DNA from: Terriglobia bacterium
Lineage (GTDB): Bacteria > Acidobacteriota > Terriglobia > Acidiferrales > UBA7541
DNA: 64,000 nucleotides
Direction: 5' to 3'
Assembly: GCA_020073605.1 (NCBI GenBank)
Contig: JAIQEW010000001.1
Coordinates: 124,001-188,000 of the forward strand
A model generated the notes under the pieces. That model had not been told where the DNA came from, made no database searches, and was given only the letters and a program-made list of their open reading frames with translations. This document shows positions 1-64,000 of this stretch, in pieces; the first letter of the stretch is position 1; every line of letters begins with the position of its first letter. The translations under genes and the position numbers were made by a program.

Positions 1-2
1 CG

Positions 3-536
3 GGCAAAACGACGCTCATCAATATTCTCGGCGGGCTCGATACGCCGACTTCGGGCCAGGCGGTCGTCGATGGCACGGATGTCGCGCGGCTGGACGAAGC
101 GGGACTGACTCGCTTTCGCGCCGAAAAGATCGGCTTCGTCTTCCAGCAATTTCATCTCGTGCAGTATCTGACGGCACTCGAAAACGTGATGCTCGCGCAA
201 TATTTTCACAGCACCACGGATGAAGGCGAGGCGCGCGTGGCGCTCGAGCGCGTCGGACTCGCGGACCGCATCGATCACCTGCCGTCGGAGCTCTCTGGCG
301 GCGAGCAGCAGCGCGTGGCCGTGGCGCGCGCGCTGATCAATCAGCCCAAGCTCATCCTGGCCGACGAGCCGACGGGTAACCTCGACGAAGCCAACGAACA
401 GATCGTTCTCCGCCTGTTTCGCGAGCTGCACACCGAAGGGCACACGATCCTGATGGTGACGCACGCGCACTCGATTGGGGAATTGGCTGACCGCCGCATC
501 GATCTCGCTCACGGCCGCCTCGCGCACAAGGTCTAG
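3..536 (+). CDS. ABC transporter ATP-binding protein, LolD-like, 5' end outside window
   Basis: The frame is open from the first bases and encodes 177 residues of an ABC ATPase whose N-terminus lies off the window. The first visible residues are the GKTTL part of Walker A. Then follow the Q-loop (FVFQQFHL), the signature LSGGEQQRVAVARAL, Walker B (LILADEPTGNLD) and the H-loop histidine (MVTHAHS). The EPTGNLD form and the overall spacing are typical of the LolD/MacB/FtsE group, which powers lipoprotein release or MacB-type export. The partner permease would lie off the left edge or elsewhere. The gene converges on the EVE gene with 19 bases between stops. Assignment within the LolD/MacB group is an inference. 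Confidence 0.9.
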   Translation, partial: GKTTLINILGGLDTPTSGQAVVDGTDVARLDEAGLTRFRAEKIGFVFQQFHLVQYLTALENVMLAQYFHSTTDEGEARVALERVGLADRIDHLPSELSGGEQQRVAVARALINQPKLILADEPTGNLDEANEQIVLRLFRELHTEGHTILMVTHAHSIGELADRRIDLAHGRLAHKV

Positions 537-555
537 CTCCGCCGGAATGCGGCGT

Positions 556-942
556 TCAATCTCTCGTGAGGAATTTGTATTGCGCGGCGGTGAGTGGTAC
601 GACGGAGAGGCGGCCCATTCGGACCAGCGGTGAATCGGCGAAAAGCTTGTTGGCTTTGATCTCGGTGAGCGTGACCGGCTTCGCGATTGCTTTTCCAGCC
701 TTGATCTTCACTCGAGGATTCTTGGGATCCGAGGCATCAACGGAAACGACGGTAGCCGTTCCCACGGCGCTCTTGCGTTCTCCGGTTTCATAAATCACGA
801 GCTTCGTGCCCGGCGTCATCTCCCGAAGATTTTTCACCGCAGCGGGATTCGACACGCCGTCCCACACCGTCGTGGCGTCGCGTTGCAAATCCTCGAAGGA
901 ATACTCCGATGGCTCCGTTTTGAGCAGGTAGGCGGCGGACAT
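556..942 (-). CDS. EVE domain-containing protein
   Basis: This 128-residue protein is essentially one EVE domain, the PUA-like fold that in known members binds modified bases in DNA or RNA. It shows the family opening YLLKTEPSEYSFEDL, the VWDGVSNPAAVKNLR segment and the YETGERKSAVGTATVV strand region. Length is normal for stand-alone bacterial EVE proteins (about 130-150 residues). The ATG at 942 is preceded by AGGTG at a workable distance; a GTG four codons upstream overlaps that ribosome-binding motif and is less likely. Substrate and biological role cannot be read from sequence. Confidence 0.9.
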   Translation of the reverse strand: MSAAYLLKTEPSEYSFEDLQRDATTVWDGVSNPAAVKNLREMTPGTKLVIYETGERKSAVGTATVVSVDASDPKNPRVKIKAGKAIAKPVTLTEIKANKLFADSPLVRMGRLSVVPLTAAQYKFLTRD

Positions 943-973
943 GAGTGCTTTCACCTAGGTCCAGCGCAACGGC

Positions 974-1093
974 CTACCAATTGCCCAGGGACAACCGGAA
1001 CGCGAGCGCCAGACAGCCCGTTGCCGCAAGCACTCCGAACAACGCGATGGTCGCCCAGAATACGTCTGAGAGCAGTTCCTGCCGCGTCTGCAT
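974..1093 (-). CDS. 39-residue single-pass membrane protein
   Basis: A short minus-strand frame starts at ATG 1093, preceded by a strong Shine-Dalgarno (AGGAGG, 5-6 bases upstream). The product is MQTRQELLSDVFWATIALF followed by a continuous hydrophobic stretch and a short polar tail ending in NW, so it reads as one transmembrane helix (about residues 10-32) with a charged N-terminus. It lies just upstream of and co-directional with the EVE gene, about 30 bases away, and may be cotranscribed with it. No family is recognised. The strong ribosome-binding site and helix make it credible despite its size. Confidence 0.6.
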   Translation of the reverse strand: MQTRQELLSDVFWATIALFGVLAATGCLALAFRLSLGNW

Positions 1094-1180
1094 GAAGGCC
1101 TCCTGACTGCGCGCCCAGTATCCGCCCTGCGGTCATGCCGGCGCAAGCGCCTCATCATATCGCAGCTGTGCCCCGATTCC

Positions 1181-1213
1181 CCGCGCCTCTGCGTCTCCGT
1201 GGCCAACTCTTCG
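1181..1213. repeat. Low-complexity intergenic 'CGCCTCTGCGTCTCCGTGGC' phrase
   Basis: This noncoding stretch carries the pyrimidine-rich phrase CGCCTCTGCGTCTCCGTGGC. A related phrase recurs in the intergenic region at 7571-7610. Both copies lie between genes, which suggests a dispersed intergenic repeat rather than coding remnants. No transposase is associated. Confidence 0.4.
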
Positions 1214-1233
1214 TCTGCTAGAATGGAGGCGAC

Positions 1234-1620
1234 ATGCCCCTCCCGATCGATTCGCGGAAGAAACCGGCCAGCGTGAAAGTTCACGTCACCACGGGCGAAG
1301 GCGTCGAGATCACGTGGTCCGACGGGCACGCGAGCCGCTACGATTTCCCCTATCTGCGCGACCATTGCCCCTGCGCCACCTGCCGCGACGAGCGCGAGAA
1401 AAAAGAGCAAGAGAAGCCGGGCACCGCGGATCCGTTCCCGATGTACAAGCCGCGCGTGACGGCCAAGTCCGCTTCGGCCGTCGGAAATTACGCGATCCAG
1501 ATTCAGTTTTCCGATGGGCACGCGACCGGCATCTACAGCTTCGACTGCCTCCGCGAAATCTGCCCCTGCGAGGCGTGCACCAGGGAGTTCCGTCCGGCCG
1601 TCACGGAAACGACCGCGTAG
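1234..1620 (+). CDS. DUF971 (gamma-butyrobetaine hydroxylase N-terminal-like) protein
   Basis: The 128-residue product matches the small DUF971 family: a VTTGEGVEITWSDGHASRYDF strand pair, a cysteine cluster HCPCATC near residues 44-50, a linker, a second beta segment (QIQFSDGHATGIYSF) and a second cluster CPCEAC near residue 113. In eukaryotes this domain is the zinc-binding N-terminal part of gamma-butyrobetaine hydroxylase; in bacteria it stands alone, sometimes near Fe-S or Mrp genes. The start ATG follows AATGGAGGCGAC, a good ribosome-binding site. The exact function is unknown; metal binding through the cysteines is an inference. Confidence 0.88.
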   Translation: MPLPIDSRKKPASVKVHVTTGEGVEITWSDGHASRYDFPYLRDHCPCATCRDEREKKEQEKPGTADPFPMYKPRVTAKSASAVGNYAIQIQFSDGHATGIYSFDCLREICPCEACTREFRPAVTETTA

Positions 1621-1723
1621 GGCCCCGCTGCGATTCAAGCCCCCGATCCAAACTCCAATTCAATCAATGGATGCGATCTATCTGAATACTCAATAGCTTA
1701 GCAGCGCCTTCCCTTTACTCTCG

Positions 1724-1751
1724 TTTCAACGTATAGTTTTTTGTTTATAAA
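1724..1751 (+). promoter_or_regulatory. Predicted promoter, possibly giving a leaderless transcript
   Basis: TATAAA lies at 1746-1751, with a weak -35-like TTTCAA at 1724-1729 (16-base spacer). The expected transcription start is at or next to the ATG at 1758, and no Shine-Dalgarno precedes that ATG. An alternative -10 (TATAGT, 1732-1737) would still leave a leader of only about 14 bases. Sequence inspection only. Confidence 0.4.
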
Positions 1752-1757
1752 ATCCTT

Positions 1758-4016
1758 ATGGCATCAATTCCCACGGGTTCCTCGCTGAAGCAGACTGCCC
1801 GGCCCGTCGCCAAAGTTCTCGTGGCCACCACGGCCATGCTCGCGTTCATTTCCTACTGGCGAGCCGCGGCGATCGTCCTGAACGACATCGCATCGTCCGC
1901 CTATTACGCGGGCGGTGAGGCCGAGCAGTTCATCGGCAAGACGGCCCCATGGTTCATCTTCGCGACCATGCTGCTCTCCTACGCGGTCTTCCAACTCTAC
2001 GTCGAGAGCTGCAGCATGTTCGTTCGCGGGGGCGTCTACCGCGTCGTGAAGGAGGCGATGGGCGGCGCGCTGGCCAAATTCTCCGTGTCCGCGCTGATGT
2101 TCGATTACATCCTCACGGGCCCGATCAGCGGCGTGTCTGCCGGGCAATACCTGGCGGGTCTGCTGAATGAGCTGTTCCCCTACGCCCACATCCACTTCGC
2201 CGTGAACCCCAATGCCGCCGCAGCAAGCTTCGCCATTGCCGCGACGCTGTACTTCTGGTGGCAAAACATCAAGGGCATTACCGAATCGAGCGAGAAAGCG
2301 CTGTGGATCATGCAGCTCACGACGGTGATGGTCGTGGCGCTGATCGGGTGGTGCGGTTACACGCTCCTGGTTCGCGGCGGGCATCTGCCCCCCGCGCCGA
2401 TTCCCCGCAACATCGTGATGGGCTCGCATACCCTCGGTTGGCTCGCCAAGAGCCATATCGCCGAGAGCTTCACTCTGATCGCCGTGCTGATCGGCCTGGG
2501 GCATTCGGTGCTCGCGATGAGCGGAGCGGAATCGCTCGCGCAGGTCTACCGGGAAATCGAGCACCCCAAGCTGCCCAACCTCAAGAAATCGGTGTTCGTG
2601 ATCTTCATCTACAGCATGGTGTTCACGTCCCTGGTTTCCTTTTTTGCGGTGATGATCATTCCCGACAAGACCCGGCCCCAGTATTTCGAAAACCTGATCG
2701 GCGGCCTGGCGATGAGCCTCACGGGACCCTTCGCCGCGCGGCTGGCGTTCCACATCTTCGTCGTGGTGGTTGGCACGATGATCCTGTCGGGCGCGGTGAA
2801 CACCGCGATCGTGGGCTCGAACGGCGTGCTGAACCGCGTGTCCGAAGACGGCGTCCTTTCCGACTGGTTCCGGCAGCCGCACCCGAGGTTCGGGACTTCG
2901 TACCGGATCATCAACATAGTCGTCGGGCTACAGATCGTGATGATTCTTGTCAGCCGCGGCGATGTCACGCTTCTCGCGAACCTGTACGCCTTTGGCGTGA
3001 TCTGGAGCTTCGTGCTCAACGGCATCGCGGTGCTGGTGCTGCGTTACACCCAGCCCCAGGGGCGCGAGTTCAAGGTTCCTCTGAATTTCCGGATCGCCGG
3101 GCGGGAATTGCCTCTCGGCGTCGCGCTCATCACGCTCGTGCTCCTGTCGATTGCGCTCATCAACCTCTTCACCAAACCGGCCGCCACCATCGCCGGAGTG
3201 ATCTTCTCGGGCTTGCTCTACGCGGGATTCGAGTTTTCGGAGAGGCAAATCCAGCGCAAGCGCGGCGAGACCCACGTCGAGCTCGATCAGTTCAATCTGG
3301 CGCAGGAGTCCGACCTGACACCGGGCAACGTGGGCGTCAAGCCGGGGAACATCCTGGTGCCCGTGAGCACCTACTACGCCCTCTATCCCCTCGAGGCGGC
3401 GTTGCGGCGCGCGAGGCGGCGCGAAGCGGAGATCGTTGTTCTGCACGTGCGGCTCCTGCGGCGCGGTGCGATCGGGGAATACGATCTCGCCCCGGAACAG
3501 CTCTTCAGCACGATCGAGCAGTTGCTCTTCACCAAAGTGCTTTCCATGGCCGAAAAGGAAGGCAAGCCCGTGCGGCTCGCGGTTGCCGCCGCCAACGATC
3601 TTTGGGAAGGCGTCCTCCGCACGGCCTCCAACTTGGAGTCCAGCACGATCGTGGCGGGCAGTTCGAGCAAGATGGGTATCACCGATCAGGCTCGCGATAT
3701 CGGCCTTGCCTGGGAGCGTATGGGGGAGCCCCGCCCGCGCGTGACTCTGGAGCTTTTCACGCCGTCGGGCCAGGAACAAATCTTCTATCTCGGGCCACAC
3801 GCGCCGCGAATGACACCCAAGGAAATCGATCTCCTGCACAAAGTGTGGCTCGATCTAAGCGACCCCTTGCCCGGCGAGGAAGTCCACCACCACGATATCG
3901 TCCACTTCGCTCTCGCGGAAGTCGAGCGGGAGATTGCCGAGGGCCAGGGCGAGGACGTTCTCAAACGGCTGCGCGAACACCTCCACGATATCAAGACGCG
4001 CCGGTTGAATCCTTAA
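1758..4016 (+). CDS. APC-family amino acid permease fused to a C-terminal UspA-like domain
   Basis: The 752-residue product starts with about 12 hydrophobic helices (residues ~20-500) of the amino acid-polyamine-organocation superfamily, including an early segment with small residues (DIASSAYYAGGEA) of the kind that lines the substrate site. From about residue 525 the chain becomes soluble and has a universal stress protein-like fold (GNILVPVSTYYALYPLEAAL, then STIVAGSSSKMG), followed by a charged tail. Such permease-Usp fusions are known; the Usp part is thought to regulate transport through nucleotide binding. Substrate is not evident. The gene converges on mscL. Translation may be leaderless, since no ribosome-binding site precedes the ATG. 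Confidence 0.9.
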   Translation: MASIPTGSSLKQTARPVAKVLVATTAMLAFISYWRAAAIVLNDIASSAYYAGGEAEQFIGKTAPWFIFATMLLSYAVFQLYVESCSMFVRGGVYRVVKEAMGGALAKFSVSALMFDYILTGPISGVSAGQYLAGLLNELFPYAHIHFAVNPNAAAASFAIAATLYFWWQNIKGITESSEKALWIMQLTTVMVVALIGWCGYTLLVRGGHLPPAPIPRNIVMGSHTLGWLAKSHIAESFTLIAVLIGLGHSVLAMSGAESLAQVYREIEHPKLPNLKKSVFVIFIYSMVFTSLVSFFAVMIIPDKTRPQYFENLIGGLAMSLTGPFAARLAFHIFVVVVGTMILSGAVNTAIVGSNGVLNRVSEDGVLSDWFRQPHPRFGTSYRIINIVVGLQIVMILVSRGDVTLLANLYAFGVIWSFVLNGIAVLVLRYTQPQGREFKVPLNFRIAGRELPLGVALITLVLLSIALINLFTKPAATIAGVIFSGLLYAGFEFSERQIQRKRGETHVELDQFNLAQESDLTPGNVGVKPGNILVPVSTYYALYPLEAALRRARRREAEIVVLHVRLLRRGAIGEYDLAPEQLFSTIEQLLFTKVLSMAEKEGKPVRLAVAAANDLWEGVLRTASNLESSTIVAGSSSKMGITDQARDIGLAWERMGEPRPRVTLELFTPSGQEQIFYLGPHAPRMTPKEIDLLHKVWLDLSDPLPGEEVHHHDIVHFALAEVEREIAEGQGEDVLKRLREHLHDIKTRRLNP

Positions 4017-4033
4017 AAGGGAACGCCGCCGAA

Positions 4034-4471
4034 CTAGCTCGCGCGCAGTTCCGACGTGCAGTTGGGGCAGCGCGTCGCCTTCACCGGAATCGCCGAGAAG
4101 CAATACGAGCAATCCTTCGTCGCCGGCGCCGCTGCCGGCGCGGGCTTGTTCCACTTATTGATCTGCCGGACCATCAGGAAAATCACGAACGCGACGATCA
4201 CGAAATCTACCACCGCGTTCAGGAACATGCCGTAGTTGATCGTCGCAGCGCCGGCCGCCTTGGCCTGCGCCAGCGTCTCGTACGACGTCCCCGAAATATT
4301 CAGGAAGAGGCTCGAGAAATCGACCTTGCCGAGCAGGAGGCCGATCGGCGGCATGATGATGTCGCTGACGAGCGACGTGATGATCCTGCCGAACGCGGCG
4401 CCGATGATGATGCCCACCGCCATGTCCAGCACGTTTCCGCGCATCGCGAATTCTTTGAACTGTTTCAGCAT
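4034..4471 (-). CDS. mscL: Large-conductance mechanosensitive channel MscL with C-terminal zinc ribbon
   Basis: The 145-residue protein begins [20 protein letters not shown], the MscL amphipathic N-helix and pore-lining TM1, then TM1 ([19 protein letters not shown]), the periplasmic loop, and TM2 ([21 protein letters not shown]). Homopentamers of this family open on membrane tension as an osmotic safety valve. After an Ala/Pro linker the normal cytoplasmic helix is replaced by [18 protein letters not shown], a four-cysteine zinc ribbon. The ATG at 4471 has GAGGAG upstream; a longer frame to 4486 lacks such support. The ribbon may bundle the five cytoplasmic tails or bind a partner (inference). 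Confidence 0.95.
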
Positions 4472-4624
4472 GGCTGCTCTCCTCAATCCGCGGAGCCCTC
4501 ACGGCGGCTCCCGCGGAACCGAAGCTGGCCCGGATTCCGGCCGCGGTGTCTGGGGTCTTGTGCGGCTGGAGATTAGCGAGAACTGGGGGGACTGACAAGA
4601 ATAAAGGGAGTTGGAACGGGCCGG

Positions 4625-4984
4625 TTAAGACCGGCGGGCGAAAAGGACGCCGCCAGCAAGGCCTCTCAGCACCAGCACGCCGCCCGCGAGTCCAAGGAGA
4701 AGATCGGCGTAACGCACGGGCACCAGCCGCACCCCGAGAATCAGGAGACCCACCAAGACGAGTGAGCCGGCGCGGATGCGCGCATGCGTGCGTTCCGCTT
4801 CCGTTTGCCGCCGCGCCAGGGCGCGCACTCCCCAATAGATCAAAACAACACCGAGCAGCACCAGAGCCAGAGGGCGCCCCGGAAGCCCCACACGTCCGGT
4901 GATCGCCAATAGGATCAGCAGCGCCCCGAGCAGCAGGACGATGAATTCGTTCAACAGGCGAAAAAGTGTCGCTGTACTGAGCAT
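4625..4984 (-). CDS. Small integral membrane protein of unknown function
   Basis: From the ATG at 4984 this encodes 119 residues with about four hydrophobic segments: LNEFIVLLLGALLILLAITG, ALVLLGVVLIYWGVRAL, SLVLVGLLILGVRLV and LLLGLAGGVLVLRGLAGGVL, with basic loops between. The final residues are RRS. No family is recognised and no catalytic motif is visible. The frame continues upstream to 5215, but that part overlaps the propeller gene and looks like a reading-frame shadow. It is co-directional with mscL, 150 bases away. Confidence 0.7.
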   Translation of the reverse strand: MLSTATLFRLLNEFIVLLLGALLILLAITGRVGLPGRPLALVLLGVVLIYWGVRALARRQTEAERTHARIRAGSLVLVGLLILGVRLVPVRYADLLLGLAGGVLVLRGLAGGVLFARRS

Positions 4985-5063
4985 GTTTGTTTGAAGGATG
5001 CGCGGGATTATCGCCCGCGATGAGCGCCCAGGCAAGCCCGGCGAGGTGGCCGGGCCCAAATAT

Positions 5064-6362
5064 TCATTGCAGCGCGTACAGGCTTCCATCCATGCTGCCG
5101 AAGAAGACGGTGCCCTGGTCCACGACGGGCGACGACACGATTGCGCCGATGGAAATGAACCGGTAGGCATCGAGGTACATGTCCTCGAAGTCGTTGAACA
5201 CCGGTGCAAAGGCATCCTGATTCAAGCTGCCGTCGGGATTGAGCACCTTGAACGGATCCTTCTTCGATCCTTCAGTCTGAAATTCCCACGCGAGCTTGAA
5301 GGATTTTGCGTCGATGGCGTAGAGCTTGCCGTTGTGATCGCCCACATACAGAAGACCGCCGGCCAGCGCGGCGGAAGAAAACATGTACGCTTTGGCGTCG
5401 AAGTTGGCGCGCAGGCGTCCCGTGGCGGCGTCGAGCGCCATGAAGCGCGCGCTATCGGACGTGCCCACATAGACCACGCCGTCGGCCACCGTGGGCGTGC
5501 CGATCACCCACGACTTGCTCGTGGGGTAATCCCATCTCTTCCGGCCGGTGGCGGCGTCTATGGCATACACGTGAGCGTCGCGGCAACCGACATAGACCGT
5601 GCCGTTCACAACAGCAGGAGAAGATTGGAATCCAACCTGATTGTGAATCGTCGGATCCTCGCCCGATTTGAAGGACCACTTCTGCTGGCCGGAGTCGGCA
5701 TCGATCGCGTACAAATAGCTGTCCCAGCTCCCGACGTACACGGTATTGTTCGCAACGGCGGGCGACGCGTGCACCACGTCCTTGGTGGAAAACTTCCACT
5801 GAAGCAGTCCCGTCTGCGCATCCGCCGCATAGATGTTGCCATCTCCGCTGCCGAAGTACACCTTGCCGTTGTCCACCGCGGGCGAAGACATGAGAATGTC
5901 CCACGCATCCGGAATGGTCTGGGTGGCGGACGGATAGCCGTGGAGGTTCTTGGCTTCGAACTTTCTCTCGGACTCCGTGGGAAGGACCCACTTGGGCTTG
6001 CCGGTTGCAATGTCGATGGCCGCCAATCCGCCGTGTGAGGAAACGAAGAAGAGCGTTCCCCCGGCAACTGCGGGCGAAGACGCGACCGCCATGCTTGATT
6101 TGAATTTCCACTTCTCCTTGCCTGTGGACTCATCGACGGCGTAGAGGTACCCATCCATGCTGCCGATGTACACGACTCCGTCGGCGACGGCGGGCGAGGA
6201 GACGATCGGCCCGCCGGTTTTGAAAGTCCACTTCACGCCGTTGAATTGCTTCGGCCCGGGCGAATCATAGACTCCCGTGCGGGCAGTGTTACCGTGAAAG
6301 GTCGTCTGCGCCATCGCACCCGGCACAGCCGCGAGCAGCAACAGCAATAGAAGTCGCTTCAT
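5064..6362 (-). CDS. Secreted PQQ-type beta-propeller repeat protein
   Basis: The 432-residue product has an N-terminal signal peptide (MKRLLLLLLLAAVPGAMAQ) and then at least seven blades with the pattern SSPAVADGVVYIGSMDGYLYAVD...TGKEKWKF. This is the quinoprotein/BamB-like propeller repeat. No quinone-binding residues or heme motif are obvious, so it is more likely a structural or binding propeller than an alcohol dehydrogenase. ATG 6362 is preceded by GGAG seven bases upstream; the frame upstream of it to 6467 lacks a signal sequence. It is divergent from trxB. Its partner is unknown. Confidence 0.9.
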   Translation of the reverse strand: MKRLLLLLLLAAVPGAMAQTTFHGNTARTGVYDSPGPKQFNGVKWTFKTGGPIVSSPAVADGVVYIGSMDGYLYAVDESTGKEKWKFKSSMAVASSPAVAGGTLFFVSSHGGLAAIDIATGKPKWVLPTESERKFEAKNLHGYPSATQTIPDAWDILMSSPAVDNGKVYFGSGDGNIYAADAQTGLLQWKFSTKDVVHASPAVANNTVYVGSWDSYLYAIDADSGQQKWSFKSGEDPTIHNQVGFQSSPAVVNGTVYVGCRDAHVYAIDAATGRKRWDYPTSKSWVIGTPTVADGVVYVGTSDSARFMALDAATGRLRANFDAKAYMFSSAALAGGLLYVGDHNGKLYAIDAKSFKLAWEFQTEGSKKDPFKVLNPDGSLNQDAFAPVFNDFEDMYLDAYRFISIGAIVSSPVVDQGTVFFGSMDGSLYALQ

Positions 6363-6476
6363 GTTGGATCTCCGGAACGAAGAAGTTCGCTGACCGTACT
6401 GGGACGTTGGACGGGTCAACTCGAAAAGCGTTATCAGGAATTGCGGCGCATGGGTAATCCACGCCATTGAGGGGAA

Positions 6477-6485
6477 TGATATACT
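6477..6485 (+). promoter_or_regulatory. Extended -10 promoter element upstream of trxB
   Basis: TGATATACT is an extended -10 (TGN plus TATACT) about 60 bases before the trxB GTG start. No good -35 is present at the normal spacing, which fits an extended -10 promoter. Sequence inspection only. Confidence 0.45.
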
Positions 6486-6548
6486 GTAGGACTTTTGGCG
6501 CTGAAACCAGGTGCCCTATGCAGGTATCTAATCGCTGAGGAGAAATTC

Positions 6549-7472
6549 GTGCACAAAGTGATCATCATTGGCAGCGGATGCGCGGGGCTGACCGCCGCCA
6601 TCTATTCCGGACGAGCGGACCTGAAGCCTCTCGTGCTGGACGGCTACGAGCCGGGCGGGCAGCTCGCTCTCACCACCGAGGTCGAGAATTTCCCGGGCTT
6701 TCCCAATGGAATTCTCGGGCCGGAACTGATCGAAAACGCGCGCAAGCAAGCGCAGCGGTTCGGCGCCGAGTTCCGTGCGGGCGCCGTCACCTCCGTGGAT
6801 TTGAGCCGGCCGCCTTTCAAAATCACCGTGGGAAAGGAAACGTATGAGGCGGAAGCGCTGATCGTTGCCTCCGGAGCATCGGCCCGAATGCTTGGCATCG
6901 AGTCCGAGCGCAACCTGCTGGGCCACGGCGTTTCCACCTGCGCGACGTGTGACGGCGCCTTTTTCCGCAACCGCGAGATTCTCGTGGTCGGCGGCGGCGA
7001 CACGGCGATGGAAGAAGCCACCTTCCTCACGAAGTTCGCGAAAAAGGTCACGCTCGTGCACCGCCGGAACGAATTCCGCGCGTCGAAGATCATGCTCGAT
7101 CGCGCCCACGCGAACGAGAAGATCGTTTTCATGACGCCCTATGCGGTGGACGAGGTTCACGACGTGTCAAAGAAATCCGTCGAGCTTGTGACGCTCAAGA
7201 ATATGGAAACCAACGAGCGCCGCACGCTTCCCGTCGAGGGCGTATTCGTCGCCATCGGCCACGAGCCGAACACGAAGGTCTTCAAGGGCCAGCTCGCGAT
7301 GGATGAAAACGGCTACCTCATCACCCACGACGGGCCAAAGACGAGCGTCACCGGCGTCTTCGCCGCGGGCGACGTTCAGGACCATCACTACCGCCAGGCG
7401 ATTACGGCGGCAGGGTCCGGCTGCATGGCCGCGATCGACGCGGAGCGTTTTCTGTCCGCTCAAAAGTCTTGA
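6549..7472 (+). CDS. trxB: Thioredoxin-disulfide reductase
   Basis: The 307-residue flavoprotein has the FAD dinucleotide motif (VIIIGSGCAGLTAAIYSGRA), the EPGGQLALTTEVENFPGF segment, the redox pair C131-A-T-C134 (TCATCDGAFF), the NADPH motif VVGGGDTAMEEA and the C-terminal FAD signature TGVFAAGDVQD. It transfers electrons from NADPH to thioredoxin in the cytoplasm. The start is a GTG at 6549 preceded by GAGGAGA at six bases; the longer frame from 6495 adds residues not found in the family. It stands alone and is divergent from the propeller gene. Confidence 0.97.
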   Translation: MHKVIIIGSGCAGLTAAIYSGRADLKPLVLDGYEPGGQLALTTEVENFPGFPNGILGPELIENARKQAQRFGAEFRAGAVTSVDLSRPPFKITVGKETYEAEALIVASGASARMLGIESERNLLGHGVSTCATCDGAFFRNREILVVGGGDTAMEEATFLTKFAKKVTLVHRRNEFRASKIMLDRAHANEKIVFMTPYAVDEVHDVSKKSVELVTLKNMETNERRTLPVEGVFVAIGHEPNTKVFKGQLAMDENGYLITHDGPKTSVTGVFAAGDVQDHHYRQAITAAGSGCMAAIDAERFLSAQKS

Positions 7473-7570
7473 TTCTGGCAACGATTGACCTGCGTTTTCT
7501 GCGTCTCCCCGCCCTGAGTCTGTAGGCCAAACGAAGGGTGCGGTGGGCGTTTTTTTGGTTGGCCTTTGGT

Positions 7571-7610
7571 TTCTCTGCGTTCTCTGCGCCTCTGCGGTGA
7601 GCGCCTTTGC
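7571..7610. repeat. Intergenic 'TCTCTGCGTTCTCTGCGCCTC' type repeat
   Basis: This part of the 288-base gap between trxB and the lipoprotein gene contains TTCTCTGCGTTCTCTGCG followed by CCTCTGCGGTGAGCG. A similar phrase occurs at 7491-7508 and in the other intergenic copy at 1181-1213. A 7-bp inverted repeat AGGCCAA/TTGGCCT with an internal T7 run (7522-7564) lies just before it and could help end trxB transcription. Confidence 0.4.
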
Positions 7611-7760
7611 CTGACCCTTTAGTGCCACCCGCGATTTCCGGGCTGACCGATACGGTGCTCCTTCGCGCCACTCCAATTGAGTTCATCCCCTGCCGGGACT
7701 AGAATGGGGAAGTTGTTTACCCAGCCTCCGATCTGATCTCATGCTGAAACAGGGGGAAAC

Positions 7761-8420
7761 ATGCGAAATCGAGTGATCGTCCGATGGCTTGCGGCGGGCG
7801 TTCTGCTAGCCCTATGCGGATGCAGCAATTCGGGCACGTCGTCCGACGCCACAGGTTCAGGCTCCAATTCAAGCTCATCCAAGAAAGAAGCCCCGGCGCC
7901 GCCACCGCCGGTGGTGATCGACGCGGGTACCACTCTGACCGTCACGATGGACCAGTCCATCAGCACGAAGACCAGCAGCAGCGGAGATCGTTTCGCCGCT
8001 TCGCTGGCCGAGCCGGTTACGGTCGCAGGCAAAGAGGTATTGCCGACCGGGACGAAAGCCTCCGGCACCGTGACGCAAGCCGCGTCTGCGGGAAAGCTGA
8101 AAGGCGGCGCTGCGCTGGCCCTGACGCTCGATTCGATCACGGTGAGGGGCGAGAAATACTCGATTGAAACGTCGAGTTTCGAAGAGGCCACTAAGGGACG
8201 CGGCACCAGAACCGCCGTGGGTGCGGGAGGCGGAGCTGCGGCTGGCGCTATCATCGGTGCGCTCGCCGGCGGTGGAAAAGGTGCGGCGATCGGCGCGTTG
8301 GCCGGCGGCGGCGCAGGAACCGCGGGAGCCGCTTACACCGGAAAGCGCGATATCGATATCCCGGCGGAGACGAGACTCCATTTCAAGCTGATCAAGTCGG
8401 TGTCGATTTCGGAGCGCTAG
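7761..8420 (+). CDS. Glycine-zipper lipoprotein
   Basis: The 219-residue protein carries a lipoprotein signal peptide with lipobox LALCGC, so it should be anchored by lipid at its mature N-terminal cysteine. A Ser/Gly and Pro-rich linker follows, then a beta-rich region (about residues 50-140, VVIDAGTTLTVTMDQSIST), a glycine-zipper run (GAGGGAAAGAIIGALAGGGKG, about residues 152-186) and a short beta tail. Glycine zippers are membrane-inserting or oligomerising segments. The ATG follows AGGGGGAA. Function is unknown; the design resembles envelope-spanning secreted lipoproteins. Confidence 0.8.
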   Translation: MRNRVIVRWLAAGVLLALCGCSNSGTSSDATGSGSNSSSSKKEAPAPPPPVVIDAGTTLTVTMDQSISTKTSSSGDRFAASLAEPVTVAGKEVLPTGTKASGTVTQAASAGKLKGGAALALTLDSITVRGEKYSIETSSFEEATKGRGTRTAVGAGGGAAAGAIIGALAGGGKGAAIGALAGGGAGTAGAAYTGKRDIDIPAETRLHFKLIKSVSISER

Positions 8421-8450
8421 GCGAGATCTACAAAGTCGCGATTAGACGGC

Positions 8451-8486
8451 AAAGCCCCGGGGCTCCCGCTCCGGGGCTTTCTATTT
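8451..8486 (+). terminator. Intrinsic terminator, probably bidirectional
   Basis: A perfect 10-bp inverted repeat AAAGCCCCGG / CCGGGGCTTT with a 10-base loop is followed by CTATTTT. It lies between the convergent lipoprotein gene and the TlpA-like gene, and the A-run in the 5' arm lets it serve both strands. Confidence 0.85.
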
Positions 8487-8530
8487 TGGTGGACCTACGG
8501 GTCGATTCGGAGCGCGCTTCGCGTCGCTCC

Positions 8531-9121
8531 CTAATGGCCCGCGATTGAATTATCTTTCGGGATGAGCCGCGCGCTCGCCGACACCAGAACCAGGCGAATC
8601 GCGTCAACGAAGGCTTCCTTCGGCTTCTCGCCCACGAAAGAGCGGGCCAGATGGCCGTCCCGAGCGTAGAAGACAGTTTCAGGCATCGCGCCCCGCCATT
8701 CCGGATTCACGCCCTGATAGAACGCATCCGTGTCGATGCCCGGTTTCTGGCGAAAGTTGGGAAACCCAGGGTGATTCTGCGCCAGAAAATGGCGAACCAG
8801 GTTCATGTCCGCGTCTTCGTCCAGGCTGATTCCCACAACGGCCAATCCCTGCGGCCCGTATTCCTTGGCCAGCGAGATGATCATGGGATATTCATTGCGG
8901 CACGGCTCGCACCACGTCGCCCAGAAGGTTACCAGCACGCCTTTGCCGTGGTAGCCCGCCAACATTTCCTTGTATCCGGCCAGGTCAAGCAGCGACGGAT
9001 CACCGGCCTCGGGGTTCGCTGCGGGTTTGGCCGCCATGGATCGCGGTTGTGGAAAGCCGAGTGTTGCGAGAAGAAGCGCAAGAGCAGCGATCGAAAGAAA
9101 ACGACGCCCAAGCCTAGGCAT
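8531..9121 (-). CDS. TlpA-like periplasmic thioredoxin-fold protein
   Basis: The 196-residue protein starts with a signal peptide (RRFLSIAALALLLATLGFP) and then has an AhpC/TSA-TlpA-type thioredoxin fold with the redox motif W-C71-E-P-C74 and the strand VLVTFWATWC. The GAMPETVFYARDG segment supplies the cis-proline loop. Family members act in the periplasm as thiol reductants, for example in cytochrome c maturation. No ccm/res genes are nearby, so its partner is unknown. The gene faces the glycine-zipper lipoprotein across a shared terminator. Confidence 0.9.
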   Translation of the reverse strand: MPRLGRRFLSIAALALLLATLGFPQPRSMAAKPAANPEAGDPSLLDLAGYKEMLAGYHGKGVLVTFWATWCEPCRNEYPMIISLAKEYGPQGLAVVGISLDEDADMNLVRHFLAQNHPGFPNFRQKPGIDTDAFYQGVNPEWRGAMPETVFYARDGHLARSFVGEKPKEAFVDAIRLVLVSASARLIPKDNSIAGH

Positions 9122-9292
9122 GGCCCATCCCCCTGAACTTCATTTTATCGGTTGCCAAACGAGGGCGCCAACCTATGCAAGTGCAGGCCAGTTACCGTTT
9201 CGCGTCTTTGCCGGGGCGCCGCTCGGGCGTGTCTCGCGCCCGGCGACGGGTGAATCCGCGCCCGCCGCGCGCTTTCGACTAGCTGGAGAGTC

Positions 9293-9321
9293 TTGTAACC
9301 CTCCCGAGTTTGATGATATAA
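9293..9321 (+). promoter_or_regulatory. Possible promoter for the ferredoxin gene
   Basis: TTGTAA at 9293-9298 and GATATA at 9315-9320 are spaced 16 bases apart in an AT-rich patch about 80 bases before the ferredoxin ATG. This is weak support, based on inspection only. Confidence 0.35.
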
Positions 9322-9398
9322 AAAACAGTCTCAGGGATGTGCCTGTAATCGCCGTGCGATCAATTCTTTAGGACTACGCAATCTTAGGAGAAAGCTAG

Positions 9399-9659
9399 AT
9401 GGCTTACGTAATCGCCGAGCCGTGCATCGGGACAAAGGATACCGCCTGCGTGGACGTGTGCCCCGTGGACTGCATCCACCCCCGAAAAGACGAAGCGGAT
9501 TTCGAAGGCGCGCAGCAACTCTTCATCAATCCCGATGAGTGCATCGACTGCGGCGCGTGCGTCCCGGTCTGCCCCGTGACGGCGATCTTCGCTCTCGAGG
9601 ATCTCCCGGAAAAGTGGGCCGCCTACACGAAGATCAACGCCGACTATTACAAGAAATAG
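9399..9659 (+). CDS. Seven-iron type ferredoxin
   Basis: The 86-residue protein has eight cysteines arranged like Azotobacter ferredoxin I: C9, C17, C21 and C25 in the first half and C48, C51, C54 and C58 in the second. By analogy C9, C17 and C58 would hold a [3Fe-4S] cluster and C21, C48, C51 and C54 a [4Fe-4S] cluster. The position equal to FdI Cys11 is not a cysteine. It is a soluble low-potential electron carrier. The ATG follows TTAGGAGAAAGCTAG. A strong intrinsic terminator follows, so it is probably monocistronic. The redox partner cannot be named from context. Confidence 0.95.
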
Positions 9660-9719
9660 TGGCGCAAATTCCCTTCTCGCGCGATGCGGCGCGAGTCGTC
9701 TCTAAGGACAAATCACCCG

Positions 9720-9755
9720 CGCGGCGGATCTCTTCATCCGCCGCGTTTCTTTTTT
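9720..9755 (+). terminator. Intrinsic terminator of the ferredoxin gene
   Basis: The 10-bp perfect stem CGCGGCGGAT / ATCCGCCGCG with loop CTCTTC is followed by TTTCTTTTTT. The stop codon of the opposing DUF309 gene (9734-9736) falls in the loop, so the terminator overlaps the 3' end of that coding region. Confidence 0.85.
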
Positions 9756-10105
9756 CGCGCCAGCCGGATTCGCGGCGGCCTCTGCGCCGCGGGCTTGCTG
9801 CCCGCGCCCAGCATTTTCGCCCAGCGCTTTGCGTGGTCGCGAAGCTCCGCAAGCGCAAGGCCACGGTGATCGTCGGGAAAGCGGTTGAGCTTCACAATCC
9901 CCGCGGCAAGAAGCGATTGCGCGCCACGCGTATTCCCCCGCCCGGAATGATGAAAAGCGGCGGCGAGCTGAATCAGTCCCTGCAAGAAGCTCTTCTCCGG
10001 CTCGGGCTCGGCAAGCCAGAGTTCTTCCCAGACTTCATGGGCCTCAAAGAACTTCCGCGCGTTGAAAAGCGCCACGCCTCGCCGGAATTGTTCGCTTTCG
10101 CTCAT
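9734..10105 (-). CDS. DUF309 domain protein
   Basis: The 123-residue protein has the DUF309 signature: GVALFNARKFFEAHEVWEE near the N-terminus, then FLQGLIQLAAAFHHSGRGN and repeated helices. The family is a small all-alpha fold with a conserved HExWE-like motif of unknown function. The C-terminal tail is rich in Arg/Lys (RIRLARKKKRGG). It converges on the ferredoxin gene and shares its terminator. Confidence 0.85.
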   Translation of the reverse strand: MSESEQFRRGVALFNARKFFEAHEVWEELWLAEPEPEKSFLQGLIQLAAAFHHSGRGNTRGAQSLLAAGIVKLNRFPDDHRGLALAELRDHAKRWAKMLGAGSKPAAQRPPRIRLARKKKRGG

Positions 10106-10206
10106 CGTGAGCCTGCTCGATTCCCGGTAAAATTCTCATTGCCGCGCGCGATTTCCGGCCGGCGCAAGAATTCGCATCATAGCAGCTTCGGAATCGGCGG
10201 GACGTG

Positions 10207-10857
10207 ATGGAAATCCGCATTGAATTGCCGGAAGTAAAGCTTGGCGCCGTCGAAGCCGATAATCTCACCGTGGCGCCCGCGGACGCCGGGCTCGCTCGCC
10301 TGATGGACGAGATCTGCGACCGCAAGCGCCGCGAATTCACGGTCGAGAGCCTCGCCGAGGCGGAACCGACTCGCGCCGTCCGCGCGATGTTCCGCGCTTG
10401 GGACATCGACCCTTCCAAATACCGGCCTTCTTCGGAGGCGCTGCTGCGCCGCGTCGTGCAAGGCAAGGGGCTGTACCGTGTCTCGAACGTGGTTGACGTC
10501 GGAAACCTCGGCTCGATCGAGACGGCGTGGCCCTACGGCTGCTACGACCGCTCTCGGATTCGCCCTCCCGTCGTCTTCCGGCATGGCACGGCGGGCGAGC
10601 GCTACGAAGGCATCGGCAAGCGCGCCTGGCATCTTGATGGAAGACCTGTGCTCGCCGATGCGGGCGGCCCCTTCGGCAGCCCCATTAGCGACTCCACGCG
10701 CAGCATGATCACGGATTCCGCCCGCGATATTCTTGCGGTGATTTACGCGCCCTCCGGCGCCTCTGAAGCAGCCGTGGAAAATGCGATAGCTCGGCTGGCC
10801 GAGCGCCTCACGCAATTCGCCGGAGCCAGCGCGACGCGCTCTGCCATCTATCGGTGA
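10207..10857 (+). CDS. B3/B4 (PheT editing-like) domain protein
   Basis: The 216-residue protein matches the stand-alone B3/4 domain family, which is related to the editing domain of the phenylalanyl-tRNA synthetase beta subunit. Visible hallmarks are SKYRPSSEALLRRVVQGKGL, the VVDVGNLGSIETAWPYGCYD block and a later strand region ending in GGPFGSPISDSTRSMIT. Free B3/4 proteins are proposed to hydrolyse mischarged tRNA or D-aminoacyl derivatives, but this is unproven for most. The ATG at 10207 is preceded by an in-frame GTG; GGCGGG upstream favours the ATG. Confidence 0.85.
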   Translation: MEIRIELPEVKLGAVEADNLTVAPADAGLARLMDEICDRKRREFTVESLAEAEPTRAVRAMFRAWDIDPSKYRPSSEALLRRVVQGKGLYRVSNVVDVGNLGSIETAWPYGCYDRSRIRPPVVFRHGTAGERYEGIGKRAWHLDGRPVLADAGGPFGSPISDSTRSMITDSARDILAVIYAPSGASEAAVENAIARLAERLTQFAGASATRSAIYR

Positions 10858-10953
10858 GCGCGGGGAGTAGAAATCGCGCTACCCGGCGCAAGTCTCTGTC
10901 TGTGCAGTTCGACGGAATCAGGTTATCCTGTAAGGCGTCCCCGAGGTCCGCCG

Positions 10954-13062
10954 TTGCGGAAATTTGAGCTCGTCCTTCTGATCCACGCGCACCAGCCGGT
11001 CGGCAATTTCGACGACGTATTCGAACGCGCCTACGCCAGTTCCTATCTTCCGTTCGTGGAAGTCCTCTCGCGGCATCCATCGGTTCGCATGGGCCTGCAC
11101 TATTCCGGGCCGCTCCTTGAGTGGATCGAGCGCGCCCACCCGGAATATTTTGACCGCCTCCGGACGCTCGCCGGCCGCGGCCAGGTGGAAGTCGTCGGCG
11201 GCGGATTCTACGAACCGATCCTCGTGGCGATTCCACCGGAAGATCGCGAAGAGCAGATCACCCGCCTCGCGGACTACATCGAAGAGCACTTCAAAACGCG
11301 GCCGCGCGGCGCGTGGCTCGCCGAACGCGTGTGGGAGCCCCAGATTCCCTCGAGCCTTGCGCCTGCTGGGGTGCGCTACACGCTCGTGGACGACAACCAC
11401 TATCTCGGCGCCGGCTTCGAGCTCGATCAGCTCTACGGCTACTACATCTCGGAAGATTTGGGCCACAGCGTTAAGGTCCTTCCCGGCCTGAAATCCCTTC
11501 GATACCTGATTCCCTTCCGCGACGTAGGCGACACGATCGGCTTCCTGCGAGACGCCGCGGGCAAGCACCCGGGCGGCTTCGCGGCGATGGGAGACGACCT
11601 CGAAAAATTCGGCTCCTGGCCTTCCACGCACGACCATTGCTATCGCGACGGATGGCTCGAGCATTTCTTCTCCGCGCTGGAGCAGAATTCCGACTGGCTG
11701 GTCACATCCACGCCCGGGGACGCCGTCGATTCCCACGCGCCGCTCGGCCGCGCGAACCTTCCCACCGCTTCCTATACCGAAATGATGGAGTGGGCGCTTC
11801 CGGCGGCCGCGCGAGATCGCTTTCACGGCCTTGTGCAGGAATTCGCTTCGCGCCCCGACGCGCTGCCTTTCCTTCGCGGAGGAATCTGGCGCAGCTTTTT
11901 CACTAAATATCCCGAATCGAACCTGCTGCACAAGAAGATGCTCCACGTCTCCCATAAGATCGCGCGCCTCGCGCGCAGCCGCCGCCGCGACAGGAAATTC
12001 CGGCGGGAGCGCGAGGAAGCCACCACTCTGTTGCTGCAAGGGCAGTGCAACGATCCGTACTGGCACGGCGTTTTCGGCGGTCTCTATTCGCCGCACTTGC
12101 GCACGGCCGTCTGGCGTTCTCTTGAGCACGCCGAGACGATTGCGGACGGCCTCGCGCACCGGGAGCGGCACTACGCCGAAGCGGCGCAATTCGACTTCGA
12201 CGCCGATGGCCACGACGAACTCTATCTCACGTCGGACCGCTACGCCGCGCTGATCGCGCCGGATGACGGAGGCACGGTCAGCGCGCTCGACTTTCGCCCG
12301 CCGAATGTGACGCTAATCAATTCTCTCGCTCGCAAGCCCGAGACCTACCATGCGAAGGTCCGAAATCTGCCTGCGGCTCAGTCCGGCGGCGTGCAGTCGA
12401 TCCACGAGCAGACGCGCGTGAAGGAAGAGGGTCTCGACCGCCTGCTGAACTACGATCGCTGGCCGCGAAACGCCTTCCGGCTGCTGCTCTTCGGCCAGGG
12501 AAGAACTCACGACGATTACGCAACGCTGCGCCTGGAGGAAGACGGGGCGCTCGCGGGAGGGCGCTATCGCGTAACGGATTTATCGTCGGCTCGCGCTGCG
12601 CTTGCTTCCGAAGACAGCTCCGATTGGGCGGCGGCAAAGACCTTCTCGCTGCGCCCCACATCCGCCGGATTCGACATCGCCTGTGACGTGAGTCTGCGTC
12701 GAACGGGGCCGGGGATCGCTTCCGTCAACATCGGGATCGAGGTGGTGATCAATTTTCTCGCGCCTTCCGCGCCCGACCGGTACTTCGAATCCGATGGGCG
12801 CCGATTTCCGCTGCGATGGGCCGCCGCCGTGCCGGGCGCGAATCTTCGCGTCGTGGACGAATGGCAACGCGCCGCCGTAACGATCGAAGCGCCCGCCGCG
12901 CGCCAATTCTGGATTTCGCCAATTGAGACAGTCTCGGAATCGGAAGACGGCTTCGAGCGGATTTACCAGGGATCGCAGGTGATGGCCGTCTGGCCGGTGG
13001 AATTGGCGGCCGGCGCGGAATGGAAGGGGCAGCTGGTGCTCCACGCCGCCGCGCTCGCTTGA
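10954..13062 (+). CDS. GH57 4-alpha-glucanotransferase/alpha-amylase-like enzyme
   Basis: The 702-residue protein has the GH57 catalytic barrel: it opens with ELVLLIHAHQPVGNFDDVF and contains the nucleophile motif WLAERVWEP with Glu124, and the acid/base motif AAMGDDLEKFG with Asp214. These positions almost coincide with Glu123 and Asp214 of Thermococcus litoralis 4-alpha-glucanotransferase. The middle and C-terminal parts correspond to the DUF1925 and DUF1926 beta domains of the same subfamily. It probably remodels alpha-1,4-glucans such as glycogen in the cytoplasm, as no signal peptide is seen. The start is TTG, preceded by GAGG at seven bases. It stands alone. Confidence 0.92.
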   Translation: MRKFELVLLIHAHQPVGNFDDVFERAYASSYLPFVEVLSRHPSVRMGLHYSGPLLEWIERAHPEYFDRLRTLAGRGQVEVVGGGFYEPILVAIPPEDREEQITRLADYIEEHFKTRPRGAWLAERVWEPQIPSSLAPAGVRYTLVDDNHYLGAGFELDQLYGYYISEDLGHSVKVLPGLKSLRYLIPFRDVGDTIGFLRDAAGKHPGGFAAMGDDLEKFGSWPSTHDHCYRDGWLEHFFSALEQNSDWLVTSTPGDAVDSHAPLGRANLPTASYTEMMEWALPAAARDRFHGLVQEFASRPDALPFLRGGIWRSFFTKYPESNLLHKKMLHVSHKIARLARSRRRDRKFRREREEATTLLLQGQCNDPYWHGVFGGLYSPHLRTAVWRSLEHAETIADGLAHRERHYAEAAQFDFDADGHDELYLTSDRYAALIAPDDGGTVSALDFRPPNVTLINSLARKPETYHAKVRNLPAAQSGGVQSIHEQTRVKEEGLDRLLNYDRWPRNAFRLLLFGQGRTHDDYATLRLEEDGALAGGRYRVTDLSSARAALASEDSSDWAAAKTFSLRPTSAGFDIACDVSLRRTGPGIASVNIGIEVVINFLAPSAPDRYFESDGRRFPLRWAAAVPGANLRVVDEWQRAAVTIEAPAARQFWISPIETVSESEDGFERIYQGSQVMAVWPVELAAGAEWKGQLVLHAAALA

Positions 13063-13171
13063 CACCGGCATTCCTGAACGGCGCGAAGTAAGGTTTGCGT
13101 TCGGCGCCGCAGTAAATCGATCGCCTACGTAAGCGGTTGCCTAACATTTGCTCCTGTGGTTTAATCCGCCG

Positions 13172-13741
13172 ATGCGGACATTGATTCTTGTTCTTCTTGC
13201 CACCGCCATCGCGCTTCCCCAGACACTCGTTCAGCGTACTTTCTTGGTCCGTGCCGAAACCACTACCATTGACCCCTATTCGGGGATGACCCATATTTGC
13301 GTACTCGTCTATCCCGACGGCAAGTATCGTCTCGAGAGGAGTTCCCAGACAGAAGCCGGGCGCTCCGCCGAGGTGCTCGTTTATCTCGACCAACTCCCCG
13401 ACGCGAGCTTGAAGCAGTTGGATAGTGTGCTCGATGATCCCGCCTTTGGGAATATCCATACTCCGGAACCGCACGGCGGAATGATCCAGGACTTGGATGT
13501 GCTTATGTTGTCGGTCCCTCGGGTCAACGCGATTCAAAATTTGAGCTTTGAGACTGCCGCTCAGCGCAAGCCTTTCGAGAAAGCCCTGAAACCGTTCATC
13601 AACTGGATGAAGGATGTTGAAAAGCGAAAAGTTCGCGTCGCAAAGGGCGAATCCTCCGATAATTGCCGTGCGCCGATGGTGATGTATCGCAGCCAGGCCC
13701 CGCTGCCGTCGCGTGATCAAAACGGCCCCGATCAGCGGTAA
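13172..13741 (+). CDS. Secreted protein of unknown function
   Basis: From ATG 13172 the frame encodes 189 residues with a signal peptide (MRTLILVLLATAIALPQ). The mature part contains YSGMTHICVLVYPDGKYRLE and a helical C-terminal half rich in Lys, and resembles uncharacterised acidobacterial exported proteins. No catalytic motif is recognised. The frame extends eight codons upstream, but the hydrophobic core then sits too far in. Local GC is lower than that of its neighbours. The Trm112 gene follows 43 bases downstream. Confidence 0.7.
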   Translation: MRTLILVLLATAIALPQTLVQRTFLVRAETTTIDPYSGMTHICVLVYPDGKYRLERSSQTEAGRSAEVLVYLDQLPDASLKQLDSVLDDPAFGNIHTPEPHGGMIQDLDVLMLSVPRVNAIQNLSFETAAQRKPFEKALKPFINWMKDVEKRKVRVAKGESSDNCRAPMVMYRSQAPLPSRDQNGPDQR

Positions 13742-13784
13742 ACTATTCCTTGCACGTCTCGCATCGAATCGCTGGAGGCAACGG

Positions 13785-13958
13785 ATGGCTGTTTCAAAAG
13801 AGCTTCTCGATATTCTCGTTTGCCCGCTGTGCAAGACGCCGGTCAAACCAACTTCCGACCAGCAGGGCCTGAAGTGCGCCACCTGCCGGCGCGTCTATCC
13901 CGTTCGAGGCGACATCCCGGTCATGCTCGTGGACGAGGCCCGGGTCGACGCCGAGTGA
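13785..13958 (+). CDS. Trm112 family zinc-ribbon protein
   Basis: The 57-residue protein has the two CxxC knuckles of the Trm112/UPF0434 family (LDILVCPLCKTPV and LKCATCRRVYPVRGDIPVML). Homologues act as small activator subunits of methyltransferases or remain of unknown partner in bacteria. The ATG at 13785 follows CTGGAGGCAACGG, a strong ribosome-binding site, which rules out the longer frame starting at 13713. It nearly abuts the stop of the opposing membrane protein gene. Confidence 0.92.
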   Translation: MAVSKELLDILVCPLCKTPVKPTSDQQGLKCATCRRVYPVRGDIPVMLVDEARVDAE

Positions 13959-13964
13959 GCGTTG

Positions 13965-14435
13965 TTAAGAGGACTGGTCGAATTGCGGCGGCGGAAACTG
14001 CAGGGACAGATCTTTGAACTGGACCCAGAGCCGGACTTCCTTCGTCTTGCTCTGCCGCACCGCATCGTCCTTCTCGGGAAAAGTCTGGTAGGGGCTCACC
14101 TCCACGATCACCACCACTCCCGATGACCCACTCGGCGGCCGATACGTGCCCTTGACGTTGAAGCTCTTCACCGGCCCGTAGTAGCCGTCCGGTCCCCAAT
14201 CGCTGATGAAATCCTTGAGAGAGTAGGAAGGCGAGGGACTCCACATGCCGTACGCCTGCTGCATGTTTCCAGCCACCACGGCGTTCAGAAAATGATAGAC
14301 CGCCGTCTTCTCCGCATGGTATCGGAGCAGCCACCAGATACTCCCGCCGCCGAGCAGGATGAGAACGACCGTCGTAATCAGGTAGCGCCGGAGCTTTGAC
14401 GTCGGATGCTCTTCTGTCGAATCCAAAAGACCCAC
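13965..14435 (-). CDS. Membrane-anchored protein at the end of the efflux operon
   Basis: The 156-residue protein has one N-terminal transmembrane helix (LRRYLITTVVLILLGGGSIWWLL, residues ~16-38) and a periplasmic alpha/beta domain with HFLNAVVAGNMQQAYGMWSPS, resembling Coa1/DUF4878-like small domains that often follow a membrane anchor. No function can be assigned. It starts 15 bases after the stop of the ABC permease gene and is probably the last gene of that operon, so a link to export is possible but unproven. Confidence 0.75.
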   Translation of the reverse strand: MGLLDSTEEHPTSKLRRYLITTVVLILLGGGSIWWLLRYHAEKTAVYHFLNAVVAGNMQQAYGMWSPSPSYSLKDFISDWGPDGYYGPVKSFNVKGTYRPPSGSSGVVVIVEVSPYQTFPEKDDAVRQSKTKEVRLWVQFKDLSLQFPPPQFDQSS

Positions 14436-14450
14436 AGGACCTCCTGCAAT

Positions 14451-15569
14451 TTACAGTTGGCGTTTGAACAGCAGCATGCAGCCCGTGATCATCAACGCCG
14501 AAAAGCCAGTCAAAATTAACACGTCCAGGTAGATTCCCTCAAATCCGGTGCTCTTGAGCGTCAGGTTTCGCAGGGCGTGCACCGTATAGGTGAAGGGATC
14601 GATCACGGAGATCCAGCGCAGCCAGGCCGGAAACGCCTCCGTGGGATAGACGGCGCCGGACGGAAAGAACAGCAGCATGTTGAGCACGCCGAAAATCGCG
14701 CGCGGCACCAGCGGATCATCCACGCGCACCATCACCAAAAACATGAGGCTGATCATGGAAATCGACGCGACCAGAAGAACGATCGCCAGGTACACGAGCC
14801 GCACCGGGTCCCAAATCCGCGGAATTCCGGCGATCAGCCCTCCTATGACGGTGAGAGACATTCCCGCCATAAACGCCTTCAGCGTTCCTGCCCCGATGAG
14901 CCCGGCAACGAGCTCCGATTTGTGAATCGGCGTGAGCAAATAGCCCTCGTGAAGCCCGCGCGTCTTGTCGTCGATATACGTGATTCCGCCGCCGATCATG
15001 GCCGTAATGAAAATTCCCATCGCGGTGGACCCTGCGAGCAAGTACTTGATGTATTCGACGTAGGGATAGATCTCCACAACGTTGAGCTGCACCAGGGATT
15101 CGAGGCGCGGTTGGACGTCCGGCGTGTTGAGCTGCGTGGTCATCTCCTGCACGCGTTCGAGAATGGAGCCCGAAATGAACTGATCGCTGTTGTCCTCCGT
15201 AAAGAGGATGCGCGGCCGGTCGTGCTGGTAGTAGCGGCGGGAAAACTCATGGGGGATGTCCACGACTCCCCGGACGAAGCCGGCGTGCAGGTCGTCCACG
15301 GCGCGGGGCAGCGAATCGTACTCCACGATTCGAAACGTGTTCGGGCCTGCCTCGATCCCCGCGAACATTTCCTTTACCCGGCGCGATTCGACGGAATGAT
15401 CTTCATCCACCACCGCGAGAGGCGCGTTCTTGATCTTCCCTCCAAACGCATAGCCGAGGACCACGAGTTGCACCAGCGGGAAGATCAGGGAGCTCAGCAT
15501 CAACGCGGGGCTGCGGAAGAATTTCCGCATGTCGCGTTCGATGAGCGCCGAAACCCGGTAGAGCTTCAT
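14451..15569 (-). CDS. ABC-2 type transporter permease
   Basis: The 372-residue protein has the ABC-2 exporter architecture: one N-terminal helix (FRSPALMLSSLIFPLVQLVVLG), a large extracytoplasmic domain (residues ~45-180) and five C-terminal helices with the YIDDKTRGLHEGYLLTP coupling region. It would form the membrane channel used by the adjacent ATPase. The ATG has GAGGAAG upstream. Together with HlyD and TetR genes this is a drug-efflux or lipid-export module of the YhhJ/YbhSR type. Substrate is unknown. Confidence 0.93.
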   Translation of the reverse strand: MKLYRVSALIERDMRKFFRSPALMLSSLIFPLVQLVVLGYAFGGKIKNAPLAVVDEDHSVESRRVKEMFAGIEAGPNTFRIVEYDSLPRAVDDLHAGFVRGVVDIPHEFSRRYYQHDRPRILFTEDNSDQFISGSILERVQEMTTQLNTPDVQPRLESLVQLNVVEIYPYVEYIKYLLAGSTAMGIFITAMIGGGITYIDDKTRGLHEGYLLTPIHKSELVAGLIGAGTLKAFMAGMSLTVIGGLIAGIPRIWDPVRLVYLAIVLLVASISMISLMFLVMVRVDDPLVPRAIFGVLNMLLFFPSGAVYPTEAFPAWLRWISVIDPFTYTVHALRNLTLKSTGFEGIYLDVLILTGFSALMITGCMLLFKRQL

Positions 15570-15617
15570 GGCTGCACTTCCTCCCCGCCCGGCGATAGCG
15601 GCACGAGCGCGCTGCGG

Positions 15618-16598
15618 CTACCGGGAAAACGGACTCGGTTCATACGTGGCTCTCTGTGGCGCATCGCGCAACGCGTTGCCGGTGTAGTGCAGAAACACGT
15701 CGTCGAGCGTCGTGCTCTGCACGGTCACTTTCTTGACGGTCACATTCCGCATGCGCGCCAGGTCCATCAGCGCCGCGACGGTCACCGGGCCGTCGTTCGA
15801 GTTGATATGGACCACATCGTTGTGCTCGGTTACGCCGGTGGCATGCGTCAGAGTGCGAAGCTGCTCCATCCAGTCCGGCGGCGCGCCCTCGAATTCGGCT
15901 TCGACGATTTCCGTGCCCGGAATGCTGTCCTTCAGACGGACCGGAGTGTCGAGCGCGGCGAGTTTCCCGTGGTCCACGATGGCAATGCGATCGCAAAGCC
16001 TGTCGGCCTCATCCATGTAGTGGGTGGTCAGGAGAATAGTGAGGTCCGATTTCTCGCGCAACGTCCGAATCATCTCCCACACGTGGGTGCGCGACACGGG
16101 GTCGAGCCCTGTTGTCGGCTCGTCGAGGAACATGATTTTGGGCGAATGGACCAGGCCTCGGGCGATCTCCAGGCGCCGGCGCATGCCGCCCGAAAACGTT
16201 CTCACCAGCGCATCGCGAAATTTCAATAGCTCCACGGATTCGAGCAGTTGGTCGATCAGGGCATCGCGCTTGTCCGAAGGAACGCCGTATAGTTTTGCGT
16301 GGATGGCAATGTTCTCTTTGGCGGTCAATTCGGGATCGGAAGTGAATGCCTGTGGAATCACGCCGAGTACGGTGCGCACTCCATTCGCGTCGGTGATGAT
16401 GTCGTGGCCAGCGATCCGGGCCGTGCCGGAAGTGGGCGGCGTGAGCGTGGTCATCACGCGGATCAGCGTCGTCTTTCCGGCCCCGTTGGGGCCCAGCAGC
16501 CCGAAGATCTCCTGCTGCGCCACGTGGAAGCTGACGTCGTCGACCGCCACGAAATCGCCGAACTTCTTCGTTATGTGATCGACTTCAATCGCATCCAT
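15618..16598 (-). CDS. ABC-2 type transporter ATP-binding protein
   Basis: The 326-residue protein shows Walker A (GPNGAGKTTLI), the Q-loop (IPQAFTSD), the signature TFSGGMRRRLEIARG, Walker B (IMFLDEPTTGLD) and the switch histidine (LLTTHYMDEAD). The C-terminal ~90 residues are the DrrA/CcmA-type extension seen in drug-export ATPases. It is followed by its permease after 48 bases and preceded by hlyD, which fits a tripartite efflux pump. Confidence 0.95.
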   Translation of the reverse strand: MDAIEVDHITKKFGDFVAVDDVSFHVAQQEIFGLLGPNGAGKTTLIRVMTTLTPPTSGTARIAGHDIITDANGVRTVLGVIPQAFTSDPELTAKENIAIHAKLYGVPSDKRDALIDQLLESVELLKFRDALVRTFSGGMRRRLEIARGLVHSPKIMFLDEPTTGLDPVSRTHVWEMIRTLREKSDLTILLTTHYMDEADRLCDRIAIVDHGKLAALDTPVRLKDSIPGTEIVEAEFEGAPPDWMEQLRTLTHATGVTEHNDVVHINSNDGPVTVAALMDLARMRNVTVKKVTVQSTTLDDVFLHYTGNALRDAPQRATYEPSPFSR

Positions 16599-16621
16599 GG
16601 AAGCCCGCTCTCACCGTTTCC

Positions 16622-17695
16622 CTACCGCTCGTACCAGTGCGACTTCGGCTGCGGTGGCAGCAGCACGGTTGCCGTCATTCCCGTGAACAGCCTGCGTCCG
16701 TGGCTCGGCAGCGAGACCTTGATCGCAAACGTCTTGATGTCGCGCTTCGTGCGGCTGACGTCGCGCTGCGTGGCGAAATCGTTTTCGACGCCCTTGAAGA
16801 ACACCTGCCCCTGCAAGACATCGCCCGACGGAAGCCTCACGCGCAGCGTCTGCCCGAACTGCAACGAATCGATGTAGCTCTCCTCCACGTCGGCGCGAAC
16901 CCAGAGATGATCCACATCCACGACGACGACAATCGGAGAACCCGGCGAAACCACTTCGCCCTGCTTGGCCACGCGCACCGAAACGATGCCGTCGATCGGC
17001 GCGTAGATTTCGGTGTACCCGAGCTGCGTTTCGGTCTGAGCCGCGGCGGCCCGCGCCTGCTCAAGCTGCGCGAGCGTTGTGGCAATCTCGCTGCCGCGCA
17101 CGTCCACCTGCTTGCGGTTCGCCTGCGCGACTCCGAGAGCGGCCTCCTGCGCGCCGACCGAATCTTCGAGCGCCTTTACGTTGGCCTGCGAAGCCTTGAG
17201 CGCCGCTTCGGCGTGATCCCGGTCCTGCGCCGACGCAACGCCGCCCGCGAAGAGCTTCTGCATCCGGTCGTAGTCGGTCTGATCGCGCCACAAATTGGCG
17301 CGCGCCTGCTCGAGCTGTGCACGGGTCGAAGTCAGGGTGGCGCCCGCCTGCTTCAGCGAAGCCCCGGTCTGGTCATTCGTCCATGAATAGTTGTGATTCG
17401 CCGAGCGGACCTGCGCTTGGAGGCTCGCCACGTTGGCCTTCGCCGCCGCGAGACTCGCCTGAAGCTCCTTGGGATCGAGCTCCGCGATCAGGTCTCCCTT
17501 CTTCACCTCGGAGCCTTCATCGACGGTGAGCTTGATGATGCGGCCCATGATCTGCGGGCTCACAATCACTTCATTGCCGTCGATGATGCCCGTCAGCGGA
17601 ATCTCTTTTCCGTGCGGCGTGCTGAATATGTAGAAGGCGAGCGCAATCAGAAACACGACTGCGATGATGCCGAACGATCTCTGGCTGCTGGTCAT
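16622..17695 (-). CDS. HlyD family membrane fusion (periplasmic adaptor) protein
   Basis: The 357-residue protein has one N-terminal membrane helix (SFGIIAVVFLIALAFYIFS), a lipoyl/barrel-sandwich half-motif (GIIDGNEVIVSPQIMGRI), a long alpha-helical hairpin (residues ~70-200) rich in Ala/Gln, the second half-motif (IYAPIDGIVSVRVAKQGEVV) and a beta-barrel domain. It should link the inner-membrane ABC exporter to an outer-membrane channel, not encoded here. Its ATG overlaps the TetR stop codon (ATGA), implying translational coupling. Confidence 0.93.
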   Translation of the reverse strand: MTSSQRSFGIIAVVFLIALAFYIFSTPHGKEIPLTGIIDGNEVIVSPQIMGRIIKLTVDEGSEVKKGDLIAELDPKELQASLAAAKANVASLQAQVRSANHNYSWTNDQTGASLKQAGATLTSTRAQLEQARANLWRDQTDYDRMQKLFAGGVASAQDRDHAEAALKASQANVKALEDSVGAQEAALGVAQANRKQVDVRGSEIATTLAQLEQARAAAAQTETQLGYTEIYAPIDGIVSVRVAKQGEVVSPGSPIVVVVDVDHLWVRADVEESYIDSLQFGQTLRVRLPSGDVLQGQVFFKGVENDFATQRDVSRTKRDIKTFAIKVSLPSHGRRLFTGMTATVLLPPQPKSHWYER

Positions 17696-18330
17696 CGAGC
17701 CTTCGCTCCCTCGCGGTCCAGTGCCTGGTGAAGGAAATCGAGCAGCGCTCGCTTTCGTTCCGCCACCGCCTGCGGCGCGAGCAGGTTGTGCCCCACCATC
17801 TGGCTCACGATCGGCGCGGAGGCAAAGTACGAAGTCACCATTCCCATGGCAATGCTGGCCGTCTGCCCCGGGTCCACCTTGCGGAATTCACCCGCGGCGA
17901 TTCCTTCGGCGACCGTTCTGGCCAGTTGCCCGTACACCGGGCGGAAATATTCGCGCGCCATGAAGTCGAAGGTGCCGCTCGCTTCCATGGCCTCGCGCTG
18001 CACCAGCAGCGGATAGTTCGGATGCGTCGCCAGAAAATCGAAGTAGCCGCTGACGTAGCTGAAGAATTGTTCGCGCGGCCCGATGTTCTTCGTCGGCAGC
18101 GTGAGCACGCCGCTCCGGAATTGCCGGAGAAGATTTTCGAGGACCGCGCGGTGCAGGCGGCGCTTATCGCCGAAATAGTAGTAAAGCATCGCTTTGTTCG
18201 CGTGCGCCGCCATGGCGATTTCTTCCGTGCGCGCCCCCGCAAGTCCCTGCGCGGCAAAATGCCGCTCGGCGGCGGCGAGAATGCGCCGCGCCGTTGCCGG
18301 GTCCTCCACTCTTCGACGTCCTCTTGCCAT
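17692..18330 (-). CDS. TetR family transcriptional regulator of the efflux operon
   Basis: The 212-residue protein has an N-terminal helix-turn-helix (ILAAAERHFAAQGLAGARTEEIA, then HANKAMLYYYFGDKRRLHRAV) followed by a helical ligand-binding domain of CecR/YbiH-like character. It overlaps hlyD by four bases, so it most likely represses its own operon in response to the pump substrate. The aldo/keto reductase gene ends seven bases upstream, so both may share a promoter beyond 19321. Confidence 0.93.
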   Translation of the reverse strand: MARGRRRVEDPATARRILAAAERHFAAQGLAGARTEEIAMAAHANKAMLYYYFGDKRRLHRAVLENLLRQFRSGVLTLPTKNIGPREQFFSYVSGYFDFLATHPNYPLLVQREAMEASGTFDFMAREYFRPVYGQLARTVAEGIAAGEFRKVDPGQTASIAMGMVTSYFASAPIVSQMVGHNLLAPQAVAERKRALLDFLHQALDREGAKAR

Positions 18331-18337
18331 GATTGTT

Positions 18338-19321
<984 letters not shown>

Positions 19322-19570
19322 GTGCCCTCCAGCACCGTTCGCATTATTCAACCAAACGGTTAGTTTAATCAGTGCCTCGAACCATGTCAAGGAAGGACGT
19401 CAATTTCAGCGGGAAGGGCTTTCGCTCAGCGAAGGACCGCTGCGGTGCGCAAATTTGGCAAATTAGGCCCCTTTAGGGCGCCAAAAGTGGCCAAAATTGC
19501 CACCACCATGAACGAACTAATGCTTCGAGGTCGAACGATTTCGTGCCCGCTTTTCGGCGAGAAACTGACT

Positions 19571-20704
19571 CTAGGCTTCGAGGGCGCCGCCAGAGCCGGC
19601 GGGCAGTTCGATCGAGTATTTCGTGCGGGCTTTTTCGCGGTGCAGCTCAAGAGCCAGCTCGATCAAGCGATCGATGAGCTTCGGATACGGCAGTCCGGAG
19701 GCCTCCCACATCTTCGGATACATGCTGATGGACGTGAAACCGGGGATGGTATTCAGTTCGTTGACGAAAATCTTGTTCGTGCGGCGCTCGAGGAAGAAAT
19801 CGCAGCGCGCCATTCCCGTGCCGTCGATCGAGCGAAACGCGCGCACGGCGTAGTCCTGAAACGTGGCGACCTGCTTCTTCGTGAGCGGCGCGGGAATCAG
19901 CAGCCGAGTTCCCTCTTCCAGATATTTCGCCGTGTAGTCGTAAAATTCGCGATGCGGCAGGATCTCTCCCGGGATCGACGCGCGCACGTCGTTGTTGCCC
20001 AGTACGGAGACTTCGATTTCGCGCGCGGTGACGGCCCGCTCGACGATGATCTTCAGCGCGAACTCCGCCGCGGTATCGATCGCGGCGCCCAATTGGTGCG
20101 TTGCCTTCACGCGCGTCATTCCCACCGACGAGCCGAGCGTGGCGGGCTTCACGAAAACCGGAAAGCGGAATTTCTTCTTGACGCGCCGGATTACATCGGC
20201 GCGCTCGCGCTCCCATTCCTGGCGATGCACGGCGATGAACGGAACGACGGGCAGCCCTTCCTGCACGAACAGCCGCTTCTGCACGTCCTTATCCATGCCC
20301 ACGGCGGACGCGAGGACGCCTGCCCCCACATACGGCAAATTGGCAAGTTCGAGCAAGCCTTGCACGGTGCCGTCTTCGCCAAACGTGCCGTGCAACACGG
20401 GAAACACGACGTCCACTGTGATGCTCGGATGCCCGGCGCTCTGCGCGAGCGGAACGAGCGCAGCGACGGTGGGATCGGATGGAAGCGAAACGCGTTCGCC
20501 CGACTTCAAAACCTCGGGAAGCATCTTCTGCGCGCCCGTGCCGACGAGCCAGCGGCCGTCTTTCGTGATGCCGATGGGAATGGCTTCATATTTCTCGGGA
20601 TCGAGAGCCCGGATCACGGAAGCAGCCGACGCGAGCGACACTTCGTGTTCGCCCGAACGCCCGCCGAAAAGCACGCCGATGCGCAACCGCTTTTGAGAAC
20701 TCAT
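19571..20704 (-). CDS. ddl: D-alanine--D-alanine ligase
   Basis: The 377-residue protein has the Ddl ATP-grasp fold: LRIGVLFGGRSGEHEVSLAS at the N-terminus, the HGTFGEDGTVQGLLE block, the ATP-grasp core (FPVFVKPATLGSSVGMTRV) and the metal/substrate loop (FFLERRTNKIFVNELNTIPG). It makes D-Ala-D-Ala for peptidoglycan. Alanine racemase, its upstream partner in the pathway, lies elsewhere in the window. About 250 bases without a gene separate it from the aldo/keto reductase downstream. Confidence 0.96.
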   Translation of the reverse strand: MSSQKRLRIGVLFGGRSGEHEVSLASAASVIRALDPEKYEAIPIGITKDGRWLVGTGAQKMLPEVLKSGERVSLPSDPTVAALVPLAQSAGHPSITVDVVFPVLHGTFGEDGTVQGLLELANLPYVGAGVLASAVGMDKDVQKRLFVQEGLPVVPFIAVHRQEWERERADVIRRVKKKFRFPVFVKPATLGSSVGMTRVKATHQLGAAIDTAAEFALKIIVERAVTAREIEVSVLGNNDVRASIPGEILPHREFYDYTAKYLEEGTRLLIPAPLTKKQVATFQDYAVRAFRSIDGTGMARCDFFLERRTNKIFVNELNTIPGFTSISMYPKMWEASGLPYPKLIDRLIELALELHREKARTKYSIELPAGSGGALEA

Positions 20705-20790
20705 CTCTGAACAATCCCCCTGACAATCGCGGCGCTAATCTCAGACCCGACTCCACGCCAAATGGCAACGGAATGCCAAGCATCTGCGCC

Positions 20791-20816
20791 GGGCGCAGCA
20801 TGCTGCGCCCCTACGA
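20791..20816. repeat. REP-like palindrome ending in GCGCCCCTACG
   Basis: GGGCGCAGCATGCTGCGCCC is a perfect 20-base palindrome followed by CTACGA. It lies between arginase and ddl. The GCGCCCCTACG ending recurs in the copies at 48530-48556 and, as GCCCCTACGA, at 49060-49090, marking a dispersed hairpin family. Confidence 0.6.
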
Positions 20817-20858
20817 AAACCGTCTCGGAATCAACGTGCATGCGCAAAGTGTGCCTTC

Positions 20859-21770
20859 TCAAAGAATCTTCTTCCCCAGTCCGGAGAGAATCAGCTCGAC
20901 TCCCAGAAGCGCGGTCGTATTGTGCAGGTCGATCACCGGGTTGATCTCGACCAGCTCGAAGGAAACCATCTCGCGGCTATCGGCGATCATCTCCATCGCA
21001 AGATGGGCTTCGCGATATGTGACGCCGCCGCGCACCGGCGTGCCGACGCCGGGCGCATCCGACGGATCGACGAAATCCATGTCGAGGCTGACGGCGATTC
21101 CGGCGGTATCGTCGCCTGCAAAGCGCAGCGCTTCGGCCATCACTTCGCGCATGCCGCGCTCATCGATATCGCGCATCGTGAAGACGTGAACGGCGGATTC
21201 CTTGGCGAAGCGCCGCTCCTTCGAATCGAGTTCGCGGATGCCCACGAGGGCGACGTTGCGCGGTTCGATCATGGGTTTCACTCCGGCAAGGCCGGTCAGC
21301 TCCGGCGGGCCGAAGCCCATGATGGAAGCGAGCGGCATTCCGTGAACGTTGCCTGAGGGCGAAGTTTCCGGCGTGTTCATATCGCCGTGCGCGTCGAGCC
21401 AGATCATGCCGATGCGCTTCGACTGCTTTTGGAAGAATGACGCCACTCCGGCCGTGGTGCCGACGGCGATCGAGTGGTCGCCGCCGAGGACGAGCGGCAA
21501 CATGTCCTCTTCGAGAGTTTTGCGGACGGTGTCCGCGAGGCCCTTGCAGGTCTCGGATATTTCTTCGAGGTACTTCGCGTTCTTCTCACCGTAGTGCTGC
21601 TCTTCGGGCTGGCGCACGGAAATGTTGCCGATGTCCTCGACCTGGCGGCCGAGCTGCTTGAGGCGCGTCTGCAAGCCCGCGACGCGCAGCGCCGAAGGTC
21701 CCATGTCCACGCCTCGGCGGCTCGCGCCCAGGTCCATCGGCACACCGATGATGCGGATCTTCTCGGCCAT
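20859..21770 (-). CDS. rocF: Arginase
   Basis: The 303-residue protein is an arginase of the RocF type. The Mn2+-binding motifs are GGDHSIAVGT, WLDAHGDMNT and SLDMDFVDPSDAPG, and the active-site SPSGNVHGMP loop is present. It hydrolyses arginine to ornithine and urea. The start (MAEKIRIIGVPMDLGASRRG) is typical of bacterial arginases. It lies between ddl and asnS on the same strand with a normal intergenic gap, so cotranscription with asnS is possible. Confidence 0.95.
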   Translation of the reverse strand: MAEKIRIIGVPMDLGASRRGVDMGPSALRVAGLQTRLKQLGRQVEDIGNISVRQPEEQHYGEKNAKYLEEISETCKGLADTVRKTLEEDMLPLVLGGDHSIAVGTTAGVASFFQKQSKRIGMIWLDAHGDMNTPETSPSGNVHGMPLASIMGFGPPELTGLAGVKPMIEPRNVALVGIRELDSKERRFAKESAVHVFTMRDIDERGMREVMAEALRFAGDDTAGIAVSLDMDFVDPSDAPGVGTPVRGGVTYREAHLAMEMIADSREMVSFELVEINPVIDLHNTTALLGVELILSGLGKKIL

Positions 21771-21812
21771 TTTGCGTTTTCTCTTCGCGACCCCGGTAAG
21801 GAACAGGGGCCA

Positions 21813-23159
21813 CTAAGGATAGACGCGATAGAGCATTCGTGGGAAGGGGATGACTTCGCGGATGTGCTCCGTCCCGCAAATCCACGCGACGGTGCGTTCG
21901 AGGCCCAGGCCGAACCCGGCGTGGGGCACGCTGCCGTAGCGCCGCAGGTCGAGGTACCACTGAAACGCTTCTTCCGGCAAATTCTGCTCGCGGATGCGCT
22001 GGAGGAGCGTCTCGTAGCTCGATTGGCGTTCGCCGCCGCCGATGATTTCGCCGCCGCCTTCCGGGGCGATCATGTCGAAGCTGAGCGCCAGATCGGGCCG
22101 CGCCGGATCGGTGGCCATGTAGAAGGCTTTCATGGCCGCGGGATAGCGATGGATGATCACCGGCTTTTCGAACTCCTTCGAGAGCAGGGTTTCTTCATCG
22201 CCGCCGAAATCATCGCCCCACTTCGCCGGGTTTCCGGCTTTCTGCAACACCTGCACCGCTTCGTCGTAGCTGATGCGCGGAAACGGCGGCACGATCTTCG
22301 CGAGCTTCGCGGCGTCACGGCCAAGCGTCGAGAGTTCGCGCGCGCGGTTCTGCACCACGGACTGGACGATGGCGCTGACGAGCTCTTCGCCGAGCGCGAT
22401 CATGTCGTCGAGATGCGCGTAGGCGGCCTCGGGCTCGAGCATCCAAAATTCGGTGAGATGACGGCGCGTCTTCGATTTTTCGGCGCGGAACGTGGGGCCG
22501 AACGTGTACACCTTGCCGAGCGCGGCGGCTGTGGCTTCCACGTAGAGCTGGCCGGATTGGGTGAGATACGCCTTCTGATCGTCGATGTAATTCACTTCAA
22601 AAAGCGTCGTGGTGCCTTCGCAGGCCGCGGGCGTGAAGATTGGCGCATCGGTGAGCGTGTAGCCCTGGCCGTCCATGAAATTGCGCGCGGCGCGGATGCA
22701 CTCCGCGCGGATGCGCAGAATGGCGGCCTGGCGCGGCGTGCGAATCCAGAGATGCCGGCGATCGAGAAGGAAATCGACGCCGTGCTCCTTAAGTTGAATG
22801 GGATACGGATCGGACTCGGGAACGCGCTGGATCACTTCAACCGCGCTGATCTGGATTTCAAAGCCGCCCGGCGCGCGCGGCTCGGGCTGGATCTTGCCGG
22901 TGACGACGACGCTCGATTCCTGCGTCAGACCCTTGAGCGCGGCGAATGCCTCCGGGCGCTCCTTCTGCGAAACCACGCCCTGCATCACGCCAGTGCCATC
23001 GCGGAAAATGGGAAAGAGGAGCTTGCCCGATTCGCGCAGATTGTAGAGCCATCCGCGGATGGTGGCCGTCCGTCCGGCGTGCTCGCCGGCGCGCTCGATC
23101 GTGATGATGGGAACCGGTGCTTGTGCTTCCTGGCTCATGGATTCATTGGGAGAAGGCAT
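21813..23159 (-). CDS. asnS: Asparaginyl-tRNA synthetase
   Basis: The protein has an OB-fold anticodon domain ([21 protein letters not shown]) and a class II catalytic core with motif 2 ([17 protein letters not shown]) and motif 3 ([15 protein letters not shown]). The size (about 448 residues) and the absence of AspRS insertions favour AsnRS. The chosen ATG at 23159 overlaps the upstream stop codon as TAATG; another ATG at 23138 is possible and neither has a clear Shine-Dalgarno. The frame extends to 23327, but that part overlaps the epimerase gene and is not synthetase-like. Confidence 0.94.
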
Positions 23160-24046
23160 TACGTCCGCGCGGGACGTGCGCCTTTCTTTTCGAGGTGTTT
23201 TTCGAGCTTGTCGAATACGGCGCGAACCTGATCGAGCGTCGGCCCGCCGGCGGCCTGTTCCTTCAATTCGAGCACGAGCGGGAGAGGTTCGGGTGCGCCG
23301 GCAAAAGCGCCGAGCGCCGCGTCCCAATCGATTCCGCCTTCAAAGGGGAGCAGATGCTCGTCCTTTTCGCCGTGATTGTCGTGAACGTGCGTGGTGACCA
23401 CCCGATCGCGCATCAGGCTGAAATCCGCATCCACGCCGCCGGCCAGGTGCGCGTGGCCGATATCGAAGCAGAACCGCAGGTCGCGCAGATGCGTCTCCTT
23501 GACGAACTGCAACAGCGACGCCGGGGCGCCAATTTCGCTCGGCGTGTTTTCGAGCGCGATCGTGACGCCGCGTTGCTTCGCGAAAGCCGCCAGATGCTCG
23601 AGCGAGCCAAAGGCCGCATCGAGGTTGCGGGGGTCGGCGGCCTGGCGGCTGCTGCCGAGATGCTGAACGAGATAGCGGAACGGGATGATTTCCGCCACAT
23701 CGAGGGCGCGCTTCACTTCGTCCACGGCATCCTGGCGGCGGATGCGCTCCGGCTCGGAAATCGAAACCGGAAGGCCGCTTCCCCGCCCCTGAGCCGAATC
23801 GCGCTCGGTGGGCGCGTGGAGCGAGTGCAGTTCAAGGCCGAGTTCATTCAGCGTACCGGCCAGTTCGCGCACCGACTGTGCAGCGCCGTAGTTGAAATGG
23901 AAGCTGCCGCAAAAGATCTCGATGGCCGAGATTCCCGCCCGCGCGATTTCCGTGAGCAGGGCGGGTGTCAGCGGCTGGCTCACATACCGGTACGTCGAAA
24001 GAATGCGCTGCATCCCACCCCCATGTGCAAATTCCTGCGAGAACAT
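23159..24046 (-). CDS. Sugar phosphate isomerase/epimerase-like TIM barrel
   Basis: The 295-residue protein resembles the AP endonuclease family 2/xylose isomerase-like barrel: [42 protein letters not shown] and [16 protein letters not shown] place the metal-binding Glu, Asp and His residues at strand ends. Such proteins isomerise sugars or inositol derivatives. Another start, the ATG at 24013, would remove 11 residues; neither start has a clean ribosome-binding site. Its stop overlaps the asnS start, so the two genes are probably coupled. Substrate is unknown. Confidence 0.87.
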
Positions 24047-24100
24047 CTATGGTCCGTGGAAATCGCGCCGGCGTCAATAGCGTGCGGGCCGGGCGGCGGA

Positions 24101-24298
24101 TTACTTCGCGAGGAAGGTGACGAATGCCACTGCCACGAGGGCCCCTGTCAACAGAGCGAAGGCAACCCAGCGGGAGATGCCTCGATGGCGCCGGCGCGAC
24201 GCTCGCGCGTGCGTCGCGAGGCGGGCCCCACTCGCGTAGGCAGTACGGACGGACGGGGAATCCACTTCGGAAGAGTAGCCGATGATCTCCTGTGTCAT
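24101..24298 (-). CDS. Small tail-anchored membrane protein
   Basis: The 65-residue frame has a basic, polar N-terminal two-thirds (Ser/Arg-rich) and one C-terminal membrane helix (WVAFALLTGALVAVAFVTFL). It starts at ATG 24298 without an obvious Shine-Dalgarno. It is co-directional with the epimerase gene 54 bases downstream. No family is recognised; it is called because of the clean helix and lack of overlap with another gene. Confidence 0.5.
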   Translation of the reverse strand: MTQEIIGYSSEVDSPSVRTAYASGARLATHARASRRRHRGISRWVAFALLTGALVAVAFVTFLAK

Positions 24299-24538
24299 GA
24301 CGCCGCATAGTAGCGCGATGATGGCGCGGGTCTGAACGATCCGAAGCGGCAGAAGTTCGTAACGGTTATTTACGAAGTTTGGCCGGGCGCCTAAAGTGAT
24401 GAGGTTGGTGAATCAAACGCAGCCGTTCAAACCGGACGTGCTGCCGGATGGGCAGCGCGGCGCCAAGCATGTGCGCCCTCACGAAGAGATCGGGGAGCGA
24501 GCGAGGCGGATGGCGGCATCGCGCCGAAGGTTACTCCG

Positions 24539-25405
24539 TCAGGCGGCTGCGGAGAGAAACTCGACCTGGAAAGACGCCGGCACGAGACCCACGGCGGCAC
24601 CGCGAGCGAGCAATTCGCGCACGGCGCGGCGGCCTTCCTCGCCGTAATCGAGCGTCCATTTGTTCACGTACATGCCGATGAACTTGTCGGCAAGGACCGG
24701 GTCCATGTCGCGGGCAAACTGCAAGGCGTATTCCACGGCCGCCTCGCGGTGCGCGAGCGCGTAGCTGACGCTTTCGCGAATGACGCGCGCCACTTGGCGG
24801 CCCAGCTCCGGACCCATGCTGCGGCGAACCGCGTTCGCGCCGAGCGGGAGAGGAAGGCCGGTGGTTTCCTGCCACCATTGCCCGAGATCGACAACGCGAT
24901 GAAGCCCGATCTGCGAAAAGAGCAGCTGCCCTTCATGAATCAGCAAGCCCGCTTCGACTTCCTTTGCCTGGACCGCTCCAAGAATCTTGTCGAACGGCAT
25001 GGTCACGATTTCGACGTTGGGCTCGAAGAGTTTTAGAGCGAGATACGAGGTCGTCAGAGTGCCGGGGATGGCGATCTTGCGCCCCGCCAGGTCGTTCTTC
25101 TTGATCGGGTGCGAGGAGACCACGATCGGGCCGTAGCCTTCACCGAAACTTGCGCCGCAATCGAGCAGGACGTACTTATCGGCCACGAACGTGTAGCCGT
25201 AGAAGCTTAATGCCGTGATGTCGTACGTTTCCTGGCGCGCCGCATGGTTGAGCGACTCGATGTCGGACAGAATGTGCGTGAATTTGACGCCCGGGAGGCG
25301 CACCTTCTCCGTGGCCAAAGCATAAAACATGAAAGCGTCGTCGCTATCCGGCGAGTGCGCGAGGCGCAGAGCTATCGGTTGGGTTGCCGTGGCTGGTGTG
25401 GGCAT
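24539..25405 (-). CDS. mqnD: 1,4-dihydroxy-6-naphthoate synthase (futalosine pathway)
   Basis: From ATG 25405 the product is 288 residues. It has the MqnD hallmarks LAHSPDSDDAFMFYAL near the N-terminus, the YDITALSFYGYTFVADKY segment, the GPIVVSS strand and the EAGLLIHEGQLLF region of the periplasmic-binding-protein-like fold. MqnD converts cyclic dehypoxanthinyl futalosine to 1,4-dihydroxy-6-naphthoate, a step of menaquinone synthesis. Twelve residues of upstream frame are excluded because they are unlike the family. No other mqn gene is in the window. Confidence 0.94.
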   Translation of the reverse strand: MPTPATATQPIALRLAHSPDSDDAFMFYALATEKVRLPGVKFTHILSDIESLNHAARQETYDITALSFYGYTFVADKYVLLDCGASFGEGYGPIVVSSHPIKKNDLAGRKIAIPGTLTTSYLALKLFEPNVEIVTMPFDKILGAVQAKEVEAGLLIHEGQLLFSQIGLHRVVDLGQWWQETTGLPLPLGANAVRRSMGPELGRQVARVIRESVSYALAHREAAVEYALQFARDMDPVLADKFIGMYVNKWTLDYGEEGRRAVRELLARGAAVGLVPASFQVEFLSAAA

Positions 25406-25632
25406 GTTCGTGACCGTCCTGGCGCTCGAAGGGAGCTCCATCCAACGCCGAGTTTCGGAGACACATGAGGCAAGAGCTTCTTGCCTGCTGCGGTGCCTTC
25501 GAAGAACGATCTGCGTCCGGTGTGAGCGTCTTCCCGAGTGAGCGTCGTGCGAGAACGGCCAAGGATACCATAGGGTGCCCGCGCGCGTACAGGTGCCGCC
25601 AAGGTGGGCCGACGCAACGCGCGGGGGAATCC

Positions 25633-26322
25633 TTAGTCGGATTTCGCAAGAATCAGCGGCAGGAGATACTCCTGAAGCTTCTTGCTCTGCTGCACTCCGA
25701 GGTTTTCAAACTGCAATCCCATGCAATCGTCCCCGGAAACGCGGAGAACGCGCGCGGAGAGCAGGAGCGGCGGGTCGGGCTTCATCTCTAAACCCACTTG
25801 AACGGCCGATCCTTTCGGAAACGCGCCAGACGATTGCACGAACATCCCGCCGATGCTCAGGTCGAGCGTCGAACCCTTCATCCGCACCGATCCGGATTCG
25901 ATGGAAACGTTCAAACGGACCTTTACGCGGCGAAAACGCCGGCGTTCTTGCTCGATGGAGTCCTGCGTGGCGCGCACGAGCCGCAGAATGTCGTGGCGAT
26001 CGATGGGTTTGTACAGGAAGAAGTTCGCACCGGCTTCAAATGCGCGCCCCAGTAGCGTCCGGTCGTCTTCCCCCGTGATCACCATGATCGGCGTGGAGTG
26101 ATTCAAGCCGCCCGAGCGAATCTTGCGCGTGATTTCGATGCCATCGGGCGATGGCATGTGCACGTCCAGAAAAATGGCGTCGAATTTTTCCTTGGCAAGG
26201 TGCGTGAGGGCCATCCCGCCGTGCGTGGCAGACAGGGATTCGATTTCGACCGACCGCAAGACTTCCTGAATCAGCTCGCAAATCGTCGGATCGTCATCAA
26301 CAACGAGGATACGGCCCGGCAT
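25633..26322 (-). CDS. Response regulator with C-terminal PilZ domain
   Basis: The 229-residue protein has a receiver domain (RILVVDDDPTICELI; phospho-acceptor in AIFLDVHMPSPDG; switch Thr in IMVITGEDD; Lys in FFLYKPIDR) followed from about residue 125 by a PilZ domain (RRRFRRVKVRLNVSIESG and TLDLSIGGMFVQ). PilZ binds cyclic di-GMP in many proteins, and the RxxxR and DxSxxG motifs are present. It lies 51 bases after the single-domain receiver gene and probably shares its transcript, suggesting a phosphorelay that meets c-di-GMP signalling (inference). Confidence 0.93.
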   Translation of the reverse strand: MPGRILVVDDDPTICELIQEVLRSVEIESLSATHGGMALTHLAKEKFDAIFLDVHMPSPDGIEITRKIRSGGLNHSTPIMVITGEDDRTLLGRAFEAGANFFLYKPIDRHDILRLVRATQDSIEQERRRFRRVKVRLNVSIESGSVRMKGSTLDLSIGGMFVQSSGAFPKGSAVQVGLEMKPDPPLLLSARVLRVSGDDCMGLQFENLGVQQSKKLQEYLLPLILAKSD

Positions 26323-26373
26323 GTTTACATCTCCCCAAGTGGATGCTGCAAAGGAGGCGGTAATCGCATGCGC

Positions 26374-26766
26374 TCAGGGCCGCGGCTGCAAATGTGCGGC
26401 CACCTGCAACCACCGCTCGATCTGAGCGCCGAGGGCGCGAAAGTCGACCGGCTTCGATACGCACGCGTTGCAGCCCGCCTGAAGGACGCGCTCGTGGTCC
26501 GTGACCATCGCATGTGCCGTCACGGCAATGATGGGAATCTCGCGCAGTTCCGGTTTCCGGCGAATCCAGGCAGCCAGGGCCAAACCGTCCTCCGAGCCGA
26601 GTTGGACGTCCAGCAAAACGGCATGGGGCGGCTCACACTGAAGAACGGCAAACGCCTGCTCCAAATTGGCGGCGGAGAGAACCTCGAAGCCTTCCGATTC
26701 CAGCCAGTCGCACAAGAGCTCGCGATTGGGCTGGTTGTCCTCGACCACGAGAATGCGATGGCTCAT
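26374..26766 (-). CDS. Single-domain response regulator (CheY-like)
   Basis: The 130-residue product is a receiver only: HRILVVEDNQPNRELLCDW at the start, phospho-acceptor Asp in AVLLDVQLGSEDGL, Thr in IIAVTAHAM and Lys in ACVSKPVDFRAL. The ATG overlaps the stop codon of the upstream hybrid kinase (ATGA), implying translational coupling and a functional link as its phosphoryl shuttle or output. It has no DNA-binding or enzymatic output of its own. Confidence 0.93.
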   Translation of the reverse strand: MSHRILVVEDNQPNRELLCDWLESEGFEVLSAANLEQAFAVLQCEPPHAVLLDVQLGSEDGLALAAWIRRKPELREIPIIAVTAHAMVTDHERVLQAGCNACVSKPVDFRALGAQIERWLQVAAHLQPRP

Positions 26767-29681
26767 GCTTTCCCCACGAGCACGGGATCCACAACGCGTT
26801 GCAGTTGCTTGAACAAGGCCTCCTGCCACTGCTCCTGCTTGTAAAGAAGCACGGAGCTGTTCGCCTCAAGGTAGAGCTTTTCGTCGGGAGTCAAATCCTT
26901 GCTCGTCAGGATAAAGACGGGGAGATCGGCCGTCCGGGAGCCGACTCGCCACTCGGCGAGCAGTTGAAATCCGCTGACTTTCGGCAGGATCAGGTCGAGG
27001 ATGATCAGCTCGGGCAGCGATTGGGCAACGCGGGCGCGAGCTTCCTCGCCGTCGGCCGCAGTATCCACGAAATACCCGCGCTGCAAGAGAGATTCGGCGA
27101 TGAACTCGCGCGTGGGGGCGTGATCTTCGATCACCAAGATCGAATGCTTTTCAGGAGTGCCGGATCGCTGCACGCAGCGTTCGACGGCGGACAGCAGCAC
27201 CGGCTTCTCCACAGGCTTGACGATATATTCATCCGCGCCGAGCAACGCACCAGTAGGCTTTTGATCGACGATCGACACAACGATCACGGGGATGCGCGCC
27301 GTGCGCGGATCGGATTTCAGGTTGGTCAACACTTCCCAGCCGTTGATCGGTTTCATGATGATGTCGATGGTCACGGCGGCGGGCTGCAACTTGGCGGCGA
27401 CATCGACGGCGAACTTCGGGTTGTCGCACAGCGTCACATCGTAGCCGCTGGAAACGAGCTGCGTCTCAAGGAGGGTTGCAGACGCACGGTCGTCCTCAAC
27501 GACCAGGATTCTCGGCGCCTGGCTGGCGCCCGACTTCGATGCGCTCTTTTGGTCGCGGCCAACGCAGGACGGAACAAGAGGTAGGGTGAAGTAGAATGCG
27601 CTGCCCGAGCCCGGCTCGCTTTCGAGACCGAGCTTCCCACCGTGCAGTTCGACGAGCCTTTGCGTGATGGCCAAGCCCAAGCCGGTGCCCTCCACGGCCT
27701 GATCCGTGCGGCTGATTCTGTAGAAAGCATCGAAAATTCGCTTTTGTTCCTCCGGAGGAATGCCGGGGCCCGAATCGCGAACCTCGATGCGCACCGAGTC
27801 ACCAACTGCCTTGGCCGCCAGCTCGATCTTCCCGCCTTGAGGGGTGAATTTGATCGCGTTTCCGAGCAGATTCATCAAGATCTGCTTCAACCGCGTGGAA
27901 TCCGCCCGGACGCTCAAATCCGGCGCAGGATGCTTCACGAGCGTCTGCGACTTCGGGCCTGCAAGAGGAATCAGGGTGTCGATTGCTTCCGCAAAAGTGG
28001 TGTCGAGCCGCACCGTCTCAAGCGCCAACTGGAGGCGCCCGGCCTCGATTTTGGAAAGATCGAGAATGTCGTTGATGAGGCGGAGCAGATGCTTTCCGCC
28101 GGAGTGGATGTGGTTGAGGTATCGCCGCTGGCGGTCATTGATCGGGCCGTAGCGCTCCTCGCCAAGCAGATCGGAGAATCCGAGGACCGCGTTGAGCGGA
28201 GTCCGGAGCTCGTGGCTCATCGTGGAGAGGAATTGGTCCTTGAACTTGTTGGACCGTTCGGCTTCTTCTTTCGCGCGCACGAGCGCTTCTCTCGTCGCTT
28301 TCCGCTCGGTAACGTCGCGGGCCATCGCATAGATCTGGCCGTTGACGAGCGGCGTCGCATTCCACATGAGCCATCGATAGGAGCCGTCCTTGCACCGATA
28401 ACGGTTCTCAAATTCGATCACCGTGCCCCCGTGGCTCTGGATTTCGCCTTCCTTGGACGTCGCCTCGCGGTCGTCCGGATGAATGAAATCCAGATAGGGC
28501 TTTGCGAGGATCTCCTGCGTCGTCCAGCCGAGCACTTTCTCCCAGGCTGGATTGATTCGCTTGAAGTACCCGTCGGCGCCGGCGATGCACAGGAGATCAA
28601 TCGAAAGATTGAAGTGATTGTCCAGCTCTTCGCGGGCCCGGCTCGCCTCGGCGATCTTCTCTTCCAGGTCGCGGTTCAGAGCTTGATTCCTGGCCAGGAG
28701 CCGGGTTTGGCGGCGCATCAGGAGAGCAGCGAAAGCGGCGGTCGCAAGATAGATCAGCAGCAGGTAGATGGTCATCGAGCGAAATTGATTGTGCAAATGC
28801 GCGGCGGGAGTCAGAGCCTGGCTCACCGGGCGTTCGTAAAGCGCCGCCCAGCCCAACCGCGGGATCGGCGCGAATCCGACGAATCGATTCTGGCCGTCGA
28901 TCGCGGCTTTGTCGCTGCCTTCCGCGCCCGCTAGCGCGCGGCCAACTAAACCGTATGCGGCGATGCTCACTGGCCCGCTCTGCGACTGAATCTCAGGCGA
29001 CGCGGCCACTACACCGTGCTGGTCCACAATGACGAACCCTTCCCATCCGCCTTGCTCGATTGCGGTGAACTTCGCAGCCAACTGGGCCAGGCTGTAGGTG
29101 GCCATGAGAATTCCGGCAGGGTTGCCCTGGTCGTCGCGAATCGGAACGGCCACGGCAACAACGAGAGGATTTGAGCCCGCCGCCGTGCGATAAACTTCCG
29201 ACACGTAAGGCTGCCAGTGCGCGGCGACTCCGCGATACCAGTCCCTGTAGGCGAAATTTTGGCCCACAATCGGGTCAGAGGGCACTATCGCACGAAGGGT
29301 GCCGTCCGTGTCATAGGCGCTCGCAAACAGGAACGCAGGCTCGAACTTGCGCGCTTCCTGAAGCTGGCTGTTGATGGAAGGAAGGTCGCGGCGGGCCCAG
29401 TCGCGGCGCAGCGCGGAGCGGTCGGCAATCGACGTGAGGATCGTTTCGGCCGACGTGAGGTTCTGGTCCACCATCGCCGCAAGGGTGCGGGCCCGGACGA
29501 GGTCGTCCTGTAATTCCCTCTTCTCGACTTCATTCGCTGACTGCAGGTACATCCAATAGGTTCCACCCATCAGCGGCAAGGCGAAAAGGAGCAGCAAAGC
29601 AACGAGAAGCCAGGCTTTGCGTCCGCCGCTGTCAGGGAGCCTATGGGCAGGGGTTGGCGTCTTCTCTTTCGCGGTGGACAT
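26763..29681 (-). CDS. Membrane hybrid sensor kinase (Cache-PAS-HisKA-HATPase-REC-REC)
   Basis: The 972-residue protein starts at ATG 29681 (AAAGGAT upstream). It has TM1 (~residues 19-40), an extracytoplasmic dCache-like sensor (~45-290), TM2 (~302-320), a PAS domain, the dimerisation/phosphoacceptor motif SHELRTPL with His490, and an HATPase with N box LLGNAIKFTPQGG and G boxes DSGPGIPPEEQ and GTGLGLAITQRLV. Two receivers follow with phospho-acceptors near Asp773 and Asp896. The frame continues further upstream, but that part overlaps the intergenic region and lacks family likeness. It heads a kinase/receiver/receiver-PilZ operon. The sensed ligand is unknown. Confidence 0.94.
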   Translation of the reverse strand: MSTAKEKTPTPAHRLPDSGGRKAWLLVALLLLFALPLMGGTYWMYLQSANEVEKRELQDDLVRARTLAAMVDQNLTSAETILTSIADRSALRRDWARRDLPSINSQLQEARKFEPAFLFASAYDTDGTLRAIVPSDPIVGQNFAYRDWYRGVAAHWQPYVSEVYRTAAGSNPLVVAVAVPIRDDQGNPAGILMATYSLAQLAAKFTAIEQGGWEGFVIVDQHGVVAASPEIQSQSGPVSIAAYGLVGRALAGAEGSDKAAIDGQNRFVGFAPIPRLGWAALYERPVSQALTPAAHLHNQFRSMTIYLLLIYLATAAFAALLMRRQTRLLARNQALNRDLEEKIAEASRAREELDNHFNLSIDLLCIAGADGYFKRINPAWEKVLGWTTQEILAKPYLDFIHPDDREATSKEGEIQSHGGTVIEFENRYRCKDGSYRWLMWNATPLVNGQIYAMARDVTERKATREALVRAKEEAERSNKFKDQFLSTMSHELRTPLNAVLGFSDLLGEERYGPINDRQRRYLNHIHSGGKHLLRLINDILDLSKIEAGRLQLALETVRLDTTFAEAIDTLIPLAGPKSQTLVKHPAPDLSVRADSTRLKQILMNLLGNAIKFTPQGGKIELAAKAVGDSVRIEVRDSGPGIPPEEQKRIFDAFYRISRTDQAVEGTGLGLAITQRLVELHGGKLGLESEPGSGSAFYFTLPLVPSCVGRDQKSASKSGASQAPRILVVEDDRASATLLETQLVSSGYDVTLCDNPKFAVDVAAKLQPAAVTIDIIMKPINGWEVLTNLKSDPRTARIPVIVVSIVDQKPTGALLGADEYIVKPVEKPVLLSAVERCVQRSGTPEKHSILVIEDHAPTREFIAESLLQRGYFVDTAADGEEARARVAQSLPELIILDLILPKVSGFQLLAEWRVGSRTADLPVFILTSKDLTPDEKLYLEANSSVLLYKQEQWQEALFKQLQRVVDPVLVGKA

Positions 29682-29961
29682 GAAATCCTTTGGCGGGGCG
29701 CTCCCACATTGGCTCAAGAATGGGGCGGTGCCTGGTGGCGCCCAGTGGATCTTCGAACGATCCAACCGGTCAATTTTAGAGGCTTGACAGCCGGACCGCC
29801 GCTTTAGTTCGCGGCCAATACTACGATGAGTTAACCCCGGCCCCCGGCCTCCGGCTCTAGACTCCAGATATGGCAGGGCCATAGCTCCCGCTCGGATCAA
29901 TCGGCCATCCTCTGTGGCGCGGCGCGACACAAGTCCGGTAGAATGCCGCAGGAGATTTCCG

Positions 29962-31134
29962 ATGCCCTCATTCCCTGGAGTGGATTTCCTCGATTTCGAT
30001 TCCCTGCTCAGCGACGAAGAAAAGCTCTCCCGGCAGACCGCGCGGCAGTTTGTGGACGAGCAGGTGCTACCGGTGATCGTCCGGCACGAACGGGAGGGAA
30101 CGTTTCCCATGGAGCTCGTGGCGCAGATGGGCGAGCTGGGATTTTTCGGCGCGTCACTTTCCGGATACGGCTGCGCGGGCATGTCCAACGTGGAATACGG
30201 ATTAGTGATGCAGGAACTCGAGCGGGGCGATTCCGGAGTGCGCAGCTTCGCCTCGGTGCAGTCGGGGCTGGTGATGTACCCGATCCACGCGTTCGGCTCG
30301 GACGCGCAGAAGGAAAAGTGGCTGCCCGCCCTCCAGCAAGGGAAAGCGATCGGCTGCTTTGGGCTGACGGAGCCGCAGTTCGGATCGAACGCCGGGGGAA
30401 TGCTCGCGCGCGCGGTGAAGAAGGGCGGCAGCTACGTCCTCAACGGCGAGAAGATGTGGATCACGAACGGATCGATCGCCGACGTCGCCGTGGTTTGGGC
30501 GAAATGCGAGGACGACAAGATCCGCGGCTTTCTGATCGAGAAGGGCACGCCCGGATTCAAGGCCTGGACGGTGCACGGGAAACATTCTCTCCGCGCTTCG
30601 GTGACTGCGGGCCTGGCGATGACGGACTGCACCATCCCGGCGGAAAACGTGCTGCCGGGAGTCGAGGGGCTGAAGGGGCCGCTCTCCTGCCTCAATCAGG
30701 CGCGCTACGGCATCGGGTGGGGCGCAATCGGGGCGGCGATGGCGTGCTACGACACCGCGCTCAGCTACGCGAAGCAGCGCAAGCAGTTTGCCGATCGGCC
30801 CATCGCTTCACACCAGCTCGTCCAGGAAAAGCTGGTCTGGATGATCACGGAGATCACGAAAGCACAGTTCCTGGCGCTACAGGTGGGACGGCTGAAGGAT
30901 TTGGGACGCGCCCATCCCTCGCACATCTCAATGCTCAAGATGAACAACGTGTGGATGGCGCGTGAGACGGCGCGGATGGCGCGGGAAATCCTGGGCGCCA
31001 ACGGGATCGTGGAGGACTACTGCATCATGCGCCACATGAACAACCTCGAGTCGGTGTTCACCTACGAGGGGACGCACGACATCCACAAGCTCATCATCGG
31101 CGAACGCATCACGGGAATTTCGGCCTTCGTGTAG
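29962..31134 (+). CDS. Acyl-CoA dehydrogenase, glutaryl-CoA dehydrogenase-like
   Basis: The 390-residue flavoprotein has the acyl-CoA dehydrogenase fold with GCFGLTEPQFGSNAGG and KMWITNGSIADVAVVWAK, and the catalytic-base region YEGTHDIHKLIIGERITG near the C-terminus. The RSFASVQSGLVMYPIHAFGS segment and ESVFTYEGTHDIH are closest, as I remember the family, to glutaryl-CoA dehydrogenases, which oxidise and decarboxylate glutaryl-CoA. ATG 29962 has AGGAG eight bases upstream. It stands alone, so the assignment to lysine/tryptophan degradation is tentative. Confidence 0.87.
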   Translation: MPSFPGVDFLDFDSLLSDEEKLSRQTARQFVDEQVLPVIVRHEREGTFPMELVAQMGELGFFGASLSGYGCAGMSNVEYGLVMQELERGDSGVRSFASVQSGLVMYPIHAFGSDAQKEKWLPALQQGKAIGCFGLTEPQFGSNAGGMLARAVKKGGSYVLNGEKMWITNGSIADVAVVWAKCEDDKIRGFLIEKGTPGFKAWTVHGKHSLRASVTAGLAMTDCTIPAENVLPGVEGLKGPLSCLNQARYGIGWGAIGAAMACYDTALSYAKQRKQFADRPIASHQLVQEKLVWMITEITKAQFLALQVGRLKDLGRAHPSHISMLKMNNVWMARETARMAREILGANGIVEDYCIMRHMNNLESVFTYEGTHDIHKLIIGERITGISAFV

Positions 31135-31397
31135 AACGCATTTGTGAGTGAGTCAGTTTCCGATAACCCAACTAACCGGGAGTTAGCCGAGCTGCCTTCC
31201 TCTTCTTGATTACTTCCGGGTACGCCGTGACCCGACCGGAATCCGTCGCAAGCGTCACTGGAGCTCGCAACTTCCCAGACCCGGACTTCTGGGGAGTCAG
31301 CGAGATTTCCACTTGTCCGATTGCCGCTGTCGGCTCAATCGGGCACTCGCCTCAAATGGGTGCGCGCCGAGATGATGGAAAGCGATTGCAGACGGCG

Positions 31398-31823
31398 CTA
31401 TTTCTTCATTAGTCCGAGCCGGATCGGGAGCAGCGCCCGAAGGCGTTCATCCCGCAGCCAGATTCCCAACCAGGCAATCATGCTGGTCGAGAGCGGGACC
31501 GTTACCGGATAGTAGTATCCAATGCGGGTATAGGAGGCGATGGCTCCGCCGAGATAACCGGTGAGAATAACCGCCCCCAGAACCGCGGTGGGCGGAAAGA
31601 TGAACAGGATGATGGCGCCCAGTTGCAGGCATGCGAGGAGCGTCAGGGCGCTATCCGGCCAGCCGATTTGCGCAAACATTTTAAGATAACCGGGGTTGTG
31701 GGTCAGCTTCCAGTGAGCGCTCATCCCTACAACGAAAACGGGCCAGAGCGAAACCGCCCAGCCAGCCCACACCAGCCAGCGCTTCCAATTCGGTTCACGT
31801 ACGGGAACATCGACGGCATTCAT
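31398..31823 (-). CDS. DoxX-like membrane protein
   Basis: The 141-residue protein has four transmembrane helices with a DoxX-like pattern: WLVWAGWAVSLWPVFVVGMS, the ALTLLACLQLGAIILFIF helix, TAVLGAVILTGYLGGAIASY and VPLSTSMIAWLGIWL. The family is linked to quinol or thiol chemistry in some members, but most are uncharacterised. GGAG lies upstream of the ATG. No neighbour explains its role. Confidence 0.8.
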   Translation of the reverse strand: MNAVDVPVREPNWKRWLVWAGWAVSLWPVFVVGMSAHWKLTHNPGYLKMFAQIGWPDSALTLLACLQLGAIILFIFPPTAVLGAVILTGYLGGAIASYTRIGYYYPVTVPLSTSMIAWLGIWLRDERLRALLPIRLGLMKK

Positions 31824-32069
31824 GTGTTCGTCTCCTTTGGCGCGCTGTGGTGCGGGCCGTCCCGAGCAGTGCCGCCCGTGTAGAATCCCGGATCCGGCAC
31901 ACCGCTCGGGCAGTGCGACTCGAATCGTATAGCCGGCGCATTATATGCGAAAACCTTCGCGCATGGCTCCCGCCTCTCTTGATAAACTCAACGTCCGGCG
32001 CGTGCCGGGCTCGCTCTGTATCCGCAGGTCAGAACGAAAATCCCGGCTTACTGCGAAGGGGGAACGCAA

Positions 32070-32588
32070 ATGGCTTCCATGGTTGATTCGCTATTCGATC
32101 AGTATGAACGCGGCCGTATGACACGGCGGAATCTTGTCCAGGCGCTGGCGGCATTGGTCTTGCCGGCGAGGATCCTGGCGCAGGATGCCGCCCCGGCTCC
32201 CGCTCCGATTGTTCGCGGCCTGGGCGTCAACCACGTCGGGCTCACGGTGAGCGATATTGAGCGTTCCTTTGCTTTCTATCAGAAGTTATTCGGAGTCACA
32301 AAAGGCTGGCCGGCAACGAACGCAGGGACGGGTATTCACCTGGATTTGCCGGACGGGTATATCAGCGTCGATTCAGTGGCCGAAAAAAAGGGTCTGATCA
32401 CGCATTTCTCCGTGGCGATCGACCATATCGATCCCGATTCCGCAAAACGCCTGGCGGATAAGATCAACAGCGAACTGCCGGACGCCAAAGCGAGGGCTGC
32501 TTATCAGGCAAACGATGGAGTATCCACGGTCAATCTCGTCGATCCCGATGGCTTTCACGTGCAAATCTCGCCCAGAGACGGGCGCTGA
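32070..32588 (+). CDS. Exported VOC (glyoxalase-like) domain protein
   Basis: The 172-residue protein has a twin-arginine-like leader (GRMTRRNLVQALAALVLPARILAQ, residues ~15-38), then one vicinal-oxygen-chelate domain: GLGVNHVGLTVSDIERSFAFYQKLFG through DPDGFHVQISPRDG. The leading His (NHVGL) and the C-terminal PDGFHVQ region are usual metal-ligand positions. GGGGGA precedes the ATG. Known relatives include glyoxalases, dioxygenases and resistance proteins; the reaction is not predictable here. Confidence 0.85.
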   Translation: MASMVDSLFDQYERGRMTRRNLVQALAALVLPARILAQDAAPAPAPIVRGLGVNHVGLTVSDIERSFAFYQKLFGVTKGWPATNAGTGIHLDLPDGYISVDSVAEKKGLITHFSVAIDHIDPDSAKRLADKINSELPDAKARAAYQANDGVSTVNLVDPDGFHVQISPRDGR

Positions 32589-32893
32589 ACGGAGTGCCGC
32601 CTCTGGAACACTGGCCAGAAACGGGGATCTGGGAAGTTTCGGTCCGCAGCGAATCCGCCGATTCTGGACGAATGGCCGGCTGCTCGGAAGTAATTTCACG
32701 ACCAGCAACCAGCCAACCTGCGAGCGCCTGATTAACTCGCGAACCGGAAACTGACCCACGACCAAACATCTGACCGGTGGCCCGCCGGGTTCCGGCTCAC
32801 GAAATTCGCGCCGCGAGCCAACTGATTGGATTATGATACGGCCCCGGCGGAGTTCCCCGCCCGGGATTATCCAAACATCATGAAGGAGCGTCC
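32589..32893. other. 305-base gap without a recognised gene
   Basis: Between the VOC gene and glpX no convincing frame, RNA or long hairpin was seen. TATGAT at 32832-32837 may be part of the glpX promoter, with no good -35. GGAG lies just before the glpX GTG. Confidence 0.6.
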
Positions 32894-33880
32894 GTGGAGA
32901 AAGAGCTGAGCCTCGAATTCCTGCGCGTGGTGGAACGGGCGGCGATCGCGTCGGCCCGAACGATGGGGCTGGGTGACCGCCATGGGTCCGATCAAGCGGC
33001 CGTACAGGCGATGCGATCCGAAATGGATACCGTCGGGATGGACGGCACGATCGTGATCGGCGAAGGCGAACGCGACGAAGCCCCGATGCTCTACATCGGC
33101 GAGAAGGTCGGCGCCGCCTTGCACGATAAGAACCGCAAGTATCCGGCCGTGGACATCGCGGTCGATCCCCTGGAGGGCACGAATCTTTGCGCCACGGGCG
33201 AACCGAACGCCATCGTCGTGCTGGCGGCGAGCAACCGCGGGGGGCTGCTGCACGCTCCAGACCTGTACATGGAGAAGATCATCGTCGGGCCGGCGTGCAA
33301 AGGCGCGGTCGAGCTCGACGCGCCTGTGAAAGACAACCTGAAGGCGATCGCGAAACGCTTGAGCCGCGACGTGGAGGACCTCGTGGTGATCGTGCTCGAT
33401 CGCCCGCGGCACGAGAAGTTGATCGCGGACATCCGCAAGGCGGGCGCGCGCATTCGATTGATATCGGACGGAGACCTCTCGGCAGGGATCACCGCGGCCG
33501 TCTCAAACACAGGAATTCACGCCGTGATGGGGACCGGAGGCGCTCCGGAGGGCGTGCTGACCGCCGCCGCGTTGCGCTGCTTGAACGGCCAGATTCTCGG
33601 CCGCCTCGTGGTTTCAAGACCTGAACATATCGGGCGTCTCGCGGAGATGGGTGTCAAGGACCCGAGGCGAATCTACGACACGCAGGATTTGGCGCCTGGA
33701 GACAAGATTATCTTTGCATGCACCGGAGTCACCGGCGGGAACCTGCTTCGCGGCGTGCGCTTCTTCGGCGACGGCACGCGCACACAATCGTTGGTGATGA
33801 CCTACGACAACCGGCAGGTGCGATTCATCGATTCGGTGCACCTGGAAAAGGGTTCGGACGTGAAGGTGCAGTTTTACTAG
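32894..33880 (+). CDS. glpX: Class II fructose-1,6-bisphosphatase
   Basis: The 328-residue protein shows the GlpX family motifs: [31 protein letters not shown] with the metal-binding acidic residues, [13 protein letters not shown] and [13 protein letters not shown]. It hydrolyses fructose-1,6-bisphosphate in gluconeogenesis, or sedoheptulose-1,7-bisphosphate in some bacteria. The start is a GTG with GGAG six bases upstream. No class I FBPase or other gluconeogenic gene is nearby. Confidence 0.96.
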
Positions 33881-34006
33881 AGGCTGCGTCCGTGCAGCGG
33901 CATGGCGCCCGAGGCGCCCACCCCGGCATCCCGTTCGATGCCAAAGGGCGGTGCGTCCCCGCGGGCGCGGTTCAATCCGCCGTGCTTTCCTGTGTGCCGC
34001 CGAATA

Positions 34007-34660
34007 TCAGCGGTGAAGGGCCGCCGTGGCATGCCCGCCGGAGGTATGCCGGCGAGGCACGTGAGGCATCCGTTCGGCGGGCTGCGGGGCGAGCGGGCGC
34101 ACCTGATGACTGGTGCTGACGTGCTCGCTGATCGCCTGCAACCGCTTCAGAATACCCTGCCATTGGGCCCAATCGAGCTGCCGCAAGAACGGCCGGAGTC
34201 CCTGAATGAACGGGTCCTCGAGAACCGTCTCTCCGTTCGTCTCCGGAACGAAGAAGCGGTTCAGGCCGACACCCAGGGCTTCGGCAATCTTCTCGAGCGT
34301 GCCGAGGCTGGGGGTCATCTGACCGCTTTCGATGCGGGACAAATAAGAACGGGAAACGCGAGAGCGTGCCTGTAGCTGGCTCTGCGTCATGCCGCGCGAT
34401 TCACGCAATTGCCGGATGCGCTGGCCGATGTTTTCAACGGTTTCGCGATTCGGCCAGTTCTCGAACAGTTGGCGGTCGTCCCCCGGCAAATCCTGAGGCG
34501 ACGGCGTCGGAATGACGAACGTCACCTTTGGGGGCAGCAAACGCAAACAGCGTCGGCAGTTACCCGTGCGTGTACGGTATTGGACTAATCCGCATACTTG
34601 ACAGCGGATTACTTCACGATCGAGTTCCATACTGGCCGTTATGCTTTCTTTTTCCGCCAC
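34007..34660 (-). CDS. XRE family regulator with N-terminal zinc ribbon
   Basis: From GTG 34660 (GAGGAG four bases upstream) the product is 217 residues; an internal ATG at 34630 lacks a ribosome-binding site. The N-terminus has CQVC and CRRC spaced for a zinc ribbon (~residues 19-37), then a linker, then a helix-turn-helix of the lambda-Cro/XRE type (IGQRIRQLRESRGMTQSQLQ, SRSYLSRIESGQMTPS, ~90-145). The C-terminal ~75 residues show no known sensor domain. It is probably a DNA-binding regulator; targets are unknown. Confidence 0.87.
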   Translation of the reverse strand: MAEKESITASMELDREVIRCQVCGLVQYRTRTGNCRRCLRLLPPKVTFVIPTPSPQDLPGDDRQLFENWPNRETVENIGQRIRQLRESRGMTQSQLQARSRVSRSYLSRIESGQMTPSLGTLEKIAEALGVGLNRFFVPETNGETVLEDPFIQGLRPFLRQLDWAQWQGILKRLQAISEHVSTSHQVRPLAPQPAERMPHVPRRHTSGGHATAALHR

Positions 34661-34890
34661 CGGTCTCCTCGCAGACTTTTCCCGGCGATGCGAAAGGGGA
34701 GGAACGTCACTACAGGGGAAGGCAGAAACGGCGCGCGAGACATTCTCCATAGGGTGCCATTTCTTGTCAAGCCTTTTCTCTGTACTCCCCTCAGGTTATT
34801 TTAGCGCCGCCGGAGAGGGCATTACAAATCAAACAGATGGCTGCTCAGGGACGAGAGCGAGAGCGTCCTCGAGGGCTGGATGACACTGTC

Positions 34891-34919
34891 TGTCCGCCGC
34901 GCACCTCGGTCGGCGGACA
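34891..34919. repeat. Inverted repeat TGTCCGCCG / CGGCGGACA
   Basis: Perfect 9-bp arms flank an 11-base loop. The inner arms GTCCGCC/GGCGGAC are the same as in the repeat inside the Xaa-Pro aminopeptidase gene at 62189-62211, which suggests a dispersed palindrome. It is followed by TAATTT. Confidence 0.6.
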
Positions 34920-34923
34920 TAAT

Positions 34924-34950
34924 TTGCGTTCGATTTCAGTGTGCTATGAT
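34924..34950 (+). promoter_or_regulatory. Promoter with extended -10 before the LolA-like gene
   Basis: TGCTATGAT (extended -10) ends at 34950, with TTGCGT at 34924-34929 as a possible -35 (15-base spacer). The predicted start lies about 25 bases before the GTG codon. Sequence inspection only. Confidence 0.5.
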
Positions 34951-34982
34951 GAAATTCTGGTCTCCGGTACAATCAGGCTTCA

Positions 34983-35702
34983 GTGGGGGAATGGTTGATC
35001 CGAAAAAACCGTAGGATAGCGCCTGCCTTGTGGGCTGTTCTGTTGCTTGGGTGCGCGTGCGTTCCCTGCGCGCGCGGGCAGAACCGCAGTCCGTGGACTC
35101 TGGAGAGCGTTCTCGCACAGCTGGATGCCGAGGCGAAGGATTTCCACAGCCTCGCGGCGGATATCGAGCGCACCAAGGTGACGGTGGTGGTCAACGACCG
35201 CTCGACCGAAACCGGAAACATCTTCGTTCGCGGCGACAAGATGCTGCTCGAGCTGAAGGCGCCCAATCCGCGGACGATCCTGAGGACCGGCGACAGCCTC
35301 TTCATCTACAACCCCGGATTGAAGCGCGTCGAGGAATACAACCTGGGCAAGAACCGCGCGCTCGTTGATCAGTTTCTGCTGCTGGGGTTCGGCACCGAGG
35401 GCAAGGAGCTACAGAAAGGCTACCTGGTCGCGCTGCTCAAAGAAGAGAAGCTCGACGACAGGAAAACGGTCGAGCTCGAACTCACGCCAAAATCGAGCGC
35501 CGTCCGAAATCAGATCGCGAAGATTCAGATCTGGCTGGATGAATCGAGCTGGCTCCCGGTGCAACAGCAGTTCTACGAAGCCGGGTCCGGCGATTATTCG
35601 ATCGTCCGATACTCGAAAATGGTCCGCAACCCGGGCCTGCCGGACTCTCAGTTCAAGCCTCACTGGCCCAAGGGCACCCAGAAAATCAAGCCGCAGGGCT
35701 GA
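34983..35702 (+). CDS. LolA-like outer-membrane lipoprotein carrier
   Basis: The 239-residue protein has a signal peptide (residues ~1-32, ALWAVLLLGCACVPCARG) and then a LolA-type half-barrel: ESVLAQLDAEAKDFHSLAADIE, GNIFVRGDKMLLELKAPNP and SLFIYNPGLKRVEEYNLG. Proteins of this fold shuttle lipids or lipoproteins across the periplasm. The start is GTG. It is longer than E. coli LolA and has a long C-terminal part ending GTQKIKPQG. It lies far from the LolD-like ATPase at the left edge, so pairing is not implied. Confidence 0.82.
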   Translation: MGEWLIRKNRRIAPALWAVLLLGCACVPCARGQNRSPWTLESVLAQLDAEAKDFHSLAADIERTKVTVVVNDRSTETGNIFVRGDKMLLELKAPNPRTILRTGDSLFIYNPGLKRVEEYNLGKNRALVDQFLLLGFGTEGKELQKGYLVALLKEEKLDDRKTVELELTPKSSAVRNQIAKIQIWLDESSWLPVQQQFYEAGSGDYSIVRYSKMVRNPGLPDSQFKPHWPKGTQKIKPQG

Positions 35703-35759
35703 GCGGCCGCGGACGGTAGTGTGGTGATGAGCTCGGCGCGCGAAAGCGCGTGCCCGGCG

Positions 35760-36893
35760 TCAGGCTTTCCCCGCCTTTGAATGCGCCAGAGCGGACTCGT
35801 TTTCGAGCAGGGTGCGCTTGCGCTCGATTCCCCACCGATACCCCGCCAGGTTGCCGTCTTCGCGCACCACTCGATGGCAAGGCACCACCACGGAAACCGG
35901 ATTCGTGGCGCAGGCGCGGGCCACGGCGCGAATGGCGGCAGGGCGACCGATGGCGCGCGCCACTTCGCTGTACGTTCGCGTGGCGCCGTAGGGAATCTTC
36001 CGCAGCTCCTCCCAGACCCGCCGCTGGAATGCAGTGGCCTGAACGTCCGTCGGCAAGTCGAGGTGCGGCTCCTGCCCGCGCAGATGGGCAAGAATCATTT
36101 CCACCCAATCTCCAAGACTCCCGCGATCCCGGTTGCGATGCCCGGGGCCATCGAGAAGAAGATCCGCGCGCGGATACTCCTTCCGCAGGGCCGCGCGAAG
36201 GGCCGCATCGGATTGGCCCAGATAGAGGGCGCTGATGCCGCGTTCGGTTGCGCCGACCAGAAGCCGCCCCAAAGGAGAGTTTGTGATCGTGTAGTGAATC
36301 TGCATGCCTGCGCCGCCATTGCGGTACACCGCGGGCGTCATGCCGAGGTGCGAAGGTGCGCGTTCGTAGAGGCGGCTCGATGAGCCGAATCCTGCTTCGT
36401 AGAGTGCGGTCGTCACGTCGTCTCCTTCTTTCAAGCGCGACTTCAGCCGGCGCATTCGCCGCGCGTCGGCGTATTGCCGGGGCGTAATGCCCATCGCGCT
36501 CCGGAACGCGCGATCGAGTTGGTGGGTGCTCATTTGGGCTCGACTGGCGAGAGCGGAGAGAGTCAGGCGCGCCTCGTTTTCGACATCGGCCGCGGGATCG
36601 CCGTCGATGCGCGAGTCGATCTCGCGGCAGACGCGGGCTACCGTCTCGATCCTAGGATCGCGCAACCGGGCAGCGCGCGGCCGGCAACGGCGGCATTCGC
36701 GGAAGCCCTGCTGTTCGGCAGCCTCCGGAAGCGGGAAGAAAACTACCTGCTCGCGACGGGGTTTGCGCGACGGGCACGACGGGCGGCAATAGATGCCGGT
36801 CGAGCGCACGGCGTAAACGAACGCGCCGTCCGCGCTCCGGTCGCGCGCCTGCACCGCCTGCCAGCGCGCCCCGGCTGGGACCGGCTGCTCCAT
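35760..36893 (-). CDS. ada: Ada: bifunctional DNA alkylation repair methyltransferase and regulator
   Basis: The protein has an N-terminal Ada zinc domain with cysteines in YCRPSC and FRECRRC (the first would take methyl from phosphotriesters), an AraC-type helix-turn-helix (TLSALASRAQMSTHQLDRAF), and a C-terminal O6-alkylguanine transferase with the active-site PCHRVV. It repairs O6-methylguanine and methylphosphotriesters and is a transcription activator when methylated. The ATG at 36893 has GGGGA eight bases upstream and is preferred over 36923. The product is about 377 residues. Confidence 0.94.
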   Translation of the reverse strand: MEQPVPAGARWQAVQARDRSADGAFVYAVRSTGIYCRPSCPSRKPRREQVVFFPLPEAAEQQGFRECRRCRPRAARLRDPRIETVARVCREIDSRIDGDPAADVENEARLTLSALASRAQMSTHQLDRAFRSAMGITPRQYADARRMRRLKSRLKEGDDVTTALYEAGFGSSSRLYERAPSHLGMTPAVYRNGGAGMQIHYTITNSPLGRLLVGATERGISALYLGQSDAALRAALRKEYPRADLLLDGPGHRNRDRGSLGDWVEMILAHLRGQEPHLDLPTDVQATAFQRRVWEELRKIPYGATRTYSEVARAIGRPAAIRAVARACATNPVSVVVPCHRVVREDGNLAGYRWGIERKRTLLENESALAHSKAGKA

Positions 36894-36956
36894 TCTGTGT
36901 CCCCGGCTTACATTGCGAAGCATCGGTTGCTCTTCGTCTCCCAGATCAATCTTGCG

Positions 36957-36970
36957 CGCTAAGCTTAGCG
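36957..36970. promoter_or_regulatory. Perfect palindrome upstream of ada
   Basis: CGCTAAGCTTAGCG is a perfect 14-base palindrome about 65 bases upstream of the ada start, followed by a short hairpin AGCCCG/CGGGCT (36972-36989). It could be an operator, but no known consensus matches it. Confidence 0.4.
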
Positions 36971-37196
36971 AAGCCCGAAAAACCGGGCTATCCGATTTTC
37001 GCGGGCAAATCCTGATCGCCTATCCGGCGACCCTGCGCCGTCGGTTGCCCTCTGAAACGCTTGGGCCGAAAACCCCCGCGGAGTGTTACATCATACGGCA
37101 CTTCGACTCGATGCCGCGTTGACGCTCGGCGCGGCGTCGAGCATATTCGTTCAACCTGACGGGGGTCAGCTGTCGGCAGGTCTTGGGGGATGTGTC

Positions 37197-37688
37197 ATGG
37201 GAGCTGCTCCGGAACGCAACGAGCGGCAGGCCGAAGTTTCGCCGCTACGTGAATTTGAAAGCCGCACGGAAACTGTTACAGCAATCTCAGGAAAGCCAGG
37301 ACCGCGCCGCTTTGCGCGCGTGCCCACGCACGCCATCGGAGTGGCGTCGGAGCGCCGCCGCTATCCGCGGGCCTCGCTGACGCTGCCCTTGCGCCTGACG
37401 CGCATCGGCGATGCCGTCGAGCCGATACCGGTGACTCTCGTCACGCGGAACATCAGTTCGAGCGGAGTCTTTTTCCTCGCGCCCCGCGAGATCGAACCCG
37501 GCGTGGCGATCGAGTTGGAAGTGGCGCTGGTCGACCGGCCGCTCGGCTTCGGACGCGTCCAGATGTGTACCGCCGCTCATATCGTGCGCGCGGAAGAGTC
37601 GGAAATGCCCGGCTGGCGCGGCTATGCGGCGAGCTTCGACGATTTCGCTCTGCAGCGCGACGACGCTCTCCCCAGGCGCCATAAGTAA
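37197..37688 (+). CDS. PilZ domain protein
   Basis: From ATG 37197 (GGGGGAT upstream) the product is 163 residues. The first ~50 are low-complexity and charged, then comes a PilZ domain with ERRRYPRASLTLPLRLTRIGD (RxxxR motif) and TRNISSSGVFFLAP (NxSxxG). Such domains are c-di-GMP receptors. The longer frame from 37083 runs through a region with no ribosome-binding site. No partner is adjacent; the HAD gene follows 84 bases later. Confidence 0.85.
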   Translation: MGAAPERNERQAEVSPLREFESRTETVTAISGKPGPRRFARVPTHAIGVASERRRYPRASLTLPLRLTRIGDAVEPIPVTLVTRNISSSGVFFLAPREIEPGVAIELEVALVDRPLGFGRVQMCTAAHIVRAEESEMPGWRGYAASFDDFALQRDDALPRRHK

Positions 37689-37772
37689 GAAAGACTGGCC
37701 CGATTCGATCCTTTCGCGGCTGATTGCGGGTAGCGTCCCTGCTCGCGTATTCTTCTGCTACGATTCCCTTCT

Positions 37773-38423
37773 GTGAGTCGCACCCCATTTCATGCACGTG
37801 TCGTGCTGCTCGATTGGGACGGCACGCTCCTAGATTCCTATGCGGCGGACTCGCGCGCGTATCTCGCGATGTTCCGCGAGATGCGAATCGATTGGGGGAT
37901 GGCCGAACTCGAGCGGCACTACTCGCCTGATTGGTATCAGGTTTACCGCGCGGCGGGAATTCCCCGCCCCAAGTGGGGCCGCGCCGACCGGCTGTGGCGC
38001 ACCGCGTATCGCGCCGAGTGCCCTCCCCTGCTGCCCGGCGCACGAGCCGTGGTGCGCCTGCTGCAACGAAGCTTCGTCCTCGGGCTGGTGACGAGCGGAG
38101 ACCGCACGCGCGTCGGACGGCAACTGCGCGAGTTCGGCCTCGCGAATTACTTTGCCGCGCGCGTGTGCAGCGAAGACGCTTCCCGCAAGAAGCCGCATCC
38201 GGCGCCGCTCAAGCTGGCGCTGGAGCGTCTCGAAGCACGGCCCGAAGAGTGCGTGTACGTGGGCGACGCGCCGGAGGACGTCGAGATGGCGCGGCGCGCG
38301 GGCGTCCGGCCCATCGGAGTGTTTGGCCCGTTCCCCACTGCCGACCGCATTCGCGCGGCGCAGCCGGATTTGCTGTTGCGCTCGATTCGCGACCTCCCAA
38401 AGCATCTGCATCGGCGTGACTAA
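37773..38423 (+). CDS. HAD family hydrolase (phosphoglycolate phosphatase-like)
   Basis: The 216-residue protein has the HAD motifs: I in VVLLDWDGTLLDSYA (nucleophile and acid/base Asp), II in FVLGLVTSGDRTR, III Lys in ASRKKPHPAPL and IV in VYVGDAPEDVEMA. A helical cap lies between motifs I and II. It is probably a small-molecule phosphatase of the Gph/PpaX type. The start is a GTG. Substrate is not evident. Confidence 0.88.
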   Translation: MSRTPFHARVVLLDWDGTLLDSYAADSRAYLAMFREMRIDWGMAELERHYSPDWYQVYRAAGIPRPKWGRADRLWRTAYRAECPPLLPGARAVVRLLQRSFVLGLVTSGDRTRVGRQLREFGLANYFAARVCSEDASRKKPHPAPLKLALERLEARPEECVYVGDAPEDVEMARRAGVRPIGVFGPFPTADRIRAAQPDLLLRSIRDLPKHLHRRD

Positions 38424-38466
38424 ACCGCCCGCCGGACCCGCGGCGAGCAGGCACCTTCGGCAGATG

Positions 38467-39342
38467 CTACTTGGGCTGCGGCAATTCGCGCAGGGGTGGG
38501 GCGGACGGTGCGGGAGGCGTGGCGGCTGGGGACGGAGCGGGAGAAGTATTCACCTTGAAATCGGTCGAGCGGACCACGAGGCGCAGGTGGAGCTGTTCCG
38601 CACCCGGCGTGTCGATGTAATCGTCGGAAGTTGTGTAGGTGGGCAGCCAGTACTTGTCCTGAAAGTTTTCCCGGTACGTTTCATACAGGCTGAACGGCAG
38701 CTTCGTTGCGCCCTCTTCGGGCACAAGCTCGCTCACGAACTTGCCGTACGTCTCGACGATCGCAAGATCGTGATCGTCCACAAAGACCACGCCCTGAAAC
38801 AGGAGCCGGGTGCGGCTCAGCTCCTTCGGCTTCACCTGGAAGATGTAGGTGTTGAGCTCGTCGAGCTTCTGCTGGCCGGCGTAGAGGAAATCGTAGTTCG
38901 CGACCTGGTCGCTGGTGAGAAAGAACAGAGGCAGGCCGACGATCGTGCGCACGTCCTCGAGCGAGTAGCTCGTCCACTTCAGGCTGGATTCGGGTGGTTT
39001 CTTGATGCGCCAGAACCGCCCGCCATCGGGTTTAGTGTACTGCTCGCCGGTGACGGTGAACTTGCCGCCGGGATCGGTCAGCTCTTCGAGGCGAATCGTC
39101 TGCGTGAAGTTGTAGGTATCGTACACTTCTTTCGCGGCATCCTCATTCGCCGCGAATTTCCGGATGATTTCTTCCTGCGGAATCGGCGGCGGGCCTGGAT
39201 GCGGCACCGAAGGAATGCGCTTCACCTCGAATTTCGGCGGAGGCGCCATCGGCCCCTGACTATCCTGCGCGCGGGCGGGCGGTGCCGCGCCGAAAAGCAG
39301 AACGAGCGCGAGCAGAGCGCCGGTGAATGGAATTCGCGTCAT
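38467..39342 (-). CDS. Secreted protein with LolA-like fold, unknown role
   Basis: From ATG 39342 the product is 291 residues with a signal peptide (MTRIPFTGALLALVLLFGAAPPARA), a Pro-rich segment and a large beta domain (VYDTYNFTQTIRLEELTDPGGKFTV to LHLRLVVRSTDF), which resembles LolA/LppX-type lipid-binding half-barrels. The last 35 residues are Pro/Ala-rich (a likely linker or wall-spanning tail). No catalytic motif is recognised. It is divergent from the acyP/apt pair. Confidence 0.7.
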   Translation of the reverse strand: MTRIPFTGALLALVLLFGAAPPARAQDSQGPMAPPPKFEVKRIPSVPHPGPPPIPQEEIIRKFAANEDAAKEVYDTYNFTQTIRLEELTDPGGKFTVTGEQYTKPDGGRFWRIKKPPESSLKWTSYSLEDVRTIVGLPLFFLTSDQVANYDFLYAGQQKLDELNTYIFQVKPKELSRTRLLFQGVVFVDDHDLAIVETYGKFVSELVPEEGATKLPFSLYETYRENFQDKYWLPTYTTSDDYIDTPGAEQLHLRLVVRSTDFKVNTSPAPSPAATPPAPSAPPLRELPQPK

Positions 39343-39487
39343 GATCGACTTTGGTTGGATGCGGAATGCGCGCCGCGCGTTGAACTCAGCCGCATGCATC
39401 TCACGCGAAAAATAGCACGCCTTCGCACTTGGTGATGCAAAAGATTACAGATAGAATCCCCAGTTTACCGGGCCGGGCGGAGCGGTC

Positions 39488-39781
39488 GTGAACGAGATGC
39501 AAAGCTCCAGGCGCTACTACGTGAGCGGAATGGTGCAGGGAGTGGGATACCGCCATTTCGTCGCGTGGACGGCGGAGCGGCTGGAAGTGACGGGATTTAC
39601 GAGGAACTTGCGCGACGGCCGCGTGGAGGTTTACGCGATTGGGACAGCGGAGTCGCTGGCCGCGCTGCGCGCGGAACTGGAGCGCGGGCCGCGAGCAGCC
39701 AGGGTCGAACGCGTGAGCGAGGAACAGGCGGGGCTCGAACCGCGCTGGGCCCAGGGATTTTCGGTCGAGTTCGACGACTAA
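39488..39781 (+). CDS. acyP: Acylphosphatase
   Basis: The 97-residue protein shows the acylphosphatase fold with [15 protein letters not shown] and [14 protein letters not shown]; Arg22 and Asn40 are the catalytic residues expected from the family. It hydrolyses carboxyl-phosphate bonds. The start is a GTG three codons before a Met. It is followed 11 bases later by apt, so the two are probably cotranscribed. Confidence 0.93.
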
Positions 39782-39792
39782 ACAAAGGGGCG

Positions 39793-40317
39793 ATGATGGA
39801 AAACCTGAAAAAGCTGATCCGCGAGATCCCGGACTATCCGAAGCCGGGGATTTTGTTTTACGACGTCACGACGCTCCTGAAGGACCGCACCGGCTTCCAT
39901 TCCCTTGTGGACAAGCTCTGCGAACACTACCAGGGCAAGCACATCGACATCGTCGCGGGAATCGAGGCGCGCGGGTTCATCTTCGGGCCGGCATTGGCAT
40001 ACCGTTTGGGCGCGGGATTCGTCCCTGTGCGCAAGCCGAAAAAACTTCCCTGGAAGACGGCTTCGGTGACATATGACCTTGAATACGGCAGCGACACGCT
40101 CGAAATCCATCAGGACGCGGTGGAGAAAGGGCAGCACGTGCTGCTCTGTGACGACCTGCTCGCCACGGGCGGCACGGCCGCGGCGGCCACGAGCCTGATC
40201 CGCAAGCTGGGCGGCGACGTGATCGGTGCGGCGTTTGCCGTGGAGCTGAATTTTCTCAAGGGGCGCGCCAAGCTACCCGGCGTCGATGTGTTTTCGCTGC
40301 TGAAGTACGATCAGTGA
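39793..40317 (+). CDS. apt: Adenine phosphoribosyltransferase
   Basis: The 174-residue protein has the APRT sequence [18 protein letters not shown] and the PRPP-binding motif [17 protein letters not shown]. It salvages adenine to AMP using PRPP; PRPP synthetase is also encoded in the window. ATG 39793 has AAGGGG just upstream; the long in-frame extension from 39565 overlaps acyP and is not part of the protein. Confidence 0.96.
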
Positions 40318-40333
40318 GCTCGTCGTTGCAGGT

Positions 40334-40921
40334 TTGAAAGCCGCTATGGGCGTTGCAAACGATTACGCAGAAGTTGTCGAGCGGTTTGGTGCCGTTGCCG
40401 AGCGATATTGCGCGATTGTGGACGCTGCCGCGCAGATGGATAAAACCCAACTACTCCTTCAAGTTTATCGAATTCTTCCCGAGCTCATCGGCGGAGCGAT
40501 TCGTCTCCCTGACACCGATCCATGGCGACGCAACGAACCCGACGACCCGAACGAACCGGTCGACCTAGGCCAGGAATCATCGAGACCCCGCATAGACGTC
40601 GAAATGGAATACAAGACTTGGCAAAATCTCTACGAGCTGCTCCAGGAGAAACTCGGAGATTCCAATTTGTATTGGGAAGTTTTCGATCCTGTTAAGGAAA
40701 CCGAAGCGATTCAAGGAAGTCTTGCCGATGACATCGCTGGTATCTATCGAGATCTGAACGACGGGCTCGCTCGTGGGAGAGAAGACGGGGCCATTCTGGC
40801 GGAAGTGATCTGGGAATGGCGCACTGCGTTCTATACACACTGGGGGCACCACGCAATCGATGCTCTGCGGACAATACACAGTCTTCTAGGCGACAAGATC
40901 GATGATGGCGAGATAGTGTAG
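40334..40921 (+). CDS. DUF5063-like protein
   Basis: The product is 195 residues from TTG 40334, or 191 from ATG 40346. It has the DUF5063 features VANDYAEVVERFGAVAERY, the LLQVYRILPELIGGAI helix and the YWEVFDPVKETEAIQGSLAD region. It is soluble and largely helical. The family is uncharacterised. Local GC is visibly lower than that of apt and rlmB, which may mark a transferred gene. It converges on rlmB. Confidence 0.75.
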   Translation: MKAAMGVANDYAEVVERFGAVAERYCAIVDAAAQMDKTQLLLQVYRILPELIGGAIRLPDTDPWRRNEPDDPNEPVDLGQESSRPRIDVEMEYKTWQNLYELLQEKLGDSNLYWEVFDPVKETEAIQGSLADDIAGIYRDLNDGLARGREDGAILAEVIWEWRTAFYTHWGHHAIDALRTIHSLLGDKIDDGEIV

Positions 40922-40953
40922 ATCCTGCCGCTAAGCGGTGCCGCATCCATCTG

Positions 40954-41688
40954 TCATTTCGTGATTCCGCGCTGGCGGACGGCTTCGAAGAGCATGACGC
41001 CGGCGGCGACAGAAACATTGAGTGACTTCACCGGGCCGGTCGTCGGAATCGAGACCAGGAAGTCGCAGCGCTTACGCGTCAGCTCGTGCAATCCCTCGCC
41101 TTCGCTGCCGAGCACGATGCCGACCGGCCCTTTCAAATCGACCTCGGTGAAGCTTTTCTCCGCGCGCTCATCGAGTCCCACGAGCCAGTAGCCCGCTTCC
41201 TTGATCTGCTCCATCGCGCGCACCAGATTCTTCACGCGCGCGACCGGCAGGTGCGCCAGCGCGCCGGCGGAGGCTCGCTCGACAGTATCGCTGAGGCCGG
41301 CGGCGCGCCGCTCGGGGATCACGACGCCCTGCGCTCCGGCGGCGAGCGACGTGCGCACGATCGCGCCCAGATTGTGCGGGTCCTCGATGCCGTCGAGCAA
41401 GACCAGCAAACCTAGGGCATTCTTCTCGCGGAGCAGGTCCTCAAGCTCGACGGCGGGCTTTGCCGCGGCGAGCGCGGCAATTCCCTGATGCTCGCGCGTA
41501 CCGGCGAGGCGGTCGAGCTGCTGGCGGTCTTCAAAGCGCACCGGCACGCTGCGCGATTTCGCAAGTCGGACGACGGCCTCGACACGGTCGCCGTGGCGCC
41601 CGCGCGCGATCACGATGCGGTCGAGCGGGCGCCCGGCTGCGAGCGCTTCTTCGACGGCATGAAATCCGGTCATCCAGTTCATGGGCAT
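40954..41688 (-). CDS. rlmB: 23S rRNA (guanosine-2'-O-)-methyltransferase RlmB
   Basis: The 244-residue SpoU-class methyltransferase has an N-terminal substrate-binding domain (GFHAVEEALAAGRPLDRI) and a trefoil-knot catalytic domain: VLLDGIEDPHNLGAIVRT, GIVLGSEGEGL and PVKSLNVSVAAGVMLFEA. RlmB methylates G2251 in the P loop of 23S rRNA. It is the last gene of the long minus-strand housekeeping block, starting 11 bases after the GltX C-domain-like gene. Confidence 0.94.
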   Translation of the reverse strand: MPMNWMTGFHAVEEALAAGRPLDRIVIARGRHGDRVEAVVRLAKSRSVPVRFEDRQQLDRLAGTREHQGIAALAAAKPAVELEDLLREKNALGLLVLLDGIEDPHNLGAIVRTSLAAGAQGVVIPERRAAGLSDTVERASAGALAHLPVARVKNLVRAMEQIKEAGYWLVGLDERAEKSFTEVDLKGPVGIVLGSEGEGLHELTRKRCDFLVSIPTTGPVKSLNVSVAAGVMLFEAVRQRGITK

Positions 41689-41699
41689 TCGGGAACCAT

Positions 41700-42260
41700 T
41701 TAGTCGAGCGCGGCGCAGAATTCGAGCATGCGCTGCCGCGTGTTTCTTACTGGCACGGCAAAAGAAAGTTGTGCAGCGGCATCCAGCAGCAGGATCACGC
41801 GGTCGAGCTCGCCTTCGCCAGCGCGGCCCGCAAGCGCCACGCGAATCGGATGAAACATCGCCCGGCTGCGGTACGGCACGGCCGCTTTCATCCCGTCGAT
41901 GATTTCCTTGAATCGCTCGGAATCGACATCGCCACCCTCCAGGATTCGATTCGCGAGCTCGCGGATCACGTCACGCGCTCCCTCGCGAGCGAGCACGGCC
42001 TGGTTCGCCGCGTCCTGCAATGAAGCTACGGCATCGTAGCTGAAGATCAATGTGAGCAGACCGGCGAGCGCATTGCGATCGGCGGCCTGCGGCCCGAGAA
42101 GCTCCGCCACGCGCGCGAGCCAGATTTTCAGCGCGGGATTGGCATCGACCTCGCGAGCAGCTTCAAGCCAGCCATGTTCGCGCAAAATCGCGGCGACGTC
42201 CGCTTCCGTGAAGAGATTCGCGGCCGAGATCGTCACTTCCGCTGGAGTGTGGGAGGACAT
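41700..42260 (-). CDS. Free-standing GltX anticodon-domain-like protein
   Basis: The 186-residue protein is all-helical and resembles the C-terminal anticodon-binding domain of bacterial glutamyl-tRNA synthetase. The clearest part is AMFHPIRVALAGRAGEGELDR, matching the GltX block (F)xPLRVALTGRxxGPxL, preceded by helices LAGLLTLIFSYDA and RFKEIIDGMKAAVP in the right order. The HIGH and KMSKS catalytic motifs and the Rossmann domain are missing, so it cannot be a synthetase. It lies between ispF and rlmB, the place of gltX in the yacL-ispD-ispF-gltX-...-rlmB order of Bacillus. Function is unknown; tRNA binding is an inference. Confidence 0.7.
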   Translation of the reverse strand: MSSHTPAEVTISAANLFTEADVAAILREHGWLEAAREVDANPALKIWLARVAELLGPQAADRNALAGLLTLIFSYDAVASLQDAANQAVLAREGARDVIRELANRILEGGDVDSERFKEIIDGMKAAVPYRSRAMFHPIRVALAGRAGEGELDRVILLLDAAAQLSFAVPVRNTRQRMLEFCAALD

Positions 42261-42305
42261 GCAGGGAGATTCTAGCGCACTTGCGCGCGGAGCGAAGGCG
42301 CCCGC

Positions 42306-42782
42306 TTAGTGCTGCCGGACAGTGGCGATGGCGTGAGCGGCGATGGCTTCGCCGCGGCCGATCGCGTCCATGCCTTCGTTGGTTTTTGCCTTCAGATTGA
42401 TTGCGTCCGTCGTAATACCAAGCGCCTTCGCCAGGGCCGCGCGCATGGCTGGAAAATGCGGGCCGAGCTTGGGCCGCTCGCAGATGACGATGGCATCAAC
42501 GTGCACGATGCGGAGGCGGCGATCGGCCAGAAGCTTCGCGGCGTGCTCCAAGAAAAGGAGGCTCGAGGCACCTTTCCATTTCGGGTCCGTATCCGGAAAG
42601 TGCGTGCCGATGTCGCCCAAGCTCGCGGCGCCGAGCAGCGCATCGCACAGCGCATGGCTGAGCACGTCGCCATCGGAATGGCCCTGCGAGCCCTTTTCGA
42701 ACGGGACTTCGATACCGCCGATCATGAGCTTGCGGCCTTCGACGAGTCGATGAAGATCGTAGCCGATTCCGGAGTGGGTCAT
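42306..42782 (-). CDS. ispF: 2-C-methyl-D-erythritol 2,4-cyclodiphosphate synthase
   Basis: From ATG 42782 the product is 158 residues: MTHSGIGYDLHRL, then GSQGHSDGDVLSHALCDALLGAA with the metal-binding Asp and His, DIGTHFPDTD and the C-terminal INLKAKTNEGMDAIGRGE. IspF cyclises CDP-ME 2-phosphate in the MEP isoprenoid pathway. The ATG overlaps the upstream stop codon (ATGA). The frame continues upstream to 43028, but that part is antisense-like and not IspF. Confidence 0.96.
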   Translation of the reverse strand: MTHSGIGYDLHRLVEGRKLMIGGIEVPFEKGSQGHSDGDVLSHALCDALLGAASLGDIGTHFPDTDPKWKGASSLLFLEHAAKLLADRRLRIVHVDAIVICERPKLGPHFPAMRAALAKALGITTDAINLKAKTNEGMDAIGRGEAIAAHAIATVRQH

Positions 42783-43270
42783 TGTATTGGCCTGTTCGAG
42801 GGGTCGCCCGACGTGGATTGGTCCCGTCTGGTACGCATCTGCTTCATCATGAAAATCCAAATGCCGATTATCAGAATGAGTGGAGCAAGGTTGAGGACGA
42901 GGGTCAGCCAATTTGACTCTGGCGAACTCGAGACGCCGATCACTACGCCCTGTTTTCGCAGCCGCTCTGTTAAGTCCGGGATCACTTCCTTGGGGATCGT
43001 GACTTTGAACTTCTGAGCTGGCTGGCAAAGTTGCCCGTCAATCTCGGCGGTTTCTTTCCGGTCGAAAAGTTCCACCGAGCCAACGTTGTTTTTGTCTACT
43101 TGATTCATGAAATCCGAATAGGTCATCTGCGAGACGTTCTTGTCGTTGGCGGGCTTCGAGCTCATCTGCCACAAGACGATCGCCAGGGCAATCATCAGCA
43201 CCCAAAATAGAACCGTGCGAACCATGGGCGACATGCCCATGCGCTGCGGAGCATCAGGAGCAAACGTCAC
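42779..43270 (-). CDS. Stand-alone FtsH-type N-terminal (membrane/periplasmic) protein
   Basis: The 163-residue protein has two transmembrane helices (TVLFWVLMIALAIVLWQM, residues ~19-36, and WLTLVLNLAPLILIIGIWIFM, ~120-140) with an FtsH extracellular-type domain between them (MTYSDFMNQVDKNNVGSVEL). It stops just after the second helix with a short basic tail; the AAA+ and Zn-protease domains are absent, and no frameshifted remainder follows because ispF overlaps its end. It overlaps ispD and ispF by four bases each, so it is translated as part of the MEP operon. A role as an FtsH assembly partner or modulator is an inference. Confidence 0.8.
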   Translation of the reverse strand: MTFAPDAPQRMGMSPMVRTVLFWVLMIALAIVLWQMSSKPANDKNVSQMTYSDFMNQVDKNNVGSVELFDRKETAEIDGQLCQPAQKFKVTIPKEVIPDLTERLRKQGVVIGVSSSPESNWLTLVLNLAPLILIIGIWIFMMKQMRTRRDQSTSGDPSNRPIQ

Positions 43271-43998
43271 AACTTCTCCTTGCGGCGCTCCTGCTCGAGG
43301 TAGAAGCGGGCGAGGTCCATGTCCGAGGGGCGGGTGATCTTCAGGTTGCGCTCGGAGCCGAGCACGACGAACACGTCGTGGCCGAAGCGCTCGACGAGCG
43401 CGGCTTCGTCCGATGCGGTGGCATCGTCCTGCTGCGCCTTGCGAAAGGCGTCGCGCAGGAGCGTGTAGGAGAAGGCTTGCGGCGTCTGCGCGAGGACGAT
43501 GCGCTCCCGCGGAATCGTGGCGGAAATCAGGGCCACGTCTTCGGGCAGGCTCGCGCGCTTCACTTCCTTCACCGTGTCGATGGCGGGAATGCCGAGGATA
43601 ACGGCGCCTCGGGCGCGCGCCTCCGCGATCAGGCGCTCGATCTGCTCGACCGTGACGAACGGACGCACGGCATCGTGCACGAGAACGATCTCCGTGGACG
43701 GGTCGACCTGCGCCAGGGCGTTTGCGACCGATTGCTGGCGCGTGTCGCCGCCGTGGATCACGCGCGCGGGACGGCCGAGGCCAGCCTTGGCGACTTTATC
43801 CTGGAGCGAGGCGACATCGTCGGCGCGCGTGGAGATGAAGAAGTCCGTGATGGCAGAGCAAGCGGCCAGGCGCCGCAGCGTGAAAATGATCAGCGGCATG
43901 CCGTCGAGCTCAAGAAACTGCTTCGGCTGATCGGCGCCCATACGGGTGCCGAGGCCGGCAGCGGGGATAATGGCAGCTATTCGGCTCATTGGAGGCAT
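43267..43998 (-). CDS. ispD: 2-C-methyl-D-erythritol 4-phosphate cytidylyltransferase
   Basis: The 243-residue protein has the nucleotidyltransferase opening IIPAAGLGTRMGADQPKQFL, the VLVHDAVRPFV motif and the C-terminal NLKITRPSDMDLA block, all typical of IspD. It makes CDP-methylerythritol in the MEP pathway. Its stop overlaps the start of the FtsH-like gene. A Met three codons in is an equally possible start. yacL-like lies upstream, as in Bacillus. Confidence 0.96.
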   Translation of the reverse strand: MPPMSRIAAIIPAAGLGTRMGADQPKQFLELDGMPLIIFTLRRLAACSAITDFFISTRADDVASLQDKVAKAGLGRPARVIHGGDTRQQSVANALAQVDPSTEIVLVHDAVRPFVTVEQIERLIAEARARGAVILGIPAIDTVKEVKRASLPEDVALISATIPRERIVLAQTPQAFSYTLLRDAFRKAQQDDATASDEAALVERFGHDVFVVLGSERNLKITRPSDMDLARFYLEQERRKEKL

Positions 43999-44055
43999 AG
44001 CAGTCTATCGCAATCGAGGCATGCGGAGCGAGACAAAGGCAGCCTGCGCGCCCCG

Positions 44056-45276
44056 CTAGGAACGTCCTGACTCCGGATAGAGCGGGCGGGGAGGGCGTTC
44101 GCCTCCACCTTCCGCAGGGCGCGTTCCCGGCGCAGGTTCCGCTCCTGGGGCGGGCGCGATGCGCGGCGTCTGCTCGCCGCGTTCGTCGTAGCGGCCGAAG
44201 ATCATCTTGCCGGCGGTGGTCTGATGGACCGACGTGACGCTGATGTCGATCGTCTTGTTGATCATCTTGCGCGCGCCATCGACAACGACCATCGTGCCGT
44301 CGTCGAGGTAGGCGACGCCCTGGTTGTATTCCTTGCCCTCGCGCAGGATGAACACGCGCATGATCTCGCCCGGCAGGACCACGGGCTTGAGCGCGTTCGC
44401 GAGCAGGTTGACGTTCATGATCTCGATGCCTTGAAGCGTGGCGACCTTGTTCAGGTTGAAATCGTTGGTCACGACCTTGGCGTCATAGCGCTTGGCCAGC
44501 TCGATCAACTTCATATCCACGTCGGCGATGTGCGCGAAATCGTCGTCGGCGATCTGCACGTCAAGGTGCGTCATCTTCTGGATGCGCGCGAGCACTTCCA
44601 AGCCGCGCCGGCCGCGCTGGCGCTTGAGCGGATCGGCCGAATCGGCGACGAGCTGGAGCTCGCGAAGCACGAAATGAGGAATGATGATGGCGCCGTCGAG
44701 AAACAGCGCGTCGGCAATGTCGGCCACGCGCCCGTCGATAATGACGCTCGTATCGAGCAGCTTGACGGAATGCCTGTTGTTTTTCTCGCTGCCGAACACG
44801 CCCCCGAACGCTTGCAGGTTGAGCATGTCGCCCTTGTTCGCGCCGAGTACCAGGCCGATGTAGGTCATCACCAGAAAAATCGCCAGGCTGAAAAACGACC
44901 GGGTGCTTTCCGGAATGGTGGTGTGCGCGAAGATCAGCGAGATCAGGTAGGCGCCCAGAATCCCCATGATCGATCCGATGGCCGCGCCGATCAGGCGGCG
45001 GAGGCTCGCTCTGCGCAGCCGCAGCTCGAAGAGAATCACCGAGAGCGCGAACAGGAAGCCCGCGATGGCGCCGAACTGGCTCGTCAGTCCAAAGGGGCGG
45101 AAATGATAGCCGGCGCCCGTGCAGACGACCGTGAAGAGCATCCGGAATGTGAGAATGTCCCAGAATGCGCCGGCGTGGTCTTGAGAGGCTCGCGGGAGAA
45201 TGGCCGGTTTGGCAGCCGAATGATCCGAGGTCGCGCCGGCCTGAGAACGGCCGGTCACGTTAGAAGTCCTTGGCAT
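44056..45276 (-). CDS. YacL-like membrane PIN-TRAM protein
   Basis: The 406-residue protein has four transmembrane helices (residues ~44-140), a PIN nuclease-like domain (VKLLDTSVIIDGRVADIADA, AKVVTNDFNLNKVA; ~170-290) and a TRAM-like RNA-binding domain (~290-355), then a Pro/Gly-rich acidic tail. This is the PilT/YacL architecture found next to ispD in Bacillus and relatives. Conserved acidic residues of PIN (Asp in LLDTS, TNDFN) are present, suggesting RNA cleavage near the membrane, but activity is unproven. Confidence 0.9.
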   Translation of the reverse strand: MPRTSNVTGRSQAGATSDHSAAKPAILPRASQDHAGAFWDILTFRMLFTVVCTGAGYHFRPFGLTSQFGAIAGFLFALSVILFELRLRRASLRRLIGAAIGSIMGILGAYLISLIFAHTTIPESTRSFFSLAIFLVMTYIGLVLGANKGDMLNLQAFGGVFGSEKNNRHSVKLLDTSVIIDGRVADIADALFLDGAIIIPHFVLRELQLVADSADPLKRQRGRRGLEVLARIQKMTHLDVQIADDDFAHIADVDMKLIELAKRYDAKVVTNDFNLNKVATLQGIEIMNVNLLANALKPVVLPGEIMRVFILREGKEYNQGVAYLDDGTMVVVDGARKMINKTIDISVTSVHQTTAGKMIFGRYDERGEQTPRIAPAPGAEPAPGTRPAEGGGERPPRPLYPESGRS

Positions 45277-45465
45277 GGTGGCACCTTATAAAGCGTATGA
45301 AGTTATGAGTCAGCTATGACCCAGGTCCCGTTTTGCCGGCTCTATGAGGAGTATGTACGTGCGCCGGATATGAATCGAAACTGCGTATAAAACGAAAACT
45401 CTATGATGTGAAGCAGTATAGCACCGGAGCCAAACCGAGAGCCAAGGTTCGTTGGATGCAAGCTA

Positions 45466-46626
45466 TCAGAGATAGTAGCGAGGCACGCGGCGGCCGAGCG
45501 CGCAGAGGAGATCCGAAGTGACCGTGCCGATCTCGGCAGCCACGTCGGAGACCTTGATTTCGGCGTCTCCATCGCGGCCGTAGATCGTGACGATGTCGCC
45601 GAGCGCGGCTTCCGGCAGGTCGGTGACGTCGAGAGTCGTCAAATCCATCGAGATCGTGCCCACGAGAGGCACACGTCGGCCGCGCACAAGGACGCATCCG
45701 CGATTGGTCCGCTGGCGGAGGATGCCATCGGCATAGCCCGCGTTGATGACGGCGATGCGCGAAGGCCGCGCGGTGACGAATCGCGCGCCGTATCCCACCG
45801 GCTGGCCCGGCGGCAGGTCTCGAAGCGTGATGATGCGCGCGCGAAGCGAAAGACTCGGCTCGATCGGCAGCCGCTCGCGCACTTCCTGGCCTTTCTGCGG
45901 CGGATCGAACGACTGATAGTAGCCGTAGAGAATCGCGCCGGGGCGGATCATGTCGGCGAAGGTGTCCGGCCGGGCGCAGATCGCGCCGCTATTGGCCATG
46001 TGCACGATTCCCGGTGAAATTCCGAGCGCGCGCAGCCGGTCGAGACACCGGCGGAACATTTCCTCCTGGTCGTCGGTCTGGCGGGCGCTGAAGTCCTCGG
46101 CCGAAGCGAAGTGCGTGAACGTGCCTTCGAGCGCGATGTGGCGGCAACCGGCCAGCGCGCTCGCAAAAGTATCGATATCAGACGGCGAGATCCCGAGGCG
46201 GTTCATGCCCGTGTTGATCTTGAGATGGAAGCGCAGGCGCGATTTTCCGCCGGCGGCCTTCGCGGCGCGCTCGAGATGGCGGATGTCATCGAGGCGCGTG
46301 ACCGTCGGGGTCATGCGGTACTTGATGAAGCGCTTCTCTTCCCCCGGCCAGAATCCCGTGAGGACCAGGATCGGCTTGCGGATGCCCGCTTCGCGCAGCT
46401 CGATGCCTTCGTTGCCGCAGGTGACACCGAAGCGGTCCGCTCCAGCCTTTTGAAGCGCTTTTGCCACCGGCACGGCGCCCAGCCCGTAGGCGTTCGATTT
46501 CACGACCGCCAGAATCTCCGGCTTCGGCCCGATGTGGCGGCGAACGACTTTCAGATTTCTCGCGATCGCCTTGAGCGAGATTTCGGCCCAGAGCGGGCGT
46601 CCTGCGAATTGAATGCGACTCGTCAT
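45466..46626 (-). CDS. alr: Alanine racemase
   Basis: The 386-residue protein has the PLP lysine in AVVKSNAYGLGAV (Lys43), the IALEGTFTHFASAEDF barrel region, and the C-terminal catalytic Tyr region VGYGARFVTARPS with GTISMDLTTLDVTD. It interconverts L- and D-alanine for peptidoglycan; ddl, in the same window, uses the product. It lies between dnaB and the yacL-like gene on the same strand with gaps of 268 and 189 bases. Confidence 0.96.
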   Translation of the reverse strand: MTSRIQFAGRPLWAEISLKAIARNLKVVRRHIGPKPEILAVVKSNAYGLGAVPVAKALQKAGADRFGVTCGNEGIELREAGIRKPILVLTGFWPGEEKRFIKYRMTPTVTRLDDIRHLERAAKAAGGKSRLRFHLKINTGMNRLGISPSDIDTFASALAGCRHIALEGTFTHFASAEDFSARQTDDQEEMFRRCLDRLRALGISPGIVHMANSGAICARPDTFADMIRPGAILYGYYQSFDPPQKGQEVRERLPIEPSLSLRARIITLRDLPPGQPVGYGARFVTARPSRIAVINAGYADGILRQRTNRGCVLVRGRRVPLVGTISMDLTTLDVTDLPEAALGDIVTIYGRDGDAEIKVSDVAAEIGTVTSDLLCALGRRVPRYYL

Positions 46627-46894
46627 CGTCTTTTAGAATGCCAGACTCTACCTCGACGGCGCGAAACAATTGCGATCCGCAAATCGGCTCGCACCGTTTG
46701 GGTAAACATGCCGGTTTGGATTGTTGCAGGCGCCGGGCCATTCGCTTTTGGCGCGGGCTACCGCTGCGGATAGGTGAAGGTTAAGGAAAACGCAGAAGTT
46801 AGAGGGAGTGGCCGGAGCGGCGCAAACGAATCGCCGGAGACGCACGCGGGCAAAACGACACAACTGTGGCCGCCCGGCGACGCTGCGGAGGGCG

Positions 46895-48262
46895 CTACTC
46901 GTCGCCCCCGGAATTCCAGGTGTCCGGCGCGGCCTCTTCGAAGCGGGTGTGGCGGCTGAGGAAAACGAAGTTCAGGCTGCCGGTGGGGCCGTTGCGCTGC
47001 TTGGCGATGATGAGCTCCGCCTTGGCGCGATCTTCTTCGGGGATGTCCGTCTTGTAGAAATTCGGGCGGTTGATGAAAAGCACGACGTCCGCATCCTGCT
47101 CGATGGCGCCCGATTCGCGCAGATCGGCGAGCTGCGGCTTGCGCTCTTCGCGCTCCGGCGCGCGGGTGAGCTGGCTGAGGACCACGATGGGCACCTGCAA
47201 CTCTTTCGCGAGGCCCTTCAGCGCGCGGGAAATGCTGGAGACTTCCTCCTGGCGATTCGTGCCGCGCCCCGAATGCGTGGGCACGACGAGCTGCAAGTAA
47301 TCGACGATCATGAGCGAAAGCCCACGATCACGCTTCAGCCGCCGCGCCTTCGCGCCCATTTCAAGAACGGTCGAGGAAGCGGAGTCGTCGATCCAGATCG
47401 GCGCTTCGCCCAGCTCCGCCAGGGACGCGGTCACCTTGCCCCAATCGTCGCGATTCATGTGCCCGGTGCGGAATTTGTGTGCGTCCACGCGCGCTTGCGA
47501 CGCAAGCAGGCGCAGCAGCAGCGATTCCTTCGACATTTCCAGGCTGAACACGGCCACCGGCTGGCGCTGCCGCAGCGCCACGTTTTCGGCGATGTTGAGC
47601 GCCAGCGCCGTCTTCCCCATCGAAGGGCGTGCCGCAAGGATGATGAGCTCCGAAGGCTGCAAGCCTGCCGTCTCATTGTCGAGCCCGGCGTAGCCGGTGG
47701 CGAGGCCCGAAATGCGGCGGCCTTCGCTGAGAATTTTTTCGAGCCGGTCGTAGCTTTCCTTGACGAGATCCTTGACGTTGATCAGCCCGGCCCTTACGCG
47801 GTCTTCCGCGATCTGGAAAATCGTGGATTCGGCGCGATCGAGAATCACGTCGGCATCGTCGCCCGCGGCGAGCGCCTGCTCCTGAATCACCGACGTGGAG
47901 TAGATCAGGGTGCGCAGAATCGCCTTTTCCTTCACGATGCGCGCGTAGTGATCGACGTTGGTGACGCGCGGCAACCCATCGGCCAGCTGCGAGAGGTACG
48001 CGATGCCGCCCGCGGCTTCGAGCGCGCCGGTGCGGCTGAGATCTTCCATCAGCGTGATCGTGTCGATCGCCTGCTGCTTTTCGCCGAGCTGCACCATGCG
48101 CTCGAAAATGTAGCGGTGCTGCGGAAGGAAGAAATCCTCGGAGCGCAGACGCTCCACCGCTGCGTTGAGCGCGTGATTATCGAGCAGGACGGCGCCGAGA
48201 ATGCTCCGCTCGGCTTCGAGATTGTGCGGGAGCGGTCGTTCGAGAGTAGTGTCGCTGGCCAT
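46895..48262 (-). CDS. dnaB: Replicative DNA helicase DnaB
   Basis: The 455-residue protein has the N-terminal primase-interaction domain (RPLPHNLEAERSILGAVLLD), Walker A (ARPSMGKTALALN), Walker B region (LSLMIVDYLQLVVP) and the RecA-like motifs SQLTRAPERE and LRESGAIEQDADVV. It unwinds DNA at the replication fork. It follows rplI in the classical S6-S18-L9-DnaB order but is separated from it by a 319-base gap with two terminators, so it probably has its own promoter. No intein is present. Confidence 0.97.
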   Translation of the reverse strand: MASDTTLERPLPHNLEAERSILGAVLLDNHALNAAVERLRSEDFFLPQHRYIFERMVQLGEKQQAIDTITLMEDLSRTGALEAAGGIAYLSQLADGLPRVTNVDHYARIVKEKAILRTLIYSTSVIQEQALAAGDDADVILDRAESTIFQIAEDRVRAGLINVKDLVKESYDRLEKILSEGRRISGLATGYAGLDNETAGLQPSELIILAARPSMGKTALALNIAENVALRQRQPVAVFSLEMSKESLLLRLLASQARVDAHKFRTGHMNRDDWGKVTASLAELGEAPIWIDDSASSTVLEMGAKARRLKRDRGLSLMIVDYLQLVVPTHSGRGTNRQEEVSSISRALKGLAKELQVPIVVLSQLTRAPEREERKPQLADLRESGAIEQDADVVLFINRPNFYKTDIPEEDRAKAELIIAKQRNGPTGSLNFVFLSRHTRFEEAAPDTWNSGGDE

Positions 48263-48423
48263 TCGCTTTATTTTCGCCTAACTTGCATTCGAGCGCAAGA
48301 GAGCATTTTCCGCCGCTCTCAGCGCGTTTCGTTCGGGCCTTGGGATGCTCACTTCAATCCGCAAGCGCGCACGATTGTGACACGCCGCGGGCGCGCGTCA
48401 ACCGTATCGCCCTGTGGACATTT

Positions 48424-48463
48424 TCGGAAAAGTGGAAAACGCCGATCCGACGAGGATCGGCGT
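48424..48463 (-). terminator. Second intrinsic terminator downstream of rplI
   Basis: ACGCCGATCC / GGATCGGCGT forms a perfect 10-bp stem with a 5-base loop; read on the minus strand it is followed by TTCCACTTTTCC. It lies about 120 bases after the rplI stop and backs up the terminator nearer the gene. Confidence 0.6.
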
Positions 48464-48520
48464 CCCGAGTTCCGCGCACTTTGCAGAACGAGGGACATCT
48501 CTTCGCAGCAGTGGTCGAGC

Positions 48521-48552
48521 AAGAAAAAAGGGGCGCGGCAAGCAGCGCCCCT
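48521..48552 (-). terminator. Intrinsic terminator of the rpsF-rpsR-rplI operon
   Basis: On the minus strand GGGGCGC / GCGCCCC (7 bp, 8-base loop) is followed by a T6 run, directly after the rplI stop. The stem is a member of the REP-like family with a GCGCCCCTACG flank, suggesting that a repeat serves as terminator. Confidence 0.8.
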
Positions 48553-48581
48553 ACGAACCGAATGAAATTCTCGAACGCGCG

Positions 48582-49028
48582 CTACTCTTCCTTCTTAACG
48601 GCGAGCTTCACGGTGGCGGTGACTTCGCGATGGAGCTTGATCGGGATTTCAAATTCGCCGACGAGCTTGATCGGATCGGCGAGCGTGATCTTGCGCTTGT
48701 CGATCGTGAAGCCCTTGGCGGCGAGCGCCTCGGAAACATCGGCGGACGTGACCGAGCCGAAAAGCTGATCGTTCTCACCCGATTTGCGCGAGACCTCGAG
48801 CGAAACGCCCGCAAGCAGCTCGGCGAGCTTCTGCGCCGCGTCCTTCTCGGTCGCTTCCTTCTTGGCGAACGTGGCGCGCATCTTCTCGAGCCGCTTCATG
48901 TTGCCGGCGCTCGCTTCGAGCGCGAGCTTCCGCGGGAGAAGAAAATTGCGCGCGTAGCCTTCGGCCACTTCGACCACCTGGCCGCGCGTGCCGAGCTTTT
49001 CGACGTCTTCCTGCAAGATAATTTGCAT
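48582..49028 (-). CDS. rplI: 50S ribosomal protein L9
   Basis: The 148-residue protein has the L9 N-domain (MQIILQEDVEKLGTRGQVVEV, GYARNFLLPRKLALEAS), the long connecting helix (~40-75) and the C-terminal domain. L9 binds 23S rRNA near the L1 stalk and helps reading-frame maintenance. It is the last gene of the ribosomal trio and is followed by two terminators. A REP-like hairpin lies between it and rpsR. Confidence 0.97.
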   Translation of the reverse strand: MQIILQEDVEKLGTRGQVVEVAEGYARNFLLPRKLALEASAGNMKRLEKMRATFAKKEATEKDAAQKLAELLAGVSLEVSRKSGENDQLFGSVTSADVSEALAAKGFTIDKRKITLADPIKLVGEFEIPIKLHREVTATVKLAVKKEE

Positions 49029-49059
49029 GATCCCTATCCTTGAATATCTTGGAATGACT

Positions 49060-49088
49060 GTAGGGGCGGGTTTAAAACCTGCCCCTAC
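49060..49088. repeat. REP-like hairpin GTAGGGGC...GCCCCTAC
   Basis: GTAGGGGCGGGTTT pairs with AAACCTGCCCCTAC (14 bp, one G-U pair in RNA). It sits in the 78-base gap between rpsR and rplI and lacks a T-tract on the transcribed strand, so it is not a terminator there. It shares the CCCCTACGA flank with the copies at 20791 and 48530. Confidence 0.65.
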
Positions 49089-49106
49089 GAATTCTCCGGA
49101 GAACGA

Positions 49107-49502
49107 CTACAGCTCCGCGGCGAACGGAAGCAGGGCGATATTCTGCGCCCTCTTGATCGCCACGGTGAGCCAGCGCTGGTGCCGCGCGCACGTGCCCGTC
49201 ATGCGCCGCGGAAGAATCTTTCCACGCTCCTGCAGGAACGGCGCGAGAATCTCGGCCTTCTTGTAGTCGATGAAGTCCGACTTATCCACGCAGAACCGGC
49301 AAACCTTCTTCTTGCGCATGAAGCTTCGCTTGCCGCGCTTCGCGGGACCGCCCGGACGGCCTCCCTGCGGCCGCGGACCTCCCGGTCCACCCGGACCGGA
49401 GCGTCCCTGGTATCCGCCGCCGGACGGCGGCCCGGAATGTCCGGAAGGTGCCGAGGGTGCCGCCGGTGGCGCTGGCGGACGAGGTGCGTTTTCTTCTGCC
49501 AT
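49107..49502 (-). CDS. rpsR: 30S ribosomal protein S18 with Pro/Gly-rich N-terminal extension
   Basis: The C-terminal ~75 residues are a normal S18, with cysteines in VCRFCVDK and [12 protein letters not shown] that suggest the zinc-binding form. The first ~58 residues are a Pro/Gly/Ala-rich, presumably disordered extension. S18 binds the 30S platform together with S6, encoded just upstream. Length is 131, against about 75-85 in E. coli. A shorter internal start is possible, but no ATG fits a typical S18 start except Met62 ([11 protein letters not shown]), so part of the extension may not be translated. Confidence 0.93.
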
Positions 49503-49517
49503 TCGATCTCTCCCTGA

Positions 49518-49949
49518 CTACGATTGTGCAGCGGCCTGTTCGCCGCCACTGGCCGGCGCCGGAGCAGCTGGAGCTGCCGGCGCGGCTGTCTTGCGCGGAC
49601 GCCGCGCGGCGCGGCGTTCGCGGTGCTTCTTCAGTTTTTCCTGCCGCTTCAATTCCTCGTCCACGCGCACGGTGAGGTACTTCATCACGGCGTCGGCGAC
49701 CTTCAACCGGCGCTCGAGTTCCTTGACGACTTCTCCGTGAGTCGAACGCACGACCATGTACACGTAGAATCCCTCGCGCAGCCGCTGCACGCGGTAGGCC
49801 ATGCGCTTCCGGCCCCACTTCTCCGTCTTCTCGATTTTGCCGCCCTTTTCCGTCGCGGCGTGCTCGAGGGTCGCGATCACCTTGTCGATATCCGGCTCGG
49901 GCGTGTCCGGCCGGCAGATGAAGATCAAATCGTACTGTCGCTCTTCCAT
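49518..49949 (-). CDS. rpsF: 30S ribosomal protein S6 with Ala/Pro-rich tail
   Basis: The N-terminal ~95 residues are S6 (QYDLIFICRPDTPEPDIDKV, KKRMAYRVQRLREGFYVYMVV in register). The remaining ~45 residues are basic, then Ala/Pro-rich (RRPRKTAAPAAPAAPAPAS). S6 pairs with S18 on the 30S platform. No ssb gene lies between rpsF and rpsR, unlike many bacteria. The ATG is 15 bases upstream of the rpsR start region, so the two are cotranscribed. Confidence 0.95.
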   Translation of the reverse strand: MEERQYDLIFICRPDTPEPDIDKVIATLEHAATEKGGKIEKTEKWGRKRMAYRVQRLREGFYVYMVVRSTHGEVVKELERRLKVADAVMKYLTVRVDEELKRQEKLKKHRERRAARRPRKTAAPAAPAAPAPASGGEQAAAQS

Positions 49950-49998
49950 TGTTCCTCTCGATTCCTTGCCTGCCCTGCGGCAGCAACCAATCGCTTCC

Positions 49999-50589
49999 CT
50001 ACTCCGTACTCTCTCCCGAGGGCGTCGCCTTACGATTGAATCGCGACATCGCCTTCTCGAGGCCCTCGGTCAAAATCACTTCCACGGCGTCGGCCGCCTC
50101 GACGACCTCTTCCTGCGCGATCCGCCGCTCCTCGCGGCCCATCGTGCAGAGGACGTAATCCTTGCGATCGCCCCACTGCTGCTCCGGCTGGACGCCCATC
50201 CGGACGCGAATGAATTCGTCCGTGCCGAGCGAGCCCAGGATCGACTTGAAGCCGTTGTGCGTGCTGTTGCGGCCCTTATCCCGGATTCGCAACATGCCCC
50301 ACGGCAGATCGACCTCGTCGATCAGGACGATCAGGTCCGCCGGCTCGCATTCATACCGCTCGAGCAGCATCCGCACGGCCACGCCGCTCAGATTCATCAT
50401 CGTCTGCGGCTTCGCCAGAATCACATCGTGCCCGGCGATCTGCCCGCGTCCCACGAGCGACTTCGCTTCCGGCCGCGTCACTCGAATGCCCGCCCGTTCG
50501 GCCAGCACATCCACGGCGAGGAAGCCCAGGTTATGCGGCGTCCACTCGTAATCGGGACCGGGGTTGCCGAGGCCGACGATCAGTTTCAT
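49999..50589 (-). CDS. pth: Peptidyl-tRNA hydrolase
   Basis: The 196-residue protein has the Pth signature MKLIVGLGNPGPDYEWTPHN with the catalytic His in TPHNLGF, the KPQTMMNLSGVAV segment and VLIDEVDLPWG, with Asn/His residues in STHNGFKSI. It recycles peptidyl-tRNA that drops off ribosomes. It follows ctc and precedes rpsF, as in several phyla. The C-terminus ends in a polar tail. Confidence 0.96.
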   Translation of the reverse strand: MKLIVGLGNPGPDYEWTPHNLGFLAVDVLAERAGIRVTRPEAKSLVGRGQIAGHDVILAKPQTMMNLSGVAVRMLLERYECEPADLIVLIDEVDLPWGMLRIRDKGRNSTHNGFKSILGSLGTDEFIRVRMGVQPEQQWGDRKDYVLCTMGREERRIAQEEVVEAADAVEVILTEGLEKAMSRFNRKATPSGESTE

Positions 50590-50658
50590 GTGCCGCGCTC
50601 CGCGGGGCGCATGGGCGCGCTCGATAGCATTGCCGTCCGCCGCGCCGAGGCGCTCGGG

Positions 50659-51381
50659 CTACTTCTCCTTGCCCTTCTTCTCGGACTTCTCGGCCTTCGG
50701 AGCTTCCGCCTCGCCTTCGGCTTCGCCCTCTTCTTCCTTCTTGCCCTTCTTGATGACCTCGGGCTCGGCCGGAGCGGTTTCTGAAGCCACCGCCGCTTCC
50801 GGCGCCGCCTCCACTTCCGCTTTCAGCATCACTACGTGAGCCAGCACGCGTTGCGGGTCCGTGAGCAGCTTCATTTTGGCCGGGTCAATCGGCAGATCGG
50901 CGGCGCGAAGCTGTTTGCCGATCATCATTTCCGTGACGTCAACTTTGAACTCTTCCGGGATGTCGCTCGGCAGGCACTCGAGCTCGACTTCGCGCGTGAC
51001 CATTTCAAAGATGCCGCCCTGCATCTTCACGCCCTGCGGTTCGCCGAACGTGTGCACCGGCACGCGGACGCGCATGCGCACGTCCATCGCGATGCGGAGC
51101 AGGTCCACGTGAAGCAGCGCGCCGCTGACGGGATCGACCTGCCAATCTTTCATCATGGCCTTTTCTTCGGCGCCGCCCGCTACGCGAACGCTGAAGATCG
51201 TGTTGTGGCCGGTTTCCGAGCGCAGAATGCGAGCCACCTGCTTGGCGTTCACCGAAAGCGCGACCGAATCCTTCCGGTCGCCGTAAAGCACCGCCGGCAC
51301 CATCCCGGTGAGGCGCGTGCGCCGCGCGGCGTTCTTGCCGCGCTCCTCGCGAACTTTTCCTTCGACTGTAAACGTTTCCAT
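50659..51381 (-). CDS. 50S ribosomal protein L25/general stress protein Ctc
   Basis: The 240-residue protein has an N-terminal L25 5S-rRNA-binding domain (~residues 1-90), a C-terminal TL5-type beta domain (~95-185, GIFEMVTREVELECLPSDIP) and a Glu/Lys/Ala-rich tail (~190-240). It binds 5S rRNA. Position between prs and pth matches the conserved prs-ctc-pth order. The symbol is left open because both rplY and ctc are used. Confidence 0.93.
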   Translation of the reverse strand: METFTVEGKVREERGKNAARRTRLTGMVPAVLYGDRKDSVALSVNAKQVARILRSETGHNTIFSVRVAGGAEEKAMMKDWQVDPVSGALLHVDLLRIAMDVRMRVRVPVHTFGEPQGVKMQGGIFEMVTREVELECLPSDIPEEFKVDVTEMMIGKQLRAADLPIDPAKMKLLTDPQRVLAHVVMLKAEVEAAPEAAVASETAPAEPEVIKKGKKEEEGEAEGEAEAPKAEKSEKKGKEK

Positions 51382-51433
51382 TTTCCTTTTCCTTAACGCA
51401 GGCCTTGGGTCTGAAGACCCGAGCCACGTTTCA

Positions 51434-52378
51434 TCACATAAACAATTCGCTGATCGAAGTCTCTTCGTGAATCGACTGGATGCCCCGAGCCAGCAGCGGC
51501 GCGACGCTCAGCACCTTGATTTTCGGCAACCCCCGCGCAGCCTCGTTGAGCGGAACGGAATCGGTGACCACGACTTCCTCGATCTGCGATTTCATGAGAC
51601 GCTCGACGGCCGGCCCCGAGAGAACGGCGTGCGTCGATGCGGCAAAAACCTTGGTCGCGCCGTTTTCGAGCAGCGCTTCGGCCGTCTTCACGAGCGTTCC
51701 GGCCGTGTCGATGATGTCGTCGATCACGAGAGCCGGGCGCCCGGAAACGTCTCCGATCAGGTGCATCACCTCGCTCACGTTGATGTCGATGCGGCGCTTA
51801 TCCACGATGGCCAGCGGCGCGTCGATCCTCTTGGCAAACAGGCGCGCCCGCTCGACGCCCCCCGCATCGGGCGAGACCACCGTGATCTGCCCGAGCTTCT
51901 TCTTCTGAAAGTATTCGACCATCACCGGTGACGCGTACAAGTGATCCACCGGGATATTGAAATACCCCTGAATCTGCGGCGCGTGCAGGTCGAGTGAAAG
52001 CACACGGCTTGCGCCCGACGTCTCCAGCAAATCGGCCACCAACTTGGCCGAGATCGCCACGCGGGGACGGTCCTTGCGGTCCTGCCGCGCGTACGGGTAA
52101 TACGGAATCACCGGCGTGATGCGCCACGCCGACGCGCGCTTGAACGCGTCGATCATCAGTAACAATTGCATCAGATGATGATCGACCGGATTGCAGCACG
52201 GCTGCACGACGAACACGTCGGCGCCGCGCACGTTTTCCTTGATCTGATAGCGCGTCTCGCCGTCCGAAAACTGGCCATGCTCGGCCTGACCCAGCGGCAC
52301 GCCGAGATACCGGCAGATCGCGTCCGTTAAAGGCGCGTTCGCCGTGCCGCAAAACACCTTGCACTTGTCAACGGCCAA
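51434..52378 (-). CDS. prs: Ribose-phosphate pyrophosphokinase
   Basis: The 314-residue protein shows GQFSDGETRYQIKENVRGAD, the PYYPYARQDRKDRPR loop, VSPDAGGVERA and the PRPP motif ALVIDDIIDTAGTL. It makes PRPP from ribose 5-phosphate and ATP. It overlaps the end of ispE by 11 bases, so its translation is probably coupled to it. The order ispE-prs-ctc-pth is an old conserved one. Confidence 0.97.
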   Translation of the reverse strand: MAVDKCKVFCGTANAPLTDAICRYLGVPLGQAEHGQFSDGETRYQIKENVRGADVFVVQPCCNPVDHHLMQLLLMIDAFKRASAWRITPVIPYYPYARQDRKDRPRVAISAKLVADLLETSGASRVLSLDLHAPQIQGYFNIPVDHLYASPVMVEYFQKKKLGQITVVSPDAGGVERARLFAKRIDAPLAIVDKRRIDINVSEVMHLIGDVSGRPALVIDDIIDTAGTLVKTAEALLENGATKVFAASTHAVLSGPAVERLMKSQIEEVVVTDSVPLNEAARGLPKIKVLSVAPLLARGIQSIHEETSISELFM

Positions 52379-53306
52379 GAATTCCCCCCGAACCGGTCGC
52401 AGTCCACCCTAACGCCCGGCCATACCTTTCCCTGGAAAGGGTTTCGACGACGAAAACTGAGTCTTCCCGGAACGCCCGAGCGGTTCGGCGCGCCTGCGCT
52501 GGGTTTCGGAAGACTCCAAACACCGCCGACCCGCTACCCGCCAGCGCGGCATCCGCAGCTCCTCGCTTGAGCAATCCGTCCCGGATTTCTCCGAGTCTCG
52601 GATGGCGGCTGAAGACGGGCCCCTCGAAATCGTTCGAGATGCCTGACTCCTGCCGGCTCCAGCACAGAGCGCAGAACCCCCAAATTCTATTGGGTTTCGA
52701 CAATCTTGTCAATTCGGCCGAGAGCCATTGATAGGCGTCCTTCGTGCTGACGCCGATGCCTTTCGGCGAAACGACGACGATCGTGCGCCGGGGGCCGTCT
52801 GGAAGCGGGTAGATTTCATCACCGCGATTCACAGCCATGGCACGGCCACCGAAGAGAAAGAATGGGACGTCCGCGCCCAGCCCGGCGGCGATTTCCATCA
52901 ACCGGGCGAGCGGAAGCTTCTTTTTCGTCAGGCGCAGCATGCCTATGATGGCCGCGGCCGCGTCGCTCGAGCCTCCGCCCAAGCCGCGCGCCACGGGAAT
53001 CTTCTTTTCCAGGTGCGCGCGAATGCCTCCTCGAAATCCGATCTCGCAGGCGACCGCGTCAATCGCGCGATAGACGAGATTCTCCGGGCCCGCGGGCAAC
53101 GAGGGATCGTCCGTCTCAAGAAAAATTCCGGGCTGCGAGGTGTGCGAAAGCTCGAGGGTATCCCGCAGCGAGATCGCCTGGAAAATCGTGCGCAGCTCGT
53201 GATAGCCGTCCGGGCGTTGTCCCAGGACGTGAAGGCACAAATTGATTTTTGCGAACGCCGGCAGGCGCACGGATCCTTTTCTTGCCTGCGTTTTCCCGAG
53301 GGTCAT
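52368..53306 (-). CDS. ispE: 4-diphosphocytidyl-2-C-methyl-D-erythritol kinase
   Basis: The 312-residue GHMP kinase has LPAFAKINLCLHVLGQRPDG at the N-terminus, the ATP motif PVARGLGGGSSDAAAA and the C-terminal ALAGSGSAVFGVF motif. It phosphorylates CDP-ME in the MEP pathway; ispD and ispF are also in the window. The C-terminal tail (~30 residues) overlaps prs. It starts 10 bases after the TPR gene stop. Confidence 0.96.
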   Translation of the reverse strand: MTLGKTQARKGSVRLPAFAKINLCLHVLGQRPDGYHELRTIFQAISLRDTLELSHTSQPGIFLETDDPSLPAGPENLVYRAIDAVACEIGFRGGIRAHLEKKIPVARGLGGGSSDAAAAIIGMLRLTKKKLPLARLMEIAAGLGADVPFFLFGGRAMAVNRGDEIYPLPDGPRRTIVVVSPKGIGVSTKDAYQWLSAELTRLSKPNRIWGFCALCWSRQESGISNDFEGPVFSRHPRLGEIRDGLLKRGAADAALAGSGSAVFGVFRNPAQARRTARAFREDSVFVVETLSRERYGRALGWTATGSGGILGR

Positions 53307-53316
53307 GCGAGGGAGC

Positions 53317-55410
53317 TTACTGCGGTTTTACCGTTTCCGGAGTGGATTTCTGCGCGAGTCGCCGCTTCAGGTTTTTGAGCTGCGCTTCGAGCTCGGCGAC
53401 CTTTTCAGGTTCGTAATCGGCAGGAAGAGCCTTCTGCCATTCGCTCAGCGAGCGCTCGAATAGCTCGGCGGCGCGCTCATTCTGCCCGAGTTTCAGATAG
53501 ACGCTGCCTAAGTGCGTCAAGATCGTCGCATCCTGCCCTTCGCGCTCCACGGCCTTTCGCAGATATTCCTCAGCTTCGGCGAGCTTGTTCTGCTTGTAGT
53601 AAGCCCATCCCAGGCTGTCGAGATACGCGCCGTTATTCGGTTCCTGCTTCAGGGCCCGCTGGATCAGAGAAGCCGCCTCGTCAATTCGGATGCCGCGATC
53701 CGCCAGCATGTATCCGTAGTAGTTCAGGACGGGAGCGTTGTTGGGATTCGCGTCCAGCACCTTGCGGAACTGCTGCTCGGCCAGATCGAACTTCTTTTGC
53801 CGTTCGTAGATGGAGCCCAGCATGAACCACGCGGTTTGCTTGCCGCTGGCCTCGCGCGCCATCTGTTCGGCCTTTTGGGCGGATTGCTCGGCCTCCGCGT
53901 ACTTCTTTCCGCGGGCTTCCACCTGCGCGATATCGATGTAGATCTCCTGATCGGAGTCGTTTCCATGCAGCAGACCCTCGAGGAGCTGCTTGGCAGTGGC
54001 AGTGTCCGACTTCTCGCCGTAGAGCATCGCCAGCGTCACGGTGAGTTCCGGCGCGTCACCAGATTGCGCGAGCGCTTTCTTCGTTTCGGCGATGGCGCGG
54101 TCGATATCGCGGCTCTGGCGGTACGTATCGATGATCAGCATCTGGGCGCGCTTCCGCGAATCCGCGTTGAGCTTGGCCATCTCTTCAAACGTGTCGATCG
54201 CGGCGGAATAGTCGCGCTGCTCGCGATACGCGCGGCCGAGCTGCTCGTAAAGAATCGCCAGCGCGCTGGGGCTGCCTTCGCCGCCGGCCTGGCTCTTGAT
54301 TCCCGCGATTGCGTCGGCTAGCACCTTCACGGCGTCGCTGTAGCGGCCCTCGTCCTGGTAGAGCAGCGCCTCGTTGTAGAGAATCTCGAGGCTGCCAGGA
54401 GCGAGCTGCTTCGCGCGCAACAGACTCGACTCGGCCTGGTCGAACTGGCCCAGCCGGCGATGGAGTTGCGCCGCGCGCAGATAGTTTTCCGAAGTTCCCG
54501 GCTCGAGTTCTGATAGCCTTTTGTACTGTTCGAGCGCGTCCGCGTACTTGTCCTGCTGCATCAACGCCTGAGCGAGCCCGTGACGATGGCTTGGATCGTC
54601 CGGATCCCCGGCGACCGCTCTTTGGTACGCGGCCTCGGCCTTGGCGTAATCCTTCGCCTGCGAATACGCGTCGCCCAGCAGATCGTAGACATCGGGTGAG
54701 GAGGAATCCCCGGCCACGTGCGTGAGCAGGTCGATGGCCTCCTGCGAGCGTCCTTCATCGATCAGGAGCTGGCTCAGTTGCTCGAGCGCGGGCCCGTTTT
54801 CGGAATCGTGGGCGAGGACGCGGCGAAGCACTTTCTCCGCTTCGGCGTGCTGATTTTCAAAACGGTAGAGCCGCGCGAGCCAGAGAGACGAGTAGGTGTC
54901 CTTCGGATCGATTTTCAGGATGGCCTGGAACTGCTCGACGGCCTTCGCCAGATTTTCCTGCTGCACCTCTCCGGCCGTCATGTCGCCGAGCGTGCGGACG
55001 TAGATGCGGGCCAACAGGCGGTGCGCGTCCACGTTGTCCGGGTCGATCTTGAGCGCGGCCTGCGCCTGAATCACGGCGTCGCGAATGTGCTGCGACTTCG
55101 CATAGATCTCGGCGAGGCGCTCGAGAATCACGGCCGAGCCCGGCTCGAGCTCGAGCGCTTTCTTGTACGATTCGATCGATTCCGTCGCCGCGTCGGCACT
55201 GCTCGTTATCTCAAATTGCAGTTCCTGGAGGTGGCCGAGCGTGAAGTAGTAGTAAGCATCGGCGCTGGGAGCCTGATTCGTCGCCTTTGCGGTGCCGGAA
55301 GGCTGGGCTTGGGCTTGCGCCGCGGGCTGCGGATGATCGGCGGCTCCCGTCGTGGCGATCGCCACGACGAAGAGAATGGCCGGAATGCCGCTCGTAAGAA
55401 TCCGTTTCAT
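53317..55410 (-). CDS. Secreted TPR-repeat protein
   Basis: From ATG 55410 the product is 697 residues with a signal peptide (MKRILTSGIPAILFVVAIAT), a Gln/Pro/Ala-rich linker and then a superhelix of more than a dozen tetratricopeptide repeats with typical W/LxxLG/YxxxGxxxxA pattern. The last ~25 residues are a charged coil (LEAQLKNLKRRLAQKS). It is likely a periplasmic or outer-membrane scaffold for protein complexes. It heads the ispE-prs block. The role is unknown. Confidence 0.88.
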   Translation of the reverse strand: MKRILTSGIPAILFVVAIATTGAADHPQPAAQAQAQPSGTAKATNQAPSADAYYYFTLGHLQELQFEITSSADAATESIESYKKALELEPGSAVILERLAEIYAKSQHIRDAVIQAQAALKIDPDNVDAHRLLARIYVRTLGDMTAGEVQQENLAKAVEQFQAILKIDPKDTYSSLWLARLYRFENQHAEAEKVLRRVLAHDSENGPALEQLSQLLIDEGRSQEAIDLLTHVAGDSSSPDVYDLLGDAYSQAKDYAKAEAAYQRAVAGDPDDPSHRHGLAQALMQQDKYADALEQYKRLSELEPGTSENYLRAAQLHRRLGQFDQAESSLLRAKQLAPGSLEILYNEALLYQDEGRYSDAVKVLADAIAGIKSQAGGEGSPSALAILYEQLGRAYREQRDYSAAIDTFEEMAKLNADSRKRAQMLIIDTYRQSRDIDRAIAETKKALAQSGDAPELTVTLAMLYGEKSDTATAKQLLEGLLHGNDSDQEIYIDIAQVEARGKKYAEAEQSAQKAEQMAREASGKQTAWFMLGSIYERQKKFDLAEQQFRKVLDANPNNAPVLNYYGYMLADRGIRIDEAASLIQRALKQEPNNGAYLDSLGWAYYKQNKLAEAEEYLRKAVEREGQDATILTHLGSVYLKLGQNERAAELFERSLSEWQKALPADYEPEKVAELEAQLKNLKRRLAQKSTPETVKPQ

Positions 55411-55573
55411 TGTCTGTAGCAAAACATGATTATCGTACAGGGGCATAAACGCGTCAAAGTATTCCCTGCCGGCGAGTTCCTGGCCGCCTCTCACTCTGGT
55501 AAGACGCGCGCGGGGATTTTACGGTTGTGTTTAATTTGCATTCAAGCGAACATCGGCGATCCGAGGAGATTGC

Positions 55574-56197
55574 ATGACGCGCGCGACGCTACGCAAAGCC
55601 ATCCTGACGGCATTCGGCGCCTCGCTCTTGATCGCCGGGATTTCCGAACGAGCAGCGGGGCAACAGCCGGCAGGCGCCGGCACGCAGGCGCCTCCCGATG
55701 CCACGAAGCCTGCGGCTCCAGTTCAAGCGCCGAATACGACGCTGGCCGACTTCGCATGGCTCGCGGGAAGGTGGCAGGGAGCCTGGGGTCCGCGCATTGC
55801 GCAGCAGGTATGGACCGCGCCGAAAGCCGGAGTGATGCTGGGCGCATTTCAGCTTGCGGAAAACGACAAGACGCTCGTGCTCGAGCTCTTCACCCTTGTG
55901 GAGGACACGGACGGAATCAAGCTGCACCTGCGGCACTTCACGCCGGCTCTGGCGGCCTGGGAAAAGGCAGGCCCGGCCGTCCTGAAGCTCGCGAGCACCG
56001 ATCCGAAAACCATCACGTTCGAAAACGCGGTGGATGGCCAGCCCAAACGTGCGGCCTTCACACGCATCGATGCGGACACATACGTCTCGCGTTCGGAAAT
56101 CGTGCCCGAGAAGGGCGATCCGCAGGTGACCGAGATCACCTACCACCGGCAGGTGGAGGCACCCCCTTCGAAGCACCGCCGCAAACCCACCCAGTAG
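55574..56197 (+). CDS. Secreted DUF6265-like protein
   Basis: The 207-residue protein has a signal peptide (LRKAILTAFGASLLIAGISE), an Ala/Pro/Gln-rich linker and one DUF6265-like domain (LADFAWLAGRWQGAW, GVMLGAFQLAENDKTLVLE, VDGQPKRAAFTRID). The domain is a small beta barrel of unknown function with a FAWLxGxW motif. GGAGA lies just before the ATG. It is divergent from the TPR gene and convergent with the GGDEF gene. Confidence 0.8.
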   Translation: MTRATLRKAILTAFGASLLIAGISERAAGQQPAGAGTQAPPDATKPAAPVQAPNTTLADFAWLAGRWQGAWGPRIAQQVWTAPKAGVMLGAFQLAENDKTLVLELFTLVEDTDGIKLHLRHFTPALAAWEKAGPAVLKLASTDPKTITFENAVDGQPKRAAFTRIDADTYVSRSEIVPEKGDPQVTEITYHRQVEAPPSKHRRKPTQ

Positions 56198-56232
56198 AGC
56201 GCAGTCAATTCCAGAATTTTCGCGGAATTCCC

Positions 56233-57093
56233 TCAGGCGACGGGATGCACCTGTTTCTTGCGGGCCTGTTTTTCGGCGTAGAGAGCGTGGTCCGCGCGCT
56301 GGAGCAACTCTTCGGGTGTTTCGCCATGCTTGTAGTTCGTCCAGCCCGCCGAAAAACTGAAGGAAACCACCTTCGTCTCAAATTCCACTTCGAGCGCGGA
56401 TAGACGACTGAGCACGTGCTGCACGTCCTCGGGCGGGCATTCCGGCAGCAGCACCACAAACTCGTCTCCGCCGATACGCACCGCCAAATCGGAACCGCGA
56501 ATCGCCTTGCTGAGGCGCTCGCCGAACGCCTTCAACGCCAGATCGCCGGCCCCGTGCCCGAAGCGGTCGTTGATGCGCTTGAGGTCATCCAAGTCCAGCA
56601 TCAGAACGGTCAAGGAAGTCTTCTGCCTTTGCGCGCGCGCGATTTCCGCGACCAGCCGTTCCTGGGCGAACCTCCGGTTGTGAAGCCCGGTGAGCGGATC
56701 GAGCATCGCGAGCCTGAGGTACTCTTCGGCCAGCATGTGTTCCCTGGCCGAGATATCGATCTGATCGGCCAGGTGGCGGCGCGTCCGCCGGAGCTGAACC
56801 TGCTGGAAAAGCGTGTAAACGCTGAACAGCAACACAAGGCCGACCAGCGCGCGAACCGATTGATTGATGTGGAACTGGTAGAACGGGTCGTGCGGGTCCG
56901 AAACCACGCGCAAGGACAGCGCCGAAACCGCGACGGTGAGCGAGATGATTACGACGACGGCCAGGACCCATAGCGACCAGTTGCGCCGCCCAAGTTCCCG
57001 CAAGTCGCTCCGAATTGCCTGCGCGCGCTGCTCGACTCCGCTCTCAGAAGGCATGATTTCGCCTGCGCTTGCGCGGGTTGGGGAGGCTTCCAT
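56233..57093 (-). CDS. Membrane diguanylate cyclase (GGDEF)
   Basis: The 286-residue protein has two transmembrane helices (WSLWVLAVVVIISLTVAVSA and SVRALVGLVLLFSVYTLF), a coiled linker and a GGDEF domain with the active site RIGGDEFVVLLP and DLDDLKRINDRFGHGAGD. No EAL domain is present. It should make cyclic di-GMP, linking to the PilZ proteins elsewhere in the window. A Met 14 residues in is another possible start. Confidence 0.94.
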   Translation of the reverse strand: MEASPTRASAGEIMPSESGVEQRAQAIRSDLRELGRRNWSLWVLAVVVIISLTVAVSALSLRVVSDPHDPFYQFHINQSVRALVGLVLLFSVYTLFQQVQLRRTRRHLADQIDISAREHMLAEEYLRLAMLDPLTGLHNRRFAQERLVAEIARAQRQKTSLTVLMLDLDDLKRINDRFGHGAGDLALKAFGERLSKAIRGSDLAVRIGGDEFVVLLPECPPEDVQHVLSRLSALEVEFETKVVSFSFSAGWTNYKHGETPEELLQRADHALYAEKQARKKQVHPVA

Positions 57094-57252
57094 CGGAGGT
57101 TCGCCTATTCTTAACGTAATCGTCCGTGCATAAGGCGGTCAAGGCCCCGCGGGACGGCGTTTCCATAGGGGCACTACAATGCCGGCGCCCGGCTCGCCAC
57201 GGCGGCCGCCGCGGCGCTGAACGCTTCCGCAAATCTGTTAGAATCGCCTCGC

Positions 57253-57329
57253 GGGGCTGTAGCTCAGATGGATAGAGCAGCAGTTTCCTAAACTGCGTGT
57301 CGGGAGTTCGACTCTCCCCAGCCCCACCA
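57253..57329 (+). tRNA. tRNA-Arg (CCT), CCA encoded
   Basis: The 77-base gene folds as a cloverleaf: acceptor GGGGCTG / CAGCCCC, D arm AGCTC...GAG(C), anticodon stem GCAGT / ACTGC with loop TTCCTAA (anticodon CCT, reading AGG), T arm GGGAG-TTCGACT-CTCCC, discriminator A and 3' CCA. No neighbouring tRNA is present. Confidence 0.95.
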
Positions 57330-57478
57330 TTTGCCGGCGTTTGCGCTCCAAAGGCCATCGAAAGATCGAATCGGGCGCATTCGAGCAGAGCCGTTGACAC
57401 CCCGCCGCACACCCGTATAATTGTTCTTCGCCCAGTCTTCGCGGGAACCCCTGGCAGCTCGAATCGAAAGCAGGCACT

Positions 57479-59119
57479 TTGACGCCGCCCTACAGCATGG
57501 CCCTCTGGATCGTCCAGGGCGGCAATCCGCTCACGCACTACTGGCAGCGGCTGGTCGATCCGACGTTCCGCGGACTCTACCAGGCCAACGCGTTCGACCT
57601 GGCCATCATGCTTCCCTACTTCATCGTGATGGCGATCCTGGCGATGTACGGGCTCCACCGCTACGCGCTCGTCTATAACTACTTCAAAAACCACAAGAAC
57701 GTTCCCGGCCCGCCGCCGGAAATGGCCGCTTGGCCCAAAGTGACGGTCCAGCTCCCGATCTACAACGAGCGCTACGTGATCGAGCGGCTGATCGAGACGG
57801 TCGCGCAATTCGACTATCCGCGCGAGTTGCTCGACATTCAGGTGCTCGACGATTCGACCGACCAGACGCAGCAGGTGGCGCGCGATTGCGTCGAGCGGCA
57901 CCAGGCCCTCGGCGTCCCGATCACGTACATCCACCGCGACAACCGCGAAGGGTTCAAGGCCGGCGCGCTCCAGGAAGGGTTAAAAACGGCGACCGGCGAG
58001 TTCGTCGCCATCTTCGACGCCGATTTCATTCCGCCGGCGGACTTTCTCCGGCGCACCGTGCCGTATTTCAACGACGCGAAAATCGCGATGGTCCAGACGC
58101 GGTGGAGCTACATCAACCGCAACTACTCGACGCTGACCGAGGTGGAAGCGATCATGCTCGACGGCCACTTCGCGATCGAGCACTCGTCGCGCTTCCGCAG
58201 CGGGCTCTTTTTCAACTTCAACGGCACGGCGGGAATCTGGCGGCGCACCGCGATCGAAGACGCCGGCGGCTGGCAGCACGACACGCTCACCGAAGACACC
58301 GACCTTTCCTATCGCGCGCAAATTCGCGGCTGGCAATTCCTCTATTTGCCGGAGATCGACTGCCCCTCTGAATTGCCCGTGGAAATGAACGCCTTCAAGT
58401 CGCAGCAGGCGCGCTGGGCCAAGGGATTGATGCAGACGGCGAAGAAGATCCTGCCTCAGGTGCTGCGCGCGGACGTCCCCGCGAAGGCGAAGGCCGAGGC
58501 GTTTTTCCATCTCACGGCCAACATCAGCTATCCGTTCATGGTGTTTCTCTCGATCATTTTGCTTCCGGCGATGATCGTGCGGTTCTATCAGGGATGGTTT
58601 CAGGTGATGGTGATCGACCTGCCGCTGTTCCTGGCTTCGACGTGCTCGATTTCCTCCTTCTATCTTGCGGCGGAGCGCGCGTTCTACCCGAAGACGTGGA
58701 AGCGGACGTTCCTCTACCTGCCGTTCGTGATGGCGGTAGGCATCGGGCTTTCGGTGCGCAACGCGTTTGCCGTGATCGAGGCGATCTGCGGAGTGAAATC
58801 GGAATTCGTGCGCACGCCGAAGTACAAAGTGGAAGCCGGCGGCAAGCGGCAGGGCGTGTGGGCCAAGAAGTCCTACCGCAAGCGCGCCGGATTCATGCCG
58901 TATGCCGAAGTGATGCTCGGGATCTATTTCGCTCTCGCGGTGCTCTACGCGATTCAGAACGAAAATTACGCCACAGTTCCCTTCTTTCTCCTCTTTGTCT
59001 GGGGCTACCTCTACACGGGACTGATGTCGCTCACGCAAACCTATTTCGACGGGCTCCACTTTTCCGCCGAGCCAACAAGCGAAGCTCGCTCCGCCTCGAC
59101 CGGAATTCCCGGCTTCTAG
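57479..59119 (+). CDS. Family 2 membrane glycosyltransferase (cellulose synthase-like)
   Basis: The 546-residue protein has an N-terminal membrane helix (MLPYFIVMAILAMYGLHR), a GT-A domain with the nucleotide-binding Asp region (VTVQLPIYNERYVIERLI, IQVLDDSTDQT), the metal motif FDADFIP, TEDTDLSYRA and the processive QQARWAKG motif, then four or five C-terminal helices. This fits processive beta-glycan synthases or glucosyltransferases such as those that make glucomannan or cellulose-like polymers. The start is TTG (AGCAGG upstream). It has no accessory genes next to it. Confidence 0.9.
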   Translation: MTPPYSMALWIVQGGNPLTHYWQRLVDPTFRGLYQANAFDLAIMLPYFIVMAILAMYGLHRYALVYNYFKNHKNVPGPPPEMAAWPKVTVQLPIYNERYVIERLIETVAQFDYPRELLDIQVLDDSTDQTQQVARDCVERHQALGVPITYIHRDNREGFKAGALQEGLKTATGEFVAIFDADFIPPADFLRRTVPYFNDAKIAMVQTRWSYINRNYSTLTEVEAIMLDGHFAIEHSSRFRSGLFFNFNGTAGIWRRTAIEDAGGWQHDTLTEDTDLSYRAQIRGWQFLYLPEIDCPSELPVEMNAFKSQQARWAKGLMQTAKKILPQVLRADVPAKAKAEAFFHLTANISYPFMVFLSIILLPAMIVRFYQGWFQVMVIDLPLFLASTCSISSFYLAAERAFYPKTWKRTFLYLPFVMAVGIGLSVRNAFAVIEAICGVKSEFVRTPKYKVEAGGKRQGVWAKKSYRKRAGFMPYAEVMLGIYFALAVLYAIQNENYATVPFFLLFVWGYLYTGLMSLTQTYFDGLHFSAEPTSEARSASTGIPGF

Positions 59120-59247
59120 TCACCCAGCCCCTCACGTAGCCCCATTCTCCAACCATCCGCCCTTCTCGCCTGCGCGATTCTCAAACTGCAACACCAGCAG
59201 ATGCGCCTGTAAACAAAATTCTCGCGGTGGGATAAATCACGCGGGAT

Positions 59248-59263
59248 GGTGATGTACGTCACT
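59248..59263 (+). promoter_or_regulatory. CRP/FNR-family-like operator
   Basis: GGTGATGTACGTCACT resembles the CRP/FNR dyad (GTGA, six bases, TCAC) with 8 of 10 consensus positions of TGTGA-N6-TCACA. It lies about 260 bases upstream of the porin-cytochrome ATG. No regulator gene of this family is in the window. Confidence 0.4.
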
Positions 59264-59313
59264 GAGCCTCCGAGCGTCCCCCCGTATCCTGCGCCCCGTG
59301 CCCAGCACCCGAC

Positions 59314-59364
59314 GTGACCGTTAAGGCAAGGGTAACCGGGCCGATGCAGTGCCGAGACGGTCAC
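59314..59364 (+). other. Possible leader hairpin upstream of the porin-cytochrome gene
   Basis: GTGACCGT (59314-59321) pairs with ACGGTCAC (59357-59364), enclosing GGCA/TGCC and a GGGTAACC segment, giving a folded leader of about 50 bases. No known riboswitch consensus was matched. Confidence 0.35.
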
Positions 59365-59519
59365 CGCCGGCATGCGCGCTGGATGTGGTGCGCGGCGCGC
59401 GACCGAATTGTGCACCGAAACAACCGTCGTTCGACAGGGTCTCGAAGATCACTTGAAGAAGATTGCTGGACCGGGAGCGGAAGCTCGGCGGGTACAGCGA
59501 TAAAAGGAGAAGAGTTGCA

Positions 59520-60905
59520 ATGAGGAGAGAAACTCGCAAGCCGTACTTCGGCATCAGTCTGGCAGTCAGCTCGTTGATCGCACTTTTGTTTGCGGTGGGG
59601 CTTCGGGTGCCCACGGCGCGCGCAGTGCCAAGCTATTCGCGCCAGACGGGCTTCCCGTGCATTTCCTGCCACACAACCCCGCCGGAGCTCACTCCGCTCG
59701 GACGGACATTCAAGCTCAACGGATATACCATCACCGGTATGCCCGTGACGAAAGCGGAGAAAACCTCCAGGGAGGCAGGGCTCAACATCCTTCAAAACCT
59801 CCCGCTCTCGGTCTTCTTCGAGACATCATATACGCAGACCAACAAGGCTGTGCCGGGCACGCAGAATGCCAGCTTCGAGTTTCCGCAGGACGTGTCTCTC
59901 TTCATCGCTGGAGCATGGGCTACGCACCTGGGGAGCTTCGTCCAGTTCACCTACGATACCCAGGACGACCACTTCAGTTGGGACCTGACCGACATTCGCT
60001 ACTCCAATTCGAGGAAGTTGTTTGGCAAGAGCTTCGTGTACGGTCTCAACCTCAACAACGCACCGGGCGTCGAAGATCTCTGGCATTCCACGCCCACATG
60101 GGGCTATCCGTTCATCGCGGACGATCAGTCAGCCACACCCGCAGCTGCGACCATAGTCGACGGCACCCTTGCAACGGACGTCGCTGGGTTCGGCGGATAC
60201 GGTATGTGGAATGACCACCTGTATTTCGCCACAACGATGTATCGCTCCGAGCATATCGGTTTTGGCCAGCCGAACGATATCAACCAGCAAGCTGCCGCGT
60301 TCAACATCCATGGCCTCGCGCCCTACTGGCGTGTCGCATGGCAACAATCGTGGACCAACAACTACCTGATGGTCGGCGGCTACGGAATGTTCATGAGGTC
60401 GACCCCAGGCGGCGTCGTCGGCCCCTCGAACGGCACCGGCGGCACGCTCACCGACAATTACACGGACGTCGCAGCGGATTTCCAATACGACCGCACGATT
60501 CCGAAATTCCACAATGACGTCCTGTCGCTCCGCGGGACTTACATTCACGAGAACTCGTCGCTGAATGCAAGCGCCTGCGACTGCGAGGGCTTCGGACTCG
60601 CGGACTTCAGCCGGCATCATCTGAACACCGTGAAGGCGAACGCCGAGTATCATTTCGGCGACCGCTATACCGGCGCTTTCGGCTGGTTCAATACGAGCGG
60701 CACGACGGATAACACGCTCTACGGCGGCAGCCCGAACAGCAGCGGGTATCTCCTGAATGTATCCTGGTGGCCTGTGCAGAATATCGATCTCGCTGCGCAG
60801 TACACGGGATACTTCAAGTTCGACGGCGTTACGAAGGGCATCGACGGCGGACGAAGCGCGTCGGACAACAACACGTTGTATATTCTCGCGCGGTTCGTGT
60901 TCTGA
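59520..60905 (+). CDS. Outer-membrane porin-cytochrome c fusion (Cyc2-like)
   Basis: The 461-residue protein has a signal peptide (residues ~1-35), one c-type heme site C47-I-S-C-H51 in the context YSRQTGFPCISCHTTPPELT, then about 400 residues of alternating amphipathic beta strands ending in a C-terminal Phe (ILARFVF), as in outer-membrane barrels. This is the plan of Cyc2-type fused cytochrome-porins, where one heme plugs a barrel and moves electrons across the outer membrane. Many family members are of unknown function, so iron oxidation is not claimed. ATG 59520 has AAGGAGA upstream. The next gene is a blue-copper protein. Confidence 0.75.
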   Translation: MRRETRKPYFGISLAVSSLIALLFAVGLRVPTARAVPSYSRQTGFPCISCHTTPPELTPLGRTFKLNGYTITGMPVTKAEKTSREAGLNILQNLPLSVFFETSYTQTNKAVPGTQNASFEFPQDVSLFIAGAWATHLGSFVQFTYDTQDDHFSWDLTDIRYSNSRKLFGKSFVYGLNLNNAPGVEDLWHSTPTWGYPFIADDQSATPAAATIVDGTLATDVAGFGGYGMWNDHLYFATTMYRSEHIGFGQPNDINQQAAAFNIHGLAPYWRVAWQQSWTNNYLMVGGYGMFMRSTPGGVVGPSNGTGGTLTDNYTDVAADFQYDRTIPKFHNDVLSLRGTYIHENSSLNASACDCEGFGLADFSRHHLNTVKANAEYHFGDRYTGAFGWFNTSGTTDNTLYGGSPNSSGYLLNVSWWPVQNIDLAAQYTGYFKFDGVTKGIDGGRSASDNNTLYILARFVF

Positions 60906-60921
60906 GGCCGGGGGTTTGCAA

Positions 60922-61061
60922 CGACGGGGACGAGGCCCGTCGCCGAGTCACAGCTTCCGGCCATAAGGCTAGGATCGGAGCTGGGCAAACGACGGGCCTC
61001 CGTCCGAAGAAGTCGGTGAGCGGTTTCGATAGCTGGCCCGAGACGCGCGGTTTCGCTCGGG
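60922..61061 (+). ncRNA. Structured leader RNA candidate before the cupredoxin gene
   Basis: GAGGCCCGTCG (60932-60942) pairs perfectly with CGACGGGCCTC (60990-61000), enclosing a nested stem CAGCT(T)CCG / CGGAGCTG (60951-60959 with 60976-60983) and a GCC-ATAA-GGC hairpin. The 5' arm can also pair with CGACGGG at 60922-60928, so two exclusive folds exist. CCCGAG/CTCGGG (61037-61061) forms a last hairpin just before the ribosome-binding site. No known riboswitch family was matched; this is a candidate based on base pairing only. Confidence 0.4.
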
Positions 61062-61082
61062 AACTTAGGAAAAGGAGCAGAG

Positions 61083-61856
61083 ATGACGACGAAATTCAGA
61101 ACAGCATACATGACCTTGGGAGTGACGCTGCTGTTGGCTGGCGTGAGCATCGGAATGAACGCGCGAGCGGGAGCAGCCGGGCCGCGGGCACGACAGGCCG
61201 GCGCAACAGCATCGGGCCAGGGAAACATTGCGGGCAGGGTGAACTTTAGCGGGAAGCCGCCGCAACTTCGCCCGATTGTGATGACCACTGATCCGGTCTG
61301 CGCGTCCGCGCAGGATGGGACTGTGCTGCCGGAAGACGGCCGTGTGAATGCGAACGGCACGCTACCGAACGCCTTCGTTTACATCTCGAAGGGCAGCGGC
61401 AATCTCTCTCTGCAGGCGCCGTCAAGCACCGTGACGATGACGCAGAAGGGATGCAGCTACGTGCCGCACGTGCTCGGAATCCAGGTTGGGCAGCGGCTCG
61501 TGGTGGATTCGGAGGACCCGACGACCCACAACGTTCACGTCACGCCGAAAGCCGGACGCGACTGGAACGTGAGCCAGCAGCCGGGCTCGGAGCCGGTCGG
61601 GACGAAGTTCGCCAACGCCGAGATCATGGTCCCGGTGCACTGCAACGTCCATCCATGGATGCGGGCATACATCGGGGTCGTGACCAACCCGTATTTCGCG
61701 GTCACGGGAACGGACGGCAGCTTCACGATCAAGGGCGTTCCGCCGGGCGATTACACGCTGTCGATCTGGACGGCGACGTTCGGCACGCAAGAGCATCAAG
61801 TGACCGTCCGCGCGGGCGAAACCGCGACGGCCGACTTCACGTTTGAGAGCAAGTAA
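61083..61856 (+). CDS. Secreted blue-copper (cupredoxin-like) protein with carboxypeptidase-regulatory-like domain
   Basis: The 257-residue protein has a signal peptide (residues ~1-32), a beta region (NIAGRVNFSGKPP), and a plastocyanin-like core: first His in THNVHV (149-152), then VHCNVHPWM with C187, H190 and M193, the type I copper loop C-x2-H-x2-M. Residues ~205-257 form a carboxypeptidase regulatory-like beta domain (GSFTIKGVPPGDYTLSI). It should carry one electron in the periplasm or at the surface. AGGAAAAGGAG precedes the ATG. It follows the porin-cytochrome gene by 177 bases and may accept its electrons, like rusticyanin with Cyc2 (inference). Confidence 0.82.
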   Translation: MTTKFRTAYMTLGVTLLLAGVSIGMNARAGAAGPRARQAGATASGQGNIAGRVNFSGKPPQLRPIVMTTDPVCASAQDGTVLPEDGRVNANGTLPNAFVYISKGSGNLSLQAPSSTVTMTQKGCSYVPHVLGIQVGQRLVVDSEDPTTHNVHVTPKAGRDWNVSQQPGSEPVGTKFANAEIMVPVHCNVHPWMRAYIGVVTNPYFAVTGTDGSFTIKGVPPGDYTLSIWTATFGTQEHQVTVRAGETATADFTFESK

Positions 61857-61907
61857 GCGGCGTTTCGGATTCCCGCCGACAGGACTTTTCGATATCATGT
61901 CGGCGGG

Positions 61908-63344
61908 ATGAATCCGAAGACTTCAATCCTCTCCCGCCGGCTCGCATGGGTGGTTCTTGCGCTCGCGTGCGCGGGCGGGATTGCGCAGGCGAGGTTCCGG
62001 CAGCCGAGCGAGGAGTATCAGGCGCGGCGAGCCAAGCTGCGCGCAGCGGTCGATGGGCCGGTCGTGATCTTCGGCTACACGGGCCACGAGGACGCGAGCG
62101 AAGTCGCGCTCTTCTTTCAGGAGCCGCACTTCTACTACCTCACAGGACACGACGAGCCCGGTGCGGCGCTGCTGCTGATTCCCGACCCGTCCGCCCTTAA
62201 GCTTGGCGGACAAGCCTCGGAAGACAGCTCCTCCGCCCTTAGCCTTGGCGGACGAGCCTGGGAGAACGGTCCGCGCGAGATTCTTTACCTACAGCCGCGC
62301 GACCCCAAGCAAGAGGTTTGGGAAGGGCCGAAGATCGGTCCGGACGATCCTGGCCTGGCCCAGAAGACCGGCTTCGCGAACGTCGAACCTTTCGCGAACT
62401 TGCGCGGCGAGCTGGCCAAGCTCGCGAAGACTTATCCGAACTTCTACACGCTGCTCCCACCGAAGCAGGAAGAGGGCTATCCGCACCTCACGAATTGGAG
62501 CGCGTGGCTCCGCGACGCCGTCCCGCAGGCGAGCGTGAAAGATATCGCTCCCGCGCTCGACGCGATGCGCCAGGTGAAATCCGCGGGCGAGCTGGCGCTG
62601 ATGCAGAAAGCCATCGACGCGTCGATCGACGCCCAGCTTGACGCGATGAAGACGATGCGCCCGGGACTTTTCGAATACCAGATCGCCGCGCGCATGAAAC
62701 AGATCCACGAATGGGCGGGCTGCGCGCGGGAAGCGTACGCGCCGATCGTGGGCACGGGCTTTAACTCGACGGTGCTGCACTACAGCGCGCTGGACGACGA
62801 AATCAAGGACGGCGATGTGGTCGTCATCGACGTGGGCGGCGAATACGGCGGATACGCGGCGGACATCACGCGGACGCTCCCGGCGAACGGCAAGTTCACG
62901 CCGCGCCAGCGAGAAATTTACGACATCGTCCTCGGCGCACAGAATGCGGCGCTGGCGGCGGTGAAGCCGGGCGCGGTGCTCTTCGGACCGAAGGGCAGCC
63001 TGCAACAGATCGTCACCGATTACATCAACACGCACGGCAAGGACAAAGAGGGTCACTCGCTCGGGAAGTATTATCCGCACGGCGTGAGCCATCATCTGGG
63101 GCTCGACGTGCACGATCCCGGCGACCGCACGCGTCCGCTCGAGCCGGGAATGGTGGTGACGGTCGAGCCTGGAATTTACATTCCGGAAGAGAATCTCGGC
63201 GTGCGCATCGAGGACGATGTGCTCGTCACCAAAGACGGCTACCAGATCCTGACCGCGCGTCTGCCGCGCACCGCCGACGAAATCGAGAAGTTCATGGCCG
63301 AGGGCAGCACGCAACCCGAGAAGCCACAAACCGAAAAACCGTGA
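61908..63344 (+). CDS. Secreted Xaa-Pro aminopeptidase (M24B)
   Basis: The 478-residue protein has a signal peptide (RRLAWVVLALACAGGIAQA), an N-terminal creatinase-like domain, and an M24 pita-bread domain with metal ligands in VVVIDVGGEYGGYAADITR (two Asp), HGVSHHLGLDVHDPG (His), VVTVEPGIYI (Glu) and RIEDDVLV (Glu). It removes N-terminal residues before proline. Residues ~95-118 (SALKLGGQASEDSSSALSLG) come from a tandem DNA repeat and are probably a tolerated insertion in the N-terminal domain. The stop overlaps the next gene's GTG. Confidence 0.92.
   Translation: MNPKTSILSRRLAWVVLALACAGGIAQARFRQPSEEYQARRAKLRAAVDGPVVIFGYTGHEDASEVALFFQEPHFYYLTGHDEPGAALLLIPDPSALKLGGQASEDSSSALSLGGRAWENGPREILYLQPRDPKQEVWEGPKIGPDDPGLAQKTGFANVEPFANLRGELAKLAKTYPNFYTLLPPKQEEGYPHLTNWSAWLRDAVPQASVKDIAPALDAMRQVKSAGELALMQKAIDASIDAQLDAMKTMRPGLFEYQIAARMKQIHEWAGCAREAYAPIVGTGFNSTVLHYSALDDEIKDGDVVVIDVGGEYGGYAADITRTLPANGKFTPRQREIYDIVLGAQNAALAAVKPGAVLFGPKGSLQQIVTDYINTHGKDKEGHSLGKYYPHGVSHHLGLDVHDPGDRTRPLEPGMVVTVEPGIYIPEENLGVRIEDDVLVTKDGYQILTARLPRTADEIEKFMAEGSTQPEKPQTEKP
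62189..62262. repeat. Tandem 32-base palindromic repeat inside the aminopeptidase gene
   Basis: Two units, (G/C)TCCGCCCTTA.. to ..GGCGGAC(A/G)AGCCT, start at 62189 and 62231 (period 42 bases, 14 codons, in frame). Each unit has inverted arms TCCGCC/GGCGGA, the same arms as the hairpin at 34891-34919. It encodes SALKLGGQASEDSS and SALSLGGRAWENG. Confidence 0.75.
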
Positions 63345-64000
63345 TTGCTCCCGGTGATGTGATTTCATACATGGAGATGTGCCAGGAAGAAGGTGCGACG
63401 CTACAACGCGGTATGAATTTCCGGTTCAAGGGCGGCACCAGCATCATCTTGATGAGTCTTCGAAGAGGCGCGCCGTACGAGGATCGCATTGAAGACAATG
63501 GGAAGGTCCTGATATATGAGGGCCATGATCTTCCTCGTATTGCCAATGGTCCGAATCCCAAGACCCTTGATCAGCCGAGATATCTAACGAACGGTAAGCC
63601 GACTCAAAATGGTTTGTTCTTTGAAGCGGCGATGCGCGCTGAGAGAGGAGATGGACCACCGGAATTGGTGAAAGTTTACGAAAAGATTCATGCAGGTGTG
63701 TGGGCCTTCGACGGCAAGTTCAAACTCGTAGGCGCGCAAGAGGAAATCAGCAACGGGCGGAACGTCTTCAAATTTAGACTAGAGTTGACCGAAGACCAAT
63801 CCGTAGTCGGAAAGACTTTAGAACCGGAGCTGCCGCACAGTCGCTTAATTCCGTCATCCGTCAAGCTGGAAGTGTGGAAGCGAGACGGCGGAAAGTGTGT
63901 TCTCTGCCATTCAAACAAGAACTTACATTTCGACCACGACATTCCGTATTCGCTTGGCGGCTCGTCCCTCACGGCTAAGAATGTGCGGCTTCTATGCGCC
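63341..64000 (+). CDS. SRA-like/HNH endonuclease, 3' end outside window
   Basis: The frame is open from GTG 63341 (overlapping the aminopeptidase stop as GTGA) or ATG 63371 to the window edge, giving about 220 residues. The N-terminal part (RGMNFRFKGGTSIILMSLRR, YEDRIEDNGKVLIYEGHDLP, VKVYEKIHAGVWAFDGKF) resembles SRA-type modified-base-binding domains; the end has VWKRDGGKCVLCHSNKNLHF and DHDIPYSLGGSSLTAKNVRLL, the first part of an HNH nuclease with its CxxC. This is the plan of modification-dependent (type IV-like) restriction enzymes. GC and codon use are clearly lower than upstream, a sign of transfer. Confidence 0.8.
   Translation, partial: MIAPGDVISYMEMCQEEGATLQRGMNFRFKGGTSIILMSLRRGAPYEDRIEDNGKVLIYEGHDLPRIANGPNPKTLDQPRYLTNGKPTQNGLFFEAAMRAERGDGPPELVKVYEKIHAGVWAFDGKFKLVGAQEEISNGRNVFKFRLELTEDQSVVGKTLEPELPHSRLIPSSVKLEVWKRDGGKCVLCHSNKNLHFDHDIPYSLGGSSLTAKNVRLLCA

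Follow-up and report, generated by a model that had tools for sequence, protein, structure and literature searches.

Does the gene pair at positions 59520..61856 of the window (the whole stretch of 64,000 nucleotides analysed here; all features discussed lie on the plus strand) encode a route for electrons across the outer membrane, and in which direction would electrons travel along it? A sequence-only reading had suggested a possible outer-membrane electron-transfer module, made of a Cyc2-like porin-cytochrome (gene 1) and a blue-copper protein (gene 2). The strands of a structural model, homology to a protein of a rus operon and conserved pairing of the two genes support that suggestion, and we consider it probable that the pair is an outer-membrane electron conduit, most likely between iron outside the cell and the periplasm.

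The porin-cytochrome and its cupredoxin neighbour

Gene 1 (59520..60905, 461 amino acids), delimited by its open reading frame and translation, full-length homologues and a model, starts with ATG behind a ribosome-binding-like AGGAG read from the sequence (59505..59509) and ends in Phe. Its hydrophobic N-terminus (residues 1-35, ending in ARA; 59520..59624) was judged signal-peptide-like by eye, with a model helix at residues 9-28, and is followed by a heme domain placed from the translation and conserved residues (residues 36-74; 59625..59741), in which the translation has the attachment site C47-I-S-C50-H51 (CISCH, residues 47-51; 59658..59672). The single heme site, signal-like N-terminus and terminal Phe of the earlier description are thus borne out by the open reading frame and its translation. 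Across a 68-row family alignment, R41, Q42, T43, C47, C50, H51, P55, L57, G61, R62, F64, K65 and Y69 are invariant, and all 68 rows, gene 1 included, hold exactly one CxxCH followed by PxL (CHTTPPEL in gene 1). The C-terminal Phe, shared by 84 of 100 family members, agrees with a predicted outer-membrane protein. No entry in Pfam, NCBIfam or the PDB covers gene 1, and PDB and Pfam searches with gene 1 and its family returned one chance bacteriocin match and a few weak Pfam matches.

The AlphaFold2 model of gene 1 (pLDDT 86.7, pTM 0.82), least certain in the heme domain (10-residue block means 53-88), has 16 predicted barrel strands between residues 96 and 460 (59805..60899). Foldseek matched it mostly to 16-strand porins, with OprO (4rjw) and OprP (2o4v) within the top 50; excerpts of Keffer et al. 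(PMC8406198) name these two as the porins reported for Cyc2. In the model, gene 1 is accordingly a 16-strand porin preceded by a short one-heme N-terminal domain, in line with the barrel-like domain suspected from the sequence.

After a gap of 177 bp, and behind a ribosome-binding-like GGAG 5' of its ATG (61074..61077, read from the sequence), gene 2 (61083..61856, 257 amino acids) encodes a secreted amicyanin-like cupredoxin with a C-terminal CarboxypepD_reg domain. The cupredoxin domain (residues 115-204; 61425..61694; bounds in profile numbering, which is close to residue numbering) matched amicyanin among PDB profiles (E 1.2e-4), and a Foldseek search with the modelled structure of gene 2 likewise had amicyanin as its best match (TM 0.69 by target length). 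This amicyanin-type cupredoxin has candidate His, Cys, His and Met copper ligands, namely H149 (61527..61529) and the three ligand residues of the loop C187-N-V-H190-P-W-M193 (61641..61661), all invariant in 14 rows; the translation confirms the C187-x2-H190-x2-M193 of a secreted protein that had been noticed before. H152 is likewise invariant in the 14 rows. CxxHxxM recurs in 37 of 40 gene 2-like (P0002-like) open reading frames, same-locus duplicates counted. The CarboxypepD_reg domain (residues 204-254; 61692..61844) matches Pfam PF13620 with E 1.1e-10 and a score of 42.2 bits, where the cut-off is 32.3.

The analogy drawn earlier with rusticyanin stood as far as the cupredoxin class and failed on identity, gene 2 being amicyanin-like with an extra domain: TIGR03095 was absent among its NCBIfam matches up to E 1, and BLASTP to the rusticyanin of a rus-operon locus (L174) gave E 0.046 with the ligand loops unaligned. 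Identification with AcoP was also rejected, since hhalign gave a probability of 6.8% against the AcoP-like protein that genome G350 encodes in its rus operon. Among the Foldseek matches of the modelled gene 2 product, AcoP 7z3i is a weak one (rank 43, probability 0.60). No methylamine genes linked to gene 2 were seen within the window. A promoter scan gave no promoter-like site, and a terminator scan gave one terminator-like site, on the opposite strand, which is no more than in shuffles.

By sequence comparison both genes are conserved, and a relative in the same genus (G018) carries a gene 1 copy 77% identical followed by a gene 2 copy 69% identical. Strong gene 1 matches occur in 19 of 81 genomes, and P0002-like proteins in 75 of the 81, with four copies in the window's genome. 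Among the matches listed for these genomes, a gene 2-like cupredoxin lies within 5 kb of at least 35 of 60 Cyc2-like places, on the same strand in all 35 listed pairs, and none is nearby at 25 of the 60, some of them at contig ends. Conserved pairing, which had been proposed as a check on the module, is therefore found, and chance neighbours do not account for it, with a P0002-like gene expected within 5 kb at about 0.5% per locus (150 listed matches). Of those 150 matches, 111 lie nowhere near any Cyc2-like match, so most copies of gene 2 probably have other jobs.

Kinship with Cyc2 and the neighbours of the gene 1 family

Excerpts of Keffer et al. (PMC8406198) give AxPxFAR[Q/K][T/Y] as the Cyc2 motif 5' of the heme site. 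Gene 1 has AVPSYSRQT there, and we call it Cyc2-like because the literal motif fails at two positions; the shorter PxFAR[Q/K][T/Y] matches 34 of the 68 alignment rows and fails in 30, while 4 rows start too late to be scored. The Cyc2 heme region cited in the earlier reading differs from gene 1 in one detail, its FARQTG being YSRQTG here.

Sequence comparison with Cyc2 was made via the Cyc2-type protein of the G350 rus operon, to which gene 1 is 31% identical over query residues 6-453 (E 2e-68); this full-length homology argues for the Cyc2 likeness suggested earlier. The operon runs Cyc2-type gene, AcoP, coxB-like, COX1, coxC-, ctaA- and ctaB-like, rusticyanin, with COX1 named by Pfam, AcoP by a PDB match (E 7e-45) and the other cox/cta-like genes by eye; its rusticyanin scores 136.4 bits with TIGR03095, below the cut-off of 146.7, and its Cyc2-type protein has no NCBIfam match. 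In a tree that took in no verified Cyc2 (Mariprofundus, Acidithiobacillus, Leptospirillum), the G350 Cyc2-type protein falls inside the gene 1 family (SH-aLRT 99), its exact place being unsure because of its long branch (0.92, quick tree). Rusticyanin was sought in 369 genomes, and among the five rusticyanin-bearing genomes then searched with the family profile only G350 gave a match; the only genome above the rusticyanin cut-off (G294) gave none. The rus contig of G294 (L172) begins, by eye, past the expected place of cyc2.

The gene 1 family was found in Acidobacteria, Gemmatimonadetes, Bacteroidetes and Proteobacteria, and its neighbourhoods were counted at 100 non-identical loci (one of 101 rows, fragment L043 with <300 bits, was dropped). 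Under a strict rule, electron-transfer genes adjoin 74 of the 100 loci (a bc complex at 28, a small cytochrome c at 27, a cupredoxin at 16, alternative complex III, ACIII, at 8 and an oxidase at 2) and 26 loci have no such neighbour. For control genes, drawn from the window plus ten further loci, the corresponding figure was 9 of 61; several of these loci had been chosen for holding a cupredoxin or rusticyanin gene, and six of the nine control matches lie in regions so chosen. A looser set of labels (bc 36, cytochrome c 30, cupredoxin 16, ACIII 10, none 21 in 100 loci) was dropped because it had labelled some diheme or multiheme cytochromes as 'cytochrome b'.

In relatives, a cytochrome c takes the place of the cupredoxin. 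The two carriers, at 27 and 16 loci respectively, never occur together (chance 0.004, ignoring relatedness), as if they filled one carrier slot, and the cupredoxin state needs at least six changes on the tree (looser labels, rows without a labelled neighbour omitted and the rus Cyc2 with AcoP scored as cupredoxin). Of three neighbouring small cytochromes scanned, two were nearest to cytochrome c6 PetJ in NCBIfam, below the cut-off, and the third (Caballeronia) to other families. On plasmids, a c-type cytochrome is the next listed downstream gene in six of seven regions (two of the six near-identical), including that of Acidiphilium cryptum JF-5, and lies about 2 kb upstream in the seventh. In Acidipila rosea DSM 103428 (L115), the family member is immediately followed by Rieske and cytochrome b genes. 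The family thus forms a large Cyc2-related set linked to complexes that oxidise quinol and to a carrier, cupredoxin or cytochrome c, that can be exchanged.

Direction of electron flow

If the pair is a conduit, gene 1 would sit in the outer membrane, and electrons would pass between its heme and a small redox partner outside the cell, dissolved iron being the likeliest. Gene 2 would be a soluble periplasmic carrier that exchanges electrons with this heme and connects it with the chain in the inner membrane, perhaps with ACIII and/or heme-copper oxidases encoded elsewhere in the genome. For the window's genome we regard inward flow (Fe(II) oxidation) and outward flow (Fe(III) reduction) as about equally likely.

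Inward, dissolved Fe(II) would be oxidised and the cupredoxin would deliver electrons to an oxidase and, uphill, through ACIII, as a supplement to organotrophic growth; we hold this reading tentatively. It is favoured by the homology of gene 1 to the rus-operon protein, by the cupredoxin gene that comes next both here and in G350 and by three COX1 matches above the cut-off in the window's genome, but no oxidase gene adjoins the pair and no RuBisCO was found in the genome, which bears on the RuBisCO route of carbon fixation. An amicyanin-type site is expected near +0.25 to +0.3 V, moreover, which would be too low for a carrier to accept electrons from Fe(II) where the pH is very low.

Outward, electrons would run from quinol through a bc complex or ACIII to the cupredoxin (cytochrome c in relatives), then to the porin-cytochrome and external Fe(III) or another acceptor, a course that we hold to be similarly possible, short of likely. 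Quinol-oxidising complexes are the commonest neighbours of the family and oxidase genes are rare there, unlike in the rus operon, and together with the lack of RuBisCO this makes the outward route a serious option. The window's genome has three clear ActC/NrfD-like genes (contigs C7, C8 and C21), and the C7 cluster shows no oxidase gene within the 20 kb viewed; its ActC is 73-75% identical to the ActC beside the Cyc2-like gene of a relative (G040). One query, run without a positive control, found no cytochrome b of bc type in this genome, which counts against the conduit reading as such. The MtrB/PioB barrel (PF11854) has no match in the genome, a further point for outward flow through gene 1. 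Across the 81 genomes it scores above the cut-off in 10, namely in 10 of the 62 that lack a strong gene 1 match and in 0 of the 19 that have one; we do not claim an anticorrelation (hypergeometric chance 0.057). G018, which belongs to the 19, has a weak MtrB/PioB match below the cut-off. Acidiphilium cryptum JF-5, whose plasmid bears a family member, reduces Fe(III), and Cyc2 has been proposed as a possible terminal ferric reductase in Acidithiobacillus ferrooxidans, both according to excerpts of a review (PMC8790237). Against outward flow, the Cyc2 proteins assayed to date are iron oxidases in the excerpts of PMC8406198. Fe(II) oxidisers, moreover, would need complex III or ACIII for reverse electron flow, so that either is to be expected near Cyc2 in them as well (excerpts of PMC8788666 and PMC7029218); the second of these papers found ACIII little expressed.

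A non-respiratory role, in which the heme porin would sense metals, handle copper or iron or serve in uptake while the cupredoxin binds metal alongside it, is improbable. In favour of such a role, no respiratory gene adjoins the pair in the window, as the sequence-only reading had rightly stated of oxidases and other cytochromes (the nearest downstream c-type cytochrome genes seen are about 8 kb away, beyond the window), and gene 2-like proteins form a multi-copy family. Against it, the neighbours are respiratory family-wide, and small cytochromes c, two of them resembling cytochrome c6, fill the carrier slot in relatives.

For the family at large, we tentatively propose that a branch of Cyc2 relatives, in Acidobacteria and other bacteria, works outward: a bc complex or ACIII would feed a carrier in the periplasm (cupredoxin, c6-like cytochrome or HiPIP), and a one-heme porin would reduce iron outside the cell; on balance we would not yet call this likely. 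If true, it would give the multiheme Mtr route a minimal counterpart and offer a candidate Fe(III) reductase for acidophilic heterotrophs, in which such enzymes are little known. Cyc2 is in use as a marker of iron oxidation. With 30 of 64 scoreable members failing the published motif, surveys may miss them, and should members run outward, the marker would indicate the opposite of what they do.

Comparison with known systems

Gene 1 shares with the Cyc2 of Acidithiobacillus, Mariprofundus and Gallionellaceae a signal-like N-terminus, one CxxCH, PxL, a short heme domain fused to a 16-strand porin and a length of >365 amino acids; it differs in having AVPSYSRQT for AxPxFAR[Q/K][T/Y], an amicyanin-type cupredoxin partner and no surrounding oxidase operon. 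The rus operon is cyc2-cyc1-cup-coxBACD-rus. The locus resembles it in the cupredoxin gene directly after the Cyc2-type gene (AcoP in L174, gene 2 here), but the cox/cta genes are absent and gene 2 has no convincing match to rusticyanin or AcoP. With amicyanin- and plastocyanin-type blue copper proteins, gene 2 has in common the cupredoxin fold and the C-x2-H-x2-M loop, to which it adds the CarboxypepD_reg domain and a longer N-terminal part. MtrAB, MtoAB and PioAB complexes share with gene 1 a presumed passage of electrons across the outer membrane, whereas gene 1 carries its single heme on the porin polypeptide itself. Plastocyanin and cytochrome c6 are exchangeable carriers, and the mutual exclusion of cupredoxin and cytochrome c beside the gene 1 family recalls that exchange, which serves a photosystem there, whereas here the slot adjoins a putative outer-membrane conduit.

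Gene pair and predicted folds

The gene for a Cyc2-like porin-cytochrome (gene 1; 59520-60905, + strand; 461 aa) is followed after 177 bp by that for a secreted cupredoxin (gene 2; 61083-61856, + strand; 257 aa), with GGAG ahead of both starts. The translations bear out the features noted in the sequence-only reading, which had proposed an outer-membrane electron-transfer module: a single CISCH heme site (residues 47-51) and a terminal Phe in gene 1, and C187-x2-H190-x2-M193 in gene 2. The flanking genes, named by eye, are glycosyltransferase-like (5′) and aminopeptidase-P-like (3′). At 3.66 Mb in 30 contigs (93.6% complete), the genome holds a single gene 1 match and four genes homologous to gene 2 (P0002-like). 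Beyond the window, some 8 kb downstream of genes 1 and 2 (L184:7909-12914, about window 69,900-74,900), inspection by eye showed a diheme cytochrome c gene paired with a probable PQQ-type dehydrogenase gene, twice in tandem. An ORF at 63341-64000, which runs past the window end, has a CxxCH (CVLCH) within an HNH-nuclease-like motif and is probably not a heme protein.

No Pfam model, NCBIfam model or PDB sequence matched gene 1, and the profile of its family (full-length homologues) gave one chance match and nothing else against the PDB. An AlphaFold2 model (68 sequences; pLDDT 86.7, pTM 0.82) has 16 predicted strands over residues 96-460, and most structures returned by Foldseek were 16-strand porins, with modest TM scores (0.50 by query for OprO), consistent with the barrel proposed behind the heme domain; OprO and OprP are the two porins named for Cyc2 by Keffer et al. 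in the available excerpt of their paper (PMC8406198). Matches of any strength occurred in 43 of 81 genomes (own plus 80 relatives), exceeding 180 bits in 19 and staying below 40 bits at best, mostly in the heme region only, in 24 others, while 43 of 299 genomes drawn evenly from the class matched at E 1e-60 or lower. Scanning named genomes yielded at least 575 relatives among at least 595 stretches; the best 80 lie in records titled Acidobacteria, Proteobacteria, Bacteroidetes, Gemmatimonadetes, Ignavibacteriales or groups inside them. One Gemmatimonadetes record (L128:3-3464) carries a tandem of two family members with a small cytochrome c gene.

For gene 2, Pfam named only a C-terminal CarboxypepD_reg part. 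The top-ranked PDB matches of a 14-sequence profile fall in that C-terminal domain, ahead of amicyanin (E 1.2e-4, profile positions 115-204). Amicyanin is also the best structural match of the gene 2 model (pLDDT 83.6; TM 0.69 by target length), closely followed by nitrite reductase, CuA domains, pseudoazurin and plastocyanin. H149, C187, H190 and M193 are invariant among the 14 sequences, and 37 of 40 P0002-like ORFs contain CxxHxxM, the remaining three being weak matches. Identification as rusticyanin was rejected, as was AcoP, which is not close. Since the other three own-genome copies have, by eye, lipoprotein-like starts (L181, L182 and L183, on contigs C24, C10 and C11), the window copy looks like the only soluble one of the four. 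The copy in L183 (8483-9250, - strand) adjoins, by eye, a nar-like cluster and an MFS transporter; several respiratory modules may thus draw on this cupredoxin family. Cupredoxins of unknown role, clustered with SCO1/SenC and a predicted cytochrome, are made by Sideroxydans ES-1 on magnetite, according to the available part of PMC12016527.

Conserved pairing and electron-transfer neighbours

The pairing of both genes recurs in related genomes: across the 81 genomes, at least 35 of 60 Cyc2-like places have a P0002-like gene within 5 kb, against about 0.5% of loci expected by chance. All 35 listed pairs share a strand, and at least 39 P0002-like genes among 150 listed lie near a Cyc2-like place. 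Pairing extends to porin-cytochrome groups that resemble gene 1 in the heme region only. A second, distant group of FARKY type was seen in related genomes (L033, L034, L035, L038 and L040), with a P0002-like gene nearby in the first four and none seen in L040; oxidase genes are also present at L033 and L035. Some Cyc2-like loci are flanked by a cupredoxin on each side, two different ones at L054, L055, L059, L060, L084 and L088. Alignment of four double-flanked loci (L082, L084, L088 and L090, of which two coincide with L060 and L059) gave identities to gene 2 of 31-34% for the upstream cupredoxin and 48-56% for the downstream one.

Neighbours were counted at 100 non-identical full-family loci (the window, related genomes, six plasmid loci and named-genome loci), an uneven sample in which 80 are best matches of one scan. 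Within 700 bp on the same strand, 16 loci have a cupredoxin, 27 a small cytochrome c and none both; a HiPIP lies within 700 bp at one. A Rieske and cytochrome b pair lies within 4 kb at 28, alternative complex III (ACIII) occurs at eight and an oxidase at two. At least one electron-transfer neighbour is present at 74 loci and none at 26, against 9 of 61 for control genes. Pfam/NCBIfam confirmed, among representative neighbours, Rieske, cytochrome b fused to cytochrome c domains, a molybdopterin-type ActB-like protein, NrfD and three c-type cytochromes, two of them nearest PetJ (cytochrome c6), under its cut-off. From this gene order we infer one periplasmic carrier slot, which would be filled by copper or heme proteins.

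In many of L098-L125 (Acidobacteriaceae and others; for example, L115:6004-10534), a Rieske gene and then cytochrome b follow the porin-cytochrome, the longest Rieske ORF often overlapping it by about 12 bases. At L115, the cytochrome b carries several fused cytochrome c domains (879 aa, 4 CxxCH), which makes the Rieske/b complex unusual. The incomplete PLSDB gene tables give a c-type cytochrome as the entry following the family member in plasmids of Caballeronia, Polymorphobacter, Acidiphilium, Methylocystis and Ideonella; the same holds for an Acidithiobacillus record that is nearly identical to its Acidiphilium counterpart. In a Paraburkholderia plasmid, the cytochrome lies two genes upstream. 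L067 (CP084173.1), a linear plasmid record named Acidithiobacillus ferrooxidans, shares a stretch of Acidiphilium cryptum pACRY03 (L068, NC_009469.1) with the same gene positions, reflecting either recent transfer or mixed culture.

Direction of electron flow

Two directions are serious alternatives, between which we do not choose. Electrons could pass inward by Fe(II) oxidation, as the Cyc2 proteins tested do in the literature excerpts available; in those of PMC7029218 and PMC8788666, bc1 or ACIII serves reverse flow in known iron oxidisers, ACIII being little expressed in the former but upregulated in the latter. Alternatively, the Cyc2-like protein could pass electrons outward and reduce ferric iron outside the cell, a role for Cyc2 in Acidithiobacillus that is cited as possible in the available part of a review (PMC8790237), which calls mechanisms in extreme acidophiles little known. 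Outward flow is favoured by the neighbours at the 100 loci, where quinol complexes are common and oxidases rare, and by the own genome, in which searches gave no RuBisCO match, no MtrB/PioB match and, with one query, no bc-type cytochrome b. The own genome has three clear ActC/NrfD-like genes; oxidase genes follow in cluster L194, and none lies within the 20 kb viewed around cluster L193, whose ActC shares 73-75% identity with the one adjoining the Cyc2-like gene of a relative (G040).

Relation to Cyc2 and the rusticyanin operon

Rusticyanin was sought in 369 genomes sampled from the class to which the genome with a Thiogranum locus belongs; one (G294) scored above the cut-off and 64 more under it. 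Of five rusticyanin-bearing genomes, only G350 matched the family profile, twice. G294 had no match, and its rus contig starts past the expected cyc2 place. In G350, whose rusticyanin gene scores 136.4 bits (cut-off 146.7), one of the two family members is the first gene of the rus operon (L174). This Cyc2-type protein is 31% identical to gene 1 (E 2e-68), matches the family profile at E 1.2e-127 and falls inside the family, on a long branch, in a quick tree built from 97 family members, two G350 proteins and eight outgroup rows of FAR[K/R] and FSRK type (107 rows; ingroup SH-aLRT 99). On these sequence comparisons, gene 1 is homologous to a Cyc2 of an iron-oxidation operon. Gene 1 nevertheless lacks the published Cyc2 screening motif, as do 30 of 64 scoreable family rows, window copy included, and thus we name it Cyc2-like.

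Judged by the titles and abstract starts listed, no publication on the gene pair was found under Cyc2 with Acidobacteria and plastocyanin, Acidobacteriota and iron oxidation, acid mine drainage, cupredoxin and gene cluster, or alternative complex III; Cyc572 homologues in Acidobacteria are already mentioned in the available part of PMC10654088. The G350 operon runs Cyc2-type gene, AcoP-like (PDB match E 7e-45), coxB-like, COX1, coxC-, ctaA- and ctaB-like, and rusticyanin, with names by eye except COX1, AcoP and rusticyanin. Although cyc1 and coxD were not seen in it, this order is the one reported for Acidihalobacter in the same paper (PMC10654088).
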